Shown here piece by piece: positions 1 to 64,000 of a stretch of 64,000 bases of DNA. The notes below the pieces were generated by a model. The model saw nothing but the letters and a program-made list of their open reading frames with translations, was not told the DNA's origin and ran no database searches. Source of the DNA: Thiobacillus denitrificans (GTDB taxonomy: Bacteria; Pseudomonadota; Gammaproteobacteria; Burkholderiales; Thiobacillaceae). Each line of letters starts with the position of its first letter. The stretch's first letter is position 1. A program made the translations under genes and the position numbers. Location of the stretch: the NCBI RefSeq assembly GCF_001530125.1, contig NZ_LDUG01000025.1, forward strand, positions 62,001 to 126,000, read 5' to 3'.

Positions 1-1
1 G

Positions 2-535
2 GCTAATCAGGAAATTACGTACAGCTTCTGCGCGCTGCCTGGACAAATTCATGTTGTATTTGTCACTGCCCATGCTATCGGTGTGGCCCGCCACTTCAAT
101 GTTCACATCGCCCCATGCCTTCAACGCCTCGACGTTCTTGTCGAGCTCAGAGACATCTTCCTGGCGCAGAGTGGCTTTGTCGAAATCAAAATTCACGCCT
201 TCGAGCACCAGTTTTTGCGGCGCTTCAGGTTGGGGCGCGACATAAGCAGCCGGCGCGGGTGCGGGTGCGGGTGCGGGCGCGACATAAGCCGGTGCAGGCT
301 CAGGCTCAGGCGCAACGGCAATCTTCTCGGGCGCAGGTGCCGGACAAGGCGTATCAAGAAGGCCCCGTCCAGGACAACCGATCGTCCTGAAAAGCTCGTG
401 ACCGATCGTTTTTCCGGTCGGGCTGGCGGCGTTGGACGGGTTGTAAAAGACACCTTCAGCCGCGTGTGCGCTGATCGCCCCGGCAGAAATCAGGGTTGCG
501 CCAAGGATGCTGAAAAGAAAAGGGGTTGTGCGCAT
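2..535 (-). CDS. OmpA-like peptidoglycan-associated protein, copy 1 (partial)
   Basis: The gene runs off the left edge; about 178 codons are visible. It starts at an ATG preceded by AGGAGC. A signal peptide of about 25 residues ends at AHAA, followed by a short Cys-containing segment (FRTIGCPGRG), a Pro/Ala-rich linker made of short repeats, and the first half of an OmpA C-terminal domain with NFDFDKA and GHTDSMG. There is no beta-barrel domain, so this is a small periplasmic or outer-membrane-tethered peptidoglycan-binding protein rather than a porin. The family binds diaminopimelate through the Asp of GHTDS and a downstream Arg (LSRQRA), both present here. A paralog of the same architecture lies immediately upstream (835-1500). 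Confidence 0.85.
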   Translation of the reverse strand, partial: MRTTPFLFSILGATLISAGAISAHAAEGVFYNPSNAASPTGKTIGHELFRTIGCPGRGLLDTPCPAPAPEKIAVAPEPEPAPAYVAPAPAPAPAPAAYVAPQPEAPQKLVLEGVNFDFDKATLRQEDVSELDKNVEALKAWGDVNIEVAGHTDSMGSDKYNMNLSRQRAEAVRNFLIS

Positions 536-707
536 ATTAAAGCTCCTATTAAAGATTCAAGCAAAACTCGATGGGCATCCTGAAAACGGATTGTGCTTAC
601 AGGATGTTTGGAAAAAACGATACGTTAATAATACTCAAAAGCGCCCGCCGATTCTGTGCGCTAGCGAACATAACACTGCATTTTCCGAACGCGGACGAAG
701 AACACAG

Positions 708-735
708 GCAAAACGCATGCCGGGGAGCGTTTTGC
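708..735. repeat. Inverted repeat between the two OmpA-like genes
   Basis: A perfect 9-base inverted repeat (GCAAAACGC / GCGTTTTGC) flanks a 10-base loop, and pairing resumes for three bases beyond one mismatch. It lies downstream of copy 2. There is no T-tract on the minus strand after it, so it is not a classical intrinsic terminator. It may be an mRNA-stabilising or processing hairpin. The rest of the 536-834 gap shows nothing else I can name. Confidence 0.4.
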
Positions 736-834
736 GTGTCATGAAAAACGAGGCCGGCGCCATTCTACGCTACGCCACGGCAAAAATGAATACGGGAACC
801 GAAGTCCCCATACTCAACCTGAGTGGCGCCGCAG

Positions 835-1500
835 TTATTTGTACCGTACCAGTTCGACGCGCCGGTTCTGAGCGCGGCCCTCGCGCGTATCATTGCTGAC
901 AGCCGGCCGGGATTCACCGTAACCCTTGGCGGTCAGACGATCTGCCGAGACGCCCTTGCTAATGAGATAGTTACGAACAGCCTCGGCGCGGCGCTGCGAC
1001 AATCCCAGATTGTAAGCTTCCGTGCCAATGCTGCACGTGTGGCCCGCAACCTCCACATCCACATCGCCCCATGTCTTCAAAGTGGTGACGTTCTGGTCGA
1101 GTTTGGCGTAGTCTCCCGGCCGGATGACTGCCTTGTCGAAATCAAAATTCACGCCTTCCAGCACGAGCGTCGCGACGGGTACGGGTTCCGCCACAGGAGC
1201 AAGCGGCGCAGGCTCAGGCGCTGCGGCAACGGGTGCGGGTGCAAGCGGCGCAACGGCAGGCTCGGGTTCGGGCGCTGCCGCAACCGGTGCAGGCGGCGGC
1301 GGTACCGGGCAAGGCGTATCAAAAAGACCGCGGCCAGGACAACCGATCGTCCTGAAAAGCTCATAACCGATCGTAAATCCAGTCGGGCTGGCAGCATTGG
1401 TCGGATTGTAGAAAGGGGCTTCAGCCGCGTGTGCCGTTACAACCCCGGCAGAAAGCAGGATCGTCCCGACGATGCTGAAAAGAAAGGGGGGGGTACGCAT
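835..1500 (-). CDS. OmpA-like peptidoglycan-associated protein, copy 2
   Basis: A 221-residue protein with a signal peptide (cleavage near AHAAE), the same FRTIGCPGRG segment as copy 1, a Pro/Ala/Glu-rich linker at about residues 65-110 and an OmpA C-terminal domain at about 112-221 ending NRRVELVRYK. An AGGAG Shine-Dalgarno precedes the ATG. The peptidoglycan-contact motif reads GHTCSIG instead of GHTDS: the Asp that contacts diaminopimelate in OmpA-family structures is replaced by Cys, while the partner Arg (LSQRRA) is kept. That suggests altered or lost peptidoglycan binding, or a disulphide or lipid-like role for the Cys. The gene is a tandem duplicate of its neighbour. Confidence 0.88.
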   Translation of the reverse strand: MRTPPFLFSIVGTILLSAGVVTAHAAEAPFYNPTNAASPTGFTIGYELFRTIGCPGRGLFDTPCPVPPPPAPVAAAPEPEPAVAPLAPAPVAAAPEPAPLAPVAEPVPVATLVLEGVNFDFDKAVIRPGDYAKLDQNVTTLKTWGDVDVEVAGHTCSIGTEAYNLGLSQRRAEAVRNYLISKGVSADRLTAKGYGESRPAVSNDTREGRAQNRRVELVRYK

Positions 1501-1601
1501 GTTTATTCTCCTATTTCAAAGAACCAAGAAAAATTTGGCGTGCAGTGAAAAACCATCGTGATCCCAGTCAACCTCATCCAATCAACCGGATTGGAAATCC
1601 A

Positions 1602-1627
1602 GTATGGCTAATCGTCGGTAGCCATAC
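1602..1627. repeat. 9-bp inverted repeat upstream of OmpA-like copy 2
   Basis: GTATGGCTA and TAGCCATAC are perfect inverted repeats separated by 8 bases, about 100 bases upstream of the copy 2 start. This could be an operator or a 5' leader hairpin. The 1501-1840 gap is otherwise AT-richer non-coding sequence in which I see no gene. Confidence 0.4.
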
Positions 1628-1840
1628 CCGAAATCGAAAATTAGCTATCCATCTCATTTATTAAACGTCCACTACTTAAAAACTAGTCCAAGTATCCGTT
1701 TAGTCAACTATTGCTTGCCCCCCGCGATCATGATGTAGCCATCGCCACAGGCTTGGGCTCATGTCCTTGAAGTACACACTGCCGCCCGTCATTTCTCGAT
1801 AAGGCGCATTTTGGCTATGCTGCATTCCCCTTTTCCAATA

Positions 1841-1869
1841 AAAAAGGCAACCGTTCGGTTGCCTTTTTG
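1841..1869. terminator. Intrinsic terminator of the atp operon (bidirectional)
   Basis: The hairpin GGCAACCG-TT-CGGTTGCC is flanked by A5 on one side and T5 on the other, directly downstream of atpC on the minus strand. The symmetry means it could also stop transcription coming from the left. Confidence 0.9.
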
Positions 1870-1886
1870 TTAGCGCCTGCCGTGTA

Positions 1887-2309
1887 TCAGGTCAGCTTGC
1901 GCAGCTTCTTGATCGCAGCCAGCTGAGCCACCGCCTGGGCCAGTTCGGCCTGTGCTTGCGCGTAGTCGATGGTGGCGGCCTTGTCTTTCATCGCTTCTTC
2001 GGCGGCGCGCTTGGCTTCGAGGGCCTTGGCTTCGTCGAGGTCGGCGCCGCGAATGGCGGAGTCGGACAGGATGGTAACGACGTGCGGCTGCACTTCGAGA
2101 ATGCCGCCGGAGACATAGACCAGCTCTTCTTCAGCCTGGTTCGGCACTTTGATGCGCACCGAGCCGGCTTTGAGCGTGGTCAACAACGGAGTGTGACGCG
2201 GGTAGATACCGAGTTCGCCACGCATGCCGGGGGCAATCACCACTTCGGCAGTGCCGGAGTAAAGTAATTTTTCTGCGCTAACGATGTCGACGTGTAGGGT
2301 CATGGCCAT
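1887..2309 (-). CDS. atpC: ATP synthase F1 subunit epsilon
   Basis: A 140-residue central-stalk subunit that couples gamma rotation to the c-ring and inhibits ATP hydrolysis. The N-terminal beta-sandwich ([38 protein letters not shown]) and the C-terminal helical hairpin rich in Ala/Glu/Lys (about residues 88-140) are both present. The reading frame is open 21 codons further upstream, but those residues do not look like AtpC and are encoded by the repeat between atpD and atpC, so the ATG at 2309 is preferred. A second ATG two codons in (2303) is possible. It is the last gene of the operon. Confidence 0.95.
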
Positions 2310-2326
2310 AGTGTATTCCAGTTGAG

Positions 2327-2390
2327 AGCCGAGAGCCGAGAGCGGTGTGGGCAGCAGCCACTTTCGGCTCACCGCTCACAGCTCTCGGCT
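2327..2390. repeat. Palindromic spacer between atpD and atpC
   Basis: The sequence contains three tandem GAGAGCC units followed by a hairpin. AGCCGAGAGC at 2327-2336 pairs with 2381-2390, and AGCGGTG at 2341-2347 pairs with CACCGCT at 2370-2376. It fills nearly the whole intercistronic gap and ends just before the atpD stop codon. It probably acts as an mRNA stability or translation-tuning element, or is a dispersed repeat family member. Confidence 0.6.
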
Positions 2391-2396
2391 TCCTAG

Positions 2397-3785
<1,389 letters not shown>

Positions 3786-3834
3786 CTAAGAAGATTAAAT
3801 TCTGTGCTCGCGTAATTCTGTGTATTGGGCACGT

Positions 3835-4707
3835 TCAAACCGCAGCCGCACCGGCGACGATCTCCGACAGTTCCTTGGTGATCGCAGCCTGCCGGGTCTT
3901 GTTGTAGACCAGCTTCAGCTCGCCGATCACGTCCTTGGCGTTGTCGGAAGCGGATTTCATCGCCACCATCCGCGCCGACTGTTCGCACGCGATGTTCTCG
4001 GCCACGCCCTGATACACCAGCGATTCGATGTAGCGCATCAGCATCTCGTCGACGACTGGCTTGGCATCGGGCTCGTAGATATAGTCCCAGTGCGTTTTCA
4101 GGCTGGCTTCCTCGGCATCTTCCATTTGCGCCAGCGGCAGCAGCTGGGTCAGCGTCGGTTCCTGCTTCATCGTGTTGACGAAACGGTTGTAGACGATGTA
4201 GAGCGCGTCGATCCTGCCTGCCAGATAGGCGTCCAGCATCACCTTGACCGGGCCGATCAGCGTGTCCATGCGCGGGGCATCGCCCAGGCCGGTGAGTTGC
4301 GACACCACGTTGGCGCCGAGGCGCTGCATGAAACCCAGCCCCTTGTTGCCGAGCGCGGTGACGTCGATGCCGACGCCAGCCGCTTCCCATTGCTTCATCT
4401 GGCTCACCACCACGCGAAGGGCATTGGTGTTGAGGCCGCCGCACAGGCCCTTGTCGGAGGTGATGAGGATGAGGCCGACGCGCTTGACGTTGTCACGCGC
4501 GATCACGAACGGATGCTTGTATTCCGTGTGGGCGTACGCCAGATGCGTTGCCACGCGGGCAATTTTCTCGGCATACGGGCGCGCGGCCTTCATGCGCTCC
4601 TGCGCGCGGCGCATCTTGGACGCCGCGACCATTTCCATGGCCTTGGTGATCTTGCACGTGTTTTCCACGCTCTTGATCTTGGTCCGTATCTCTTTTCCGA
4701 CTGCCAT
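3835..4707 (-). CDS. atpG: ATP synthase F1 subunit gamma
   Basis: The rotating central shaft, 290 residues. The N-terminal helix begins [20 protein letters not shown], followed by the Rossmann-like middle domain ([15 protein letters not shown] near residues 75-95), and the C-terminal helix contains [14 protein letters not shown] and [20 protein letters not shown]. These are the conserved family ends. The gene lies between atpA and atpD as expected. Confidence 0.97.
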
Positions 4708-4748
4708 TGTTTCTCCTTAAACCAGCGGCTGCTAATCAGCGCGGTCTA

Positions 4749-6290
4749 TCAATAGACGCCGGTTTTCTTGAAATCGTCGACCGCGGCGGTGAGTGCCTTC
4801 TCGGTCGCTTCATCCAGATTGCCGCTGGTTTCGATGGTGTCCATGATGCTGGCGTACTTGGACTTCACGAACGCCATCAGCGCGGATTCAAATGCCAAAA
4901 TCTTGTTGACCTCGACGTCGTCCATGTAGCCCTTGTTGACCGCGAACAGGGTCAGTGCCATCTGTGAAACCGACATCGGCGAGTACTGCGCCTGCTTCAT
5001 CAGTTCGGTGACGCGACGGCCGCGCTCCAACTGCTTGCGGGTCGCTTCATCCAGATCGGATGCGAACTGGGCGAAGGCCGCGAGTTCGCGGTACTGCGCC
5101 AGCGCCAGACGAATACCGCCGCCGAGCTTCTTGATGACCTTGGTCTGCGCAGCGCCGCCGACGCGGGACACCGACAGGCCGGCGTTGATCGCGGGGCGGA
5201 TGCCGGCGTTGAAGAGGTCGGTTTCCAGAAAGATCTGGCCGTCGGTAATCGAAATCACGTTGGTCGGCACGAAGGCGGACACGTCGCCAGCCTGCGTTTC
5301 GATGATCGGCAGCGCGGTCAGCGAACCGGTCTTGCCCTTGACGGCGCCGTTGGTGATCTTCTCGACGTAGTCGGCGTTGACACGCGCGGCACGCTCGAGC
5401 AGACGCGAGTGCAGGTAGAAGACGTCGCCGGGGTAGGCTTCGCGGCCCGGCGGACGGCGCAGCAGCAGCGACACCTGACGGTAGGCCCAGGCCTGCTTGG
5501 TCAGATCGTCGTACACGATCAGCGCGTCTTCGCCGAGGTCGCGGAAGTACTCGCCCATGGTGCAGCCGGCATACGGCGCGATGTACTGCATGGCGGCCGC
5601 GTCGGCTGCGGTCGCGGCGACGACAATGGTGTGATCCATCGCGCCGTGCTCTTCCAGCTTGCGCACTACGTTGGCCACCGAAGACGCCTTCTGGCCGATG
5701 GCGACGTAGATACACGTCACGCCGGTGCCCTTCTGGTTGATGATGGCGTCGATCGCGACAGCAGTCTTGCCGGTCTGGCGGTCGCCAATGATGAGTTCGC
5801 GCTGGCCGCGGCCGACCGGCACCATGGCGTCGATCGACTTCAAGCCGGTCTGCACCGGCTGGTCGACCGATTTACGTTCGATCACGCCGGGGGCGATGCG
5901 CTCGATCGGCATGGTTTTGTCGGCGGCGATGGGGCCCTTGCCGTCGATCGGCTGACCCAGCGAGTTCACCACGCGGCCGAGCAGGCCGCGACCGACCGGC
6001 ACTTCGAGAATGCGCCCGGTGCACTTGGCGACGTCGCCTTCGGTGATGTGTTCGTAGTCACCCAGGATCACCGCGCCGACCGAGTCGCGCTCGAGGTTGA
6101 GCGCCACGCCGAAGGTGTTGCCCGGCATTTCGATCATTTCACCCGACATCACGTCGGACAAACCATGAATGCGGACGATGCCGTCGGTGACGGAGACGAT
6201 CGTGCCTTGGGTGCGCAGTTCGCTTGAGGCACCGAAGTTTTCGATCTTGGCTTTAATCAGTTCGCTGATTTCGCTTGGATTCAATTGCAT
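4749..6290 (-). CDS. atpA: ATP synthase F1 subunit alpha
   Basis: The non-catalytic nucleotide-binding subunit, 513 residues, the usual length. The N-terminus [19 protein letters not shown], Walker A GDRQTGKT near residue 170, the [16 protein letters not shown] segment and [18 protein letters not shown] are all diagnostic. Together with beta it forms the F1 head; the N-terminus binds delta. An AGAACAAA stretch precedes the ATG. It lies 58 bases downstream of atpH. Confidence 0.98.
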
Positions 6291-6348
6291 TTTGTTCTCC
6301 GAACCGTGAGGTTCCGATAAAGATGAGTTGGATGAGCCTGGCCGCGCC

Positions 6349-6885
6349 TTAAGCCTGAAGAGCGAAGGACATGCGCTGCAGCCGCCCCTTCACCGAGCCG
6401 TCTATCACCTGGTCGCCGATGGCAATCACCGCGCCGCCGATCAGTTCAGGATCGACCGCCACCTGCACGTTCACTGCGCGGTTGAACTTGGTCTTGAGGC
6501 CGGCCACCAGATCGTCGAGCTGCGCCTGCGTCAATTCCTGCGCGCTGGTGATGGTGGCCTCGAGGGTGCCTTCGGCGTTTGCCTTCAGGGTCTCGAACTG
6601 CGCGCCGATTTCCGGCAGCAGCGACAGGCGGTCGTTTTCGGCCAACACCTTGGCAAAGTTGCCCCCGCGTTCGCCGAGATCGCTACCGGCCACCTCGATG
6701 ATCAGGCCGGCCACACGACCGGTCGACACCGCAGGGTCGGCGATCAGACGCGCCACCTGGGCATCCGACACGATCAGCGCCAGCGATTGCAGGCGTGACG
6801 ACCAACCCGCCAGGTCTTTTTCGCCCTGTGCCAGGCGGAATACCGCTTCGGCGTAGGGACGTGCCAGGGTAGACAGTTCGCTCAT
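6349..6885 (-). CDS. atpH: ATP synthase F1 subunit delta
   Basis: A 178-residue peripheral-stalk subunit linking F1 to subunit b. The N-terminal helical domain begins [16 protein letters not shown], the family hallmark, and the C-terminal domain has [17 protein letters not shown] and [16 protein letters not shown]. The atpF stop codon and the atpH start are 3 bases apart, so translation is probably coupled. Confidence 0.96.
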
Positions 6886-6888
6886 GAT

Positions 6889-7359
6889 TTACAGCTCGGC
6901 TTTCAGCTGGCCCAGCAGGTCAGCGTGGGTTTGCGCGTTGACTTCGCGGCGCAGGATTTTTTCCGCACCGGCCACGGCCAGTGCAGCCACCTGATCACGC
7001 AGACTTTCGCGTGCACGGTTGGTTTCCTGTGCGATATTGGCCTGGGCTGCGGCAAGCTGACGCTCGCCTTCTTCCTTGGCCGCGATTTTCGCTTCCTCGA
7101 TGATCTGAGCCGCGCGCTTGTCCGCCTGCGCAATCACTTCGCCAGCTTGCGCCTTGGCGTCGCGCAGCTTGTCAGCGGCTTTTTTGGCAGCCAGCTCCAG
7201 TTCGTGCTTGCCGCGGTCGCCCGCGGCCAGGCCGTCGGCGATCTGTTTCTTGCGCGTTTCGAGCGCGTTCATGATCGGCGGCCACACGAACTTCATGCAG
7301 AACCACACGAAGAGGATGAACGTGATGGACTGGCCGATCAAAGTTGCGTTGAAATTCAT
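6889..7359 (-). CDS. atpF: ATP synthase Fo subunit b
   Basis: A 156-residue peripheral stalk protein. One N-terminal membrane helix (about residues 5-26, [20 protein letters not shown] start) is followed by a long Ala/Lys/Glu-rich coiled coil to the C-terminus, the standard b-subunit design. It dimerises and holds the F1 head against rotation through delta. Confidence 0.96.
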
Positions 7360-7415
7360 ATCCGCACCTTAATTAATGAGACGGGGGTTAAACAAGTTCC
7401 GTATCAACCCGCGAA

Positions 7416-7664
<249 letters not shown>

Positions 7665-7715
7665 CTAAAAGTAAAAATTAAAGTTGAAACAGAAACTGGT
7701 TAAGTACAACCGAAA

Positions 7716-9031
<1,316 letters not shown>

Positions 9032-9068
9032 TAGCCGGGCATGATACTGAATCAGTGAGGTCTATGCA

Positions 9069-9089
9069 ATCATCAAACAGCTTGATGAT
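9069..9089. repeat. 8-bp hairpin in the atp operon leader
   Basis: ATCATCAA and TTGATGAT form a perfect stem with a 5-base loop, about 40-60 bases upstream of atpI. It may be an operator or 5' UTR hairpin of the ATP synthase operon. I could not pick a convincing promoter in 9032-9110. Confidence 0.35.
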
Positions 9090-9110
9090 GAATTTCGCTA
9101 TGTAATGTAA

Positions 9111-9240
9111 TGGGGACTTCTATAAATGCCCGTTTTGTCATTGCGAGCGAAGCGCGGCAATCCAGCGCATTGATTAAGCGGGCATTTCTGGATCGCCGCG
9201 TCGCTACGCTCCTCGCGATGACAATTGATAGAAGTGCCCT
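9111..9240. repeat. MITE-like imperfect palindrome between parB and the atp operon
   Basis: The core runs from GTCATTGCGAGCGAAGCG at 9137 to CGCTCCTCGCGATGAC ending at 9222, forming long imperfect inverted repeats around a short centre that includes TCCAG and CTGGA. The pairing continues outward: GGGGACTTCTATAA on the left matches the complement of TTGATAGAAGTGCCCT on the right. No coding capacity is seen. This looks like a short non-autonomous palindromic element of the type repeated in many proteobacterial genomes. Confidence 0.7.
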
Positions 9241-9286
9241 AATGATGTTCTATAGCCAACAATTGGCGGCCCACAACGGCACCACA

Positions 9287-10138
9287 TTACAGCTGGATTC
9301 CCAGCCTTTGCAGCAAGCCCTGCAGCTCGTCCGCACTGGCAAATTGCAGCGTCAGCCTGCCGCTGCCCTTGCTGTTGGCATGCACGTGGGCGGTCATCCC
9401 CAGCGCATCGGACAGCGCCTCTTCCAGACGGATCACATCACGCGAGACGGCCTGTTTGGCCGGTGCAGCAACGGCGTCTTTCAGCCGCGCCACCCTGCGC
9501 TCGACCTCGCGCACCGACAGGCCGCGGGTTTCGATTTCGTGCGCCAGCTCACGCTGAGCGGTTGCGTGCAAAGGCAACAGCGCGCGCGCGTGGCCCATTT
9601 CGATGAGGCCTGCGGTGACCATGTCCTGCACCGGATGCGACAGATTGAGCAAACGCAGCAGGTTGGACACCGTCGCGCGCGACTTGCCGACCGCCTGCGC
9701 CACCGCGTCGTGCGTCATGCCGAATTCGTGTATCAGGCGCTGCATGCCGTGCGCCTCGTCAATGGCGTTGAGATCCTCGCGCTGGATGTTTTCGATCAGC
9801 GTCATCGCCGCCACCGCGTCGTCGGCAACCTCGCGCACCAGCACGGGGATTTCGGCGAGGCCGGCCAGTTGCGCCGCGCGCCAGCGCCGCTCGCCGGCGA
9901 TGATTTCATAGCCGGTCGCGACTTCACGCGCCAGAATCGGCTGCATCAGCCCCTGTGCGCGGATCGAATCAGCCAGCTCCTGCAGCGATTCGCTGTCCAT
10001 CTGCGTGCGCGGCTGGTATTTGCCGGGCACCAGTTGCGTCACATGCATCATGCGCAGGTCGCCCTGCGGCGGCGGCGCGCTGTCTTCGCCGCCCAGCAGC
10101 GCGTCGAGCCCGCGCCCGAGTCCCTTGAGTTTGGCCAT
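9287..10138 (-). CDS. parB: Chromosome-partitioning protein ParB (parS-binding CTPase)
   Basis: 283 residues. The start MAKLKGLGRGLDALLG is the characteristic ParB N-terminus. The CTP-binding domain has the GERRWRAAQLAGL box, followed by a helix-turn-helix (DAVAQAVGKSRATVSNLLRLL, in part) near residues 140-170 and a C-terminal dimerisation domain. ParB loads at parS and spreads as a clamp; ParA separates the complexes. The ATG overlaps the parA stop by one base, so the two are coupled. Two parS-like sites lie nearby at 13496 and 17744. Confidence 0.96.
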   Translation of the reverse strand: MAKLKGLGRGLDALLGGEDSAPPPQGDLRMMHVTQLVPGKYQPRTQMDSESLQELADSIRAQGLMQPILAREVATGYEIIAGERRWRAAQLAGLAEIPVLVREVADDAVAAMTLIENIQREDLNAIDEAHGMQRLIHEFGMTHDAVAQAVGKSRATVSNLLRLLNLSHPVQDMVTAGLIEMGHARALLPLHATAQRELAHEIETRGLSVREVERRVARLKDAVAAPAKQAVSRDVIRLEEALSDALGMTAHVHANSKGSGRLTLQFASADELQGLLQRLGIQL

Positions 10139-10923
10139 TATGCTGTTTCCCCTGCTGTGATGCCGGCACGCCTGAGCGTTTCCTCGGCCAGTTCCATATA
10201 CGCCTTCGCGCCCTTGCACTGGCGGTCGTAGGCCAGCACCGGCAGCCCGTGGCTGGGCGCCTCGGCCAGCCGCACGTTGCGCGGGATCACGGTGTCGTAC
10301 ACCTTGTCACCGAAATGCTGCTTGATCTGATCCGACACCTGCTGCGCCAGCGTGCTGCGCGGGTCGAACATCACGCGCAGCAGGCCCTCGATGCGGATGC
10401 CGGGATTAAGCCGCTGCTTGACCTTTTTGATCGTGTTGACCAGATCGGTCAGCCCTTCCAGCGCGTAGTACTCGCACTGCATCGGGATCAGCACCGCCTC
10501 GGCCGCCGCAAACGCGTTGACGGTCAGCAGATTCAGCGTCGGCGGGCAATCCATCAGGATGAAATCGTAGTCGTCGGCGACCTGCGCCAGCGCCGCCTTC
10601 AGTCGCAGGTCGCGCTGCTCCAGGTTCACCAGATCGATTTCCGCGCCGGCGAGTTCGCGGTTGGCCGGGATGACGTCGAAATGTCCCGGTTCGGAGCGCA
10701 TCCGCGCGTCGCGCACGCTCACCTGGTTGAGCAGGATCTGGTACACCGTCGGCAGCGCGCTGCGCTTTTCGATGCCCGCGCCCATGGTCGCGTTGCCCTG
10801 CGGGTCGAGGTCGGCCAGCAGCACGCGCTGGCCGAGTTCGGCCAGGCTCGCGGCCAGGTTGACCGCCGTCGTCGTCTTGCCGACGCCACCCTTCTGATTC
10901 GCAATTGCCAGGATTCGGCTCAT
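10138..10923 (-). CDS. parA: Chromosome-partitioning ATPase ParA
   Basis: A 261-residue deviant Walker-type ATPase. [20 protein letters not shown] carries the signature Lys of the KGGVGKTT motif at about residues 10-17, then LLADLDPQGNAT and the Walker B-like DFILMDCPPTLN near 120. Such proteins bind DNA non-specifically as ATP dimers and pull ParB-parS complexes. It overlaps rsmG upstream by one base (TAATG) and parB downstream by one base. Confidence 0.97.
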   Translation of the reverse strand: MSRILAIANQKGGVGKTTTAVNLAASLAELGQRVLLADLDPQGNATMGAGIEKRSALPTVYQILLNQVSVRDARMRSEPGHFDVIPANRELAGAEIDLVNLEQRDLRLKAALAQVADDYDFILMDCPPTLNLLTVNAFAAAEAVLIPMQCEYYALEGLTDLVNTIKKVKQRLNPGIRIEGLLRVMFDPRSTLAQQVSDQIKQHFGDKVYDTVIPRNVRLAEAPSHGLPVLAYDRQCKGAKAYMELAEETLRRAGITAGETA

Positions 10924-11546
10924 TAAACAGGCTCCAGAACGATCAAGTGGCGGCTCACCTCCAGGCCGGGGACCACGAGCGCGTGGTTAGCGCTCACTTT
11001 CACCCAGTCCGGCAATAATGCGATCTCTTCGTGCGGCATCAACCCTTTCATCGCCAGCCAGCGGCCAGTGGGTTTGAGGAGATGACGGGTCAGCGTGACG
11101 AATTCCTTGAGGTCGGAAAACGCGCGCGAGATGATGACATCAAAACGTGCATTAGGCTGGTAATCCTCCACCCGGCCCGTGATCACATTCAGATTGCTCA
11201 GAACCAGTTCGGCCTTGGCCTGCAGCAAGAAAGCGGTCTTCTTGGCGACGCTGTCGATCAGCGTCACCTGCAAGTCGGGCCGCGCGATCGCCAGCGGGAT
11301 ACCCGGCAACCCGCCGCCACTACCGACGTCAAGCACGGTTTCACCCTGAAAGAAGGGAACCGCCGCCAACGAGTCCAGCAGATGGTGGCTGACCATGCGC
11401 TCAGCGTCGCGCACCGCGGTCAGGTTGTGGACGCGGTTCCACTTCCCCAGCAGTGCCAGATAGGCCAGCAGCTTTGCCTTGGCGCCTTCGGGCAAGGTGA
11501 GACCCAAGGCGGCGATGCCCGCCGTTAACTGTTGTTCGACCGTCAT
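10923..11546 (-). CDS. rsmG: 16S rRNA (guanine527-N7)-methyltransferase RsmG
   Basis: A 207-residue SAM-dependent methyltransferase (GidB). The SAM-binding loop reads [16 protein letters not shown] near residues 72-87, followed by [13 protein letters not shown], and VISRAFSDL near 130. It methylates G527 in the 530 loop of 16S rRNA; loss gives low-level streptomycin resistance in other bacteria. It overlaps mnmG by four bases (ATGA). Confidence 0.96.
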
Positions 11547-13468
11547 GCGCTTTGCTTGTGTTCGTCCGGCTTGAAGCCGCGCTGGGTTTTATCTGGCGCG
11601 AAACCGCGCTTGGCGTACACCAGCAGCACCGAAATTGCCGCCGGCGTCATCCCTTGCAGCCGCGCAGCCTGCCCCAGCGTTTCGGGACGCGCCTTCTGCA
11701 GACGCTGGCGCACCTCCATCGACAGGCCGGTGAACAGGCTGTAGTCGAGGTCGGGCGGCAGCCGCAGGGCTTCCTGCCCGCGCTGTTTTTCGACCTCGTC
11801 GTTCTGGCGATCGATGTAGCCCTGGTATTTGGCGGCGATCTCGACCTGCTCGGCCACGCGCTGATCGGCCTCCCCAGCCCCGCCGCCGGGCAGCGCGAGC
11901 ACCTGCGCATAGCTCAGATCGGGCCGGCGCAGCAACTCGAACAGGCTGTATTCATGGTCGATCGGCTGGCCGATGAGCCGGGTGGCGTCCTCGGCCGGCA
12001 GGATGGCGGGGTTGACCCAGGTTGCCTTGAGGTGCTCGGTCTCGCGCGCGACCGCGTCACGCTTGCGGCTGAAGGCATCCCAGCGTGCGTTGTCGACCAG
12101 ACCGAGATCACGCCCGATTTCGGTCAGCCGCATGTCGGCATTGTCCTCGCGCAACTGCAGGCGGTATTCAGCACGGCTGGTGAACATGCGGTAGGGCTCG
12201 GAGACCCCACGCGTGATGAGGTCGTCGACCAGCACCCCGAGATAGGCTTCATGCCGCCCGGGACGCCACGCGTCTTTTTCCTGCGCCTGCAAAGCGGCAT
12301 TGATGCCCGCCAGCAGGCCCTGCGCCGCGGCCTCTTCATAGCCGGTGGTGCCGTTGATCTGTCCGGCGAAAAACAGGCCGGCGATCGACTTGGTCTCGAG
12401 CGAGGCCTTGAGGTTGCGCGGGTCGTAATAGTCGTATTCGATGGCGTAGCCAGGCCGCAGGATGTGCGCCCGCTCCAGCCCGGGAATCGAACGCACGATC
12501 GCCAGCTGGACGTCGAACGGCAGCGAGGTCGAAATGCCGTTGGGATAGATCTCGTGGGTGGTCAGTCCCTCGGGTTCGAGGAATATCTGGTGGCTGGTCT
12601 TGTCGGCGAAGCGGGTGATCTTGTCCTCGATCGACGGGCAATAGCGCGGCCCCACCCCTTCGATCACGCCGGTGTACATCGGCGAACGGTCAAGGCCGCC
12701 GCGGATGATTTCGTGCGTTTCCGCCGTGGTGTGGGTGATCCAGCATGGGCGCTGCGCGGGATGCCTCGCCGCGTCGCCCATGAAGGAAAACGCCGGCGCC
12801 GGGTCGTCGCCCGGCTGCGCCTGGGTCTGGCTGAAATCGATGGTGCGGCCGTCGATACGCGGCGGGGTGCCGGTTTTCAGGCGGCCGACCGGCAGGTTCA
12901 GTTCGCGCAGGCGCGCGGCCAGCGACACCGAGGGCGGGTCACCCATACGCCCGGCCTGGAAGTTTTCCAGCCCGACGTGCACCAGGCCGCCAAGGAAGGT
13001 GCCGGCGGTCAGTACCACCGTGCGGCCGCCGAACACGATGCCGAGCTGGGTTTTCACGCCGACGACGCGGTCGCCGTCGAGCAGCAGATCGTCCACCGCC
13101 TGCTGGAACAGCGTGAGATTGGGCTGGTTTTCCAGCCGCTGCCGGATCGCCGCCTTGTACAGCAGCCTGTCAGCCTGCGCCCGGGTGGCGCGCACCGCCG
13201 GACCCTTGGACGAGTTGAGCGTACGGAACTGTATCCCCGACTCGTCGGTAGCCAGCGCCATCGCGCCGCCCAGCGCGTCGACTTCCTTGACCAGGTGCCC
13301 CTTGCCGATGCCGCCGATCGACGGGTTGCACGACATCGCGCCCAGGGTTTCGATGTTGTGCGTCAGCAGCAACGTCTTCACGCCCATGCGCGCGGCCGCC
13401 AGCGCGGCCTCGGTGCCGGCGTGGCCACCGCCGACGACGATGACATCAAAAGATTCAGGGAAATTCAT
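11543..13468 (-). CDS. mnmG: tRNA uridine-5-carboxymethylaminomethyl synthesis enzyme MnmG
   Basis: A 641-residue FAD enzyme (GidA) that acts with MnmE on the wobble uridine 34 of some tRNAs. The FAD-binding [10 protein letters not shown] lies near residues 12-21, [17 protein letters not shown] near 47 and the C-terminal helical domain ([23 protein letters not shown], in part) binds MnmE and tRNA. Length is normal. It is the first gene of the mnmG-rsmG-parA-parB run; mnmE lies 8 kb away on the same strand. Confidence 0.97.
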
Positions 13469-13495
13469 GGGCGCATTTTACCCGCTGCCGGCTTT

Positions 13496-13511
13496 CGTTT
13501 CACGTGAAACA
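13496..13511. other. parS-like centromere site 1
   Basis: CGTTTCACGTGAAACA matches the near-universal bacterial parS consensus TGTTTCACGTGAAACA at 15 of 16 bases, the first base being C. It sits in the 49-base gap between mnmG and the Uup gene, about 3.4 kb from parB and 12 kb from dnaA, where ParB-bound sites usually cluster. It overlaps no coding region. Confidence 0.88.
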
Positions 13512-13517
13512 TCCTCG

Positions 13518-15413
<1,896 letters not shown>

Positions 15414-15488
15414 GGATCAGGGGGATCTAAAGGTAGGGGGCGGAATTATCCGCGATTGAGGGCAGCGTGGGAGGCCCGGGCAATATTT

Positions 15489-16459
15489 TATATGCCTCTA
15501 TACCATTTTCAGTTTGACCTGAGTGTGCGTCAGGCAGGCGTTGAGCAGGCGTAATGGCAATTCGGCTTCCCACTCGCGCCGGTTGAACCGGTAGCAGAAC
15601 TCATTGAGATACTCTTGCAGATATTTGGACGATACGCCGTGATAGGTGCCCAGCAAAAACGCCTTGAGGTTGCCGATGGCAATATGCACCCAAGGCAGCC
15701 ATTCGCCCGCCTTGTCGGGCGGCGTCACCCGTGCGGCATGGTGCTGAGTCTTGCCGATTTCCACCAGGGCAGACAGCGCATCGCTACGCACTAGCTGACC
15801 GGGTGGGAGATGACGTTGAACAAACTGCGCTACCGTTTCACGGGTGACGGCAGCGACCTGCTGCATGGCGATAAACCCGGCACGTTTGTCCCGATTTTCA
15901 ATCGCCACCAGTACCGGGGGTTTGCCCTCGGCGCCGCGGCCTCGCTTTCCGCTGCGACGACCGCCCACCAAGGCATCGTCAATCTCGATCAGATCGTGCA
16001 GCCGATAAATGCTGTCCCGGTGTCCCATGGCAATGCGGATCTTGCGCAGCATCCGGCTGGCCGTGATCCAGGAAACCCCAATCTGTTTGGAAAGACGCGC
16101 GGCAGAAATGCCGCCCTTGTCCGAGGCCGCCAGGTAGATCGCCCAGAACCACTTGCTCAGGGGCAGGTTGGTGGAGTGAAACAGCGTCCCCGCCGTGCGC
16201 GAGGCTTGGTAATGGCACTGGGAGCATTCGCAGGAATGGCGCGTGCTGATGACATAGCCATGATCATGCCCGCAGCGCGGGCAACGGAACCCTTCAGGCC
16301 AGCGTTGCCGCGCCAGTGCCTGCGCGCAGGCTTCTTCCGTTCCGTACCGTTTCTGCCAGTCCAGCAGGTTGGTTTCCGTCGCTTTCATGATTCAACTCCT
16401 TCTCTCGTTGATCATAAAGAGTTAGGCAGGAAAAACTGAAAACGGTCCAGAGGCATATA
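15489..16459. mobile_element. IS1595-family insertion sequence
   Basis: A 971-base element bounded by 27-base inverted repeats (15489-15515 and 16433-16459) that match at 24 positions, beginning TATATGCCTCT and ending AGAGGCATATA. It holds one full-length transposase gene on the minus strand. I could not find the 8-base target duplication expected for this family, so the exact ends, or the age of the insertion, are uncertain. It lies between uup and the PAS-GGDEF gene without breaking either. Confidence 0.88.
15498..16388 (-). CDS. IS1595-family transposase
   Basis: 296 residues. An N-terminal zinc ribbon (CPRCGHDHG and CECSQC, residues 36-60) is followed by an ISXO2-like DDE domain: EIDDALVGGRR (first Asp, near 136), RSDALSAL (second Asp, near 203) and IGNLKAFLLGTYHG, which places Asn-Lys where the DDNK subgroup of IS1595 has its third catalytic residues. 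No frameshift or stop is seen, so the element may be active. The stop codon lies in the left inverted repeat. Confidence 0.93.
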   Translation of the reverse strand: MKATETNLLDWQKRYGTEEACAQALARQRWPEGFRCPRCGHDHGYVISTRHSCECSQCHYQASRTAGTLFHSTNLPLSKWFWAIYLAASDKGGISAARLSKQIGVSWITASRMLRKIRIAMGHRDSIYRLHDLIEIDDALVGGRRSGKRGRGAEGKPPVLVAIENRDKRAGFIAMQQVAAVTRETVAQFVQRHLPPGQLVRSDALSALVEIGKTQHHAARVTPPDKAGEWLPWVHIAIGNLKAFLLGTYHGVSSKYLQEYLNEFCYRFNRREWEAELPLRLLNACLTHTQVKLKMV

Positions 16460-16729
16460 GGCTAAAGCTCCTTCCAGGATTTTGACATGATGCAGCGAAT
16501 GACCGGTGCAATGATGCGGGTGGCTGCACGCGTAATGACACCACCTATTCTTGCTGCCATGCGTACCGTCAATCCGGCATTGTCTCAAAAATGGGACGCC
16601 CCGTAGTGGTGGTCGTGTCGCGTCATAAGCGGCTTCCCTACGCCTGACGAAGCGCGACGCAGTGCCGATCACTCAAACTAAAACGCATTTTTTGCGTACG
16701 GCTCCTGATGAAAGTCTATCAACGCATTT

Positions 16730-17659
16730 TTGAATCCCCGCCTGATCGCCCAGCTCCTGGTCGATCAGGCGGGGCGCATCACCCTGGCGAACGCCCAGGC
16801 CGAGACCCTGTTTGGCTACGACCGCAGCGAGTTGATCGACCAGCCTGTCGAAATGCTGGTCCCGTCCCGCTTCGCCGCACGCCATGTCGGCCACCGTGCC
16901 GGGTTCATGGCCGAGTCGCACAGCCGGCCGATGGGCGCCGCCGTCGAGTTATTTGCCCGGCGCAAGGACGGCAGCGAGTTGCCGGTCGACATCATGCTGA
17001 GCCCGATGCTCATTGCCGGCCGCCACTTTACCCTCTGCGTCGCGCGCGACATCACCGAACGCAAGGCAGCGGCCGACAAGCTCAGGCAACAGACCGCGGA
17101 ACTCCAGAAATTGCACGCGGAACTGAAGGAACTTGCCAACCGGGACAGTCTGACCGGCCTGCTCAACCGGCGCGCATTTCACGAGCACGCCGCGCAGATG
17201 CTCAGAACCGCGCGCCGCAGAAAGGAAAGCGCCGCCCTGTTGATGATCGACCTGGATCACTTCAAGGAGGTGAACGACCGCTTCGGCCACGCCGAAGGCG
17301 ATCATGTGCTGAAAATGGTCGCTGCCGCCCTCAAGGCCACCGCGCGGGGGAACGACATCGTGGCGCGCTATGGCGACGAGGAATTTGTCGTTGCCGTCCT
17401 TGGCGCGAGCGACGCCGAAAGCATCGCGGCGGCCGAGCGGCTGCGGCTGGCCACTGCGGCCATCAAGAACACGAAAAGCACCATCACAGCCAGCATCGGC
17501 GTCACCACCTGCACACCTCAAGTGCATAAGCGCGACACGTCCCTGATCCTGGAGACACTGCTCGCCCAGGCGGATCGCACGCTCTATGCCGCCAAGGCCA
17601 ACGGCAGAAACCAGGTCTGCCACGTCAACAGCCTGGCACAAGCCGACTCCTTCCAATAA
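16730..17659 (+). CDS. PAS-GGDEF protein, probable frameshift near the start
   Basis: The open frame from a TTG at 16730 gives 309 residues: a PAS domain (about 1-115, DITERK at its end), a short coiled linker and a GGDEF domain (about 140-300) with RDSLTGLLNRRAF. The usual first residues of the PAS fold are missing from this frame but are present in another frame from the ATG at 16708 (KVYQRIFESPPD). Removing one C at about 16747 joins the two into a normal PAS start. So the gene has a one-base insertion or the sequence has an error. The active-site motif is GDEEF rather than GGDEF; the inhibitory RxxD site (RGND) is present. The role would be cyclic-di-GMP synthesis or sensing. Confidence 0.8.
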   Translation: MNPRLIAQLLVDQAGRITLANAQAETLFGYDRSELIDQPVEMLVPSRFAARHVGHRAGFMAESHSRPMGAAVELFARRKDGSELPVDIMLSPMLIAGRHFTLCVARDITERKAAADKLRQQTAELQKLHAELKELANRDSLTGLLNRRAFHEHAAQMLRTARRRKESAALLMIDLDHFKEVNDRFGHAEGDHVLKMVAAALKATARGNDIVARYGDEEFVVAVLGASDAESIAAAERLRLATAAIKNTKSTITASIGVTTCTPQVHKRDTSLILETLLAQADRTLYAAKANGRNQVCHVNSLAQADSFQ

Positions 17660-17732
17660 CCGGCGGCCAGCCTTCAGGGTTGGCTGCGGAGATGCCGCAG
17701 GGATCTAACCAGCATCGGCAGGAACACGGGCA

Positions 17733-17767
17733 ATAAAAAAGGGGGTTTCACGTGAAACCCCCTTTCT
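17733..17767. terminator. Bidirectional terminator with a parS-like stem
   Basis: The stem GGGGGTTTCACGTGAAACCCCC is flanked by A6 and T4, between the convergent PAS-GGDEF gene and rhlE, so it can end both transcripts. The stem core is itself a parS-like palindrome. Confidence 0.85.
17744..17759. other. parS-like centromere site 2
   Basis: GGTTTCACGTGAAACC matches the parS consensus at 14 of 16 bases, including the whole central GTTTCACGTGAAAC. It is 4.2 kb from the first site and is embedded in a terminator hairpin, so a role as terminator alone cannot be excluded. Confidence 0.72.
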
Positions 17768-17790
17768 ACTGCCGCTAACCGCTTGAGCGA

Positions 17791-19446
17791 TCAGTCCTTG
17801 AAACGTCCCCGCACGCCGACGCGATTGCCGCCGCCCCGGTTTTCATTGCCGCCGCTGCGCGGCTGGCCGGGACGCGCACTGTTGCCGCGGTCACCGTAGC
17901 TGCGGGGGGCGGCCGCTTTGGCCTTGGCCTCGCGCTCGCGCTTTTCCCAGTATTCGACGCTGTTGCCGTTGACTTCGGCTTTGGGCGCAGCCTGTGCATC
18001 AGCACCCCGATACCCCTCGTTGCGCGGCTGACGGTCGCCATACGCGGCGCGTGGGGCGCCGCCGAACGGGCCGTGCGGGGCGCCATCGGCACGATTGCCG
18101 CGCGGCGGCGCATCGCTGCGGGCCGGGCGGTCGCCGCTGGGGCGCGCATCGGCACGGTAGCCCCGGTCGCGGTTGTCACGGCTGTCGCCGCGCGGCGGAC
18201 GGTCGCCGTAGCTGCGTGGTTCGCTGCGCTTGTCGCCAAATCCGCCGCGCGGGCTCGCGTTGCTGCGCGGACGTCCCGCTGCTGCAGGGCGACCGGCAGT
18301 CGGCTTCTGGCTGGGTTCCAGCCCAGGCATGGTGTGGACCTCGATACGGCTGCCGGTGTAGCGCTCGATATTGCGTACCAGGCCGACTTCGCGCATGCCG
18401 GCGAAGCTCACTGCGATGCCGGTGCGGCCGGCACGGCCGGTGCGGCCAATGCGGTGAACATAATCCTCGGCCTGCCGCGGCAGATCGAAGTTGATGACGT
18501 GGCTAATGCCCGCTATGTCAAGGCCTCGCGCGGCAACGTCGGTGGCCACCAGCACGCGGGTCCGGCCTTCTCGCAGGCGCTGCAGTGCACGGTTGCGCTG
18601 ACCCTGCTGCATGTCGCCATGCAACGCGTCGGAGGCAAAGCCACTCTCGGCCAGCAGGTCGGAAATTTCCTCGGTGCTGCGCTTGGTCGAGGCGAACACG
18701 ATGGCCTGCGTCATCTCCACGCCGCGCAGCAGCGCGTCGAGCAGGCGGTTTTTATGGTCCATGTTGTCGGCAAACAACAGCCGCTGCTCGATCTTGGCTT
18801 CCTGCTTGGCTTCTGCCGCGATCTCGATGCGCTGTGCATCGCGGGTCAGTTCGCGCGCCAGGTTGCCCACCACGCCATCGAGCGTAGCCGAGAACAGCAG
18901 CGTCTGGCGCTCTTTCGGGCAACGCGCGGCGATGGCCTTGATGTCGTCGACAAAACCCATGTCGAGCATGCGGTCGGCTTCGTCGAGCACCAGCACTTCC
19001 AGGCGCGAGAAGTCGATCTTGCCACGCTCCAGATGGTCGATCAGGCGACCCGGGGTCGCCACCACCACGTCCACCGGCTGGGACAGGCGCTTCAGCTGCA
19101 GGCCATACGGCGAGCCGCCGACCAGGCAGGCGGTGCGGAAACGGCGCACTTCGCTGCCATAGGTGATGGCCGCTTTTTCGACCTGCTGCGCGAGTTCGCG
19201 CGTCGGCGTCAGCACCAGTACGCGCGGGCCCATGCTTTTGCTGGTCGACTCGACCAGCAGACGCTGGATCGACGGCAGCATGAATGCTGCGGTCTTGCCG
19301 CTGCCGGTGTGCGACGACACCAGCAGATCGCGGCCGGTCAGCGCAGCGGGGATCGCCTGCTGCTGCACCGGCGTGGCGTTTTCGTAGCCCGAAGCCAACA
19401 CGGATTTAAGGAGAAGGGGATCAAGCCCAAGTTCGGAAAAGCTCAT
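17791..19446 (-). CDS. rhlE: DEAD-box ATP-dependent RNA helicase, RhlE-like
   Basis: 551 residues. The Q motif region begins MSFSELGLDPLLLKSV, followed by SHTGSGKT (motif I, near 45-52), PTRELAQQ, VLDEADRMLDMGF (motif II), SAT (motif III) and HRIGRTGRAG (motif VI). After residue about 375 comes a long, low-complexity tail rich in Arg, Gly, Asp and Asn (repeats such as GDRPPRGDSRDNR), typical of RhlE/DeaD-type RNA remodelling and condensate-forming helicases. Likely roles are ribosome assembly and RNA decay in the cold. Confidence 0.9.
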   Translation of the reverse strand: MSFSELGLDPLLLKSVLASGYENATPVQQQAIPAALTGRDLLVSSHTGSGKTAAFMLPSIQRLLVESTSKSMGPRVLVLTPTRELAQQVEKAAITYGSEVRRFRTACLVGGSPYGLQLKRLSQPVDVVVATPGRLIDHLERGKIDFSRLEVLVLDEADRMLDMGFVDDIKAIAARCPKERQTLLFSATLDGVVGNLARELTRDAQRIEIAAEAKQEAKIEQRLLFADNMDHKNRLLDALLRGVEMTQAIVFASTKRSTEEISDLLAESGFASDALHGDMQQGQRNRALQRLREGRTRVLVATDVAARGLDIAGISHVINFDLPRQAEDYVHRIGRTGRAGRTGIAVSFAGMREVGLVRNIERYTGSRIEVHTMPGLEPSQKPTAGRPAAAGRPRSNASPRGGFGDKRSEPRSYGDRPPRGDSRDNRDRGYRADARPSGDRPARSDAPPRGNRADGAPHGPFGGAPRAAYGDRQPRNEGYRGADAQAAPKAEVNGNSVEYWEKREREAKAKAAAPRSYGDRGNSARPGQPRSGGNENRGGGNRVGVRGRFKD

Positions 19447-19788
19447 GACAATACCTTTTTAGTGCGCTCAAACGCGCAAAGCAGACCTGCGCCCGGTTCA
19501 ATACCGAACAGGTCATAAAATACGAACCGGAATATAAGCGGCGTTTGGAATGTATTAATTCCTGACCGCCCAACGGGTCGCGTCGATCACATCGGCGCCA
19601 ACCACAAGACTTGCCACTGCCGGCTGTCAAAAATAACCGGAGCACAAAAGAGAGGTCGAAGACGATGGGGCTGTGAGAACAGTCCCGAGGCACGGCGGCA
19701 AAAGCCTGACCTGCCCACTGCTGTATGCACAACTCAAAAAAGTATATCAGAAAACGCTGTAATTAGGGCGGCCTGGTTTGAAATGATC
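19447..19788. other. Non-coding gap: rhlE leader and end of the ABC exporter upstream region
   Basis: About 340 bases without a convincing gene. On the minus strand it contains a TTGACA hexamer near 19625 and AT-rich stretches closer to rhlE, so rhlE may have a long 5' leader, as RNA-helicase genes often do. The open frame across it has no recognisable similarity and I do not call it. Confidence 0.4.
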
Positions 19789-21555
19789 TCAGGCGGGGTG
19801 ATACAGCTTGTGATACAGGCCACCGCGGTTGATCAGTTCATCGTGACCGCCCACTTCCACCACCCGGCCGTTCTCGAACACCAGAATGCGGTCGGCCTGT
19901 TTCACCGCCGACAGGCGGTGAGCAATGATGAGCGTGGTGCGCCCGGCCAGAAACCCGCTTAGCGCCTGATGCAGGCGCCGTTCGGTGTCGCTGTCGAGCG
20001 CCGAGGTGGCCTCGTCGAGGATGACGATCTTGGGGTTGGCGACAATCATGCGCGCGATCGCCAGGCGTTGCCGCTGGCCGCCCGACATGCGCACGCCCTG
20101 GCGCCCCACTGCCGTATCCAGCCCGTGCGGCAGCGCGGCGATGAAATCCTTCAGCTGGGCGATTGCCAGCGCCTGCCACAGCACGGCATCGTCGGCCTCG
20201 CGCCCCAGCGTGAGGTTGGCGCGCACGCTGTCGTTGAACAGCACCGGGTGCTGCAGCACCACGCCGACGTGTTCGCGCACCGTTTCCCAGCCGATCTCGG
20301 TCACCGGCGCGTCGCCATAGAAAATCTGCCCGGACTTCACCGGATACAGCCCCAGCAAGGCCTGCACCAGGGTCGATTTGCCGCCACCGGAGGCGCCCAC
20401 CAGCGCCACCTTCTCGCCCGTCGCCACCGTCAGGCTGACGTCGTCGAGCACCGTCTCGCCCTCGTCGTAGGCAAAGCTCACGTGGTCAAGCGCAATGCCG
20501 ACGGTGGTCTGGCCGGAAAAGGGGTCGCGCAGCACCGGATGCTGCGGCTCGCTGGCGAGGCCGAGCAACGCGTTGATGCGCCCCAGCGCGGTGTTGGCGG
20601 CGTACCAGGCATACTGCATGTTCACCAGATCCTGCACCGGCGTCATCATGAACCAGAGGTAGCCGAATACCGCCAGCATCTGGCCGATGGAGAGATCGGA
20701 AAACACCACCATCAGCATCGCGCCGGCACGGAAGGCGTCAAAGCCCGCAAGAAACACGAAGAAGGAAAACCGGCTCATCGCGTCCGACTTCCAGGCGAAC
20801 GCCGCCGCATGCTGGCGGATGTCGGCGGCCTTCCCGGTCACCCGCGCCAGATAATGCTTCTCGCGGTTCATCGCACGGATCTGGGTCAAGGCATCGAGCG
20901 TTTCAGAGAGCGCGTCCTGAAACACCTCGAACGCGCGGTTCTCGAACTTTTTCAGGTCCTTCACCCGCTTACCGAGCTTGGTCGAAAACAGGATCACGAT
21001 GGGGTTCAGCAGCAGGATGAAAAGCGCCAGCTGCCAGTGCATCCAGAACAGCACCGCGGCGACGCCGACCAAGGTCAGCATCGACACCACCAGGCCCGAA
21101 ACCGAGGCGCCGAGGAAGCTGTCGATGGCATTGAGGTCGGTCACGAAATGCGAAGTCACCCGCCCTGCACCCACCGTCTCGAACTGCGACAGCGCGATGC
21201 GCGACAGGCGGTTCAGCATGCGCACCCGGATCCGATACACCACTTCCTTGGCCAGCAGCGAAAACGTCCGCCCCTGCCACACGTTGAGCAAAATGGCCGT
21301 CAGCCGCAGCACCACCGTCAGCAGCAGCGCAGCGCCGATGAACAGCACCGGGCCGTGCCACGCGACCGGAAACCACGCACCAATGGCGGCGACCATTTTT
21401 CCCGGATGCTGCAGCAGCACCTCGTCGACCATCAGCGGCAGCAAGAGCGGCACCGGCACCGAAGCGGTGACGGCCAGCAACGCAATCAGGTTGGCCTGCA
21501 GCAGACGCGCGCGATGGGTCTTGAGTTCGTCGGCGATGCAACGCCAGGTCAGCAT
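19789..21555 (-). CDS. ABC exporter, fused membrane and ATPase domains
   Basis: A 588-residue half-transporter of the MsbA/MdlB type: six membrane helices in residues 1-310, then an ATPase domain with Walker A GASGGGKST, signature MSGGQRQR (Met in place of the usual Leu) and Walker B IVILDEATSALD. It would work as a homodimer exporting a lipid or hydrophobic substrate; the substrate cannot be told from the sequence. I chose the ATG at 21555, which has AGGA 8 bases upstream, over a GTG nine codons earlier. It follows mnmE on the same strand with a 76-base gap. Confidence 0.88.
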   Translation of the reverse strand: MLTWRCIADELKTHRARLLQANLIALLAVTASVPVPLLLPLMVDEVLLQHPGKMVAAIGAWFPVAWHGPVLFIGAALLLTVVLRLTAILLNVWQGRTFSLLAKEVVYRIRVRMLNRLSRIALSQFETVGAGRVTSHFVTDLNAIDSFLGASVSGLVVSMLTLVGVAAVLFWMHWQLALFILLLNPIVILFSTKLGKRVKDLKKFENRAFEVFQDALSETLDALTQIRAMNREKHYLARVTGKAADIRQHAAAFAWKSDAMSRFSFFVFLAGFDAFRAGAMLMVVFSDLSIGQMLAVFGYLWFMMTPVQDLVNMQYAWYAANTALGRINALLGLASEPQHPVLRDPFSGQTTVGIALDHVSFAYDEGETVLDDVSLTVATGEKVALVGASGGGKSTLVQALLGLYPVKSGQIFYGDAPVTEIGWETVREHVGVVLQHPVLFNDSVRANLTLGREADDAVLWQALAIAQLKDFIAALPHGLDTAVGRQGVRMSGGQRQRLAIARMIVANPKIVILDEATSALDSDTERRLHQALSGFLAGRTTLIIAHRLSAVKQADRILVFENGRVVEVGGHDELINRGGLYHKLYHPA

Positions 21556-21631
21556 GACTGACAGTCCTGAGGGAGGGAACACGTTTCAAGCATAAGCGCT
21601 GACGCGCTCGGGAAAAAGTCTGGACGGTCGA

Positions 21632-22972
21632 TTACTTGCCGATGCAAAACTTGCTGAAGATTTCGCCCAGCAGATCATCGGCGGTGAATTCGCCGGTGAT
21701 TTCCGACAGGGCCGCCTGCGCCAGCCGCAGTTCCTCGGCAAGCAACTCGAGTTGCGCGGCCGATACGCGCGCTACGGCAAGGTGGCGGGCGGCACGTTCG
21801 AGCGCGTCGAGGTGACGCGCGCGCGCCATAAAGGCGCCCTCGCCGACGGCCTGCCAGCCAGCCGCTTCAAGCAGTTTTTCGCGCAGCAGTTCGACCCCGG
21901 CACCAGTCTTGGCGGACAGCCAGATTTCGTCGCCCATCGCGCGCGGCGCATCAAAGGTGACGTCGATCTTGTTGTGGAGGGTCAGCCGCGCCACACCAGA
22001 CAAGCGTTGCAGGATCGCTGCCTCGCGTTCGCCGACGCCGTGCGCAGCGTCGACCAGCAGCAACGCCACATCGGCCTTTTCCACCGCCGCCCAGGTGCGG
22101 GCGATGCCAAGCTGTTCCACCAGGTCGTCGGTGTCGCGCAGGCCGGCGGTGTCGATGAGGTGCAGCGGCACGCCCTCGATCTGGATCGCCTCGCGCACGG
22201 TGTCGCGCGTGGTGCCGGCGATCTCGGTGACGATCGCCGCCTCGAATCCGGCCAGCTGGTTCATCAGGCTCGACTTACCGACGTTCGGCTGGCCGATCAG
22301 CACCACCGTCAGACCTTCACGCAGCAACGCGCCCTGCCTGGCCTGGGAGCGCACCGCCCGCAGGCGGGCATCGATGACATCGAGCCGGCCAAAGGCGGCG
22401 GCGTCGCGCAAAAAATCGATTTCTTCTTCGGGAAAATCCAGCGTGGCTTCGACCAGCATGCGCAAGCGGGTCACCGCCTCGACCAGCTCGGCAATCCGCG
22501 CCGAGAACGCACCCGAGAGCGAGCGCACCGCCGAGCGAGCGGCCTCGGTGGACGCCGCATCGATCAGATCGGCCACCGCCTCGGCCTGCGCCAGATCGAG
22601 CTTGCCGTTGAGAAACGCGCGCCGGGAAAACTCGCCCGGCTCGGCCAGCCGTGCACCAAGCTCGATACAGCGCTGCAGGATCAGATTGAGCACCACCGGC
22701 CCGCCGTGCCCCTGCAGCTCCAGCACATTTTCGCCGGTGAATGAATGCGGCGCGGCAAAGTAGAGCGCGATGCCCTCGTCGAGCACCTCGCCATCGCCAT
22801 CGAGAAAACGGGTAAATGTGGCACGGCGCGGCTCAGGTACGCGTCCGAGAATCGCTGCGGCAAGCGGGGCGATTTCCGCGCCCGACACCCGAACCACCCC
22901 CACCCCACCGCGCCCGGGGGCGGTGGCGATGGCGGCAATCAGCTCAGGTCTTGGCGGAGGCAGGTTTGTCAC
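21632..22972 (-). CDS. mnmE: tRNA modification GTPase MnmE
   Basis: 446 residues. The N-terminal formyl-THF-binding domain begins [19 protein letters not shown], the helical domain follows, and the inserted G domain has [12 protein letters not shown] (G1), GTTRD (G2), DTAGLRD (G3) and NKID (G4). The C-terminal FCIGK is the family's zinc/potassium-activated C(I/L)GK motif with the modification-essential Cys. The GTG start at 22972 lies inside the end of yidC (29-base overlap); an upstream TTG is less likely. It acts with MnmG. Confidence 0.95.
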
Positions 22973-24584
22973 CGCCCACAACCTGCCTGTTGATCATCCA
23001 CTGCTGCGCGATGGACAGGATGTTGTTGACGACCCAGTACAACACCAGGCCAGCCGGGAAAAAAATGAACATCACGGTAAACGCCACCGGCATGATCATC
23101 ATGATCTTGGCTTGCATCGGATCCATCGGCTGCGGGTTCAGCTTGACCTGCAGGATCGAGGTGATGCCCATGACGACTGGCAGGATGTACCACGGATCAG
23201 GCGCGGTCAGGTCGGTGATCCAGCCCAGCCAGGGCGCGCCGCGCATTTCGACCGCCGCGAGCAACACCCAGTACAGCGCGATGAACACCGGAATCTGGAT
23301 CAGGATGGGCAGGCAGCCGCCGAGCGGATTGATTTTCTCGGTCTTGTACATCTCCGCCATCGACTGGTGCAGTTTGGCACGGTCGTCGCCGTAAGTTTCC
23401 TTCAGCTTCTGCAGGCGCGGGGTCAGCTTCTTCATCTTAGCCATCGACTTGTAGCCCGCCGCCGACAGCGGGTACAGCGCCAGCTTGAGGAGGAAGGTCA
23501 AAATGATGATGGCCCAGCCCCAGTTGCCGACCAGGCGCTCGATTTTTTCCAGCGACCAGTAAATCGGATAAGCCAGCGGCGTGAGCCAGCCGTAGTCGCG
23601 CACCAGGTCGAGCCCCGGCGCGGTTTTTTCCAGCATGGTCTGGGTCTGCGGCCCGGCATACAGCGGGACCGTGAACGTCTTTTGCTGGCCGGGTTCGAGC
23701 GTGCCTTCGGCCACAATCATCCCGGCGGAATACAGGCCGTCGCCTAATGCGCGGGTGTAATACTCGCGCTTGACGCTGCCCTTGGGCAACCAGGCCGACA
23801 CGAAGTGGTGCTGCACCATCCCGACCCAGCCGTTATCGGCGGTTTTCTCGAAGTCGGCCTTGCCAGCCTGAATGTCCTTGAACTTGACCTTCTGGAATTT
23901 CTTGGCGTCAGTGTAAAACGCCGGGCCCGTGAAAGTGTAGAGGAAGAAGGATTCACCGCGCGGCGCTTCGCCGTGGCGGGTGAACTGGTAGTACGGGGTC
24001 AGATCGATGGGCTCGGTGCCACCGTTGATGACGCGGGTTCTGACGGTGATCTGATAGCTGCCGCGCTTGAAAATATAGGTTTTTTCGACGCGCACGCCGG
24101 TGGCAGGGTCGACCCACACCAGCGGCACTTCCAGCTGCGCTGCACCACGGGTCAGGCGATAGGTGCCGGGGTTGAGCTGAAACACGCTGCGGTGCGTCGG
24201 CAGGCCTTCCCCAACCAGGCCGCTTTGCGCCAGATAAGGCTGCGTCTGACTGTCCTCGAACAAGGTGAAAACCTGATTCCTGTCTTCCGTTTCGCGATAC
24301 GACAGCAATTGCAGTTCGCGCAGGTCGCCGCCGTTGCCATCGATGGTGGCGCGCAACACGTCGGTTTCCACCACGGCACGCGGGCCCCTGCCAAAACCGC
24401 TCGATGGGGTTGCGGGTGGCGCGGTCGCTTTCAGGGCCTCGCTGGGCGTCGGTACGCCCGTAACAGGCGCGTCCATCACAGAAGGCGCGGTCGGCACCGG
24501 CGCGCTTTTGTCCTGCCAGGCTTCCCATAGCAAAAGCAGCGAAAAAGAAAAGACGATAAAAAGGATCAGCCGCTGGTTATCCAT
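22944..24584 (-). CDS. yidC: Membrane protein insertase YidC
   Basis: 546 residues, as in other Gram-negative YidC. One N-terminal membrane helix ([19 protein letters not shown]), a large periplasmic beta domain (about 80-340) and five C-terminal helices with [19 protein letters not shown] and [20 protein letters not shown]. The family inserts membrane proteins alone or with SecYEG, notably the Fo c subunit encoded 15 kb away. It sits 13 bases after rnpA; the yidD gene normally found here is absent. Confidence 0.97.
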
Positions 24585-24597
24585 GAGACGGGACGCG

Positions 24598-24984
24598 TTA
24601 GTTGGAAGAGAATTCCGGCGCGATTTCGCTCACCGGAGCCATTGGCCATTTTGCCATGGCACGGTTGCCGGCACGTTTAAAGGTGCGTGACAAATCGCGT
24701 GCCTCGTCGCCGCGAACCGGCTTGGCGATCAGGCGAACGACGAAATCACATGCAGGGAGCTCCGGCAGTACCTGCCGGAAGCTTTCCCGCACGCAGCGCT
24801 TGACGCGGTTGCGGTCGACCGCCCGCGCAAGCAGGCGTTTGGCAATCACCATTCCCAGGCGCGGATAACCCACCAGGTTGGGCCGCGCCATTACCACCAC
24901 ATAGTCGGTCCTGGCGCGCTGGTTGTCGGCAAACACCCGATCGAAATCAGCCTTGGCAACTAGCCGCGCGTCGCGCAGGCGCAC
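24598..24984 (-). CDS. rnpA: Ribonuclease P protein component
   Basis: About 128 residues. RLVAKADFDRVFAD, PRLGMVIAKRLLARAVDRNRVKR (the family RNR signature) and VRLIAKPVRG identify it. It assists the RNase P RNA in maturing tRNA 5' ends. No ATG is available; the GTG at 24984 gives the normal length and leaves 29 bases after the rpmH stop, though the frame stays open further upstream through the rpmH gene. The order rpmH-rnpA-yidC is conserved. Confidence 0.9.
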   Translation of the reverse strand: MRLRDARLVAKADFDRVFADNQRARTDYVVVMARPNLVGYPRLGMVIAKRLLARAVDRNRVKRCVRESFRQVLPELPACDFVVRLIAKPVRGDEARDLSRTFKRAGNRAMAKWPMAPVSEIAPEFSSN

Positions 24985-25013
24985 GTCGCGAAGCGTGTCG
25001 GGGTGCGTGTCGG

Positions 25014-25148
25014 TCAGACTGCCAGACGCTCGCGGCCCTTGGCGCGGCGTGCGTTGATGATGGCGCGGCCTGCCTTGGTTTTCATGCGGGCGCGGAAACC
25101 GTGGGTGCGCTTGCGACGGACGGTGGAGGGTTGATAAGTGCGTTTCAT
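25014..25148 (-). CDS. rpmH: 50S ribosomal protein L34
   Basis: 44 residues, [18 protein letters not shown], very basic and nearly invariant in bacteria. AGGATAG precedes the ATG; the longer open frame upstream is leader sequence. It is divergent from dnaA, the usual arrangement at bacterial origins. Confidence 0.97.
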
Positions 25149-25227
25149 GACTATCCTTTCTGGCGGGTGCCGACCGGATCCTGCGGGAGGTTGGCCGAAC
25201 ACAAAAAAATTTGTTGAAAAACCGCGT

Positions 25228-25257
25228 ATTAAACCCTTCCGGCTGGGAGGATGTCAA
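25228..25257 (-). promoter_or_regulatory. Probable sigma70 promoter of rpmH-rnpA-yidC-mnmE
   Basis: On the minus strand TTGACA (25252-25257) and TTTAAT (25228-25233) are 18 bases apart, about 80 bases upstream of rpmH. This is a full -35 hexamer and a 5/6 -10 hexamer. Confidence 0.65.
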
Positions 25258-25298
25258 GTTGATATAGGAAGGCCCTGCTGTTCCCGGTCCATCTGGCC

Positions 25299-25307
25299 TG
25301 TGGATAA
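25299..25307. promoter_or_regulatory. DnaA box upstream of dnaA
   Basis: TGTGGATAA is a perfect complement of the TTATCCACA consensus. It lies 40 bases upstream of dnaA, where it can autoregulate dnaA or belong to a bipartite origin. Confidence 0.8.
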
Positions 25308-25344
25308 CCTGGTCAAAGGAGAGTAAGATTCGTATTTGAATCCC

Positions 25345-26718
25345 ATGCAGCTTACCGCCCCCCACCCCTCGACTATGGATTCCTTCTGGGACCTTTGCCA
25401 AGAGCGCTTCCGCGCCAACCTGACCCAGCAGCAATTTAGCACATGGATCAAACCCCTGGTCTTTGACGATGCGGGGGGTGACGTGCGAATTCTGGCGCCC
25501 AACCATTTCGTGATGGACTGGGTGCGCGAAAAATTTGCCGAGCATATCGAGGGGTGGGCGCAGGAGTTTTACGCACATCCGGTCGCCATCACCTATGCGT
25601 TGGGCAAAAAAAGCAGCACCCCGCGCGCGCCCACGGCCCCTGCCTCTGTGCAATATGCAGCGCCTGCGCCGGCCGCTGCCATGGCACCGGCCCAGATTGG
25701 CCTGCGCATCAATCCGGGGTTTAATTTCGACAACTTCGTCTCCGGCCGCGCCAACCAGCTGGCGCGCGCTGCCGCCCTGCAGATCGCCAACAACCCCGGG
25801 GTGGCCTACAACCCGCTGTTCGTCTACGGCGGGGTGGGCCTGGGCAAGACCCACCTGCTGCAGGCGATCGGCAACACGGTGCGCCAGGCCAACCCGAACG
25901 CACGCATCAGCTATATCCACGCCAACGATTATGTGGACGATGTGGTCAAGGCCTATCTGAACAAGCAGTTCGATGACCTGAAGCGGCGCTACATGTCACT
26001 GGACCTGTTGCTGATCGACGACATCCAGTTCCTGGCCAAGAAAGACCGCACACAGGAAGAATTTTTCTACGTTTTCAACTCGTTGATCGAAAACAAGAAA
26101 CAGATCGTCATCACCTGCGACACTTTCCCCAAGGAAATCAGCGGGCTCGACGACCGGCTGAAATCGCGCTTTGCCTGGGGCCTGACAGTCGCTGTCGAGC
26201 CGCCGGAACTGGAAATGCGGGTGGCCATCCTGTTGGCCAAGGCACAGGCCGAAAACGTCAAGCTCGACGAGAACGTCGCCTTCTTCATCGCCAAACAGGT
26301 TCGTTCCAACGTGCGTGAGCTGGAAGGCGCCTTGAAACGGGTCATCGCATTTTCACGTTTCCATGAAAAACCGATCACCCTGGAACTGGTGAAGGAAGCG
26401 CTACGCGATCTGATTGCATCGACCTCGCGTATCGTGTCGATCGAGAACATCCAGAAAACCGTCGCCGACTTTTACAAGATCAAGGTCGCCGACATGTTTT
26501 CCAAAAAGCGCACGCGCAATCTGGCGCGTCCCCGTCAGATCGCGATGGCCCTGGCGAAGGAACTGACCAACCAGAGCCTCCCCGAGATCGGCGAATCGTT
26601 CGGCGGGCGCGACCACACCACGGTCATTCACGCCTGCCGCAAAGTTGCCGAATTGCGCGAGACGCAAGCCGACATCGGACGTGATTATCTGGTGTTGTTA
26701 CAAAGCCTGACAGGCTGA
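25345..26718 (+). CDS. dnaA: Chromosomal replication initiator DnaA
   Basis: About 457 residues. Domain I ([19 protein letters not shown]) binds helicase and DiaA-type partners; a short Pro/Ala linker follows; the AAA+ domain has [11 protein letters not shown] and [12 protein letters not shown]; and domain IV carries the DnaA box-binding signature [11 protein letters not shown] near the C-terminus. Start choice is uncertain: an AAAGGAGAG stretch at 25315-25323 lies upstream of a TTG at 25336 and this ATG, while the ATG at 25375 (MDSFWDLC) has no ribosome-binding site but would match shorter homologues. Confidence 0.96.
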
Positions 26719-26896
26719 GGATGAAATGTGGATAAGTCGGGCCGTGCGGCGAATGGAGAAAAACTATCCCCACCTCTCCCACTTAGCCAAGGTGTTACCC
26801 ACACCAAAAAATTAACATAAGCGGTTATTTTAATTAGGTAAAAAAGCTTATCCCCAGTTTTAAGCCGCCTTTATTATGACTCTCAGGTATATATAA
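26719..26896. other. Probable replication origin (oriC) between dnaA and dnaN
   Basis: The 178-base gap holds four DnaA-box-like 9-mers: TGTGGATAA at 26727 (perfect), CTATCCCCA at 26764 (7/9), TTACCCACA at 26795 (8/9) and TTATCCCCA at 26848 (8/9). Between the last two is a strikingly AT-rich stretch (26806-26846) that could be the unwinding element. The surrounding sequence is much richer in GC. The position beside dnaA and the nearby parS sites support origin function. Confidence 0.75.
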
Positions 26897-30522
<3,626 letters not shown>

Positions 30523-30531
30523 ATCTGAGTA

Positions 30532-30590
30532 GTGTGTTGCACCATGCAAAAAGCCCGGCAATGCCGGGCTTTTTGCATGGTGCAACACAC
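30532..30590. terminator. Extended perfect hairpin, bidirectional terminator after gyrB
   Basis: A perfect 28-base inverted repeat with a 3-base loop (AAT). The core GCCCGGC/GCCGGGC is flanked by A5/T5 as in an ordinary terminator, but pairing continues for a further 16 bases on each side (GTGTGTTGCACCATGC and its complement). It separates gyrB from the convergent receiver-like gene. Confidence 0.9.
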
Positions 30591-30595
30591 GTTCG

Positions 30596-30993
30596 TCATG
30601 ACATTGAAGTCGATGGATTGTTGAGCCAGGTCTGCAGCGTGGCGCGTAAACGGTCTTCCTGAACCGGCAGGGTGAAGGCGGCGTCGACGCGCAGACGGGC
30701 GCTGACCTTGTCCAGAACCGCCTGATGAGCCGTCTCATAAAAAACCAGAATACGGGTATTTGGTGCGCTTTGCACCGCGGCCAGCAGCGACTCGAGATTG
30801 GACAGGCGGTCACGGAAATCGGACTGATGGTAAAAATCCGCGACGATGACCGCGGGCGGGTTTTTCCGCACCAGGCTGATGGCGCGGCGCTCTGACCATT
30901 CGGTGACCACCGCGTAGCCCAGTTCCTGATACAGTTTTTTGTAGCCAGCCGTGCCGATAAAGGCGTTGACCACGAGCAAGCTGGGGAGCGAAC

Positions 30994-30997
<4 letters not shown>
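30596..30997 (-). CDS. Receiver-like domain protein downstream of topA
   Basis: 133 residues with an overall response-regulator receiver pattern: a hydrophobic strand at the start (LLVVNAFIG), VIVADFYHQS with an Asp where a phosphoacceptor is expected (near residue 53), ILVFYE and AAFTLPVQE near the end. The acidic pair normally found after strand 1 is missing, so phosphorylation is doubtful. There is no output domain. It overlaps the topA stop by four bases, suggesting co-translation with topoisomerase I. I do not know its function. Confidence 0.75.
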
Positions 30998-33576
<2,579 letters not shown>

Positions 33577-33596
33577 GGTTAATTTAGTGTGTCGCC

Positions 33597-34043
33597 TTAA
33601 TGCAGACGCCCTGGCTCATGGCTGAGCAGCATGTCTTCGAGGTGGGTGAAATGTTCGATCAGCCCGCGGCTCCATAGCACGATCAGGGTCATCCAGCGTA
33701 CGTGATCCGGTTCGATGTCCTCGCCGCCGAGCGCCATCAGGCCGGAAATCACCCATTCGCGCGATTCGGGGTCGAGCACCTGCGCGCAGACCAGATAGGT
33801 CAGCTCGTTGCGGCAGGCGTCGTTCAGGCGCTCCAGCTCTTCGGGCGCGTAATGGCGGTCGAAGGCCTGCGCCAGCCGTTCGTGGGTGGCGCTGCCGGAG
33901 AGGTTGGCGTACCAGTCGAGCGCTGCATTGATGTCGGCTTCTTCAAAGCCGGCGGCAAACAGGCGCTTTTCGAGCGCGTCGCGATCGGGCGCCAGCTCGA
34001 CCATGCGGAAGCTTTCGTAGAGGTAAACCAGGATATCGAGCAT
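33597..34043 (-). CDS. smg: Smg family protein (DUF494)
   Basis: 148 residues starting MLDILVYLYESF, the family N-terminus, with LNDACRNELTYLV and DHVRWMTLIVLWSRG. The open frame extends 21 codons upstream through the dprA end, but those residues are not Smg-like. The family is widespread next to dprA and topA in beta- and gammaproteobacteria; its function is unknown. It lies 4 bases after dprA. Confidence 0.92.
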   Translation of the reverse strand: MLDILVYLYESFRMVELAPDRDALEKRLFAAGFEEADINAALDWYANLSGSATHERLAQAFDRHYAPEELERLNDACRNELTYLVCAQVLDPESREWVISGLMALGGEDIEPDHVRWMTLIVLWSRGLIEHFTHLEDMLLSHEPGRLH

Positions 34044-34047
34044 AGTG

Positions 34048-35181
34048 TCAGTGAATTTTTTGGTAACGCCCGCCGGGCAAGGAAGCAATTCGCCCATCCA
34101 GTTCAAGCGTCAACAGCTTCGCTGAAAGCGCATCCAGCGTCAACCCGGTTCTTTGTGCCAAGGTATCGGGCGTGGTCGGCGCACCGTCCAGTGCGTCCAA
34201 TACCGGGTCGGACAGGGTTTCCGGCAGTGCCCGCGAGGGGTACGCCGCCGCCAGACATTCATGCCCTTCAGGGTGCTCGCCCTGCGGGCGGTCTTCGCGC
34301 AGTACCGGCGGCGCCAGCCGCTGTTGCCAGGCCAGTTCGTCGAGAATGTCGGCGGCGGATTCGACCAGCTTGGCGCCCTGCTTGATCAGGGCATGACAGC
34401 CGCGCGCCAGCGGCGAATGGATCGAGCCGGGAATGGCGAATACCTCGCGCCCTTGTTCGGTCGCCACCCGGGCGGTGATCAGCGAGCCGCTGTTGGGCGC
34501 GGCCTCCACCACCAGCACGCCTCGGCTCAAGCCGCTGATCAACCGGTTGCGGCGCGGAAAGTGCCCGGGCAGGGGCGGCGTGCCGAGCGCGAATTCAGAC
34601 ACGATCAAGCCGTTTTCGGCCAGCCGGTGCGCCAGCGCCTTGTTGCGCGCGGGATAAATGCGGTCGAGCCCGGTGCCGATGATGGCGACGCTCGAGCCGG
34701 CGCCTGCCAGCCCGCCGCGATGCGCCGCCGCGTCGATGCCGAGCGCAAGCCCGCTGACGATGGTGAGTCCGGCGTCGGACAGCGCGTGGGCAAACGCCTC
34801 GGCATCGCGCACGCCCTGCGGGGTGGCATTGCGGCTGCCGACGATGCCGAGGCAGGGCTGGTTCAGCAGGCTGCGCCGTCCCTTGCAATACAGGATGGCA
34901 GGGGGATCGGCGATCTCCAGCAGGGTTTTCGGGTAGTCCTCGTCCGCCAGCGTCATCAGGCTGTTGCCGGGCTGGGCAAGCCAGGCGTGGGCGGCGTCTA
35001 GCTGCACAGCGTCGGATTCGGCCAGCAGCGCGTCGCATTGTGCGCGGGAAAGATGCGCCGTCAGCGCGCTGCGGCCGGATGCCAAAACGGCCTCCGGGGA
35101 ACCGAAGGCCGTCAGCAGGCGGATCAGGCTGGTGTTGCCGACCCCGGGGGCGAGGGCGAGGCGCAGCCAGGCGTCAGGCAC
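34048..35181 (-). CDS. dprA: DNA-processing protein DprA
   Basis: 377 residues. A helical N-terminal domain, a Rossmann-like DNA-binding domain (about 85-290) with GIVGSRNATPQG, VSGLALGIDAAAH and FPRRNRLISGLS, then a C-terminal winged-helix domain. DprA loads RecA on incoming single strands during natural transformation. In the linker before the last domain is an extra segment containing LREDRPQGEHPEGHEC; it is encoded by one copy of the dispersed palindromic element at 34228-34303. The frame is intact. Confidence 0.95.
   Translation of the reverse strand: MPDAWLRLALAPGVGNTSLIRLLTAFGSPEAVLASGRSALTAHLSRAQCDALLAESDAVQLDAAHAWLAQPGNSLMTLADEDYPKTLLEIADPPAILYCKGRRSLLNQPCLGIVGSRNATPQGVRDAEAFAHALSDAGLTIVSGLALGIDAAAHRGGLAGAGSSVAIIGTGLDRIYPARNKALAHRLAENGLIVSEFALGTPPLPGHFPRRNRLISGLSRGVLVVEAAPNSGSLITARVATEQGREVFAIPGSIHSPLARGCHALIKQGAKLVESAADILDELAWQQRLAPPVLREDRPQGEHPEGHECLAAAYPSRALPETLSDPVLDALDGAPTTPDTLAQRTGLTLDALSAKLLTLELDGRIASLPGGRYQKIH
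34228..34303. repeat. Dispersed palindromic element, copy A (inside dprA)
   Basis: GCCCGCGAGGGGTACGCC, a loop, then CTCGCCCTGCGGGCGGTCTT. Compared with copies at 61546 and 62627 it has an internal extra segment that is a small hairpin (CCCTTCAGGG). It is read in frame on the minus strand within dprA. Confidence 0.75.
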
Positions 35182-35211
35182 GCTCGATGCGTCTTTCAGG
35201 AGCGTGCATGC

Positions 35212-36405
35212 TCAGGGGGTTTTCACCGTGTCGAGCAGGTAGACCGGCCCGTTGGACTGCATGATGAGCGCGTAGGACACGCGGTCGAATACGCGGTAGA
35301 CCATCACCAGGCCGCTACGGGCGTCGGGCAGCTTGATGGCGCGGTCGCTGCTGTTGCCAAGACAGGTGCTGCGGAAGGCGCTGCGGACATCGGCGGTCTG
35401 GTTGTAGGTGACCTTGCTGTTTTCCTTCAGGCAGCGCACGTCGTTGTAAAGCCAGGCGCCACCGTTTGGAACGCCTGCGGTTTTTTCGTTGACCCAGGTC
35501 ATGCGATCTTTTTCATCGCGGGTGAGCGTGACCGCCAGGCCTTCGCGGAACACTGTCAACACATGGCCGGGCTCCAGGCCGTCGCGGCTGCCGCGGTTGA
35601 TCACCACGGTCTGGTAACGGCCGCTGTCCGACAGGCCGCCGTAAGCTGAGATGATGCGGCCGCTGATTTGGGCTTCGGGTGCGTGCGGAATGTATTCGAA
35701 GGTGGTGCTGTCATCGGCTTCCACCAGCTTGTCGCGGGGCAGGATTTCCTGCGCCGACTGGGTGATGCGGATTTTTTGCGGTGCGCCGGCTACCAGGGTG
35801 CGTGCATCGCCCAGGTATTCGACCTCGTAGCCCAGCACTTCGCCGGTTTCCGGGTCCTTGAGCGGCTTGCCGGGACGCAGCACATTCCAGCGTGTCACCC
35901 CATCCTTGCCGCCGGTGGCGAAGGCGTCGTCGCCCGCCGCCAGCACCACGCGCTCGGTGTTGCTGCCCAGAATGAACGGCGCGTCATCGAACGCCCCCTG
36001 GGGAACCACGCGCGGCTGTGACAGGAAAGGATGGATCACGCGGATCGGAATCGACTGAATGGCATCACCACTGATGTCGGTTGCGCGTACGCCGGGCGAC
36101 AGCCTGACCGTCTGCATCCCGTTTGTGCCGCCCCTGACCAGCGACAGCCGCGGTTCCTTGCCGCTGCGGTCGAGCACGATCAGATCACCCGGGTAGATCC
36201 AGTGCGGATTCTTGATTTCCTCGCGGTTCAGGTTCCAGATTTGCGGCCAGCGCCACGGATCCTTGAGAAAACGCCCGGAGATGTCCCACAGGGTGTCGCC
36301 CTTGACCACGACGTATTTGTCGGGGGCGTTGTCCTGCAGTTTAAGCGTGTCGGCCAGCGCAGGCATCGACAGCAACAGGGCAAGAGTAATAACGAATTGA
36401 CGCAC
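35212..36405 (-). CDS. LysM-domain periplasmic protein
   Basis: 397 residues. A signal peptide (RQFVITLALLLSMPALA) is followed by a LysM domain (about 30-80, YVVVKGDTLWDISGRFLKDP, WIYPGDLIVL in part) that binds peptidoglycan. The remaining 300 residues form a domain found with this LysM in betaproteobacteria and have no assigned function. I chose the GTG at 36405, which has GGAGG 8 bases upstream, over an ATG five codons earlier that lies on that ribosome-binding site. It is upstream of and on the same strand as dprA-smg-topA, and divergent from def. Confidence 0.88.
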   Translation of the reverse strand: MRQFVITLALLLSMPALADTLKLQDNAPDKYVVVKGDTLWDISGRFLKDPWRWPQIWNLNREEIKNPHWIYPGDLIVLDRSGKEPRLSLVRGGTNGMQTVRLSPGVRATDISGDAIQSIPIRVIHPFLSQPRVVPQGAFDDAPFILGSNTERVVLAAGDDAFATGGKDGVTRWNVLRPGKPLKDPETGEVLGYEVEYLGDARTLVAGAPQKIRITQSAQEILPRDKLVEADDSTTFEYIPHAPEAQISGRIISAYGGLSDSGRYQTVVINRGSRDGLEPGHVLTVFREGLAVTLTRDEKDRMTWVNEKTAGVPNGGAWLYNDVRCLKENSKVTYNQTADVRSAFRSTCLGNSSDRAIKLPDARSGLVMVYRVFDRVSYALIMQSNGPVYLLDTVKTP

Positions 36406-36567
36406 GGGGGAACCCTCCACTTAGAACTTGTCTAATTTTTTGCATTGAAAATATACTGTGCGCTTAGCTAACGGCTATCCGTCGCCGTATATTTAGGGTG
36501 ATGCGCATCAGGATGCAGATTTTGCATCAAAGTGTGCACCCAGCCCCTTCATTCTTCAAGTGTTTTT

Positions 36568-37101
36568 ATGGCCAGACTCGATATTCTGCATTATCCGGAT
36601 GCCCGCCTGCACACCGTCGCCAAGCCAATCGTCGCGGTCGATGCGCGCATCCGCAAACTGGTCGACAACATGGCCGAAACCATGTACGCCGCCCCCGGCA
36701 TCGGCCTGGCGGCCACCCAGGTCAACGTCCACGAGCGCGTCATCGTCATCGACATTTCCGAAACCCACGATGCGCTGCGGGTGTTCATCAATCCCGAGAT
36801 CGTCGCCCAGTCGGGTCGCGAGGAAAGCGAGGAAGGCTGCCTGTCGGTGCCCGGCGTTTTCGACAGGGTGACGCGCGCCGAGCGTGTCACCGTGCGTGCG
36901 CTCGACCGCGACGGCAAACCCTTCGAACTGGAGGCCGAGGGCGTGCTGGCGGTGTGCATCCAGCACGAAATGGATCATTTGATGGGCAAGGTGTTCGTCG
37001 ACTATCTGTCCAACCTCAAGCGCACCCGCATCAAGGCCAAACTGGCCAAGCAGGCGCGCGAGCACCGGCCTGACGCCGCGCCGGTGCGCGCGTCGCTCTG
37101 A
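36568..37101 (+). CDS. def: Peptide deformylase
   Basis: 177 residues. All three metal motifs are present: GIGLAATQV (near residue 45), EEGCLSVPG (near 90, metal Cys) and [12 protein letters not shown] (near 132, metal His pair and catalytic Glu). It removes the formyl group from nascent proteins. The ATG at 36568 ([14 protein letters not shown]) matches the family; the frame is open 12 codons earlier. It is paired with fmt eight bases downstream. Confidence 0.97.
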
Positions 37102-37109
37102 ACCGGCCT

Positions 37110-38081
37110 GTGCGCATCCTCTTTGCCGGCACGCCGCCGTTCGCGGCCGCCGCCCTCGATGCCCTGGCGGAGGCCGGGCACGACATCGTCCTCGTGCTGA
37201 CCCAGCCCGACCGTCCCGCCGGGCGCGGCATGAAGCTCACCCCCAGCGCGGTCAAGCAGGCGGCGCAGGCGCGCGGGCTACCGCTGTATCAGCCTGCCAG
37301 CCTGAGAACTCCCGAGGCCCCGGCAGAACTGCGCGCGATGGATGCCGATGTGATGGTGGTCGCGGCCTATGGCCTGATTCTGCCGCAGGCGGTACTGGAC
37401 CTGCCGCGCTTCGGCTGCCTCAACATCCACGCCTCGCTGCTGCCGCGCTGGCGCGGCGCGGCGCCAATCCAGCGCGCGATCCTGGCGGGCGACACGGAGA
37501 CCGGCATCACCATCATGCAGATGGACGCCGGGCTCGACACCGGGGCGATGCTCTCCCAAACGGCGGTGCCGATCCGCGAAACCGACACCGCGGCCAGCCT
37601 GCACGACACCCTCGCCGCAGCCGGCGCCAGGGCCATCGTGGTGGCGCTGGCGAATTACCCCGCACTGGTGCCGCAGGCGCAGGACGACCGCGAGGCGACC
37701 TATGCCGCCAAACTCAGCAAGGAAGAGGCGAGGCTGGACTGGCGCCAGCCCGCCGCCACCTTGGCGCGCGCGGTGCGCGCCTACAATCCGGCACCCGGCG
37801 CGTGGACGCTGCTGGACGGCGTGCCGCTGAAAATCTGGTCGACGCAAGCCGTCGCAGGCGCGGGTGCCCTAAAGGACGCCGACTTTCTACGGGCTTCAGC
37901 CCGTGAAAGATCGTATGAACCAGGCACCGTCTTACTTGCGGAGGCAGACCGGCTGGTGGTCGCCTGCGGCAACGGCGCGTTGTCCTTGCAGGAGGTCCAG
38001 CCGGCGGGCGGCAAACGGATGAGCGCCGCGGCGTTTCTCGCCGGCCGGCCGTTGCCGGCCGGAACCCCTTTCGGCGCTTGA
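37110..38081 (+). CDS. fmt: Methionyl-tRNA formyltransferase
   Basis: 323 residues. The GTG start gives MRILFAGTPPFAAAALDAL; the catalytic domain has NIHASLLPRWRGAAPIQRAI (Asn-His of the active site, near 110) and DTGAMLSQ. It formylates initiator Met-tRNA. In the C-terminal domain, after WSTQAVAGAGA, there is an inserted peptide (about LKDADFLRASARERSYE) that homologues lack; it is encoded by a palindromic sequence at 37883-37909. The reading frame continues normally through LSLQEVQPAGGKRM. Confidence 0.96.
   Translation: MRILFAGTPPFAAAALDALAEAGHDIVLVLTQPDRPAGRGMKLTPSAVKQAAQARGLPLYQPASLRTPEAPAELRAMDADVMVVAAYGLILPQAVLDLPRFGCLNIHASLLPRWRGAAPIQRAILAGDTETGITIMQMDAGLDTGAMLSQTAVPIRETDTAASLHDTLAAAGARAIVVALANYPALVPQAQDDREATYAAKLSKEEARLDWRQPAATLARAVRAYNPAPGAWTLLDGVPLKIWSTQAVAGAGALKDADFLRASARERSYEPGTVLLAEADRLVVACGNGALSLQEVQPAGGKRMSAAAFLAGRPLPAGTPFGA
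37883..37909. repeat. Palindromic insert inside fmt
   Basis: CTTTC-T-ACGGGC-TTCA-GCCCGT-GAAAG folds into a hairpin with one bulged base. It sits within a stretch (about 37866-37918) that adds an apparently extra peptide to the protein in frame. Confidence 0.65.
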
Positions 38082-38199
38082 GACCGGGTCGGGCCGCGCG
38101 CATCCGATGCGCGTCGACGGTCGCCCCTGTTATCATCCGCCGCTCATCGCTGCGGCTGGAATCCCATGAATCAACCGACTAACCGGGGCAGGTCCCACT

Positions 38200-39456
38200 A
38201 TGCGTAATTTGCAAAAACTGGCTGCCGGCGCGCTCGAAGAAGTGCTCGCCGGCGCGGCGCTGCACCAGGTGTTGCCGCGGCGCCTGCAGCAACTGGAAAC
38301 GCCGGGTGAACGCGGCGCCCTGCAGGACATCGTGTATGGCAGCCTGCGCCAGCTGGGCCGTCTGGATGCCTGGCTGGCGGCGCTGCTGGAGCGTCCGCTG
38401 ACCGACCCCGAACTCGGCTGGCTGCTGCGCGTGGCGCTGTATCAGCTGGCCTACACCCGGGCACCGGCGCATGCGGTGGTGCACAACGCCGTCACCGCGG
38501 CGGGCGAGGGCTGGCGGCGCGGGCTGGCCAACGCGGTGCTGCGCAATTTTCAGCGTCGCCGCGCCGAGCTGGAAACGCTGGCAGATGAGCAGCCGCGCGC
38601 GCGCTGGTCACACCCTGACTGGTGGATCGCCAAACTGCAAGCCGAGCACCCGGCACACTGGCAGGACATTCTCGAGGCCAGCCAGCAGCACCCGCCGTTC
38701 ACCCTGCGCGTCAACTGTCGTCACGGCGATGTGGCGGGCTACCTGCAGCGGCTGACCGAGGCCGGGCTGCCAGCGCGGCAAACCGGCCCGGATGCCGTCA
38801 CCCTTGACAAGGCGGTGCCAGTGCACACGCTTCCCGGCTTCGATGCGGGCGACGTGTCGGTGCAGGACGCCGGCGCGCAATGGGCGGCACGCCTGCTGGA
38901 CGCGCAGCCGGGCGAGCGGGTGCTGGATGCCTGTGCCGCGCCCGGCGGCAAGACCGGCCATATCCTGGAGCGTGTTGACGTGATTTTGACAGCGGTCGAC
39001 GTGGATGTGGCGCGGCTGGCGCGGGTGGAGGAAAACCTCAACCGGCTGCAGCTGAATGCTGCGCTGGTCGAAGGCGACGCCGCGCAACCCGAGACCTGGT
39101 GGGACGGCCAGCCGTTCGACCGCATCCTGGCCGATGTGCCGTGCAGCGCCTCCGGCGTGGTGCGCCGCAACCCCGACATCAAATGGCTGCGCCGCCCCGA
39201 CGATATCCCTCAATTTGCCGCGCAACAGGCCGTTATGCTGGAGGCGCTCTGGCGACTGCTGGCCCCGGGTGGTACATTGCTTTACGCCACCTGCTCCCTC
39301 TTCAATGAAGAAAACGACGGACAGGTGCGTGCGTTCCTGGCGCGCCACGCGGGTGACGCCGAACGCTGTCCACTTCCTGAACCTTTGTCCGACGGGTCGC
39401 TGCTGCCTGATGCCGAGCATGATGGTTTTTTTTACGCCCTGCTGCGCAAGATTTGA
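38200..39456 (+). CDS. rsmB: 16S rRNA (cytosine967-C5)-methyltransferase
   Basis: 418 residues. An N-terminal NusB-like domain (about 1-130, with LAYTRAPAHAVVHNAV) is joined to a methyltransferase domain with LDACAAPGGKTGHILE (SAM loop, near 245), DVPCSASGVVRRNPDIKW (motif IV with PC) and LLYATCSLFNEEN (motif VI catalytic TCS). It methylates C967 of 16S rRNA. It belongs to the def-fmt-rsmB run; 118 bases separate it from fmt. Confidence 0.96.
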   Translation: MRNLQKLAAGALEEVLAGAALHQVLPRRLQQLETPGERGALQDIVYGSLRQLGRLDAWLAALLERPLTDPELGWLLRVALYQLAYTRAPAHAVVHNAVTAAGEGWRRGLANAVLRNFQRRRAELETLADEQPRARWSHPDWWIAKLQAEHPAHWQDILEASQQHPPFTLRVNCRHGDVAGYLQRLTEAGLPARQTGPDAVTLDKAVPVHTLPGFDAGDVSVQDAGAQWAARLLDAQPGERVLDACAAPGGKTGHILERVDVILTAVDVDVARLARVEENLNRLQLNAALVEGDAAQPETWWDGQPFDRILADVPCSASGVVRRNPDIKWLRRPDDIPQFAAQQAVMLEALWRLLAPGGTLLYATCSLFNEENDGQVRAFLARHAGDAERCPLPEPLSDGSLLPDAEHDGFFYALLRKI

Positions 39457-40042
39457 CCCGCCGATTCGCTGGTTGGCCGCGCTGTTGCTCGGCTGCTGGC
39501 TGGTCGTGGCGGGCAGCGCGCTGGCCAGCGACAGGAGCACGATCAAACAGGCCCTCATCAAGCCCACGCCGCAAGGCTATGTGCTGGATGCGGACGTCGA
39601 TCTCGTGCTCAACCCCACCCTGGAAGACGCGCTGATCCGCGGCATCAACCTGCACTTCCTGCTGAAACTGGAGCTGACCCGGCCGCGCAACTGGTGGTTT
39701 GACGAAGGCATCGCCGAGCCCGTTCGCAAGATGCGGATTTATTACCACCTGCTGCTGCGCCGCTATGTCGTCGAATCGGGCTACACCACGCAGACCGCCG
39801 CTACCCTCGACGAGGCGCTGGCCTTGCTGGGACGGGTGGAGAACTGGCAGGTGCTGGAGCGCGGCGCGCTCAAAACCGGGCAGCGCTACGACGCCCGCCT
39901 GCGCCTGCGTCTCGACACCGCGCAATTGCCCAAGCCGCTCTCCATCGGCGCGGTCACCAGCGACAAATGGGAGCTCGTCACCCCCTGGTACGGCTGGTCG
40001 TTTGAGGCGCCCGCTTTACCCGCGTCACCGCCCTTGCCCTGA
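39422..40042 (+). CDS. DUF4390 family protein
   Basis: 206 residues. After a membrane-anchor or signal segment (RWLAALLLGCWLVVAGSALA) comes a soluble domain with TLEDALIRGINLHFLLKLEL, RYVVESGYT and WELVTPWYGWSF. This is the conserved uncharacterised DUF4390 protein that precedes the NtrY-like kinase in betaproteobacteria. It overlaps the rsmB end by 35 bases and the kinase start by one base (TGATG), so it is probably co-translated and may be a periplasmic partner of the sensor. The ATGs at 39410 and 39419 are alternatives. Confidence 0.85.
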   Translation: MVFFTPCCARFDPPIRWLAALLLGCWLVVAGSALASDRSTIKQALIKPTPQGYVLDADVDLVLNPTLEDALIRGINLHFLLKLELTRPRNWWFDEGIAEPVRKMRIYYHLLLRRYVVESGYTTQTAATLDEALALLGRVENWQVLERGALKTGQRYDARLRLRLDTAQLPKPLSIGAVTSDKWELVTPWYGWSFEAPALPASPPLP

Positions 40043-42174
40043 TGCGCAGTCTGATTGCCGCCGCCCTGATCATGGGCATCGTGCTGTTGTTCCTGCTGTT
40101 TAATGCCAGTAGCGGCAGCAGCGCCTTCTCCGACAGCCTGCCCACCCTGTTCGTTGGCGGCGGCGTGCTCGGCGTGGCGCTGCTGGTGTTGCTGGGCTGG
40201 CGCCTGTGGTGGCTGCAAAAACGTATCCGCCGTGGCGTGTTCGGTGCCAAGCTCACGCTCAAATTGCTGCTGATGTTCGGCGTCGTCGCCCTGTTGCCCG
40301 GCCTGGTGGTGTATGGCGCCTCGGTGTTCTTTCTCAACCGTTCGATCGAAACCTGGTTCGACGTGCGGGTCGACAATGCGCTGACCTCCGGCGTCAACCT
40401 CGGCCATGCCGCGCTCGACGACCTGCTGCGCGAGCTCGATAAAAAAGCGCAGCGCATGGCGCTGTCCCTGTCGGACGAGGGCCTGGGTTCCATCATCACC
40501 AGCCTTTCGACCCTGCGCGAGCAAAGCGCGGTGCAGGAAATGACCCTGTTCGACGAACGCGGCGGCGTCATTGCCCACGTCAGCGGCGAGCACGGCACCC
40601 TGCTGCCGGTGCTGCCCGAGCGCAGCGTGCTGTGGCAGGCCCGCCAGCAGCAGCCCTACAGCCGGATCGAGGAAGTGGCCGAGCGCGGGCTCATCATGCG
40701 CGTCATCGTGCCGGTGTATACCAGCGCGCTGGCCGGCGAAACGCGCGTGCTGCAGCTGGTTCAGCCGGTGCCCGCCAGCCTGGCGCGCGACGCGCAGGCG
40801 GTGCAGCTGGCATACCAGGAATACCAGCAGATCGCGGTGTCGCGGCAGGGATTGAAGCGCATCTACGGCGTGGCGCTCACGCTGACCCTGATGCTGGCGC
40901 TGCTGATGACGCTGGTCATCGCCTACCTGCTGTCGGAGCGCCTCGGCGCGCCGCTGCGCTCGCTGGCGCGCGGCACCCGTGCCGTAGCCAAGGGCGATTT
41001 TTCGCAGATGCCGTCGGTAAAGAGCCGCGACGAACTGGGCGTGCTGATCCAGTCGTTCAACCGCATGACCCGCCAGCTGTCCGACGCGCGCGAACAGGTG
41101 GCGCAGAACCATCAGCAGACCGAACAGGCCAAGGCTTTTCTCGAGCGCGTGCTGGCCAACCTGTCGTCCGGCGTGGTGGTGCTCGACGATGCGCTGCAGG
41201 TGCGCACCATGAACAGCGCGGCCGCGCAGATTCTCGGGGTGGCTGCCGCCGCGCTCGACGCGCACCCGCTGGCCGAACTGGGTCAGCCGGGCGAGGCATT
41301 GCATGCGTTCGGGACCACGGTTGCCGCGCGCTTTGCCGAGCACGAAGGCGAATGGCAGGAACAGATCGACTATGCGGGCCATGGTGGCAACCAGTCGCTG
41401 CTGCTGCGCGGCACCCGCCTGCCGCCGGGCGTCGAGCGCGGCTATGTGCTGGTATTCGACGACGTGACCAAGCTGATCGACGCCGAGCGCAACGCCGCCT
41501 GGAGCGAGGTGGCGCGCCGGCTGGCGCACGAGATCAAGAATCCGCTGACCCCGATCCAGCTGTCGGCCGAGCGCATCGCGAAGAAGCTGGATGGCCGGCT
41601 GGAAGCAGCGGACGCCGAATTCCTGGCGCGCGCCACGCAAACCATTGTCAACCAGGTCGCCGCGATGAACAGCATGGTCGACGCCTTCGCCAACTATGCG
41701 CGGATGCCGCGCGCCCGGCTCGAGGCGATCGATCTGAATGCGCTGGTGCGCGAAGTGCTGTCGCTGTACGACACCAGGGCGCTTGGCCTGCAGCTGCATC
41801 TTGACGCCGACCTGCCGCGCATCGCGGGCGACTCCACATTATTGCGTCAGGTGATTCATAATCTGTTGCAAAATGCGCAGGACGCGCTGGCCGGGCATCC
41901 CGAGCCGAAGGTCGAGGTCGGAACACACCTCAACAACCATGCAGTTTATTTGACCGTAACCGACAATGGAGCCGGGTTTCCGGAGCACCTGATGACGCGG
42001 CTGTTCGAGCCTTACGCAACCACCAAGGCCAAGGGGACGGGGCTGGGCTTGGCCATCGTCAAAAAGATCGTGGAAGAGCATCACGGCAAAATCCAGATTG
42101 AAAACCTCAAGTCGGGCGGTGCCGCTATCCGCATAGAGCTGCCTGTTTTTGCCGCAACCGGGGAGCAACCGTGA
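40042..42174 (+). CDS. NtrY-like sensor histidine kinase
   Basis: 710 residues. Three N-terminal membrane helices (about 5-105), a periplasmic or extracytoplasmic sensory region, another helix near 285, HAMP (about 300-355), PAS (about 370-480), then the His-containing LAHEIKNPLTPIQLSAERI near 495 and an ATPase domain with NLLQNAQDAL (N box), DNGAGFP (G1) and GTGLGLAIVKKIVEEHHG (G2). It belongs to the NtrY group; targets could be nitrogen or redox control. It overlaps the response regulator by four bases. Confidence 0.92.
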   Translation: MRSLIAAALIMGIVLLFLLFNASSGSSAFSDSLPTLFVGGGVLGVALLVLLGWRLWWLQKRIRRGVFGAKLTLKLLLMFGVVALLPGLVVYGASVFFLNRSIETWFDVRVDNALTSGVNLGHAALDDLLRELDKKAQRMALSLSDEGLGSIITSLSTLREQSAVQEMTLFDERGGVIAHVSGEHGTLLPVLPERSVLWQARQQQPYSRIEEVAERGLIMRVIVPVYTSALAGETRVLQLVQPVPASLARDAQAVQLAYQEYQQIAVSRQGLKRIYGVALTLTLMLALLMTLVIAYLLSERLGAPLRSLARGTRAVAKGDFSQMPSVKSRDELGVLIQSFNRMTRQLSDAREQVAQNHQQTEQAKAFLERVLANLSSGVVVLDDALQVRTMNSAAAQILGVAAAALDAHPLAELGQPGEALHAFGTTVAARFAEHEGEWQEQIDYAGHGGNQSLLLRGTRLPPGVERGYVLVFDDVTKLIDAERNAAWSEVARRLAHEIKNPLTPIQLSAERIAKKLDGRLEAADAEFLARATQTIVNQVAAMNSMVDAFANYARMPRARLEAIDLNALVREVLSLYDTRALGLQLHLDADLPRIAGDSTLLRQVIHNLLQNAQDALAGHPEPKVEVGTHLNNHAVYLTVTDNGAGFPEHLMTRLFEPYATTKAKGTGLGLAIVKKIVEEHHGKIQIENLKSGGAAIRIELPVFAATGEQP

Positions 42175-43445
42175 GCGGACATATTCTCGTCGTCGATGAC
42201 GAAGTGGGCATTCGTGAGTTGTTGTCGGAAATTCTCACCGACGAGGGCTACGACGTGCACTTGGCGGAAAACGCCGAAGCGGCGCGCGCCTTTCGTGCGC
42301 TGCGGCGCCCGGACCTGGTCCTGCTCGACATCTGGATGCCCGACACCGATGGCGTAACGCTGCTCAAGGAATGGGCAGCCGGCGGCCAGCTCACCATGCC
42401 GGTGGTGATGATGTCCGGCCACGGCACCATCGACACTGCAGTCGAAGCCACCCGGCTCGGCGCCGCCGACTTCCTGGAAAAGCCGGTTTCGCTGGCCAAG
42501 CTGATCGACACCGTCAGCAAGGCGATCAAGCGCGGCGTGGCCCTGCCCCGGCGCTTGCCCAGCATGGACTTGTCTGCGCTTGGCCGTAGCCCGCTGATCC
42601 TTGAGCTGAAAAAACGTCTCACCCAGATCGCCGGCAATACCGCGCCCGTCCTGTTGCAGGGCGGGACCGGCAGCGGCTTTGAAATCTGTGCCCGTTTCCT
42701 GCACCAGCCCGCCAGCCCGTGGGTCGAAATCAAGGACCGCGCGCGTCTGGTGTCCGACCCGCTGAGCTTTGTCGAAGCGCTCGGCAACGGCACGCTTTTT
42801 CTGCCCGATGCCTGTGAACTTGCGCGCCTGGAGCAGAAAGGCCTGGGACTGCTGCTCGACCGCATCGAGGGCGGCGGCGCGCGCCTGGTGTGCGCCGCCA
42901 GCCGCAGTCTCGACGCCATGGTTGCAGCGGGCGAATTCGATAACCGCCTTTACTACCGCCTGTCCAGCCTGTCCATCCAGGTGCCGTCGTTGCGCGAGCA
43001 TCGCGAGGACGTGCCCGAAATCGCCAATTTAATGCTGGCGCAGCTGGTGGAGGAAGGCGTTTGCCCGGTGCGGCGCCTGACCACGCCGGCCTTGAACCCG
43101 CTGCGCAACTTTGACTGGCCGGGCAACCTGCCGCAGCTCCATAACGTGGTGCGCACGCTGGCGGTCACCGCGCTCGCGAGCGAAATCGACGCCGCCGACG
43201 TCAACCGCGTGCTTGCCCCGATGAAGCAGTCGACGCCTGCCGTGGCCCACGGCATCCCCCTCGACATTCCGCTGCGCGAGGCGCGCGACGCTTTCGAGCG
43301 CACCTATTTCGAACACCTGATCCAGCAGGAGGGCGGCAGCATGACCCGGGTCGCCGACAAGTCTGGGCTGGAACGCACCCACCTCTACCGTAAGCTCAAA
43401 CAGCTGAATATCCGGCATGGGCGGCGCCTCGACGAAGATCTGTAA
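42171..43445 (+). CDS. NtrX-like response regulator with a degenerate AAA+ domain
   Basis: 424 residues. The receiver domain is intact (VVDDE, LVLLDIWMPDTDG with the phosphoacceptor Asp, VVMMSGHG, EKPVS). The central AAA+ domain is degenerate: Walker A is GGTGSGFE with Phe for the essential Lys, Walker B is GTLFLPDACEL without the DE pair, and I find no GAFTGA loop. A Fis-type helix-turn-helix (TRVADKSGLERTHLYRKLKQL, in part) ends the protein. It therefore should not hydrolyse ATP or activate sigma54; it probably binds DNA as an ordinary regulator controlled by the upstream kinase. Confidence 0.9.
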   Translation: MSGHILVVDDEVGIRELLSEILTDEGYDVHLAENAEAARAFRALRRPDLVLLDIWMPDTDGVTLLKEWAAGGQLTMPVVMMSGHGTIDTAVEATRLGAADFLEKPVSLAKLIDTVSKAIKRGVALPRRLPSMDLSALGRSPLILELKKRLTQIAGNTAPVLLQGGTGSGFEICARFLHQPASPWVEIKDRARLVSDPLSFVEALGNGTLFLPDACELARLEQKGLGLLLDRIEGGGARLVCAASRSLDAMVAAGEFDNRLYYRLSSLSIQVPSLREHREDVPEIANLMLAQLVEEGVCPVRRLTTPALNPLRNFDWPGNLPQLHNVVRTLAVTALASEIDAADVNRVLAPMKQSTPAVAHGIPLDIPLREARDAFERTYFEHLIQQEGGSMTRVADKSGLERTHLYRKLKQLNIRHGRRLDEDL

Positions 43446-43460
43446 GCGCAAAGCCTTGAC

Positions 43461-44834
43461 ATGAAAATCATCATCCTCGGCGCCGGTCAGGTCGGCGCCA
43501 ACCTTGCCGCAAGCCTGGTTGCCGAAAACAACGACATCACCGTGGTCGACCTGGAACTCGAGCGGCTGTCGCTGCTGCAGGATCGCTTCGACCTGCGCAC
43601 AGTGCGCGGCCACGCCGCCCATCCCTCGATCCTGAAAAGGGCCGGGGCGGAAGACGCCGACATGCTGGTGGCGGTGACCCAGAGCGACGAAACCAATCTG
43701 GTGGCTTGCCGTATTGCATCGACCCTGTTCAACATTCCCACCCGCATCGCGCGGATCCGTTCGGCCGATTTTCTGGAGGCCGAAGGCGGCTTCCTTTCCG
43801 AGCATTTCGGCGTCGACCACATCATCAGCCCCGAGCAGGAGGTCACCGAAACCCTGCGCCGCCTGATCGAGCATCCCGAAGCCCTGCAGGTGCTGGATTT
43901 CGCCGATGGCCGTGTGCGGCTGGTGGCGGTGCGCGCTTATCACGGCGGGCCGCTGGTCGGCCACGAACTGCAGGACATCAAGCGCCACATGCCGCATATC
44001 GATGCCCGGGTGGCGGCGATCTACCGGCGCGATCGCGGCATCGTGCCAACGGGAATCACCGTTATCGAGCCGGGCGACGAGGTGTTTTTTCTCGCCCGCA
44101 AGCAGGACATCGCCGCCGTCATGCGCGAGCTGCGCCACATGGAACGCCCGGTCAAGCGGGTCATGATCGCCGGCGGCGGCAACATCGGACGGCGGCTGGC
44201 GGCGCGGCTGGAGCGCGATTACGAAGTCAAGCTGATCGACCACAACAAGGTCACCTGCACGCTGTTGGCCGAAAAGCTGCATCGCACTTTGGTGCTGTGC
44301 GGCGACGCCACCGACGAGGACCTGCTGGAACAGGAAAACGTCGAGTCGATGGATGTGTTCTGCGCGCTCACCAACGACGACGAGGACAACATCATGTCCG
44401 CCCTCTTGGCCAAGCGCATGGGCGCGAAGCGGGTGATTGCCCTGATCAACCGTGCGGCCTACGTCAATCTGGTGCAGGGCGGCGAGATCGATATCGCCAT
44501 CTCGCCGGCGCAGGCCACGGTGGGGCCGCTGCTGTCGAAGATCCGCCGCGGCGACATGGCGGCGGTGCACAGCCTGCGGCGCGGTGCCGCCGAGGTGCTG
44601 GAAATCGTCGTCCATGGCGATTTCAAGACCTCCAAGGTAGTGGGTCGGCGCATCGGCGATGTGGCCCTGCCGGAAGGTTCGTCGATTGCTGCCATCATCC
44701 GCGGCGAAGAGGTGCTGATCGCGCACCACGACACGCTGATTGAAGCAGAAGACCACCTCATCCTGTTCGCGCTGAACAAGCGCATCATTCCCAAGGTCGA
44801 AAAGCTGTTCCAGGTCGGTTTTGCTTTCTTCTGA
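43461..44834 (+). CDS. trkA: Trk potassium uptake regulatory protein TrkA
   Basis: 457 residues with two repeats, each a Rossmann RCK-N domain plus RCK-C: KIIILGAGQVGANLAASL at the start and VMIAGGGNIGRRLAARLE near 230. It binds NAD(H) on the cytoplasmic face and gates the TrkH channel. Its stop overlaps the trkH start by one base (TGATG). Confidence 0.96.
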   Translation: MKIIILGAGQVGANLAASLVAENNDITVVDLELERLSLLQDRFDLRTVRGHAAHPSILKRAGAEDADMLVAVTQSDETNLVACRIASTLFNIPTRIARIRSADFLEAEGGFLSEHFGVDHIISPEQEVTETLRRLIEHPEALQVLDFADGRVRLVAVRAYHGGPLVGHELQDIKRHMPHIDARVAAIYRRDRGIVPTGITVIEPGDEVFFLARKQDIAAVMRELRHMERPVKRVMIAGGGNIGRRLAARLERDYEVKLIDHNKVTCTLLAEKLHRTLVLCGDATDEDLLEQENVESMDVFCALTNDDEDNIMSALLAKRMGAKRVIALINRAAYVNLVQGGEIDIAISPAQATVGPLLSKIRRGDMAAVHSLRRGAAEVLEIVVHGDFKTSKVVGRRIGDVALPEGSSIAAIIRGEEVLIAHHDTLIEAEDHLILFALNKRIIPKVEKLFQVGFAFF

Positions 44835-46291
44835 TGTCCCGCATTGCCCCCGTTCTTAATGTGTTGTCCAAGGTAGTCATGCTGTTCTCGGCCACCTTTC
44901 TGCCGCCGCTGGCCCTTTCATGGGTGCTCGACGACGGGACGCAGCGCGCCTTTGGCGAAGCCATCGTCATCACGTTTGTAGGGGGCGCGCTCACCTGGCT
45001 GTTCACCCGCAAAGCGCAGCGCGAATTGCAAACCCGCGATGGATTCCTGCTGGTGCTGCTGGTGTGGACCAGCCTGCCGGCCTTTGCCACTCTGCCCCTG
45101 CTGATCTACATGCCGGATCTCTCGTTTACCGATGCGTATTTCGAAACGGTTTCGGGCATTACCACGACGGGGTCGACGATCCTGTCCGGTCTGGACACGC
45201 TGCCCATGCCCATCAATCTGTGGCGCGGTCTGCTGGTTTGGCTGGGCGGCATGGGGCTGATCGTGCTGGCGGTCGCCATTCTGCCGCTGCTGGGCGTCGG
45301 GGGGATGCAGATCTACAAGGCTGAAACCCCGGGGCCGATGAAAGACACCAAGCTCACGCCGCGCATTACCGAAACCGCCAAGGGCCTGTATCTGGTCTAT
45401 GTCGGTATCTCGATCGCGTGCGGCCTCTCATACTGGCTGGCCGGAATGACGCCGTTCGATGCCGTCATGCATACCTTCTCCACGATGGGATTGGGCGGAT
45501 TTTCCTCGCATGATGCGAGCTTCGGTTACTGGAACTCGCCCGTTATCGAAGCCGTCACGGTGGTGTTCATGCTGGTGGCCGGGATCAATTTCTCCACGCA
45601 TTTTCTGGCGTGGCGGCAACGCACGGCGACCGCCTACCGGCTGGATCCGGAAGTGCGCTGGTTTCTGGCCGTCACCTTGGGCAGCGCCCTCATGATCGCG
45701 ATTTATCTGACCGCCATGCAGGTCTACCCCGATTTTTTTCAGGCGCTGCGCTTCGCGGTTTTCAACACGGTCTCGATCGCCACGACGACCGGGTTTGCCA
45801 ACACCGATTACAACCAGTGGCCGATCTTTGCGCCGCTGTGGATGCTGTTTCTGTCCTGCTTTGCTTCCTGCTCGGGCAGTACCGGCGGCGGCATGAAAAT
45901 GGTGCGCGCCCAGCTTCTGTTCAGACAGGGACGGCGTGAATTGACCCGCCTCATTCATCCGGCCGCGCGGCTGCCGGTCAAACTGGGCGGGCAGGTGGTG
46001 CCCAACAATGTCATCTATGCCGTGCTGGCCTTTGCCTTTCTGTATGTGTTCGCCATCATCGTCATGACCCTGGTCATGACTGCCAGCGGGCTGGAATTCA
46101 TCACGGCGTTTTCCGCAGTGGTTGCCTCCATCAACAACACCGGGCCCGGGCTGAATCAGGTTGGGCCCGCTACAACCTACGCGAGCCTCAGCGATTTTCA
46201 GACCTGGATCTGCACCATTGCCATGCTGCTGGGGCGGCTGGAGTTGCTTACCGTTCTTGTGGTCTTTACCCGGGCCTTCTGGCGTGCCTGA
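44834..46291 (+). CDS. trkH: Trk potassium uptake protein TrkH
   Basis: 485 residues and about ten membrane helices. Pore-loop selectivity segments include SGITTTGSTIL, STMGLGGFSSHD, SIATTTGFANTDY and SINNTGPGLNQVG, each with the Gly that lines the filter. The long intracellular gating-loop region has GSTGGGMKMVRAQLL. It moves potassium inward with TrkA. Confidence 0.96.
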   Translation: MSRIAPVLNVLSKVVMLFSATFLPPLALSWVLDDGTQRAFGEAIVITFVGGALTWLFTRKAQRELQTRDGFLLVLLVWTSLPAFATLPLLIYMPDLSFTDAYFETVSGITTTGSTILSGLDTLPMPINLWRGLLVWLGGMGLIVLAVAILPLLGVGGMQIYKAETPGPMKDTKLTPRITETAKGLYLVYVGISIACGLSYWLAGMTPFDAVMHTFSTMGLGGFSSHDASFGYWNSPVIEAVTVVFMLVAGINFSTHFLAWRQRTATAYRLDPEVRWFLAVTLGSALMIAIYLTAMQVYPDFFQALRFAVFNTVSIATTTGFANTDYNQWPIFAPLWMLFLSCFASCSGSTGGGMKMVRAQLLFRQGRRELTRLIHPAARLPVKLGGQVVPNNVIYAVLAFAFLYVFAIIVMTLVMTASGLEFITAFSAVVASINNTGPGLNQVGPATTYASLSDFQTWICTIAMLLGRLELLTVLVVFTRAFWRA

Positions 46292-46637
46292 GCCACTGGA
46301 AAACTTTCTTGCCATGCTCGCCAGCGGCCGCGACAACGCCTTGCTGCGCTTCTCGCTCGGCAACGAATACCTCAAGCAGGGCGACGCCGCGAAAGCCGCC
46401 GAGCACCTGCGCCGTGCGGTCGAGCACGACCCGAAATATTCCGCCGCCTGGAAACTGCTGGGCCGCGCGCTCACCGACAGCGAAGCCTGGGGCGAAGCAC
46501 TGGCCGCCTACCAGCAGGGTATCGCGGTGGCCGAGGCGCGCGGCGACAAGCAGGCGGCCAAGGAAATGGGCGTGTTCGCGCGGCGGATCGAGGCCGCGCT
46601 AATCAATAAGCCGCTTGGGTTAAAATCAGACGATTGA
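46284..46637 (+). CDS. Small tetratricopeptide-repeat protein
   Basis: 117 residues with about two TPR motifs: [20 protein letters not shown] and [21 protein letters not shown]. It is soluble and has no signal peptide. The GTG at 46284 overlaps the trkH end by eight bases; an ATG at 46314 is the alternative start. It lies 17 bases before yggX. A protein-binding scaffold role is likely but the partner is unknown. Confidence 0.75.
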
Positions 46638-46654
46638 ATTTTCAGGAGCAGCAA

Positions 46655-46930
46655 ATGACGCGGATGGTGAATTGTGTGAAGCTCGGACGCGAGGCCGAAG
46701 GCCTGGCCTTCCAGCCGGTGCCGGGCGAGTTGGGCAAGAAAATTTTCGAGGGCGTGTCGAAGGAAGCCTGGTCGGGCTGGCAGCGCCACCAGACCATGTT
46801 GATCAACGAAAACCGCCTCAATCTGGCCGACCCGCAGGCACGCAGCTACTTGCTGGAACAGATGGAGCGCTACTTCTTTGGCGGCGGCGATGTCGATGCG
46901 GCAGCGGGTTACGTGCCACCCGCCAAGTAG
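46655..46930 (+). CDS. yggX: YggX-type iron(II)-trafficking protein
   Basis: 91 residues: [17 protein letters not shown] with the single conserved Cys, and [19 protein letters not shown], both family hallmarks. It is linked to oxidative protection of Fe-S proteins. CAGGAG six bases upstream supports the ATG at 46655 over a TTG seven codons earlier. Confidence 0.94.
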
Positions 46931-47002
46931 TGCGTGGTTGTTGACGCTTCAGCGGCTTTACAACCACGGCCTACCCCTTGCGGGTAAATCCGGCGGCGTG
47001 CT

Positions 47003-47042
47003 GCAGACAAAACGGGCTCCCGCGGGAGCCCGTTTTGTCTGC
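47003..47042. terminator. 40-bp perfect palindrome, bidirectional terminator
   Basis: A perfect palindrome with no loop bases: GCAGACAAAACGGGCTCCCG followed by its exact complement. The A4/T4 tracts lie inside the stem, and pairing extends another five bases beyond them. It separates yggX from the convergent phoU. Confidence 0.88.
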
Positions 47043-47055
47043 GTAAGGCTAAACC

Positions 47056-47757
47056 TTACATTACTTCTCTTTCGATCTCTTCCAGCGAGGTATGCCGCAC
47101 GTCCTTGCCCTTCACCATGTAGACCACGTATTCCGACATGTTCTTGGCGTGGTCGCCCATGCGCTCGATCGCCTTGGTGACGAACAGGATGTCGATGAAC
47201 ACCGAAATGGTGCGCGGATCTTCCATCATGAAGGTGATGAGGTGGCGCAGGTTGAGGCGGAACTCTTCGTCCACATCCTGATCCTGGCGCGCGATTTCAA
47301 CTGCCTTGGTGGCGTCCAGTCGGGCAAAGGCGTCGAGCGCCTTGCGCAGCATGTCGAGCACCATGTCCGCCATGTATTTGACTTCGGAGAAGCGCGGCAT
47401 GCTGATGCGCTCGGACTGGTGAATCAGCTTGGCCATGCGCGCGATCTTGGCCGCTTCGTCGCCGATGCGCTCGAGGTCGGTGATGGTCTTCACCACCATC
47501 ATCACCATGCGCAGGTCGGACGCGGTCGGCTGACGGCGCGCGATGATGCGGGTGCAGTCCTCGTCGATCGCCACTTCCAGCGCATTGACGCTGTGGTCGT
47601 TGGCGTCCACCTGGTCGGCCAGCTCCATGTTGCCCGAGATGAGCGATTCGAGGGCGTTGGTAATCTGCTCCTCGACCAGGCCACCCATTTTCAGCACGCT
47701 GGCGCGCACAGCTTCCAGTTCGGCGTCAAATTGCTTATAGGTGTGTTCAGTAGGCAT
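47056..47757 (-). CDS. phoU: Phosphate signalling protein PhoU
   Basis: 233 residues, two three-helix PhoU repeats with the metal-binding ExxxD patterns (TDLERIGDEAAKIA near 85-100, KAIERMGDHAKNMSEYV near 190). It modulates the PhoR/PstSCAB phosphate signalling complex. No pst or phoBR genes are in the window, so this copy is detached from them. It ends next to the palindromic terminator. Confidence 0.95.
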   Translation of the reverse strand: MPTEHTYKQFDAELEAVRASVLKMGGLVEEQITNALESLISGNMELADQVDANDHSVNALEVAIDEDCTRIIARRQPTASDLRMVMMVVKTITDLERIGDEAAKIARMAKLIHQSERISMPRFSEVKYMADMVLDMLRKALDAFARLDATKAVEIARQDQDVDEEFRLNLRHLITFMMEDPRTISVFIDILFVTKAIERMGDHAKNMSEYVVYMVKGKDVRHTSLEEIEREVM

Positions 47758-47827
47758 TTCTTAACCTTTCAATATTTCGCTCCGAATTATAGGCCCCGTA
47801 TTGTGACGTTTCCATGAACGGCACATT

Positions 47828-48241
47828 TCACCGCGTACTGAAGGGAATCGCGTAGCGTGACCCGTCCAGTTCGAGATAGAGGATCCAGTCACGTCGTCCG
47901 CTGACGCAAACCGGCAGGGTCACCTTCGCGGCCCATGCGCCGTCCGCGGTCGGCCGCAGGTCGTAGCGGTTGAAGCCCATGTCCATGCCGACCATCTGGA
48001 ATTTCGCGCTGATGCGGTTCGCGCCTGCTGCGAGAACGTTCAGTTCGAACGCCTCCAGCGCCGTCGGCCGCACTGAAAAGCGCACGCTTGCCGCCGCACC
48101 GCGATGGCTGAACGTGCAGCCGGCCAGCGGGTCGGCGCAATTCACCGCCATCGCGTCGGCCGGGCGCTTCAGCCAGTAGCCGGCCACCGCGATCGCCACC
48201 AGCGCGACCGCCAGCAACAGCGGTACCAGTATTCGCCTCAT
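47828..48241 (-). CDS. Membrane-anchored protein, FixH-like fold suspected
   Basis: 137 residues: one N-terminal membrane helix (ILVPLLLAVALVAIAVAGYW), two Cys in NCADPLAGCTF, then a small beta-rich domain with MVGMDMGFNRYDLRP and LPVCVSGRRDWILYLEL. The pattern resembles FixH/YtkA-like immunoglobulin domains found near metal-handling proteins, and the Met and Cys residues suggest metal contact. This is inference. Its start overlaps the Nudix gene stop by four bases (ATGA). Confidence 0.7.
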   Translation of the reverse strand: MRRILVPLLLAVALVAIAVAGYWLKRPADAMAVNCADPLAGCTFSHRGAAASVRFSVRPTALEAFELNVLAAGANRISAKFQMVGMDMGFNRYDLRPTADGAWAAKVTLPVCVSGRRDWILYLELDGSRYAIPFSTR

Positions 48242-49194
48242 GTCCACGCCCCGCGCAACAGCGCCACCCCGTGCGCGCCGTGCGACTGCGCCAGCGCCAC
48301 GTCGTCGCGTCCCAGCCCGCCGAGGCCGTAGACCGGAATCGGGCTGGCCGCGGCGAGTTCGGCAAAGCGGTCCCAGCCCAGGGTGGCGGCACCTGGATGG
48401 GTGAGTGTGGGCAACACCGGCGACAGCAGCGCGAAGTCGGCCCCGATGGCGGCGGCATGCGCCAGTTCAGCGTCGTCGTGGCACGACACCCCAACCAGAA
48501 AAGAATCGGGCTCGGCGCAATCAGGGCGGCGGGTCAGCCGCGCGGCGGCGGCCGAGTCCAGGTGCACGCCGTCGGCACCGGCCGCGCGCGCCAGTTCCAC
48601 GCTGCCGTTGACCAGCACGCGCGCGCCATGCGGGCGGGCGCGGCGCACGGTTTCGCGTGCGAGCGGCAGGCGCGCCTCGTCGGGTAGCGTCTTGTCGCGC
48701 AGCTGGATCAGCCGCAGACCGTTGTGCAGGGCTATATCCAGCCGCGCCAGGAAGCTGTCCACGCCGAGCGACTCGGCGTGCGAAATCCCCAGCAGCGGCG
48801 GCAGCGACAGCGCCTTCAGAATGGGGAAATTGGCCGGCAGCAGCGGCGCCACTTCCACTGCGTCGGGCAGCTGCCAGGAAAACACCTGGCCCTCATGCGG
48901 GTGCGGCTCGCCCTGCCATTCGAACACGCGGAAGAAATTCAGCCGCACCGTGGCGTGCGGGTATTCGAATACCCGCGTGATCCAGCGGCAGACGCGGCTG
49001 ACGACGATGCCCAGCTCTTCGTGCAGTTCGCGCGCCAGCGCGGCTTCCAGCGCCTCGCCCGGCTCCACCTTGCCGCCGGGAAATTCCCAGTAGCCGGCGT
49101 AGACCTTGCCCGGCGGGCGCTGTGCCAGCAGCACGCGGCCATCGGGTTGGGTGAGCACCGCGACGGCGACTTCGGTGATGGGTGTCGGATTCAT
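48238..49194 (-). CDS. Nudix hydrolase fused to a ThiE-like domain
   Basis: 318 residues. The N-terminal 130 residues are a MutT-type Nudix hydrolase with a full Nudix box (GGKVEPGEALEAALARELHEELGI, starting near residue 40, in part). The C-terminal half is a thiamine-monophosphate-synthase-like TIM barrel (LRLIQLRDKTL, GADGVHLDS, IPVYGLGG). This fusion is common in beta- and gammaproteobacteria; the first domain likely cleans 8-oxo-dGTP, and the second has no proven role. It overlaps the DUF815 gene by four bases. Confidence 0.92.
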   Translation of the reverse strand: MNPTPITEVAVAVLTQPDGRVLLAQRPPGKVYAGYWEFPGGKVEPGEALEAALARELHEELGIVVSRVCRWITRVFEYPHATVRLNFFRVFEWQGEPHPHEGQVFSWQLPDAVEVAPLLPANFPILKALSLPPLLGISHAESLGVDSFLARLDIALHNGLRLIQLRDKTLPDEARLPLARETVRRARPHGARVLVNGSVELARAAGADGVHLDSAAAARLTRRPDCAEPDSFLVGVSCHDDAELAHAAAIGADFALLSPVLPTLTHPGAATLGWDRFAELAAASPIPVYGLGGLGRDDVALAQSHGAHGVALLRGAWT

Positions 49195-50027
49195 TTTTTG
49201 CCCGCCCAGTCACGCGCGAACTGCCATGCTACCCGGCCGTTGCGCGCGCCGCGCCCCATCGACCATTGCAGCGCGGCGCGCTCGAAGGTCTCGTCGGCGG
49301 GGGCGTCCAGCGCCGTGGCCCAGTGCCGGGCGATGGCGAGATAGGTGTCCTGGTCCATGCCATGGAACGACACCCACAGCCCGAAGCGGTCGGACAGTGA
49401 GACCTTTTCCTCGGCCGCCTCGCCCGGTTGCACCTCGCCGCCGAGGTATTTCGTCTCCAGGTTTTCCGCCATGTATTCCGGCATCAGGTGGCGGCGGTTG
49501 CTGGTGGCGTAGATCAGCACGTTGTCGCCCGGCCCCGCCAGCGAGCCGTCGAGCGCGGCTTTCAGGCTGGCGTAGCCGGCTTCGTGCTCGGCGAAGCTGA
49601 GGTCGTCGATGAAGACGATGAAGCGGTAGTCGGCGTCCGCCAGCAGGTCAAACAGGTCCGGCAGACTTGGCAATCCGGCCTTGTCGACCTCGATCAGGCG
49701 CAGCCCGCGCGCAGCGTATTTCGCGTGCACCGCCTTCACCAGCGAGGATTTGCCGCAGCCGCGTGCGCCGGTGAGCAGCACGTTGTTGGCGGGGCGACCG
49801 GCGACGAACTGGCGCGTGTTGGCGTCCACCCGCAGCTTTTGCTCGTCGATGGCGAGCAGGTCGCGCAAGGCCACCCGCTGCGGATGCAGGATGGGTTTCA
49901 GCCCGCCTGCCTGCGCCGACCAGCGCGCCGCGCGCACGGCCTTCCAGTCCGGCACGGCGGGGGGCGGCGCTTCGAGGCGGTCAAGCAGGCGCTCGATGCG
50001 GGGCAGGAGGGAGTCGAGATCGGTCAT
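49191..50027 (-). CDS. DUF815 AAA+ family ATPase
   Basis: 278 residues. Walker A is TGARGCGKSSLV (near 88), Walker B is FIVFIDDLSFAEHE (near 138) and sensor 1 is LIYATSNRRHLMPE. This conserved family is often beside a Nudix gene, as here. The substrate is unknown. Translation is coupled to the Nudix gene. Confidence 0.9.
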   Translation of the reverse strand: MTDLDSLLPRIERLLDRLEAPPPAVPDWKAVRAARWSAQAGGLKPILHPQRVALRDLLAIDEQKLRVDANTRQFVAGRPANNVLLTGARGCGKSSLVKAVHAKYAARGLRLIEVDKAGLPSLPDLFDLLADADYRFIVFIDDLSFAEHEAGYASLKAALDGSLAGPGDNVLIYATSNRRHLMPEYMAENLETKYLGGEVQPGEAAEEKVSLSDRFGLWVSFHGMDQDTYLAIARHWATALDAPADETFERAALQWSMGRGARNGRVAWQFARDWAGKK

Positions 50028-50161
50028 GTGCGGATTCTAGCCGCTGGCTTGAGAGAAATTCAGGTTTCTGCCAGGCAGGGCTTGGCAACGCGCCCCGAAA
50101 TTTGCCTATTCTTTTGTCATTCAGGCGCATGGGGCATCTGGCGACAAACCAAGGAGGGCAT

Positions 50162-50485
50162 ATGAACGCAATCATGAAATTCGTGGGCGCACTGCTCGCC
50201 GGAACGGATATCCGCCACGGCCGCTACCTGATCCAGATTGCCGGCTGCAATGACTGCCATACCGCGGGCCACATGCAGAATGACGGCCAGGTGCCCGAAG
50301 CCGAGTGGCTGACCGGCGACGCGATCGGCTGGCAGGGGCCGTGGGGCACGACCTACGCCGCCAACCTGCGCCTGCTGTTTCAGCAAATCGACGAGAAAAC
50401 CTGGCTGGCCTACGTGCCGCCGGGCGAGAAGGTGGCGACGCCGTATTTCGACTTCACGCCGAAAAACCTGCCACCGGGCCAGTAG
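50162..50485 (+). CDS. Shortened monohaem cytochrome c
   Basis: 107 residues from an ATG with a strong AAGGAGG. One haem-binding motif, CNDCH, lies near residue 29, in GRYLIQIAGCNDCHTAG. Longer relatives carry a Met-Pro-Trp axial-ligand segment between a region like ANLRLLFQQIDEKTWLAY and the Pro-rich end (VPPGEKVATPYFDF). Here the two are joined directly, so the Met ligand appears deleted. The N-terminus is short and only weakly hydrophobic for a Sec signal. It stands alone, convergent with argJ. Confidence 0.75.
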   Translation: MNAIMKFVGALLAGTDIRHGRYLIQIAGCNDCHTAGHMQNDGQVPEAEWLTGDAIGWQGPWGTTYAANLRLLFQQIDEKTWLAYVPPGEKVATPYFDFTPKNLPPGQ

Positions 50486-50486
50486 C

Positions 50487-51728
50487 TCAGGTGCGGTATT
50501 CGGCGTTGATCTTGACGTAGTCGTAGGAGAAATCGCAGGTCCACACCGTGGCGTTGACTGGGCCGCGGTTGAGCACCACGCGCACGGTGATCTCGGCTTC
50601 ATGCATCACCGCTGCACCCTGCGCCTCGCTGTAGCTCGCCGCGCGGCCGCCCTTTTCCGCCACCAGCACGTCGCCCAGGTACACCTGCAGGGTGTCGACG
50701 TCGAGGTCCATCACCCCCGCATAGCCGATCGCCGCGAGGATGCGGCCGAGGTTGGGGTCGCTGGCGAAAAATGCGGTCTTGACCAGCGGCGAACGCGCGA
50801 TGGCGTAGGCGATCTGCTTGCACTCGGCGTGGTCGCGGCCGCCTTCGACCGCCACGGTGATGAACTTGGTCGCGCCCTCGCCGTCGCGCGCCATCGCCTG
50901 CGCCAGCTCGATGGCCACCTCGCTCAATGCGGCTTTCAGCGCGGCGTAGTCTGCGCTGGCGTCGTCGTCGATTTCATTATTGCCGGCCTGGCCGGTGGCG
51001 ACGAGGATGAAGCTGTCATTGGTGGAGGTGTCGCCGTCGACGGTGACGCAGTTGAACGAGACGTCGGCCACGTCCTTCACCAGCTGCTGCATCAGGCCGG
51101 GCGCAATCGCCGCGTCGGTCGCCACATAGCCCAGCATGGTCGCCATGTTGGGGTGGATCATGCCGGAGCCTTTGGCGATGCCGGTCACCGTCACCGTCCT
51201 GCCGCCCACCTGCGCCTGGCGGCTGGCGCCCTTGGCGACGATGTCGGTGGTCATGATCGCGTGCGCGGCGTCCGACCAGTGATCGGGCGCGAGATCGGCC
51301 TGCGCTGCAGGTAATACAGGCAGGATTTTGTCGACCGGCAACGGCTCCAGTATCACGCCGGTGGAGAACGGTAGCACGGCCTCGGTCGCACATCCCATCA
51401 GCCTCGCCACCGCCTCGCAGGTCTGGCGCGCGCGGCGCAAACCTTCTTCGCCGGTGCCGGCGTTGGCGTTGCCGGTGTTGATTACCAGCGCGCGAATATC
51501 GCCGCCACGCTGAACCATCTGGTCGAGATGCTGTTTGCAGACCGTCACCGGCGCGGCGCAGAAGCGGTTTTGCGTGAACACGCCGGCCACGCGGCTCCCG
51601 GCTGCGAGCTCGATCAGCGTGATATCGCGGCGCCCGGGTTTCTTGATGCCGGCCGAAGTGATGCCCAGGCGCACGCCGGCAATGGGCAGCAGGGACGCGG
51701 GGTCGGGGGCGGTGAGCTTGACGGGCAT
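50487..51728 (-). CDS. argJ: Glutamate N-acetyltransferase / amino-acid acetyltransferase ArgJ
   Basis: 413 residues. The autocleavage site [15 protein letters not shown], in which the Thr becomes the catalytic nucleophile, lies near residue 190, and the C-terminus has [14 protein letters not shown]. It recycles acetyl groups in arginine synthesis, transferring acetyl from N-acetylornithine to glutamate. It stands alone here, with its stop beside the convergent cytochrome gene. Confidence 0.96.
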
Positions 51729-51793
51729 GGCGGTTTCGCAGAACGGGAAACCATCATTTTATGCCGGCTTGACGGTAAATAGCGGGCGCGGAC

Positions 51794-52033
51794 TTATTGC
51801 GTGCGCCCCAATAACCAGTTCATCACGCGGCGGAATTCGGGTCGCCACGGCCACACCGGATCAAGCTCGATGGAGCGCGCGAGCGAGGCCAGCGAAATCA
51901 GCGCGAAAACAAAAAACAGCAGTTGCGAGACGAGTTGGCGCGGCGTGAGTATGCCTAAGGGCGTGTCGAGAAAGCCGGGAATGTAAAACAGGCTGGCAAA
52001 GGCCGCAAAAAGAAAAGCCGGGCCGAGGTACAT
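51794..52033 (-). CDS. Small two-helix membrane protein
   Basis: 79 residues with two hydrophobic segments (LGPAFLFAAFASLFYI and LLFFVFALISLASLA) and a basic, Trp-containing C-terminus. No family is recognised. It lies upstream of argJ on the same strand with a 65-base gap, so it could be co-transcribed. Confidence 0.6.
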   Translation of the reverse strand: MYLGPAFLFAAFASLFYIPGFLDTPLGILTPRQLVSQLLFFVFALISLASLARSIELDPVWPWRPEFRRVMNWLLGRTQ

Positions 52034-52170
52034 GGCGTTTCCCTACACTCAGGTTGTTTGAGCCTGGGTCAACGCAAGCCTTGTGCCAGATCAATAAACG
52101 GGTGCGAATTCAAGGCGCTATGCCCGACACTTGGGCGGCTGCGCGCGCTCACTGTAAAGTAATTCGACAG

Positions 52171-52509
52171 CTATTTGCCTTCCGGCGCGGCAGCGAGCTT
52201 GCGCAGGATCTCGTGCGACAGCGAATAAAACTGCGGCGTGGGACCGAGATCCTCGTAGATGGGATCGCCGTAGTCGTCTTCGGCAATGACGCGATTGCCG
52301 GGGATATAGGGCATGGCCACCTCCAGTTCGTCGAGGGCGGCACGGACCAGGTCGGCCATCAGCTGGGAAGCGCTGCGGCCGGGGTACATCACGTTCAGCG
52401 CTTCAACGCGAGCAGCGTCGCGCAGCGGCAAATGGACGGTATAGACGCGTACGTCCGTGCGTGTCTGTCCTTCCTGGCTCCAGCGATGGATCAGTTCGGC
52501 GATGCGCAT
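52171..52509 (-). CDS. Conserved small protein with a ribbon-helix-helix-like segment
   Basis: 112 residues starting [10 protein letters not shown], with [37 protein letters not shown] and [16 protein letters not shown]. The first part looks like a ribbon-helix-helix fold. Homologues are sometimes annotated as pilin-assembly or pilus-tip proteins without clear evidence. AAAGGAAAG before the ATG at 52509 supports that start. Confidence 0.75.
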
Positions 52510-52572
52510 GAGCTTTCCTTTGCCCCACAATGTCTTGTTTATAGCAAAGCCACCCGCAAGGGAAAGCGGGAT

Positions 52573-53172
52573 TCAGTCGATACGGCGCCAAATCAGCGTG
52601 CGATTATTGGCGGGCATGGCGATATCCTGCTGCAGCACCAGGCCGTGGACGCGCGCCAGCGCGTCCACGGCCTCGAAGTCGCGTACCCCGGAGGCCGGGT
52701 CGCGCGCCTTCAGCCAGGCGTCGAAACGGGCATTGCTCTCCGAGGTGAACGCACCGTTGATGTTGAACGGCCCGTACACCGCCAGCACGCCGCCCGCCTC
52801 GAGCACCGCGTCGACGCCGGCAAAAAAATGCTCGACCTCGGGCCAGCTCATGATGTGCAGGGTGTTGGCCGAAAATACCGCGTCGTAGCGGCCGCCGTGC
52901 CAGGCCGTGTCGTTGGCGTCGAGCGCCAGCGGCGGCCGCACGTTGGGCAGCGCGGCGTCATCGAGCCAGGCCCGGATGCCGGCATGGTGCGGCGGCACGT
53001 CGGCGGTCTGCCAGACGAGATGCGGCAGTTCGGCGCCGAAATACACCGCATGCTGGCCGGTGCCGCTGCCGATTTCCAGCACATGGCGGCGGTCGGCAAA
53101 CCACTCGCGCAGCACGGCCAGGATCGGTGCGCGATTTTGCACGCAGGATTCGGAAAAGGGTTTATCGATCAT
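52573..53172 (-). CDS. DUF938 SAM-dependent methyltransferase
   Basis: 199 residues. The SAM-binding loop is [15 protein letters not shown] near residue 30, with [13 protein letters not shown] at motif IV and [18 protein letters not shown], the family signature. The substrate is unknown. The start overlaps the AddA-like stop by four bases (ATGA), so it is the last gene of that operon. Confidence 0.9.
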
Positions 53173-56100
53173 TTTTGGGCTTCCATCGGAATCAGTCGGC
53201 CGTCGACCAGCAGCAGCGCGGCGTGCACCGGCTTGCCGGGATACAGCTCTGCAAGCAGCGTCTGGTATCCCGCCAGCTGTGGCTGATGGCGCTCGACCAG
53301 CTGCGCGTCGGGGAGGGGACGGCTGTCGCCGCCGGTTTTATAGTCGATCAGCCATACCGCATCGTCGAATTCCACCACGCGGTCGAGCCGCTGCAGGCAG
53401 CCGTCGGCATCCAGCAGCGCCCATTCGTTGTGGGCGCATTGATACTGCGCCGGGTCGAAAAAACGCGATAGATGCGGTTGCGCCAGCAGCGCGTGGGCCG
53501 CGGCCTCGATGGATTCCAGTTCGGCCTCCAGTCCCAGGCGTGCCGCCAGGCCCGGCAGATCGCGCGGTGCCCCGGGCGGCGCATGGGTTTCCAGGCACGC
53601 ATGGAACAGCTCGCCGCTCGCCGCCGCCGGATTCGCGGCCGGTGGGGCGACTCGCTGCCCCACCGCCGGGGCGTCGATCCGGATCGGCACGGCTGTCATG
53701 CCGGCTGCCTCGGCAGCTGCGGGCGGCAGGTCGGCCGGCAGGCCCAGGTTTTGCCAGGCCGCATCGACGCGCGCCAGCCAGGCGTTCTTGCTGGCGTCGC
53801 CGCTCACGATCAGCCCCTGCGCGGCGCGGGTCAGTGCCACATACAAGAGGTTGTCAGATTCGCGCTGCGCCAGCTCGGCCTCTTCCGTGAACCAGCTTTC
53901 CCGAGCCGTCCCCTGATCTTCCTGCTTGCCGAACAGCGAAAAGTGCACGGGCCGGGGGGCTTCGGGCGGCCACGGCGCCAGCACCGCGTAGCTGTCGCCG
54001 CGCGTGTGGTCGCTGCCGCCGAGCAGCCAGACGATCGGCGCTTCCAGCCCCTTGGCGCCGTGGATCGTCAACAGGCGCACCGCGTTTTCGCCGTCGGCCG
54101 CCAGCCCCTCGCCGGGCGCGGCGTCGGCATCGTTGATCAGGCTGGCCAGCTCACGGACGAAACCGGCCAGCGTGGGGTAGCGTCCTGCGTCCTGCGTCAG
54201 CGCCAGTTGCATGAAGGCGCGCAGGTTGGCCGCCACCTGCGGCCGCATCGCCTCGGGTACGGCAGCGGCGTAGCGCGCCTCGAGGTCGCCCTCGAAGTAA
54301 ATGCGGTCGAGCAGGTCATGCACCGGCAGGGTGCCGCAGTGGGCGCGCCAGCGGGTGAGCAGGCGCGCGGCGCGCACCAGCGTCGGCGCTTGGTCCGGCT
54401 GCCCGGCCAGCGCAACCAGCCGCTCCCAGCCGCGCGTGGCGTCGGAGGGGTCGGGTGCGAACACCTGCAGCAGGTCGGCGTCGCTGCAGCCGAAGACCGG
54501 GCACTTCAGCACGTGCGCCAGCTTCAGGTCGGCGTGCGGCAGCAGCAGGGTTTCGATCAGCGCAATCACGTCCTGCGCCTCCAGCGCATGCAGCAGGCCG
54601 CCGCGACGCGAGGTGATGAAGGGGATGCGCGCGGCTTCCAGTTCGCGCTCGTAGAGGTGCAGGTGGGTGCGTTTCCGCACCAGCGCCATAACGTCGCCGG
54701 GGCGCGCTGCGCGCGGCATTTTGCTGCCGTCGTCCATCACCCCCCAGTGCCCCAGTACCTCGTCGCGCAATACCCGGGCAAACTGTCGCGCTTCCTCGTG
54801 CACGGCGCGGTCGTCGGCTTCCGGCTGCGGCGTGGTGAGCGGGTTGCGCAGGCCGCCGGCTGCCATGGCTCCTGTTTTTTCCACCTGCACCGGCAGGCAG
54901 CGCAGCGCGCCTGGGCGCTTGTCGTTTTCCGGCGCGTGCGTGTGTTCGGCAAAGCCCGCAACGCCGGCGAACACCGGGTTGATCGCCTTGACCAGCGCCG
55001 GCGCCAGCCGCCGTGTCATGTCGGTGCTGAAACGCGGCGCGTCAAAATGCGTGTGCAAAAAATCCGCTGCCGCGCTGAAAACTCGCGCTTCGCCGCGGCG
55101 GAAGCGGTAGATCGCCTGCTTGGGGTCGCCTACCATAAACACCGTCATCGCGCTGTCGGCGCCGCGCGCCTCAAGCAGCCAGGTCGACAGCGCCTGCCAC
55201 TGCAACGGGTTGGTGTCCTGGAATTCGTCGAGTAAAAGATGCCGATAACGCGCGTCCAGCTTCAGCGCCAGCGCCGGCGCGTGTTCTTCGCTGGCGAGCA
55301 GGCGGCAGGCCTGCCATTCGGCGTCGGCAAAATCGATCACCCCCTGCTGCGCCTTGGCGTCCTGATAAGCCGCGATCAGCGCGTGGCCGAGCAGCAGGCC
55401 GTGGCGGTTAAGCGCCCAGATGCGCTGGTCGGTCTGGATTGCGGCGATGGTTTCGAGCGCGGTTTCCAGCGTGTCGAGATCGCGCAGGTAGGGATCAAGT
55501 TCGGCGCCGAGCGTCTTTTCCAGTTCCTTGGTCGCCTGCTTCTTGCGCCGCTTGCCCGCTGTCATCAGGTATCTCATTAGTGAGATATGCGCCTCGTCGG
55601 GCGGCAGGCTTAGGCTGCGCTGGATTTCGGGCGCGCGATCCCGCTCACTCTTGCCGCCTTTTTCCAGCGTAAAGCCCACCCGCTTTACCCGCGCCGTCAT
55701 CGTTTCGTCGGCCCAGAACGCCGCCACCGGATCGCTGACGAGGTCTTCGACCAGGCCGGGCCGCAGTTGCGCCAGCGCAAACGCCACCGGATCGGGCTGG
55801 CCATCGGTGTACGCCCACCATTCCGCCCGCGCCTGCACAAAATGCGTCAGCAGCGCGTGCAAACTGTGTTCGCCAAGCTCGGTGAGGAGTGCCAGCAAAG
55901 CCGCGCCTTCGGCTGATTCAGGTTTTGCAGCACCCGCAGGGGGTACGCCGGCGGGTACCCCGCTGCTGCGCAGCGACCCTTCCGCAGCCCATAAGGCCAA
56001 CAGCCGGTCGCGCACCTCGTGCTGCAATTGTTTTTCGCGTTCCAGCAGCGGCGCACCCCACGGCAGCCCCGCTTCCAGCGGCGCCCGTTTCAGCAGATCG

Positions 56101-56477
56101 AGAAACCAGCCGTGGAAGGTCGTTACCGTCGGCCCCGGCTGCGCCGTCAGCACCGTTTCCAGCAACCCGCGCGCGCGCGGCAACAGCGCATCGATCTCGG
56201 CATCCGGCACCGCGCGCTCGCGCAAAAACGCGCGCACCGTCGCGTCGTCCGCCAGCGCCAGCACCCGCAGCCATTCATGCAGGCGGTCGGTCATCTCCTG
56301 CGCCGCCTTGCGCGTGAACGTGATCGCCAGCAACTCCGACGGCGCCGCCCCGGCCAGCAACAGCCGGATCATGCGCGATACCAACAACCAGGTCTTGCCG
56401 CTGCCGGCGCAGGCTTCCACGACCGCTGAGCGAGCGGGGGAAAGAGCGGCGGGGGTGTCGAGTGGGAGGGGCTGCAT
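53169..56477 (-). CDS. AddA/RecB-like UvrD-family helicase-nuclease
   Basis: 1102 residues. Helicase motifs are ACAGSGKTWLL (I, near 25), ITFTRKAAQEM (Ia), LLLDEFQDTNPLQW (II), VGDPKQAIYRFRRGE (III) and YVALTRAAQGL (VI). A C-terminal PD-(D/E)XK nuclease has LDRVVEF and WLIDYKTGG near 1065. With the AddB-like partner at 59026 it should process double-strand ends for recombination. A GTG ten codons upstream is an alternative start. A Gly/Pro-rich stretch (SSGVPAGVPPAGAAKPE) is encoded by a region resembling half of the dispersed palindromic element. Confidence 0.9.
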   Translation of the reverse strand: MQPLPLDTPAALSPARSAVVEACAGSGKTWLLVSRMIRLLLAGAAPSELLAITFTRKAAQEMTDRLHEWLRVLALADDATVRAFLRERAVPDAEIDALLPRARGLLETVLTAQPGPTVTTFHGWFLDLLKRAPLEAGLPWGAPLLEREKQLQHEVRDRLLALWAAEGSLRSSGVPAGVPPAGAAKPESAEGAALLALLTELGEHSLHALLTHFVQARAEWWAYTDGQPDPVAFALAQLRPGLVEDLVSDPVAAFWADETMTARVKRVGFTLEKGGKSERDRAPEIQRSLSLPPDEAHISLMRYLMTAGKRRKKQATKELEKTLGAELDPYLRDLDTLETALETIAAIQTDQRIWALNRHGLLLGHALIAAYQDAKAQQGVIDFADAEWQACRLLASEEHAPALALKLDARYRHLLLDEFQDTNPLQWQALSTWLLEARGADSAMTVFMVGDPKQAIYRFRRGEARVFSAAADFLHTHFDAPRFSTDMTRRLAPALVKAINPVFAGVAGFAEHTHAPENDKRPGALRCLPVQVEKTGAMAAGGLRNPLTTPQPEADDRAVHEEARQFARVLRDEVLGHWGVMDDGSKMPRAARPGDVMALVRKRTHLHLYERELEAARIPFITSRRGGLLHALEAQDVIALIETLLLPHADLKLAHVLKCPVFGCSDADLLQVFAPDPSDATRGWERLVALAGQPDQAPTLVRAARLLTRWRAHCGTLPVHDLLDRIYFEGDLEARYAAAVPEAMRPQVAANLRAFMQLALTQDAGRYPTLAGFVRELASLINDADAAPGEGLAADGENAVRLLTIHGAKGLEAPIVWLLGGSDHTRGDSYAVLAPWPPEAPRPVHFSLFGKQEDQGTARESWFTEEAELAQRESDNLLYVALTRAAQGLIVSGDASKNAWLARVDAAWQNLGLPADLPPAAAEAAGMTAVPIRIDAPAVGQRVAPPAANPAAASGELFHACLETHAPPGAPRDLPGLAARLGLEAELESIEAAAHALLAQPHLSRFFDPAQYQCAHNEWALLDADGCLQRLDRVVEFDDAVWLIDYKTGGDSRPLPDAQLVERHQPQLAGYQTLLAELYPGKPVHAALLLVDGRLIPMEAQK
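55925..55975. repeat. Partial palindromic-element-like sequence in the AddA-like gene (copy D)
   Basis: GCAGCACCCGCAGGGGGTAC resembles the left half of copies at 61546 and 62627, then diverges into its own hairpin (GGGTAC / GTACCC). It is only a partial match. Confidence 0.4.
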
Positions 56478-56497
56478 GGGAAATAATGTCTGTTGCT

Positions 56498-56887
56498 TTA
56501 GTCCCACCAGTACGGATCACTATGGGGGGATAGTGTTATATCCCATTTGTTCTTTGCTTCTAGAAAAGCGCCCACCAATTTTGTCACGTCTCCCCATGGG
56601 GTCAAATTGCTAATTTCTTCACGTGTCGCAGGGCGCACCAATAAAAACTCATGGTAGGCATGGTCATCATCTGTGGGACCGTCTGAATATACGTAAAGCT
56701 CTTCATATAGCGCGGGAACCCCAACTTGTTCAGCCACAAAGGAGCACTCATCCACAAGACATCGCACCAATTTTTTCACTACTGTCTGTGGAAAAGCCCC
56801 AGTCAATAAAATGCTTCCCCACGCCTTGAAATTTGCGGCGTCTCTGTATTGATACTCAAAAACAGTGAAGTGGCGCTTACTGGTCAT
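56498..56887 (-). CDS. Unknown small protein coupled to the methyltransferase-HNH gene
   Basis: 129 residues, acidic, with FEYQYRDAANFKAWGSILLTG, YEELYVYSDGPTDDDHAYHEF and a C-terminal PYWWD. I recognise no family. Its ATG overlaps the stop codon of the upstream methyltransferase-HNH gene by one base (TAATG), so the two are translationally coupled. Base composition is visibly lower in GC than the flanking addA and addB genes, which suggests it came with the cassette. Possible roles are an inhibitor, accessory specificity subunit or immunity factor. Confidence 0.7.
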   Translation of the reverse strand: MTSKRHFTVFEYQYRDAANFKAWGSILLTGAFPQTVVKKLVRCLVDECSFVAEQVGVPALYEELYVYSDGPTDDDHAYHEFLLVRPATREEISNLTPWGDVTKLVGAFLEAKNKWDITLSPHSDPYWWD

Positions 56888-59004
56888 TAGCGCCGTGTCT
56901 TTGCGTCAACGAATATCTCTGTCCGGTGTCGTTCTAAGAATCCGAGGGCAGGGGAAAATCGTTCGGGCAGATCAATGGGTTTTCCCTCTATCGCCAGTAA
57001 AGTGGCGTGCATGAACGGCTCTTTCTTGCGCTTGAGTTCATCCGATACGGCGATGCAAAAATTCTCGTCCAAGGTGATTAACCCGCTGTCGAAAGCTTTG
57101 TCGTGTAGTGCCGATAGACATAACCCATTGCTTGGGTTCAAACGATTGGCCTTGTCCTTGCTCCACGGCACGATGTGACTGGCAATCAATAGCCGTGACT
57201 CCGTAAGCCCTGACATACAGCACCGGCCACGATAGCTGGCTAGGATGGTTCGGCGAAAGAAGTTTTGTTTGATTCGCTGTTCAGTTAAAACCTGTCGAGT
57301 TTCTCCGGTGAAATCAGTTAGGTCAAAAGCCTCATCCGCATCAGGCATCTTGGTGGGTTCGTCGAGACCTTCACGGAGTTGCTTCATTAAAATCGAGCAT
57401 TCCAATGCTAGACCTTCCCAATCCGCGTGAAACTCTTCCCAGACATCTCGATCCAGTAAGGATGCATTGCCCAAGCCGCTACGTCCTGTGCTAGTAATGG
57501 CGGGGTCAAGGCTGGCAATGTTGAGCATTTTCATTGCCACTGCATCGGCAGTGCGGCCAATGATTTTGGCCAACGCAATGATTTCCTTGTTTCTTCCGTC
57601 AATCTTTCCAAATGGAATCTGGCAATACAAATGAAAAGCCAGCTTTACCTGTTCTTTCGTCCAGCGACTTGAACTCATGATGTTTTTCGGCAGTGCGGCA
57701 ATTACAGCCGCAGCGGCCTTCGCCTCAGCTTTGACCAATGGAGCCATGAGTTTAGCGACAGATTCGATCATCGGAACAACCGCCGCATCCGCGAGCAACT
57801 GATAAGCCCGCGTATCCGACACCGGAATCGTGAACGTATCCGGGAAGCCCATCAACCGTGCGCACTCCCTTGGTGTTAAGCGGCGCGGGTTTTTGCTTTC
57901 GCCCTGATAGACCAGAATCTCCGAGCCATCCTTGTAATAGCGGGCGGACAGGGTACGGGTCACGCTGTCGGGGGTGACGAGGCCGAAGCCGAAGCCGTTG
58001 CCTTTCAGGCGATGTTTTTCGGCGTAGTTTTGCAGGTAGCGCCAGAGATTGTCGGTGAGGGTGTATTTATCCTGCACCTTGTTTTGAGCGTGGTCGAAGA
58101 AGCGGTCTTCATCCCAAGGCAGGCGCGGCTCGGTGCCGTCGGTGCGGTGCAAAATTTCTTTCAGCGTGTGCTGTCCCTTGGGCGGCATGGGCAATGCGTC
58201 AAAGTCGAACGCGGCGGGTTCACGAAAGCCGACGATGAGAATGCGCTCGCGGTGTTGTGGGACGAAGTGTGCGCCGTCGATAACGCGGGTGTGGATGTGG
58301 TAACCGAGTTCTTCGCTGAGGGTGCGTTTGATGACGGCGAAGGTACGGCCTTTGTCATGCGAGGTCAGGTTTTTGACGTTTTCCAGCAGGAAGGCGCGCG
58401 GGCGCTTTTCCGCAATGACTCGGGCGACATCGAAAAACAGCGTGCCCTGCGTTTCGCAGGCAAAGCCATGGGCTTTGCCTAATGCGTTCTTTTTTGACAC
58501 GCCGGCGATGGAAAATGGCTGGCATGGGAAACCTGCCAGCAGAACGTCGTGGTCGGGAATGCTGGCGGCCTGAACCTGTGTGATGTCGCCGTTGATGGCG
58601 TGACCGTCGCGAAAATTCTCAGTGTAGGTTTTCTGAGCGTAGCTGTCCCATTCGCTGGTGAAGACGCAGCGCCCTCCAATGGTTTCGAATGCGCGACGGA
58701 TGCCGCCGATCCCGGCAAACAGGTCGATGAAGCTGAACGCGGCCTCACCCTCAAACGGCGGATCGAGCGGCAGAAGTTGTTGCAGGGCGTGGACAACGTA
58801 GGCGGGTGGCACGGACTGGCGGGCTTCCCAACGCCGGATTGTGCGGGCATCTACCTTCAGGTGCCGAGCGATTTTGGTCTGTGAATGGTGTTCGCGGGCG
58901 GCTTTCAGATAGGCCAGAACGGCATCGTCGCCGCCTGTGGTGAGCACAGTGGTAATGGGGATCGGGGCGGACACGGGCTTTCCTCTGGGTATTTTTGCGG
59001 ACAA
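56887..59004 (-). CDS. C5-cytosine DNA methyltransferase fused to an HNH nuclease
   Basis: 705 residues in one frame. An N-terminal helix-turn-helix (TKIARHLKVDARTIRRWE, near 42-60) is followed by a Dcm-type methyltransferase (about 88-425): FIDLFAGIGGIRRAF (motif I), AGFPCQPFSIAG (IV, catalytic Cys), LLENVKNL (VI) and QHRERILIVGF (VIII). Motif X reads LLADAAVVPM rather than the usual GN(A/S)V form. From about 443 a second protein begins with MSSSRWTKEQVKLAFHLYC, which looks like the start of standalone HNH restriction enzymes, and ends with CMSGLTESRLLIASHIVPW and NPSNGLCLSALHDKAFDSG (HNH). The nuclease could also start alone at the ATG at 57678. A self-contained restriction-modification enzyme is likely. 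Confidence 0.92.
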   Translation of the reverse strand: MSAKIPRGKPVSAPIPITTVLTTGGDDAVLAYLKAAREHHSQTKIARHLKVDARTIRRWEARQSVPPAYVVHALQQLLPLDPPFEGEAAFSFIDLFAGIGGIRRAFETIGGRCVFTSEWDSYAQKTYTENFRDGHAINGDITQVQAASIPDHDVLLAGFPCQPFSIAGVSKKNALGKAHGFACETQGTLFFDVARVIAEKRPRAFLLENVKNLTSHDKGRTFAVIKRTLSEELGYHIHTRVIDGAHFVPQHRERILIVGFREPAAFDFDALPMPPKGQHTLKEILHRTDGTEPRLPWDEDRFFDHAQNKVQDKYTLTDNLWRYLQNYAEKHRLKGNGFGFGLVTPDSVTRTLSARYYKDGSEILVYQGESKNPRRLTPRECARLMGFPDTFTIPVSDTRAYQLLADAAVVPMIESVAKLMAPLVKAEAKAAAAVIAALPKNIMSSSRWTKEQVKLAFHLYCQIPFGKIDGRNKEIIALAKIIGRTADAVAMKMLNIASLDPAITSTGRSGLGNASLLDRDVWEEFHADWEGLALECSILMKQLREGLDEPTKMPDADEAFDLTDFTGETRQVLTEQRIKQNFFRRTILASYRGRCCMSGLTESRLLIASHIVPWSKDKANRLNPSNGLCLSALHDKAFDSGLITLDENFCIAVSDELKRKKEPFMHATLLAIEGKPIDLPERFSPALGFLERHRTEIFVDAKTRR

Positions 59005-59025
59005 TACGCCCTGTTTTTGTATTTT

Positions 59026-61770
59026 TCAAGCATGAGGGTCGTCGTCCCACACCCATTCGTCGGTATCTTCGTCAATCGGTATCGAGTCCAGCAGACCTTC
59101 ATCTGGTTCGCTCCACATCCCCTTGCGGCACAGCCCGCGCGCTTCGCAGTACTGGCAGACGGCATCGACGCCATTCGCCCGGAGCGCCGCACCGGCGGCG
59201 ATAGCCCCGAGCAGTTCCGGCAGGCGGCGGCTGATGGCGTCGACGTCGGTTTCGCCATCCAGTTCAAGCAGCGCGACGGGAGTTTCGTTGATCGGCAGGT
59301 AGGCGGCGGCGGCTTCGCTCAGCCAGGCGTAAAACGGCAACTGGATGGCTTCGGCGGGATCCTTGAGTTTTTTCCTGAGGCTGATCGCGGCGCCGGTTTT
59401 GTAGTCGATGACGGTGCGGGCCTCGCCGCCGTCCTGATCTATGCGACCGTCAACGCGATCGACCCGGCCATGCAGGGTGATGTCGCCGAGACCGGGGACG
59501 CTGAACGGCATTTCGTACGCGGCTTCGCCGGATTGATAGCGCCAGCCCTGGGCGACCCAGTCCAGCCAGGCGTCGATGTAGGCGGGCTGGATTTTTTCCC
59601 AGCGGGTGCGCCAGGCGGTGGCGGTGTAGGCGGGCAGCGCGGCGAACTCGGCATTGGACAGTTCACCCAAACGGGTTAGCGCAGTTTCCCGCTCGGGCGG
59701 CGGGGTGCTGTCGTGAAAGCTTTTGAGGATGCGGTGCAGGGCGTTGCCGTAATCGCTCTTGTCGAGCGCGTCGTCGGCTTCATCCAGCTCCTGGATGCCA
59801 AGCACGCTTTTGACGAAAAACCGGTAGGGGCAGTCGAGCAGGGTCTGGTAGGCAGTGGGCGAATAGCGGCGCGGGAGTTGCGCGGCGGACACGGTCGGCG
59901 CGGGTTGCGTACTGGCGCCGGGCAGCGGGCTGGCCAATGTGGGCGGCGTGCCGCTGGCTTGTTCGGGCAGGGCGGTACCCCACGCGGCCTGGTGCAGGGC
60001 CTGCAGCCGCAGCACCAGCGGCGAGGCGGGGTTGGGCTCGTCGTTGTTCCACGCCTGCCAGCTCAAGAGTGCAGGCCCCTGGATCAGCAACTGCATCAGG
60101 TCGGCAGTGGCGGCCTCGGCGTCTTCGGTGGCAGTAGGCAGGCCGAGCTGCGCGCGGGTGGCCTGGGAAAACAGGCCGGGCGCGGCGCGCGCGGGCAGGT
60201 GACGGGCATCGGCGCCGATCACCGCGACGGCGTCGAACAGGCGCCCGCGCGCGGCGGGCAGCGAGGTCAGCACGATGGGGCTGGCGACGCTGGCGTCGAT
60301 GAAGCTGGCCGACTCCAGCGCCAGATTGAGCCAGCGCCGCCATTCGCCGAAGCCGTATTTTTCAGTGTCGTCTGCCAGGTCGCGGCGCAGGGTGTCGAGC
60401 GTGTCGAGCACGCTGGCGCCGGCGGCGTCGGCGTCAAGCGCTGTGTCGAGCCGGGCGAGGCTGTCGGCGAGGCGTGCGAGCCAGACCACGAGCGGCGCGC
60501 GGCGCTGTTCAAACCCCTGGCGGGCGTCGAACAGCGCGGCCAGCCAGGGCGGCAGCGCGGCGAATTCGCGCTGCGCCAGCCGCTGCAGATCGGCCATGCC
60601 CTGCGAAACCCCGTGCCGGCGCAGCGCCAGCTCGAAAGCGAGCACCTGGTCCTGGCGCGCGGCGAGCTCGCCCAGCACGAACGGCGACTTCAGGAGGTCG
60701 AGCAGTTCGACGTGCGGGAAATCGCTCGCCACGCATTCCAGCCAGCGGTCGATGACCGCGGCGGCGGCTGTGGTCGAAAGCGTCCAGCCGGTTTCGTCGG
60801 CCACCAGCACGTCCATGCGTTCGAGCAGCGCGCGCACCCGGCGCGCGGTTTCGCGGTCGAGCGCGATCAGGGCGAGCTCGCGCCTGCCGGCGTGCAGTTG
60901 TTCGGCCACCCAGGTGGCGACGGCGCGCGCTTCGGCTTCCAGATGCGGCGCGGGCGCGAGCGTGATACGGGCCTGCAGCGGCGAGGTGGGGATGCGCCGG
61001 GCGAGGGCGGCAGCGCGGTCGCGCAGCGGCGGATCGGTCAGCTGCCAGGCCTGATGCAGGGTCAGGGCAACGGCGTTTTCGGTGTCCGGCTCGAACAGCG
61101 TGAGCGGGGCGGCCTCGGCGCAGCGGGTGAGAAACTGCTGCTCGACGGCGGTCAGCGTGCCCAGCGCGTAGCCATAGATGGGCTGCGGGGTGGCCTGGAT
61201 AAGCGCAAGCAACACATCCAGCGCGCGCGCATAGCGCGCCTGCGGGTCGTGGCCATCGTTGTTGAGCGCCAGCCACACGGCCTCGATCAGGGCCGTTTCA
61301 TGGTCGAGGCTGCCGGCGTGCAGCGCGCGAATGCGCGAGCCGATTTCGCCGCCCAGCCGCGCGGCCGACAACTCGTCGGCCAACTGCAGCAGTTCGCCGG
61401 CGAGCACCCAGCGGTCGACCGCGCCCAGCCAGTCGACGTGCCGCAGCACGCCGTGCAGGCGCGCCAGCCGCCGTGCCTGCGGCTCGGCGTGGCCGTCGGC
61501 CATGCTGTCGGCCCAGGCTTTCAGCGGGGTGATGCGTGGCGAAATCAGCACCCGCAAGGGGTACGCCGCCAGACGCTCGCCCTGCGGGCGGTCTTGCCGC
61601 AGCACCGCGCGCCGGGCCTGCTGCGCCAGCGCGCGGGCAAAATCCTGCCCGGCACGATGGTTGGGGACGAGCACGGTCAGCCCGGACAGGTCGGGCAGGC
61701 GGTCGGCGTGTTGATCGAGCAGGTGGCGAGCGACGGCATGCGGCAGCGCACCGCCGCCAGAGATTTCCAA
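59026..61770 (-). CDS. AddB-like PD-(D/E)XK nuclease, probable DNA repair protein
   Basis: 914 residues from a TTG. An inactive helicase-like region covers the N-terminal two thirds. The C-terminal nuclease has DRVDGRIDQDGG and TVIDYKTGA, and four Cys (LLDCPYRFF and CQYCEARGLC) in the pattern of the AddB iron-sulphur staple. It partners the AddA-like protein in end resection, but a restriction-modification cassette separates the two genes. The segment LRQDRPQGERLAAYPLRVL, absent from what I expect of the family, comes from copy B of the palindromic element. The frame upstream of the TTG is inside the ferredoxin gene. Confidence 0.87.
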   Translation of the reverse strand: MEISGGGALPHAVARHLLDQHADRLPDLSGLTVLVPNHRAGQDFARALAQQARRAVLRQDRPQGERLAAYPLRVLISPRITPLKAWADSMADGHAEPQARRLARLHGVLRHVDWLGAVDRWVLAGELLQLADELSAARLGGEIGSRIRALHAGSLDHETALIEAVWLALNNDGHDPQARYARALDVLLALIQATPQPIYGYALGTLTAVEQQFLTRCAEAAPLTLFEPDTENAVALTLHQAWQLTDPPLRDRAAALARRIPTSPLQARITLAPAPHLEAEARAVATWVAEQLHAGRRELALIALDRETARRVRALLERMDVLVADETGWTLSTTAAAAVIDRWLECVASDFPHVELLDLLKSPFVLGELAARQDQVLAFELALRRHGVSQGMADLQRLAQREFAALPPWLAALFDARQGFEQRRAPLVVWLARLADSLARLDTALDADAAGASVLDTLDTLRRDLADDTEKYGFGEWRRWLNLALESASFIDASVASPIVLTSLPAARGRLFDAVAVIGADARHLPARAAPGLFSQATRAQLGLPTATEDAEAATADLMQLLIQGPALLSWQAWNNDEPNPASPLVLRLQALHQAAWGTALPEQASGTPPTLASPLPGASTQPAPTVSAAQLPRRYSPTAYQTLLDCPYRFFVKSVLGIQELDEADDALDKSDYGNALHRILKSFHDSTPPPERETALTRLGELSNAEFAALPAYTATAWRTRWEKIQPAYIDAWLDWVAQGWRYQSGEAAYEMPFSVPGLGDITLHGRVDRVDGRIDQDGGEARTVIDYKTGAAISLRKKLKDPAEAIQLPFYAWLSEAAAAYLPINETPVALLELDGETDVDAISRRLPELLGAIAAGAALRANGVDAVCQYCEARGLCRKGMWSEPDEGLLDSIPIDEDTDEWVWDDDPHA
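61546..61605. repeat. Dispersed palindromic element, copy B (inside the AddB-like gene)
   Basis: CAGCACCCGCAAGGGGTACG, the loop CCGCCAGACGCTCG, then CCCTGCGGGCGGTCTTGCCG. The arms CCCGCAGGG-type/CCCTGCGGG pair. It matches copy C at nearly every position and copy A outside its extra segment. Confidence 0.78.
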
Positions 61771-61775
61771 GCGGC

Positions 61776-62099
61776 TCAGCGCTCCAGATATTTCAGCTTG
61801 TCCTTGACGCCGGCCCATTCGTCGGCGTCGGGCAGCGCATCCTTGCTCTCGATGATGACCTTCCACTGCTTGGCGAGCTCGGCGTTGAGCGCGATGTAGG
61901 CGCGCTGGTCGTCCGGTACGTCGTCTTCGGCAAAGATGGCCTCGACCGGGCATTCGGCCACGCACAGGGTGCAGTCGATGCACTCCTCGGGGTCGATGAC
62001 GAGGAAGTTGGGCCCCTCGTGGAAGCAGTCCACCGGACAGACATCGACACAATCGGTATATTTGCACTTTATGCAGGCGTCAGCTACAACGTAGGTCAT
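61776..62099 (-). CDS. fdxA: 7Fe ferredoxin (FdxA type)
   Basis: 107 residues. [24 protein letters not shown] carries the first cluster Cys set (3Fe-4S/4Fe-4S arrangement CxxxxxxC...CP) and [16 protein letters not shown] the second. The C-terminal extension ([15 protein letters not shown]) is typical of this family. It is a low-potential electron carrier. The AddB-like gene starts five bases after its stop. It is divergent from trxA. Confidence 0.95.
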
Positions 62100-62257
62100 T
62101 CGTATTTACCCAGATGATTTGAGAAATGCCCGGATGCTTGCAGGCGGCAATTTTGATGTAGCATATCGGCACAAAACCAAATTTTCCAGTATTACCGCCT
62201 TCCCAAACCATCCAGGCCGTGTCCGGCCAACCGCATATTCAAATAGGAGCCTCACCA

Positions 62258-62584
62258 ATGAGCGAACATGTTCATTACATATCCGACGATTCGTTCGAAC
62301 AGGAAGTCCTGCAGGCCGGTGTGCCGGTGCTGGTGGATTACTGGGCGGACTGGTGCGGCCCCTGCAAGATGATTTCGCCGATCCTCGACGAAGTCGCCAA
62401 GGAATACGCCGGCAAGCTCAAGGTGTGCAAGCTCAACATCGATGAAAACCAGGCCACCCCGCCGAAGTTCGGCATCCGTGGCATCCCCACTCTGATGATT
62501 TTCAAGAACGGCAACGTCGAGGCCACCAAGGTCGGCGCCTTGTCCAAGTCGCAACTCACCGCTTTCGTCGACAGCAACATCTAA
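62258..62584 (+). CDS. trxA: Thioredoxin 1
   Basis: 108 residues. The active site WCGPCK lies in [19 protein letters not shown] near residue 33, and the cis-Pro is in [18 protein letters not shown] precedes the ATG at 62258; a longer frame upstream is leader. It is a general disulphide reductase, followed by rho as in E. coli. Confidence 0.97.
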
Positions 62585-62595
62585 ACAAAGCCTTA

Positions 62596-62693
62596 CCGGA
62601 TGGCGCATCCCTGCGCCGCCTGCGCGCAGCACCCGCAGGGAGTACGCCGCCAGACACTCGCCCTGCAGGCGGTCTTGGCGCAGCGCCATCCGG
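62596..62693. repeat. Dispersed palindromic element, copy C, with flanking inverted repeats (after trxA)
   Basis: The core (62627-62686) matches copy B: CAGCACCCGCAGGGAGTACG, loop CCGCCAGACACTCG, CCCTGCAGGCGGTCTTGGCG. Outside it CCGGATGGCGC at 62596-62606 and GCGCCATCCGG at 62683-62693 are perfect 11-base inverted repeats, giving a 98-base unit that could define the element's true ends. It may double as the trxA terminator region. Confidence 0.78.
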
Positions 62694-62750
62694 CTTCACC
62701 CCCTCCCCCACCTCCCGGCTCTTTCAAGCGAGCCTACTCAGGCCCCGTCC

Positions 62751-64000
<1,250 letters not shown>

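Follow-up and report, generated by a model that had tools for sequence, protein, structure and literature searches.

A cytosine C5-methyltransferase gene continued in frame by a complete HNH nuclease, and its apparent recurrent assembly

Does the 64,000-nucleotide stretch of Thiobacillus denitrificans DNA analyzed here (the window) encode a true fusion of a C5-methyltransferase with an HNH nuclease, and if so, how could such a gene have arisen and what might its product do?

The fusion gene and its parts

The gene is one uninterrupted frame on the minus strand, encoding 705 amino acids, in which a Dcm/EcoRII-type C5-methyltransferase is followed by a complete HNH nuclease. Its parts are:

56887..59004, minus strand: gene for the C5-methyltransferase/HNH fusion (705 codons, TTG at 59004)
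58819..58920, minus strand: N-terminal helix-turn-helix, residues 29-62 (sub-threshold Pfam HTH matches; modelled helices)
57751..58737, minus strand: C5-methyltransferase domain, residues 90-418 (PF00145, DNA_methylase, E 1.1e-78)
57769..57795, minus strand: remodelled motif X (LADAAVVPM, residues 404-412), marking the left boundary of the exchanged module
57679..57726, minus strand: linker, residues 427-442 (Pro439 invariant in 30 aligned fusions)
56890..57678, minus strand: residues 443-705, the whole HNH nuclease half (HNH_2, PADLOC model, placement of Met443)
57067..57222, minus strand: HNH_2 domain, residues 595-646 (Pfam E 5e-12)

The fusion scored 45.9 bits against Pfam HNH_2 (cut-off 21) with the H-N-H residues present, and H610, N626 and H634 were invariant across 30 fused proteins. 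The PADLOC HNH model PDLC04132 aligned to residues 425-702, and since positions 6-276 of its 286 were matched, the second half represents a whole HNH protein; Met443 aligns with the start methionine of stand-alone HNH relatives. At the other end, the helix-turn-helix reported in the initial annotation was recovered with a weak match, as all Pfam matches lay below their cut-offs (best E 4e-4); its helices were present in the structure model with moderate local confidence. A helix-turn-helix of this kind represses in M.EcoRII and M.Ecl18kI, according to a passage in PMC12707154. The full-length model (pLDDT 66) was too poor for use, and the 50 Foldseek matches listed for it were all methyltransferases or complexes thereof. 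Because residues 7-10 were gaps in 28 of 30 aligned rows, an internal start is possible, and the GTG at residue 11 may be the true one.

A sequence error, a missed stop or an assembly error was ruled out as the source of the fusion, since of 34 database loci containing the two halves, 32 encode them in a single frame (L027, L028 and L072, counted among the 32, run off a contig end), and several of these loci come from named isolates such as L017, L018 and L024. The exceptions were L025, with an in-frame TAA at the junction, and L026, with a stop and frame changes within the methyltransferase half. Thus, the proposal of a true fusion is borne out by the single frame and by the Pfam and PADLOC matches, and the suggested search of other genomes did find the same arrangement. 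In six co-inherited fused pairs, the methyltransferase half had a dN/dS of 0.036-0.108 and the HNH half one of 0.017-0.099; the 14 closest pairs of solo methyltransferases gave 0.051-0.100. These values indicate that strong purifying selection acts on both halves of the fusion. One chain is predicted to hold restriction and modification in a fixed ratio. A methionine occurs within 7 residues before Trp448 in 25 of 30 fused rows; as a Shine-Dalgarno-like tetramer precedes it in only five of the 25 (L006, L011, L016, L024 and L031), and none was found upstream of Met443 in the window, two products via an internal start is not our main reading.

Methyltransferase motifs

The initial annotation had credited the protein with all key C5-methyltransferase motifs. 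This holds for motifs I, IV (PCQ, residues 160-162 in the motif table), VI (ENV), VIII (QxRxR) and IX, which are intact as in a Dcm/EcoRII-type enzyme, but not for motif X, in which the Gly-Asn of that type is absent. Among 30 fused proteins, the AdoMet motif I and both ENV and QxRxR were retained in all, and the catalytic PCQ in 29; L003 has PWQ, with Trp replacing the catalytic Cys. The Gly-Asn of motif X, a motif common to all C5-methyltransferases according to an excerpt of a review, was found in 0/30 fused versus 45/45 solo proteins examined. The window has LADAAVVPM where solo proteins mostly have FGNSVVVDV, and the Asn was lost in 29/30 fused proteins, L016 retaining it alone. Among the matches listed in viral contigs, 78 of 79 relatives assessed carry a GN motif of this type, and the exception is a truncated frame.

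As described in part of PMC10666283, the methylation activity of M.HhaI Q82A/N304A was only modestly reduced. CmoX, a DNA C5-carboxymethyltransferase, likewise has the fold of a C5-methyltransferase and a modified transfer-group pocket, at which it carries Arg and an engineered M.MpeI carries Lys (excerpts of PMC12783734). In contrast, the motif X position is occupied by Asp, Gln, Glu, Gly or Asn across the 30 fused proteins, the correspondence of positions being our own reading; as neither Lys nor Arg occurs there, use of Cx-SAM is not predicted.

Replacement of the endonuclease

The 80 loci compared match the window protein best of all stretches that six peptide patterns picked out, and many are metagenome assemblies. 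Because three of the patterns lie within the HNH half, the set is enriched in fused loci, and its proportions do not reflect natural frequencies. None of 35 fused loci yielded a complete EcoRII/MvaI-type endonuclease, whereas 35 of 46 solo loci did; nine of the fused loci have short flanks (less than 2.5 kb behind the fusion in 9 of the 34 database loci, and none in L028). In 13 fused loci, the 3′ part alone of such an endonuclease was detected, the remnants tested being PF15515 or PF09019; since the references came from solo loci, endonucleases of another type would have escaped detection.

The clearest pair, L009/L052, shows 96% DNA identity on either side of a clean replacement that starts at motif X. 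In nine pairs, the left boundary of the exchanged module is constant at the motif X codons, and the right boundaries vary inside the endonuclease gene. Over residues 30-395, the window methyltransferase shares 96% identity with that of L030, a solo system of EcoRII type that occupies the same addB-addA site, as do L032 and L033. In the window, this site is bounded by:

59026..62067, minus strand: AddB-like gene, upstream of the fusion (NCBIfam TIGR02786, E 1.5e-34, below cut-off)
53169..56507, minus strand: AddA-like gene, downstream of the fusion (NCBIfam TIGR02784, E 1.3e-110, below cut-off)

On a methyltransferase tree of 75 rows (the broken or partial fusions L025, L026, L027, L028 and L072 and the cut solo L078 were left out), the fused/solo label changed 23 times, with a shuffled mean of 23.7 and at least 13 changes forced. 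The sequences show that HNH nucleases have repeatedly been fused in frame behind dcm/EcoRII-type methyltransferase genes, at their 3′ end. In its behaviour the cutting half resembles a mobile cassette: it appears to have taken over methylase genes again and again, ousting the original cutting enzyme and altering a part of the methylase that is otherwise conserved. Exchanging one CCWGG endonuclease for a second should, we argue, do no harm to a host whose CCWGG sites already carry methylation, in keeping with the 23 label changes. Vsr is the usual companion of Dcm-type methylation; vsr was found in 5/5 solo genomes and in 0/6 fused genomes. No plasmid place covering 80% of the fusion protein was found among the best 5000 records. 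Among the matches listed in at least 80 viral contigs, none extended past fusion residue 465; weak, distant HNH matches were listed in three.

HNH relatives and the small partner gene

Behind the fusion lies a further gene, whose start codon overlaps the fusion stop codon (TAATG):

56498..56887, minus strand: small partner gene, type A, 129 aa, kept behind HNH in other loci

Searches of Pfam, NCBIfam and PADLOC up to E 1 gave no match to the type A protein, and its AlphaFold2 model (pLDDT 87) found no PDB match (best E 0.41). The small proteins behind HNH fall into dissimilar types A, B, C and D. A family A or B protein was present in 29/34 fused versus 0/46 solo loci, as counted with models built from the same loci. 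Partner type changed 10 times on the HNH tree (shuffled mean 16.3), and none of 200 shuffles was as low. Relatives of type A without an annotated HNH gene alongside occur in four plasmid regions and, among the matches listed, in phage contigs.

HNH relatives, some with a small partner gene, also occur as free units, and the stand-alone genes are located at unrelated sites. HNH+B operons without a methyltransferase exist; L118 holds an HNH gene and a partner with no methyltransferase, and in L026 the HNH and partner frames are open beside the broken methyltransferase half. From L026 and L118, the HNH protein is apparently not lethal without the methyltransferase. The stand-alone HNH genes L099-L101 have no small partner, and no recognised one was found beside the HNH relatives L040 and L025. 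Some stand-alone-HNH genomes had no detectable C5-methyltransferase: PF00145 was absent in 6 of 8 such genomes of at least 90% completeness (G113, G096, G204, G519, G479, G464, G405 and G523) versus 61 of 150 phylum-sample genomes (Fisher p 0.07, not significant), and in three of the six (G096, G204 and G479) the HNH is only 43-46% identical. Hence, a Type IV reading drawn from the missing methyltransferases was not adopted. The fused genomes G000 and G128 hold other C5-methyltransferases. Among solved structures, the HNH half has a single clear relative, 6yex (E 1.8e-19, profile 92-218), which we take to be a modification-dependent enzyme. NF045808 matches the HNH part only (56.7 versus a cut-off of 180 bits), and no Pfam match to a Type IV reader domain (SRA, EVE or SBD) was found in the fusion up to E 1.

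Discussion

The fusion shares its HNH catalytic domain with HNH modification-dependent enzymes (6yex, TagI/VcaMI, NF045808) and differs from them in lacking an SRA, EVE or SBD match and in having its own helical N-terminal part. TagI/VcaMI are a named class of such enzymes in a passage of PMC12707154. With the Type IIC enzymes MmeI, Eco57I and BtgZI, it shares an endonuclease and a methyltransferase in one polypeptide. According to excerpts of PMC4081073, most Type IIC enzymes join an N-terminal PD-(D/E)XK domain to a gamma-class methyltransferase, and BtgZI has an alpha-class methyltransferase with a C-terminal PD-type nuclease; the fusion, unlike these, combines PF00145 with a C-terminal HNH_2, an architecture new among single-chain (Type IIC) enzymes. 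A full-text literature search, with REBASE outside its scope, yielded no recognised description of it. Compared with EcoRII/MvaI-type systems (a Dcm-like C5-methyltransferase plus Vsr), whose methyltransferase is up to 96% identical over residues 30-395, the fusions have a changed motif X, the in-frame HNH, the 13 endonuclease remnants and no vsr found.

The reading we favour, at an about even probability, is that the fusion would be a single-chain restriction-modification enzyme made by capture. A free HNH nuclease, sometimes with its small partner, would have been captured onto the 3′ end of a dcm/EcoRII-type gene. The methyltransferase half would keep recognising the old target, and judging from the EcoRII/MvaI partners the fusion is probably CCWGG-directed; the HNH half would stand in for the lost endonuclease. 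The methyltransferase would go on protecting the host, its rate changed by the remodelled cofactor loop; the helix-turn-helix may autoregulate the operon, and the small protein may modulate or hold the nuclease. This reading is drawn from the common frame, the selection on both halves and the retained PCQ, ENV and QxRxR, from the want of a complete EcoRII/MvaI-type endonuclease with remnants in 13 loci, and from the clean replacement in L009/L052 together with the identity to L030. The loss of the motif X Gly-Asn in 30/30, the Trp of L003, the loci L026 and L118, the stand-alone-HNH genomes without a C5-methyltransferase and the missing vsr speak against it.

An alternative, which we hold distinctly less probable, is that the methyltransferase half is a reader rather than a writer, which with its remodelled motif X cofactor loop would deposit no 5mC but find and flip the CCWGG cytosine and steer the HNH half, for example to DNA with foreign Dcm-type methylation (Type IV-like). 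The motif X contrast between fused proteins and both solo and viral-contig relatives, the absence of vsr, the free HNH genes in genomes with no detectable C5-methyltransferase and the kinship to 6yex would all suit a reader, whereas the catalytic Cys in 29/30, motif I in 30/30 and purifying selection argue against it, as does the modest activity loss described in part for M.HhaI Q82A/N304A (PMC10666283). Moreover, if the protein read methylated CCWGG, it would turn on a methylated host as soon as the graft occurred, fused genomes G000 and G128 hold other C5-methyltransferases, and the 6/8 versus 61/150 comparison is not significant. We give a similarly low probability to the idea that an HNH and small-protein cassette spreads by taking over dcm 3′ ends, ousts the endonuclease and, by recoding the AdoMet-contact loop, turns the methyltransferase into a non-methylating or chemically altered recognition subunit.

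It is improbable, in our estimate, that the module is a homing-like parasite whose HNH would cleave, at the motif X codons, dcm genes not yet invaded, with repair copying the module in and the recoded motif X making the invaded allele immune. The constant left and variable right boundaries and the unclustered label on the methyltransferase tree are what such a parasite would leave, but a constant left boundary is compatible rather than diagnostic: any homologous exchange should produce it, as the alleles begin to differ at that point. Synonymous conservation by the boundary is mildly raised (12-codon windows from 386-391 lie 0.17-0.18 above background; mean 0.089, SD 0.040) and is exceeded in windows starting at 111-117 (0.17-0.21), so it was not decisive for a homing target; stand-alone HNH genes lie at unrelated sites, and the methyltransferase half remains under selection. 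A shade less probable still is a nuclease-immunity (toxin-antitoxin-like) pair with the methyltransferase merely as carrier, in which A or B would neutralise HNH. The dissimilar small proteins with A or B at 29/34 loci, the HNH+B operons without a methyltransferase and the tracking of partner type along the HNH tree are in line with immunity genes, while a toxin always accompanied by its cognate immunity gene is at odds with L099-L101, L040 and L025; the type A relatives without an annotated HNH gene alongside and the strong selection on the methyltransferase also speak against such a pair.

The fusions provide a natural C5-methyltransferase family without the motif X Asn (29/30) and with the other catalytic motifs retained, and their occurrence in isolates, with Dechloromonas denitrificans ATCC BAA-841, Parachitinimonas caeni and Macromonas bipunctata among the cultured strains, makes methylation directly testable. 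If true, the cassette idea would mean that a former DNA methyltransferase guides a nuclease antagonistic to the restriction-modification systems it replaced. On the single-chain restriction-modification reading, such systems would exchange one cutting enzyme for another through repeated capture of a module at a single fixed point, with the 3′ endonuclease remnants revealing the direction of exchange in 13 cases.

Structure and distribution of the fusion gene

The methyltransferase/HNH gene of the window and the matches of its product are listed below.

Features of the fusion gene (all on the minus strand; residue numbers refer to the window protein)
56887-59004, minus strand: methyltransferase/HNH fusion, a single open frame of 705 codons
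Within the fusion, minus strand: N-terminal helix-turn-helix, sub-threshold Pfam match
Residues 90-418, minus strand: C5-methyltransferase domain, PF00145, E 1.1e-78
Residues 42-427, minus strand: Type II methyltransferase, PADLOC PDLC03361, E 1.8e-150
Residues 595-646, minus strand: HNH_2 nuclease, Pfam, E 5e-12
Residues 425-702, minus strand: whole HNH protein, PADLOC PDLC04132, E 3.7e-114

The initial annotation read these two activities as one frame and called for a search for the same fusion elsewhere. That search showed that the fusion is real and widespread: of the 80 top-ranking relatives from the collection of species genomes, 34 loci hold both halves, 32 of them in one frame (L027, L028 and L072 being truncated by contig ends; L-numbers denote database loci, G-numbers genomes). 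The two exceptions are L025, whose junction carries an in-frame TAA, and L026, whose methyltransferase half is broken. The other 46 were classed as solo, i.e., Dcm/EcoRII-type methyltransferases without a strong HNH match, including L042 and L061 with weak HNH matches (E 2e-9 and 6e-20). Across 30 aligned fusions the linker residue Pro439 is invariant, and Met443 coincides with the start of stand-alone HNH proteins. The fusion sequence is present once in its genome, and no full-length match was found among the best 5000 plasmid records.

The top solved match to the methyltransferase is 3lx6/3me5 from Shigella flexneri. Type IIC enzymes are described (PMC4081073) as mostly combining PD-(D/E)XK nucleases with gamma-class methyltransferases, BtgZI being an exception, whereas the window fusion joins a C5-methyltransferase to an HNH nuclease. 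Full-text searches listed no paper recognised as a description of such a fusion, and predicted REBASE entries may exist. The suggestion that the helix-turn-helix could autoregulate expression agrees with the fused repressor domains of M.EcoRII and M.Ecl18kI (PMC12707154).

Replacement of the endonuclease and vsr

A usual solo locus consists of dcm, a small ORF (28/46), vsr (36/46) and an EcoRII- or MvaI-type endonuclease, which is complete (at least 90% of a reference protein) in 35 of the 46. The conserved small ORF, about 95-101 aa, sits between dcm and vsr (L030 5113-5418; L033 7310-7615), and that of L030 has no Pfam match. A complete EcoRII/MvaI-type endonuclease was found in none of 35 fused loci, the window included, where downstream sequence exceeds 2.5 kb in 25 of the 34 database loci and is shorter in nine. 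The 3′ part alone is retained in 13 fused loci, beginning at residue 170-379 of references of 414-465 aa, five of which serve as best match; remnants tested with Pfam gave EcoRII-C (PF09019) or MvaI_BcnI (PF15515). At least in those 13 loci, the direction was thus from an ordinary restriction-modification system to the fusion. The only Vsr match in 34 fused loci (L031) is antisense at the methyltransferase gene start and was taken as spurious. In whole genomes, Vsr (PF03852) was found in 0/6 fused versus 5/5 solo cases (Fisher p 0.002), three of the former and two of the latter being only 81-87% complete.

Recurrent exchange of the downstream half at motif X

For residues 30-395 of the methyltransferase, a quick tree search on 75 rows (motif X excluded, SH-aLRT only) gave 23 changes of the fused/solo label versus a shuffled mean of 23.7, so the label is unclustered; at least 13 changes are forced by starred branches. 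Partner type, by comparison, tracks the HNH tree (10 changes versus a shuffled mean of 16.3, as low in 0/200 shuffles). The window methyltransferase is 96% identical to that of solo locus L030 (residues 30-395) and of fused locus L002, with which its HNH half shares only 65% identity, the closest HNH being that of L003 (72%). Identities of the methyltransferase and HNH halves show only a moderate correlation (r 0.54) across 435 fused pairs. L009 (fused) and L052 (solo), two Rugosibacter loci, form the clearest pair: their DNA is 96.1% identical across 7.2 kb ending at the motif X codons, beyond which 1258 bp in L009 replaces 1804 bp of L052, and identity resumes at 96.3% inside the endonuclease gene. 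Base-by-base inspection placed the left boundary at the same codons in eight further pairs.

Motif X, the cofactor loop motif at residues 404-412, is also where the protein sequences part. A fused-versus-solo filter over residues 25-420 retained only columns 407, 408, 411 and 412, next to Gly-Asn 405-406. All 45 solo proteins examined carry FGN-S/T/C-V, whereas GN occurs in 0/30 fused proteins, which show S/A-D/Q/E in 28/30 (L013 has AG and L016 SN); L025, L027 and L072, fusions outside this alignment, are likewise of the fused type. Of 79 methyltransferases assessed among 80 viral-contig loci listed, 78 keep the solo-type GN, the remaining one being a truncated frame. According to a review (PMC10666283), Q82 and N304 of M.HhaI belong to motifs IV and X, common to all C5-methyltransferases; bulky payloads require N304A, and Q82A/N304A modestly lowers methyltransferase activity. 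By analogy, loss of the motif X GN predicts an altered enzyme that need not be dead. The natural carboxymethyltransferase CmoX has an Arg in its pocket (PMC12783734); at the motif X position, Arg and Lys are absent from all 30 fused proteins. The fused methyltransferase of L003 (1488-3578) has PWQ in place of PCQ, so either the catalytic Cys is lost or a metagenome base is wrong.

The addB-addA site

An AddB-like gene lies upstream and an AddA-like gene downstream of the window fusion (both below NCBIfam cut-offs), which places the fusion and its partner between addB and addA. The same site holds the fused form in L002, L003 and L027 (whose contig begins in the methyltransferase) and a solo EcoRII-type system in L030, L032 and L033. 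A search of 60 relatives at E 1e-60 gave four with the fused form, five with the solo form and none with both. L118, from a same-genus genome, carries HNH and partner without methyltransferase beside addA, the only flank seen; G405 combines a stand-alone HNH with a 187-codon dcm fragment at a different place in the genome. The junction (window 53169-62067) forms a restriction locus within a break-repair operon, with exchangeable occupants (EcoRII-type, HNH fusion, or HNH and partner alone) in several Thiobacillus/Sulfuriferula-type genomes.

Free HNH proteins and small partners

The stop codon of the window fusion is overlapped (TAATG) by a 129-aa gene, type A of four dissimilar small partners (A-D). 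Of the 34 loci with sequence downstream of the HNH, 29 have type A or B behind it (A in 20, B in 17, both in 8), compared with 0/46 solo loci; L002, L024 and L038 have other ORFs (types C, D), and none was recognised in L025 and L040. The predicted type A structure (pLDDT 87) found no PDB relative. Behind a stand-alone HNH, L119 encodes a 211-aa protein fusing types B and A (2462-3097). Types A and B each also trail a similar protein of 658-664 aa (L129 1864-4361; L153 2013-4370) without visible HNH match, presumably a DUF2075-like helicase/nuclease, so these partners may serve several nucleases. Type A relatives further occur in L130 (near 1601-2815 and about 3534-3884), beside what we take to be a PAAR effector, and amid small unknown genes on viral contigs (L272 3995-4387; L276 3995-4339).

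In another family, two-gene HNH and type B operons without methyltransferase were found in L150, L151, L154 and L155 (HNH identity 62-65%) and, with type B first, in L159 (62-65%); L156 has an HNH at 44%, and that of L152 is split in two. Stand-alone HNH genes without partner occur in L099 (63%), L100 and L101 (42-43%). PF00145 had no match in G113, G519 and G464 (HNH 62-65%) or G096, G204 and G479 (43-46%), all 99-100% complete, which indicates that free HNH is independent of 5mC protection. In Neisseria gonorrhoeae (L089 2953-4744), the genes that we take to be pheS and pheT are separated by a Vsr-like gene, an ORF of 113 aa and a lone HNH relative at 43% identity. In L083 (G000:C52, 1456-3432), a presumed integron-type integrase gene follows a second C5-methyltransferase (304 aa), distinct from the first.

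Selection and proposed mechanism

In fused pairs whose halves co-diverged (L018/L020, L005/L006, L005/L008, L006/L008, L007/L010, L010/L012), the methyltransferase gave a dN/dS of 0.036-0.108 and the HNH half one of 0.017-0.099, compared with 0.051-0.100 in the 14 closest solo pairs. Such low values in both halves argue against the methyltransferase being a dead carrier domain. We think it rather unlikely that this half now only reads or targets DNA and no longer methylates, a reading that would suit the loss of motif X and of vsr in fused proteins and loci, the PWQ of L003, the broken methyltransferase of L026, the HNH and partner alone in L118, and the independence of free HNH from C5-methylation.

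The simplest reading, to which we give about an even chance, is a single-chain restriction-modification enzyme directed at CCWGG, because the loci have no resident endonuclease and the methyltransferase is selected as in solo systems. The methyltransferase half would locate CCWGG, a target suggested by the EcoRII/MvaI partners, and methylate host DNA, while the tethered HNH would cleave unmodified sites; being one chain, the enzyme would also prevent free endonuclease.
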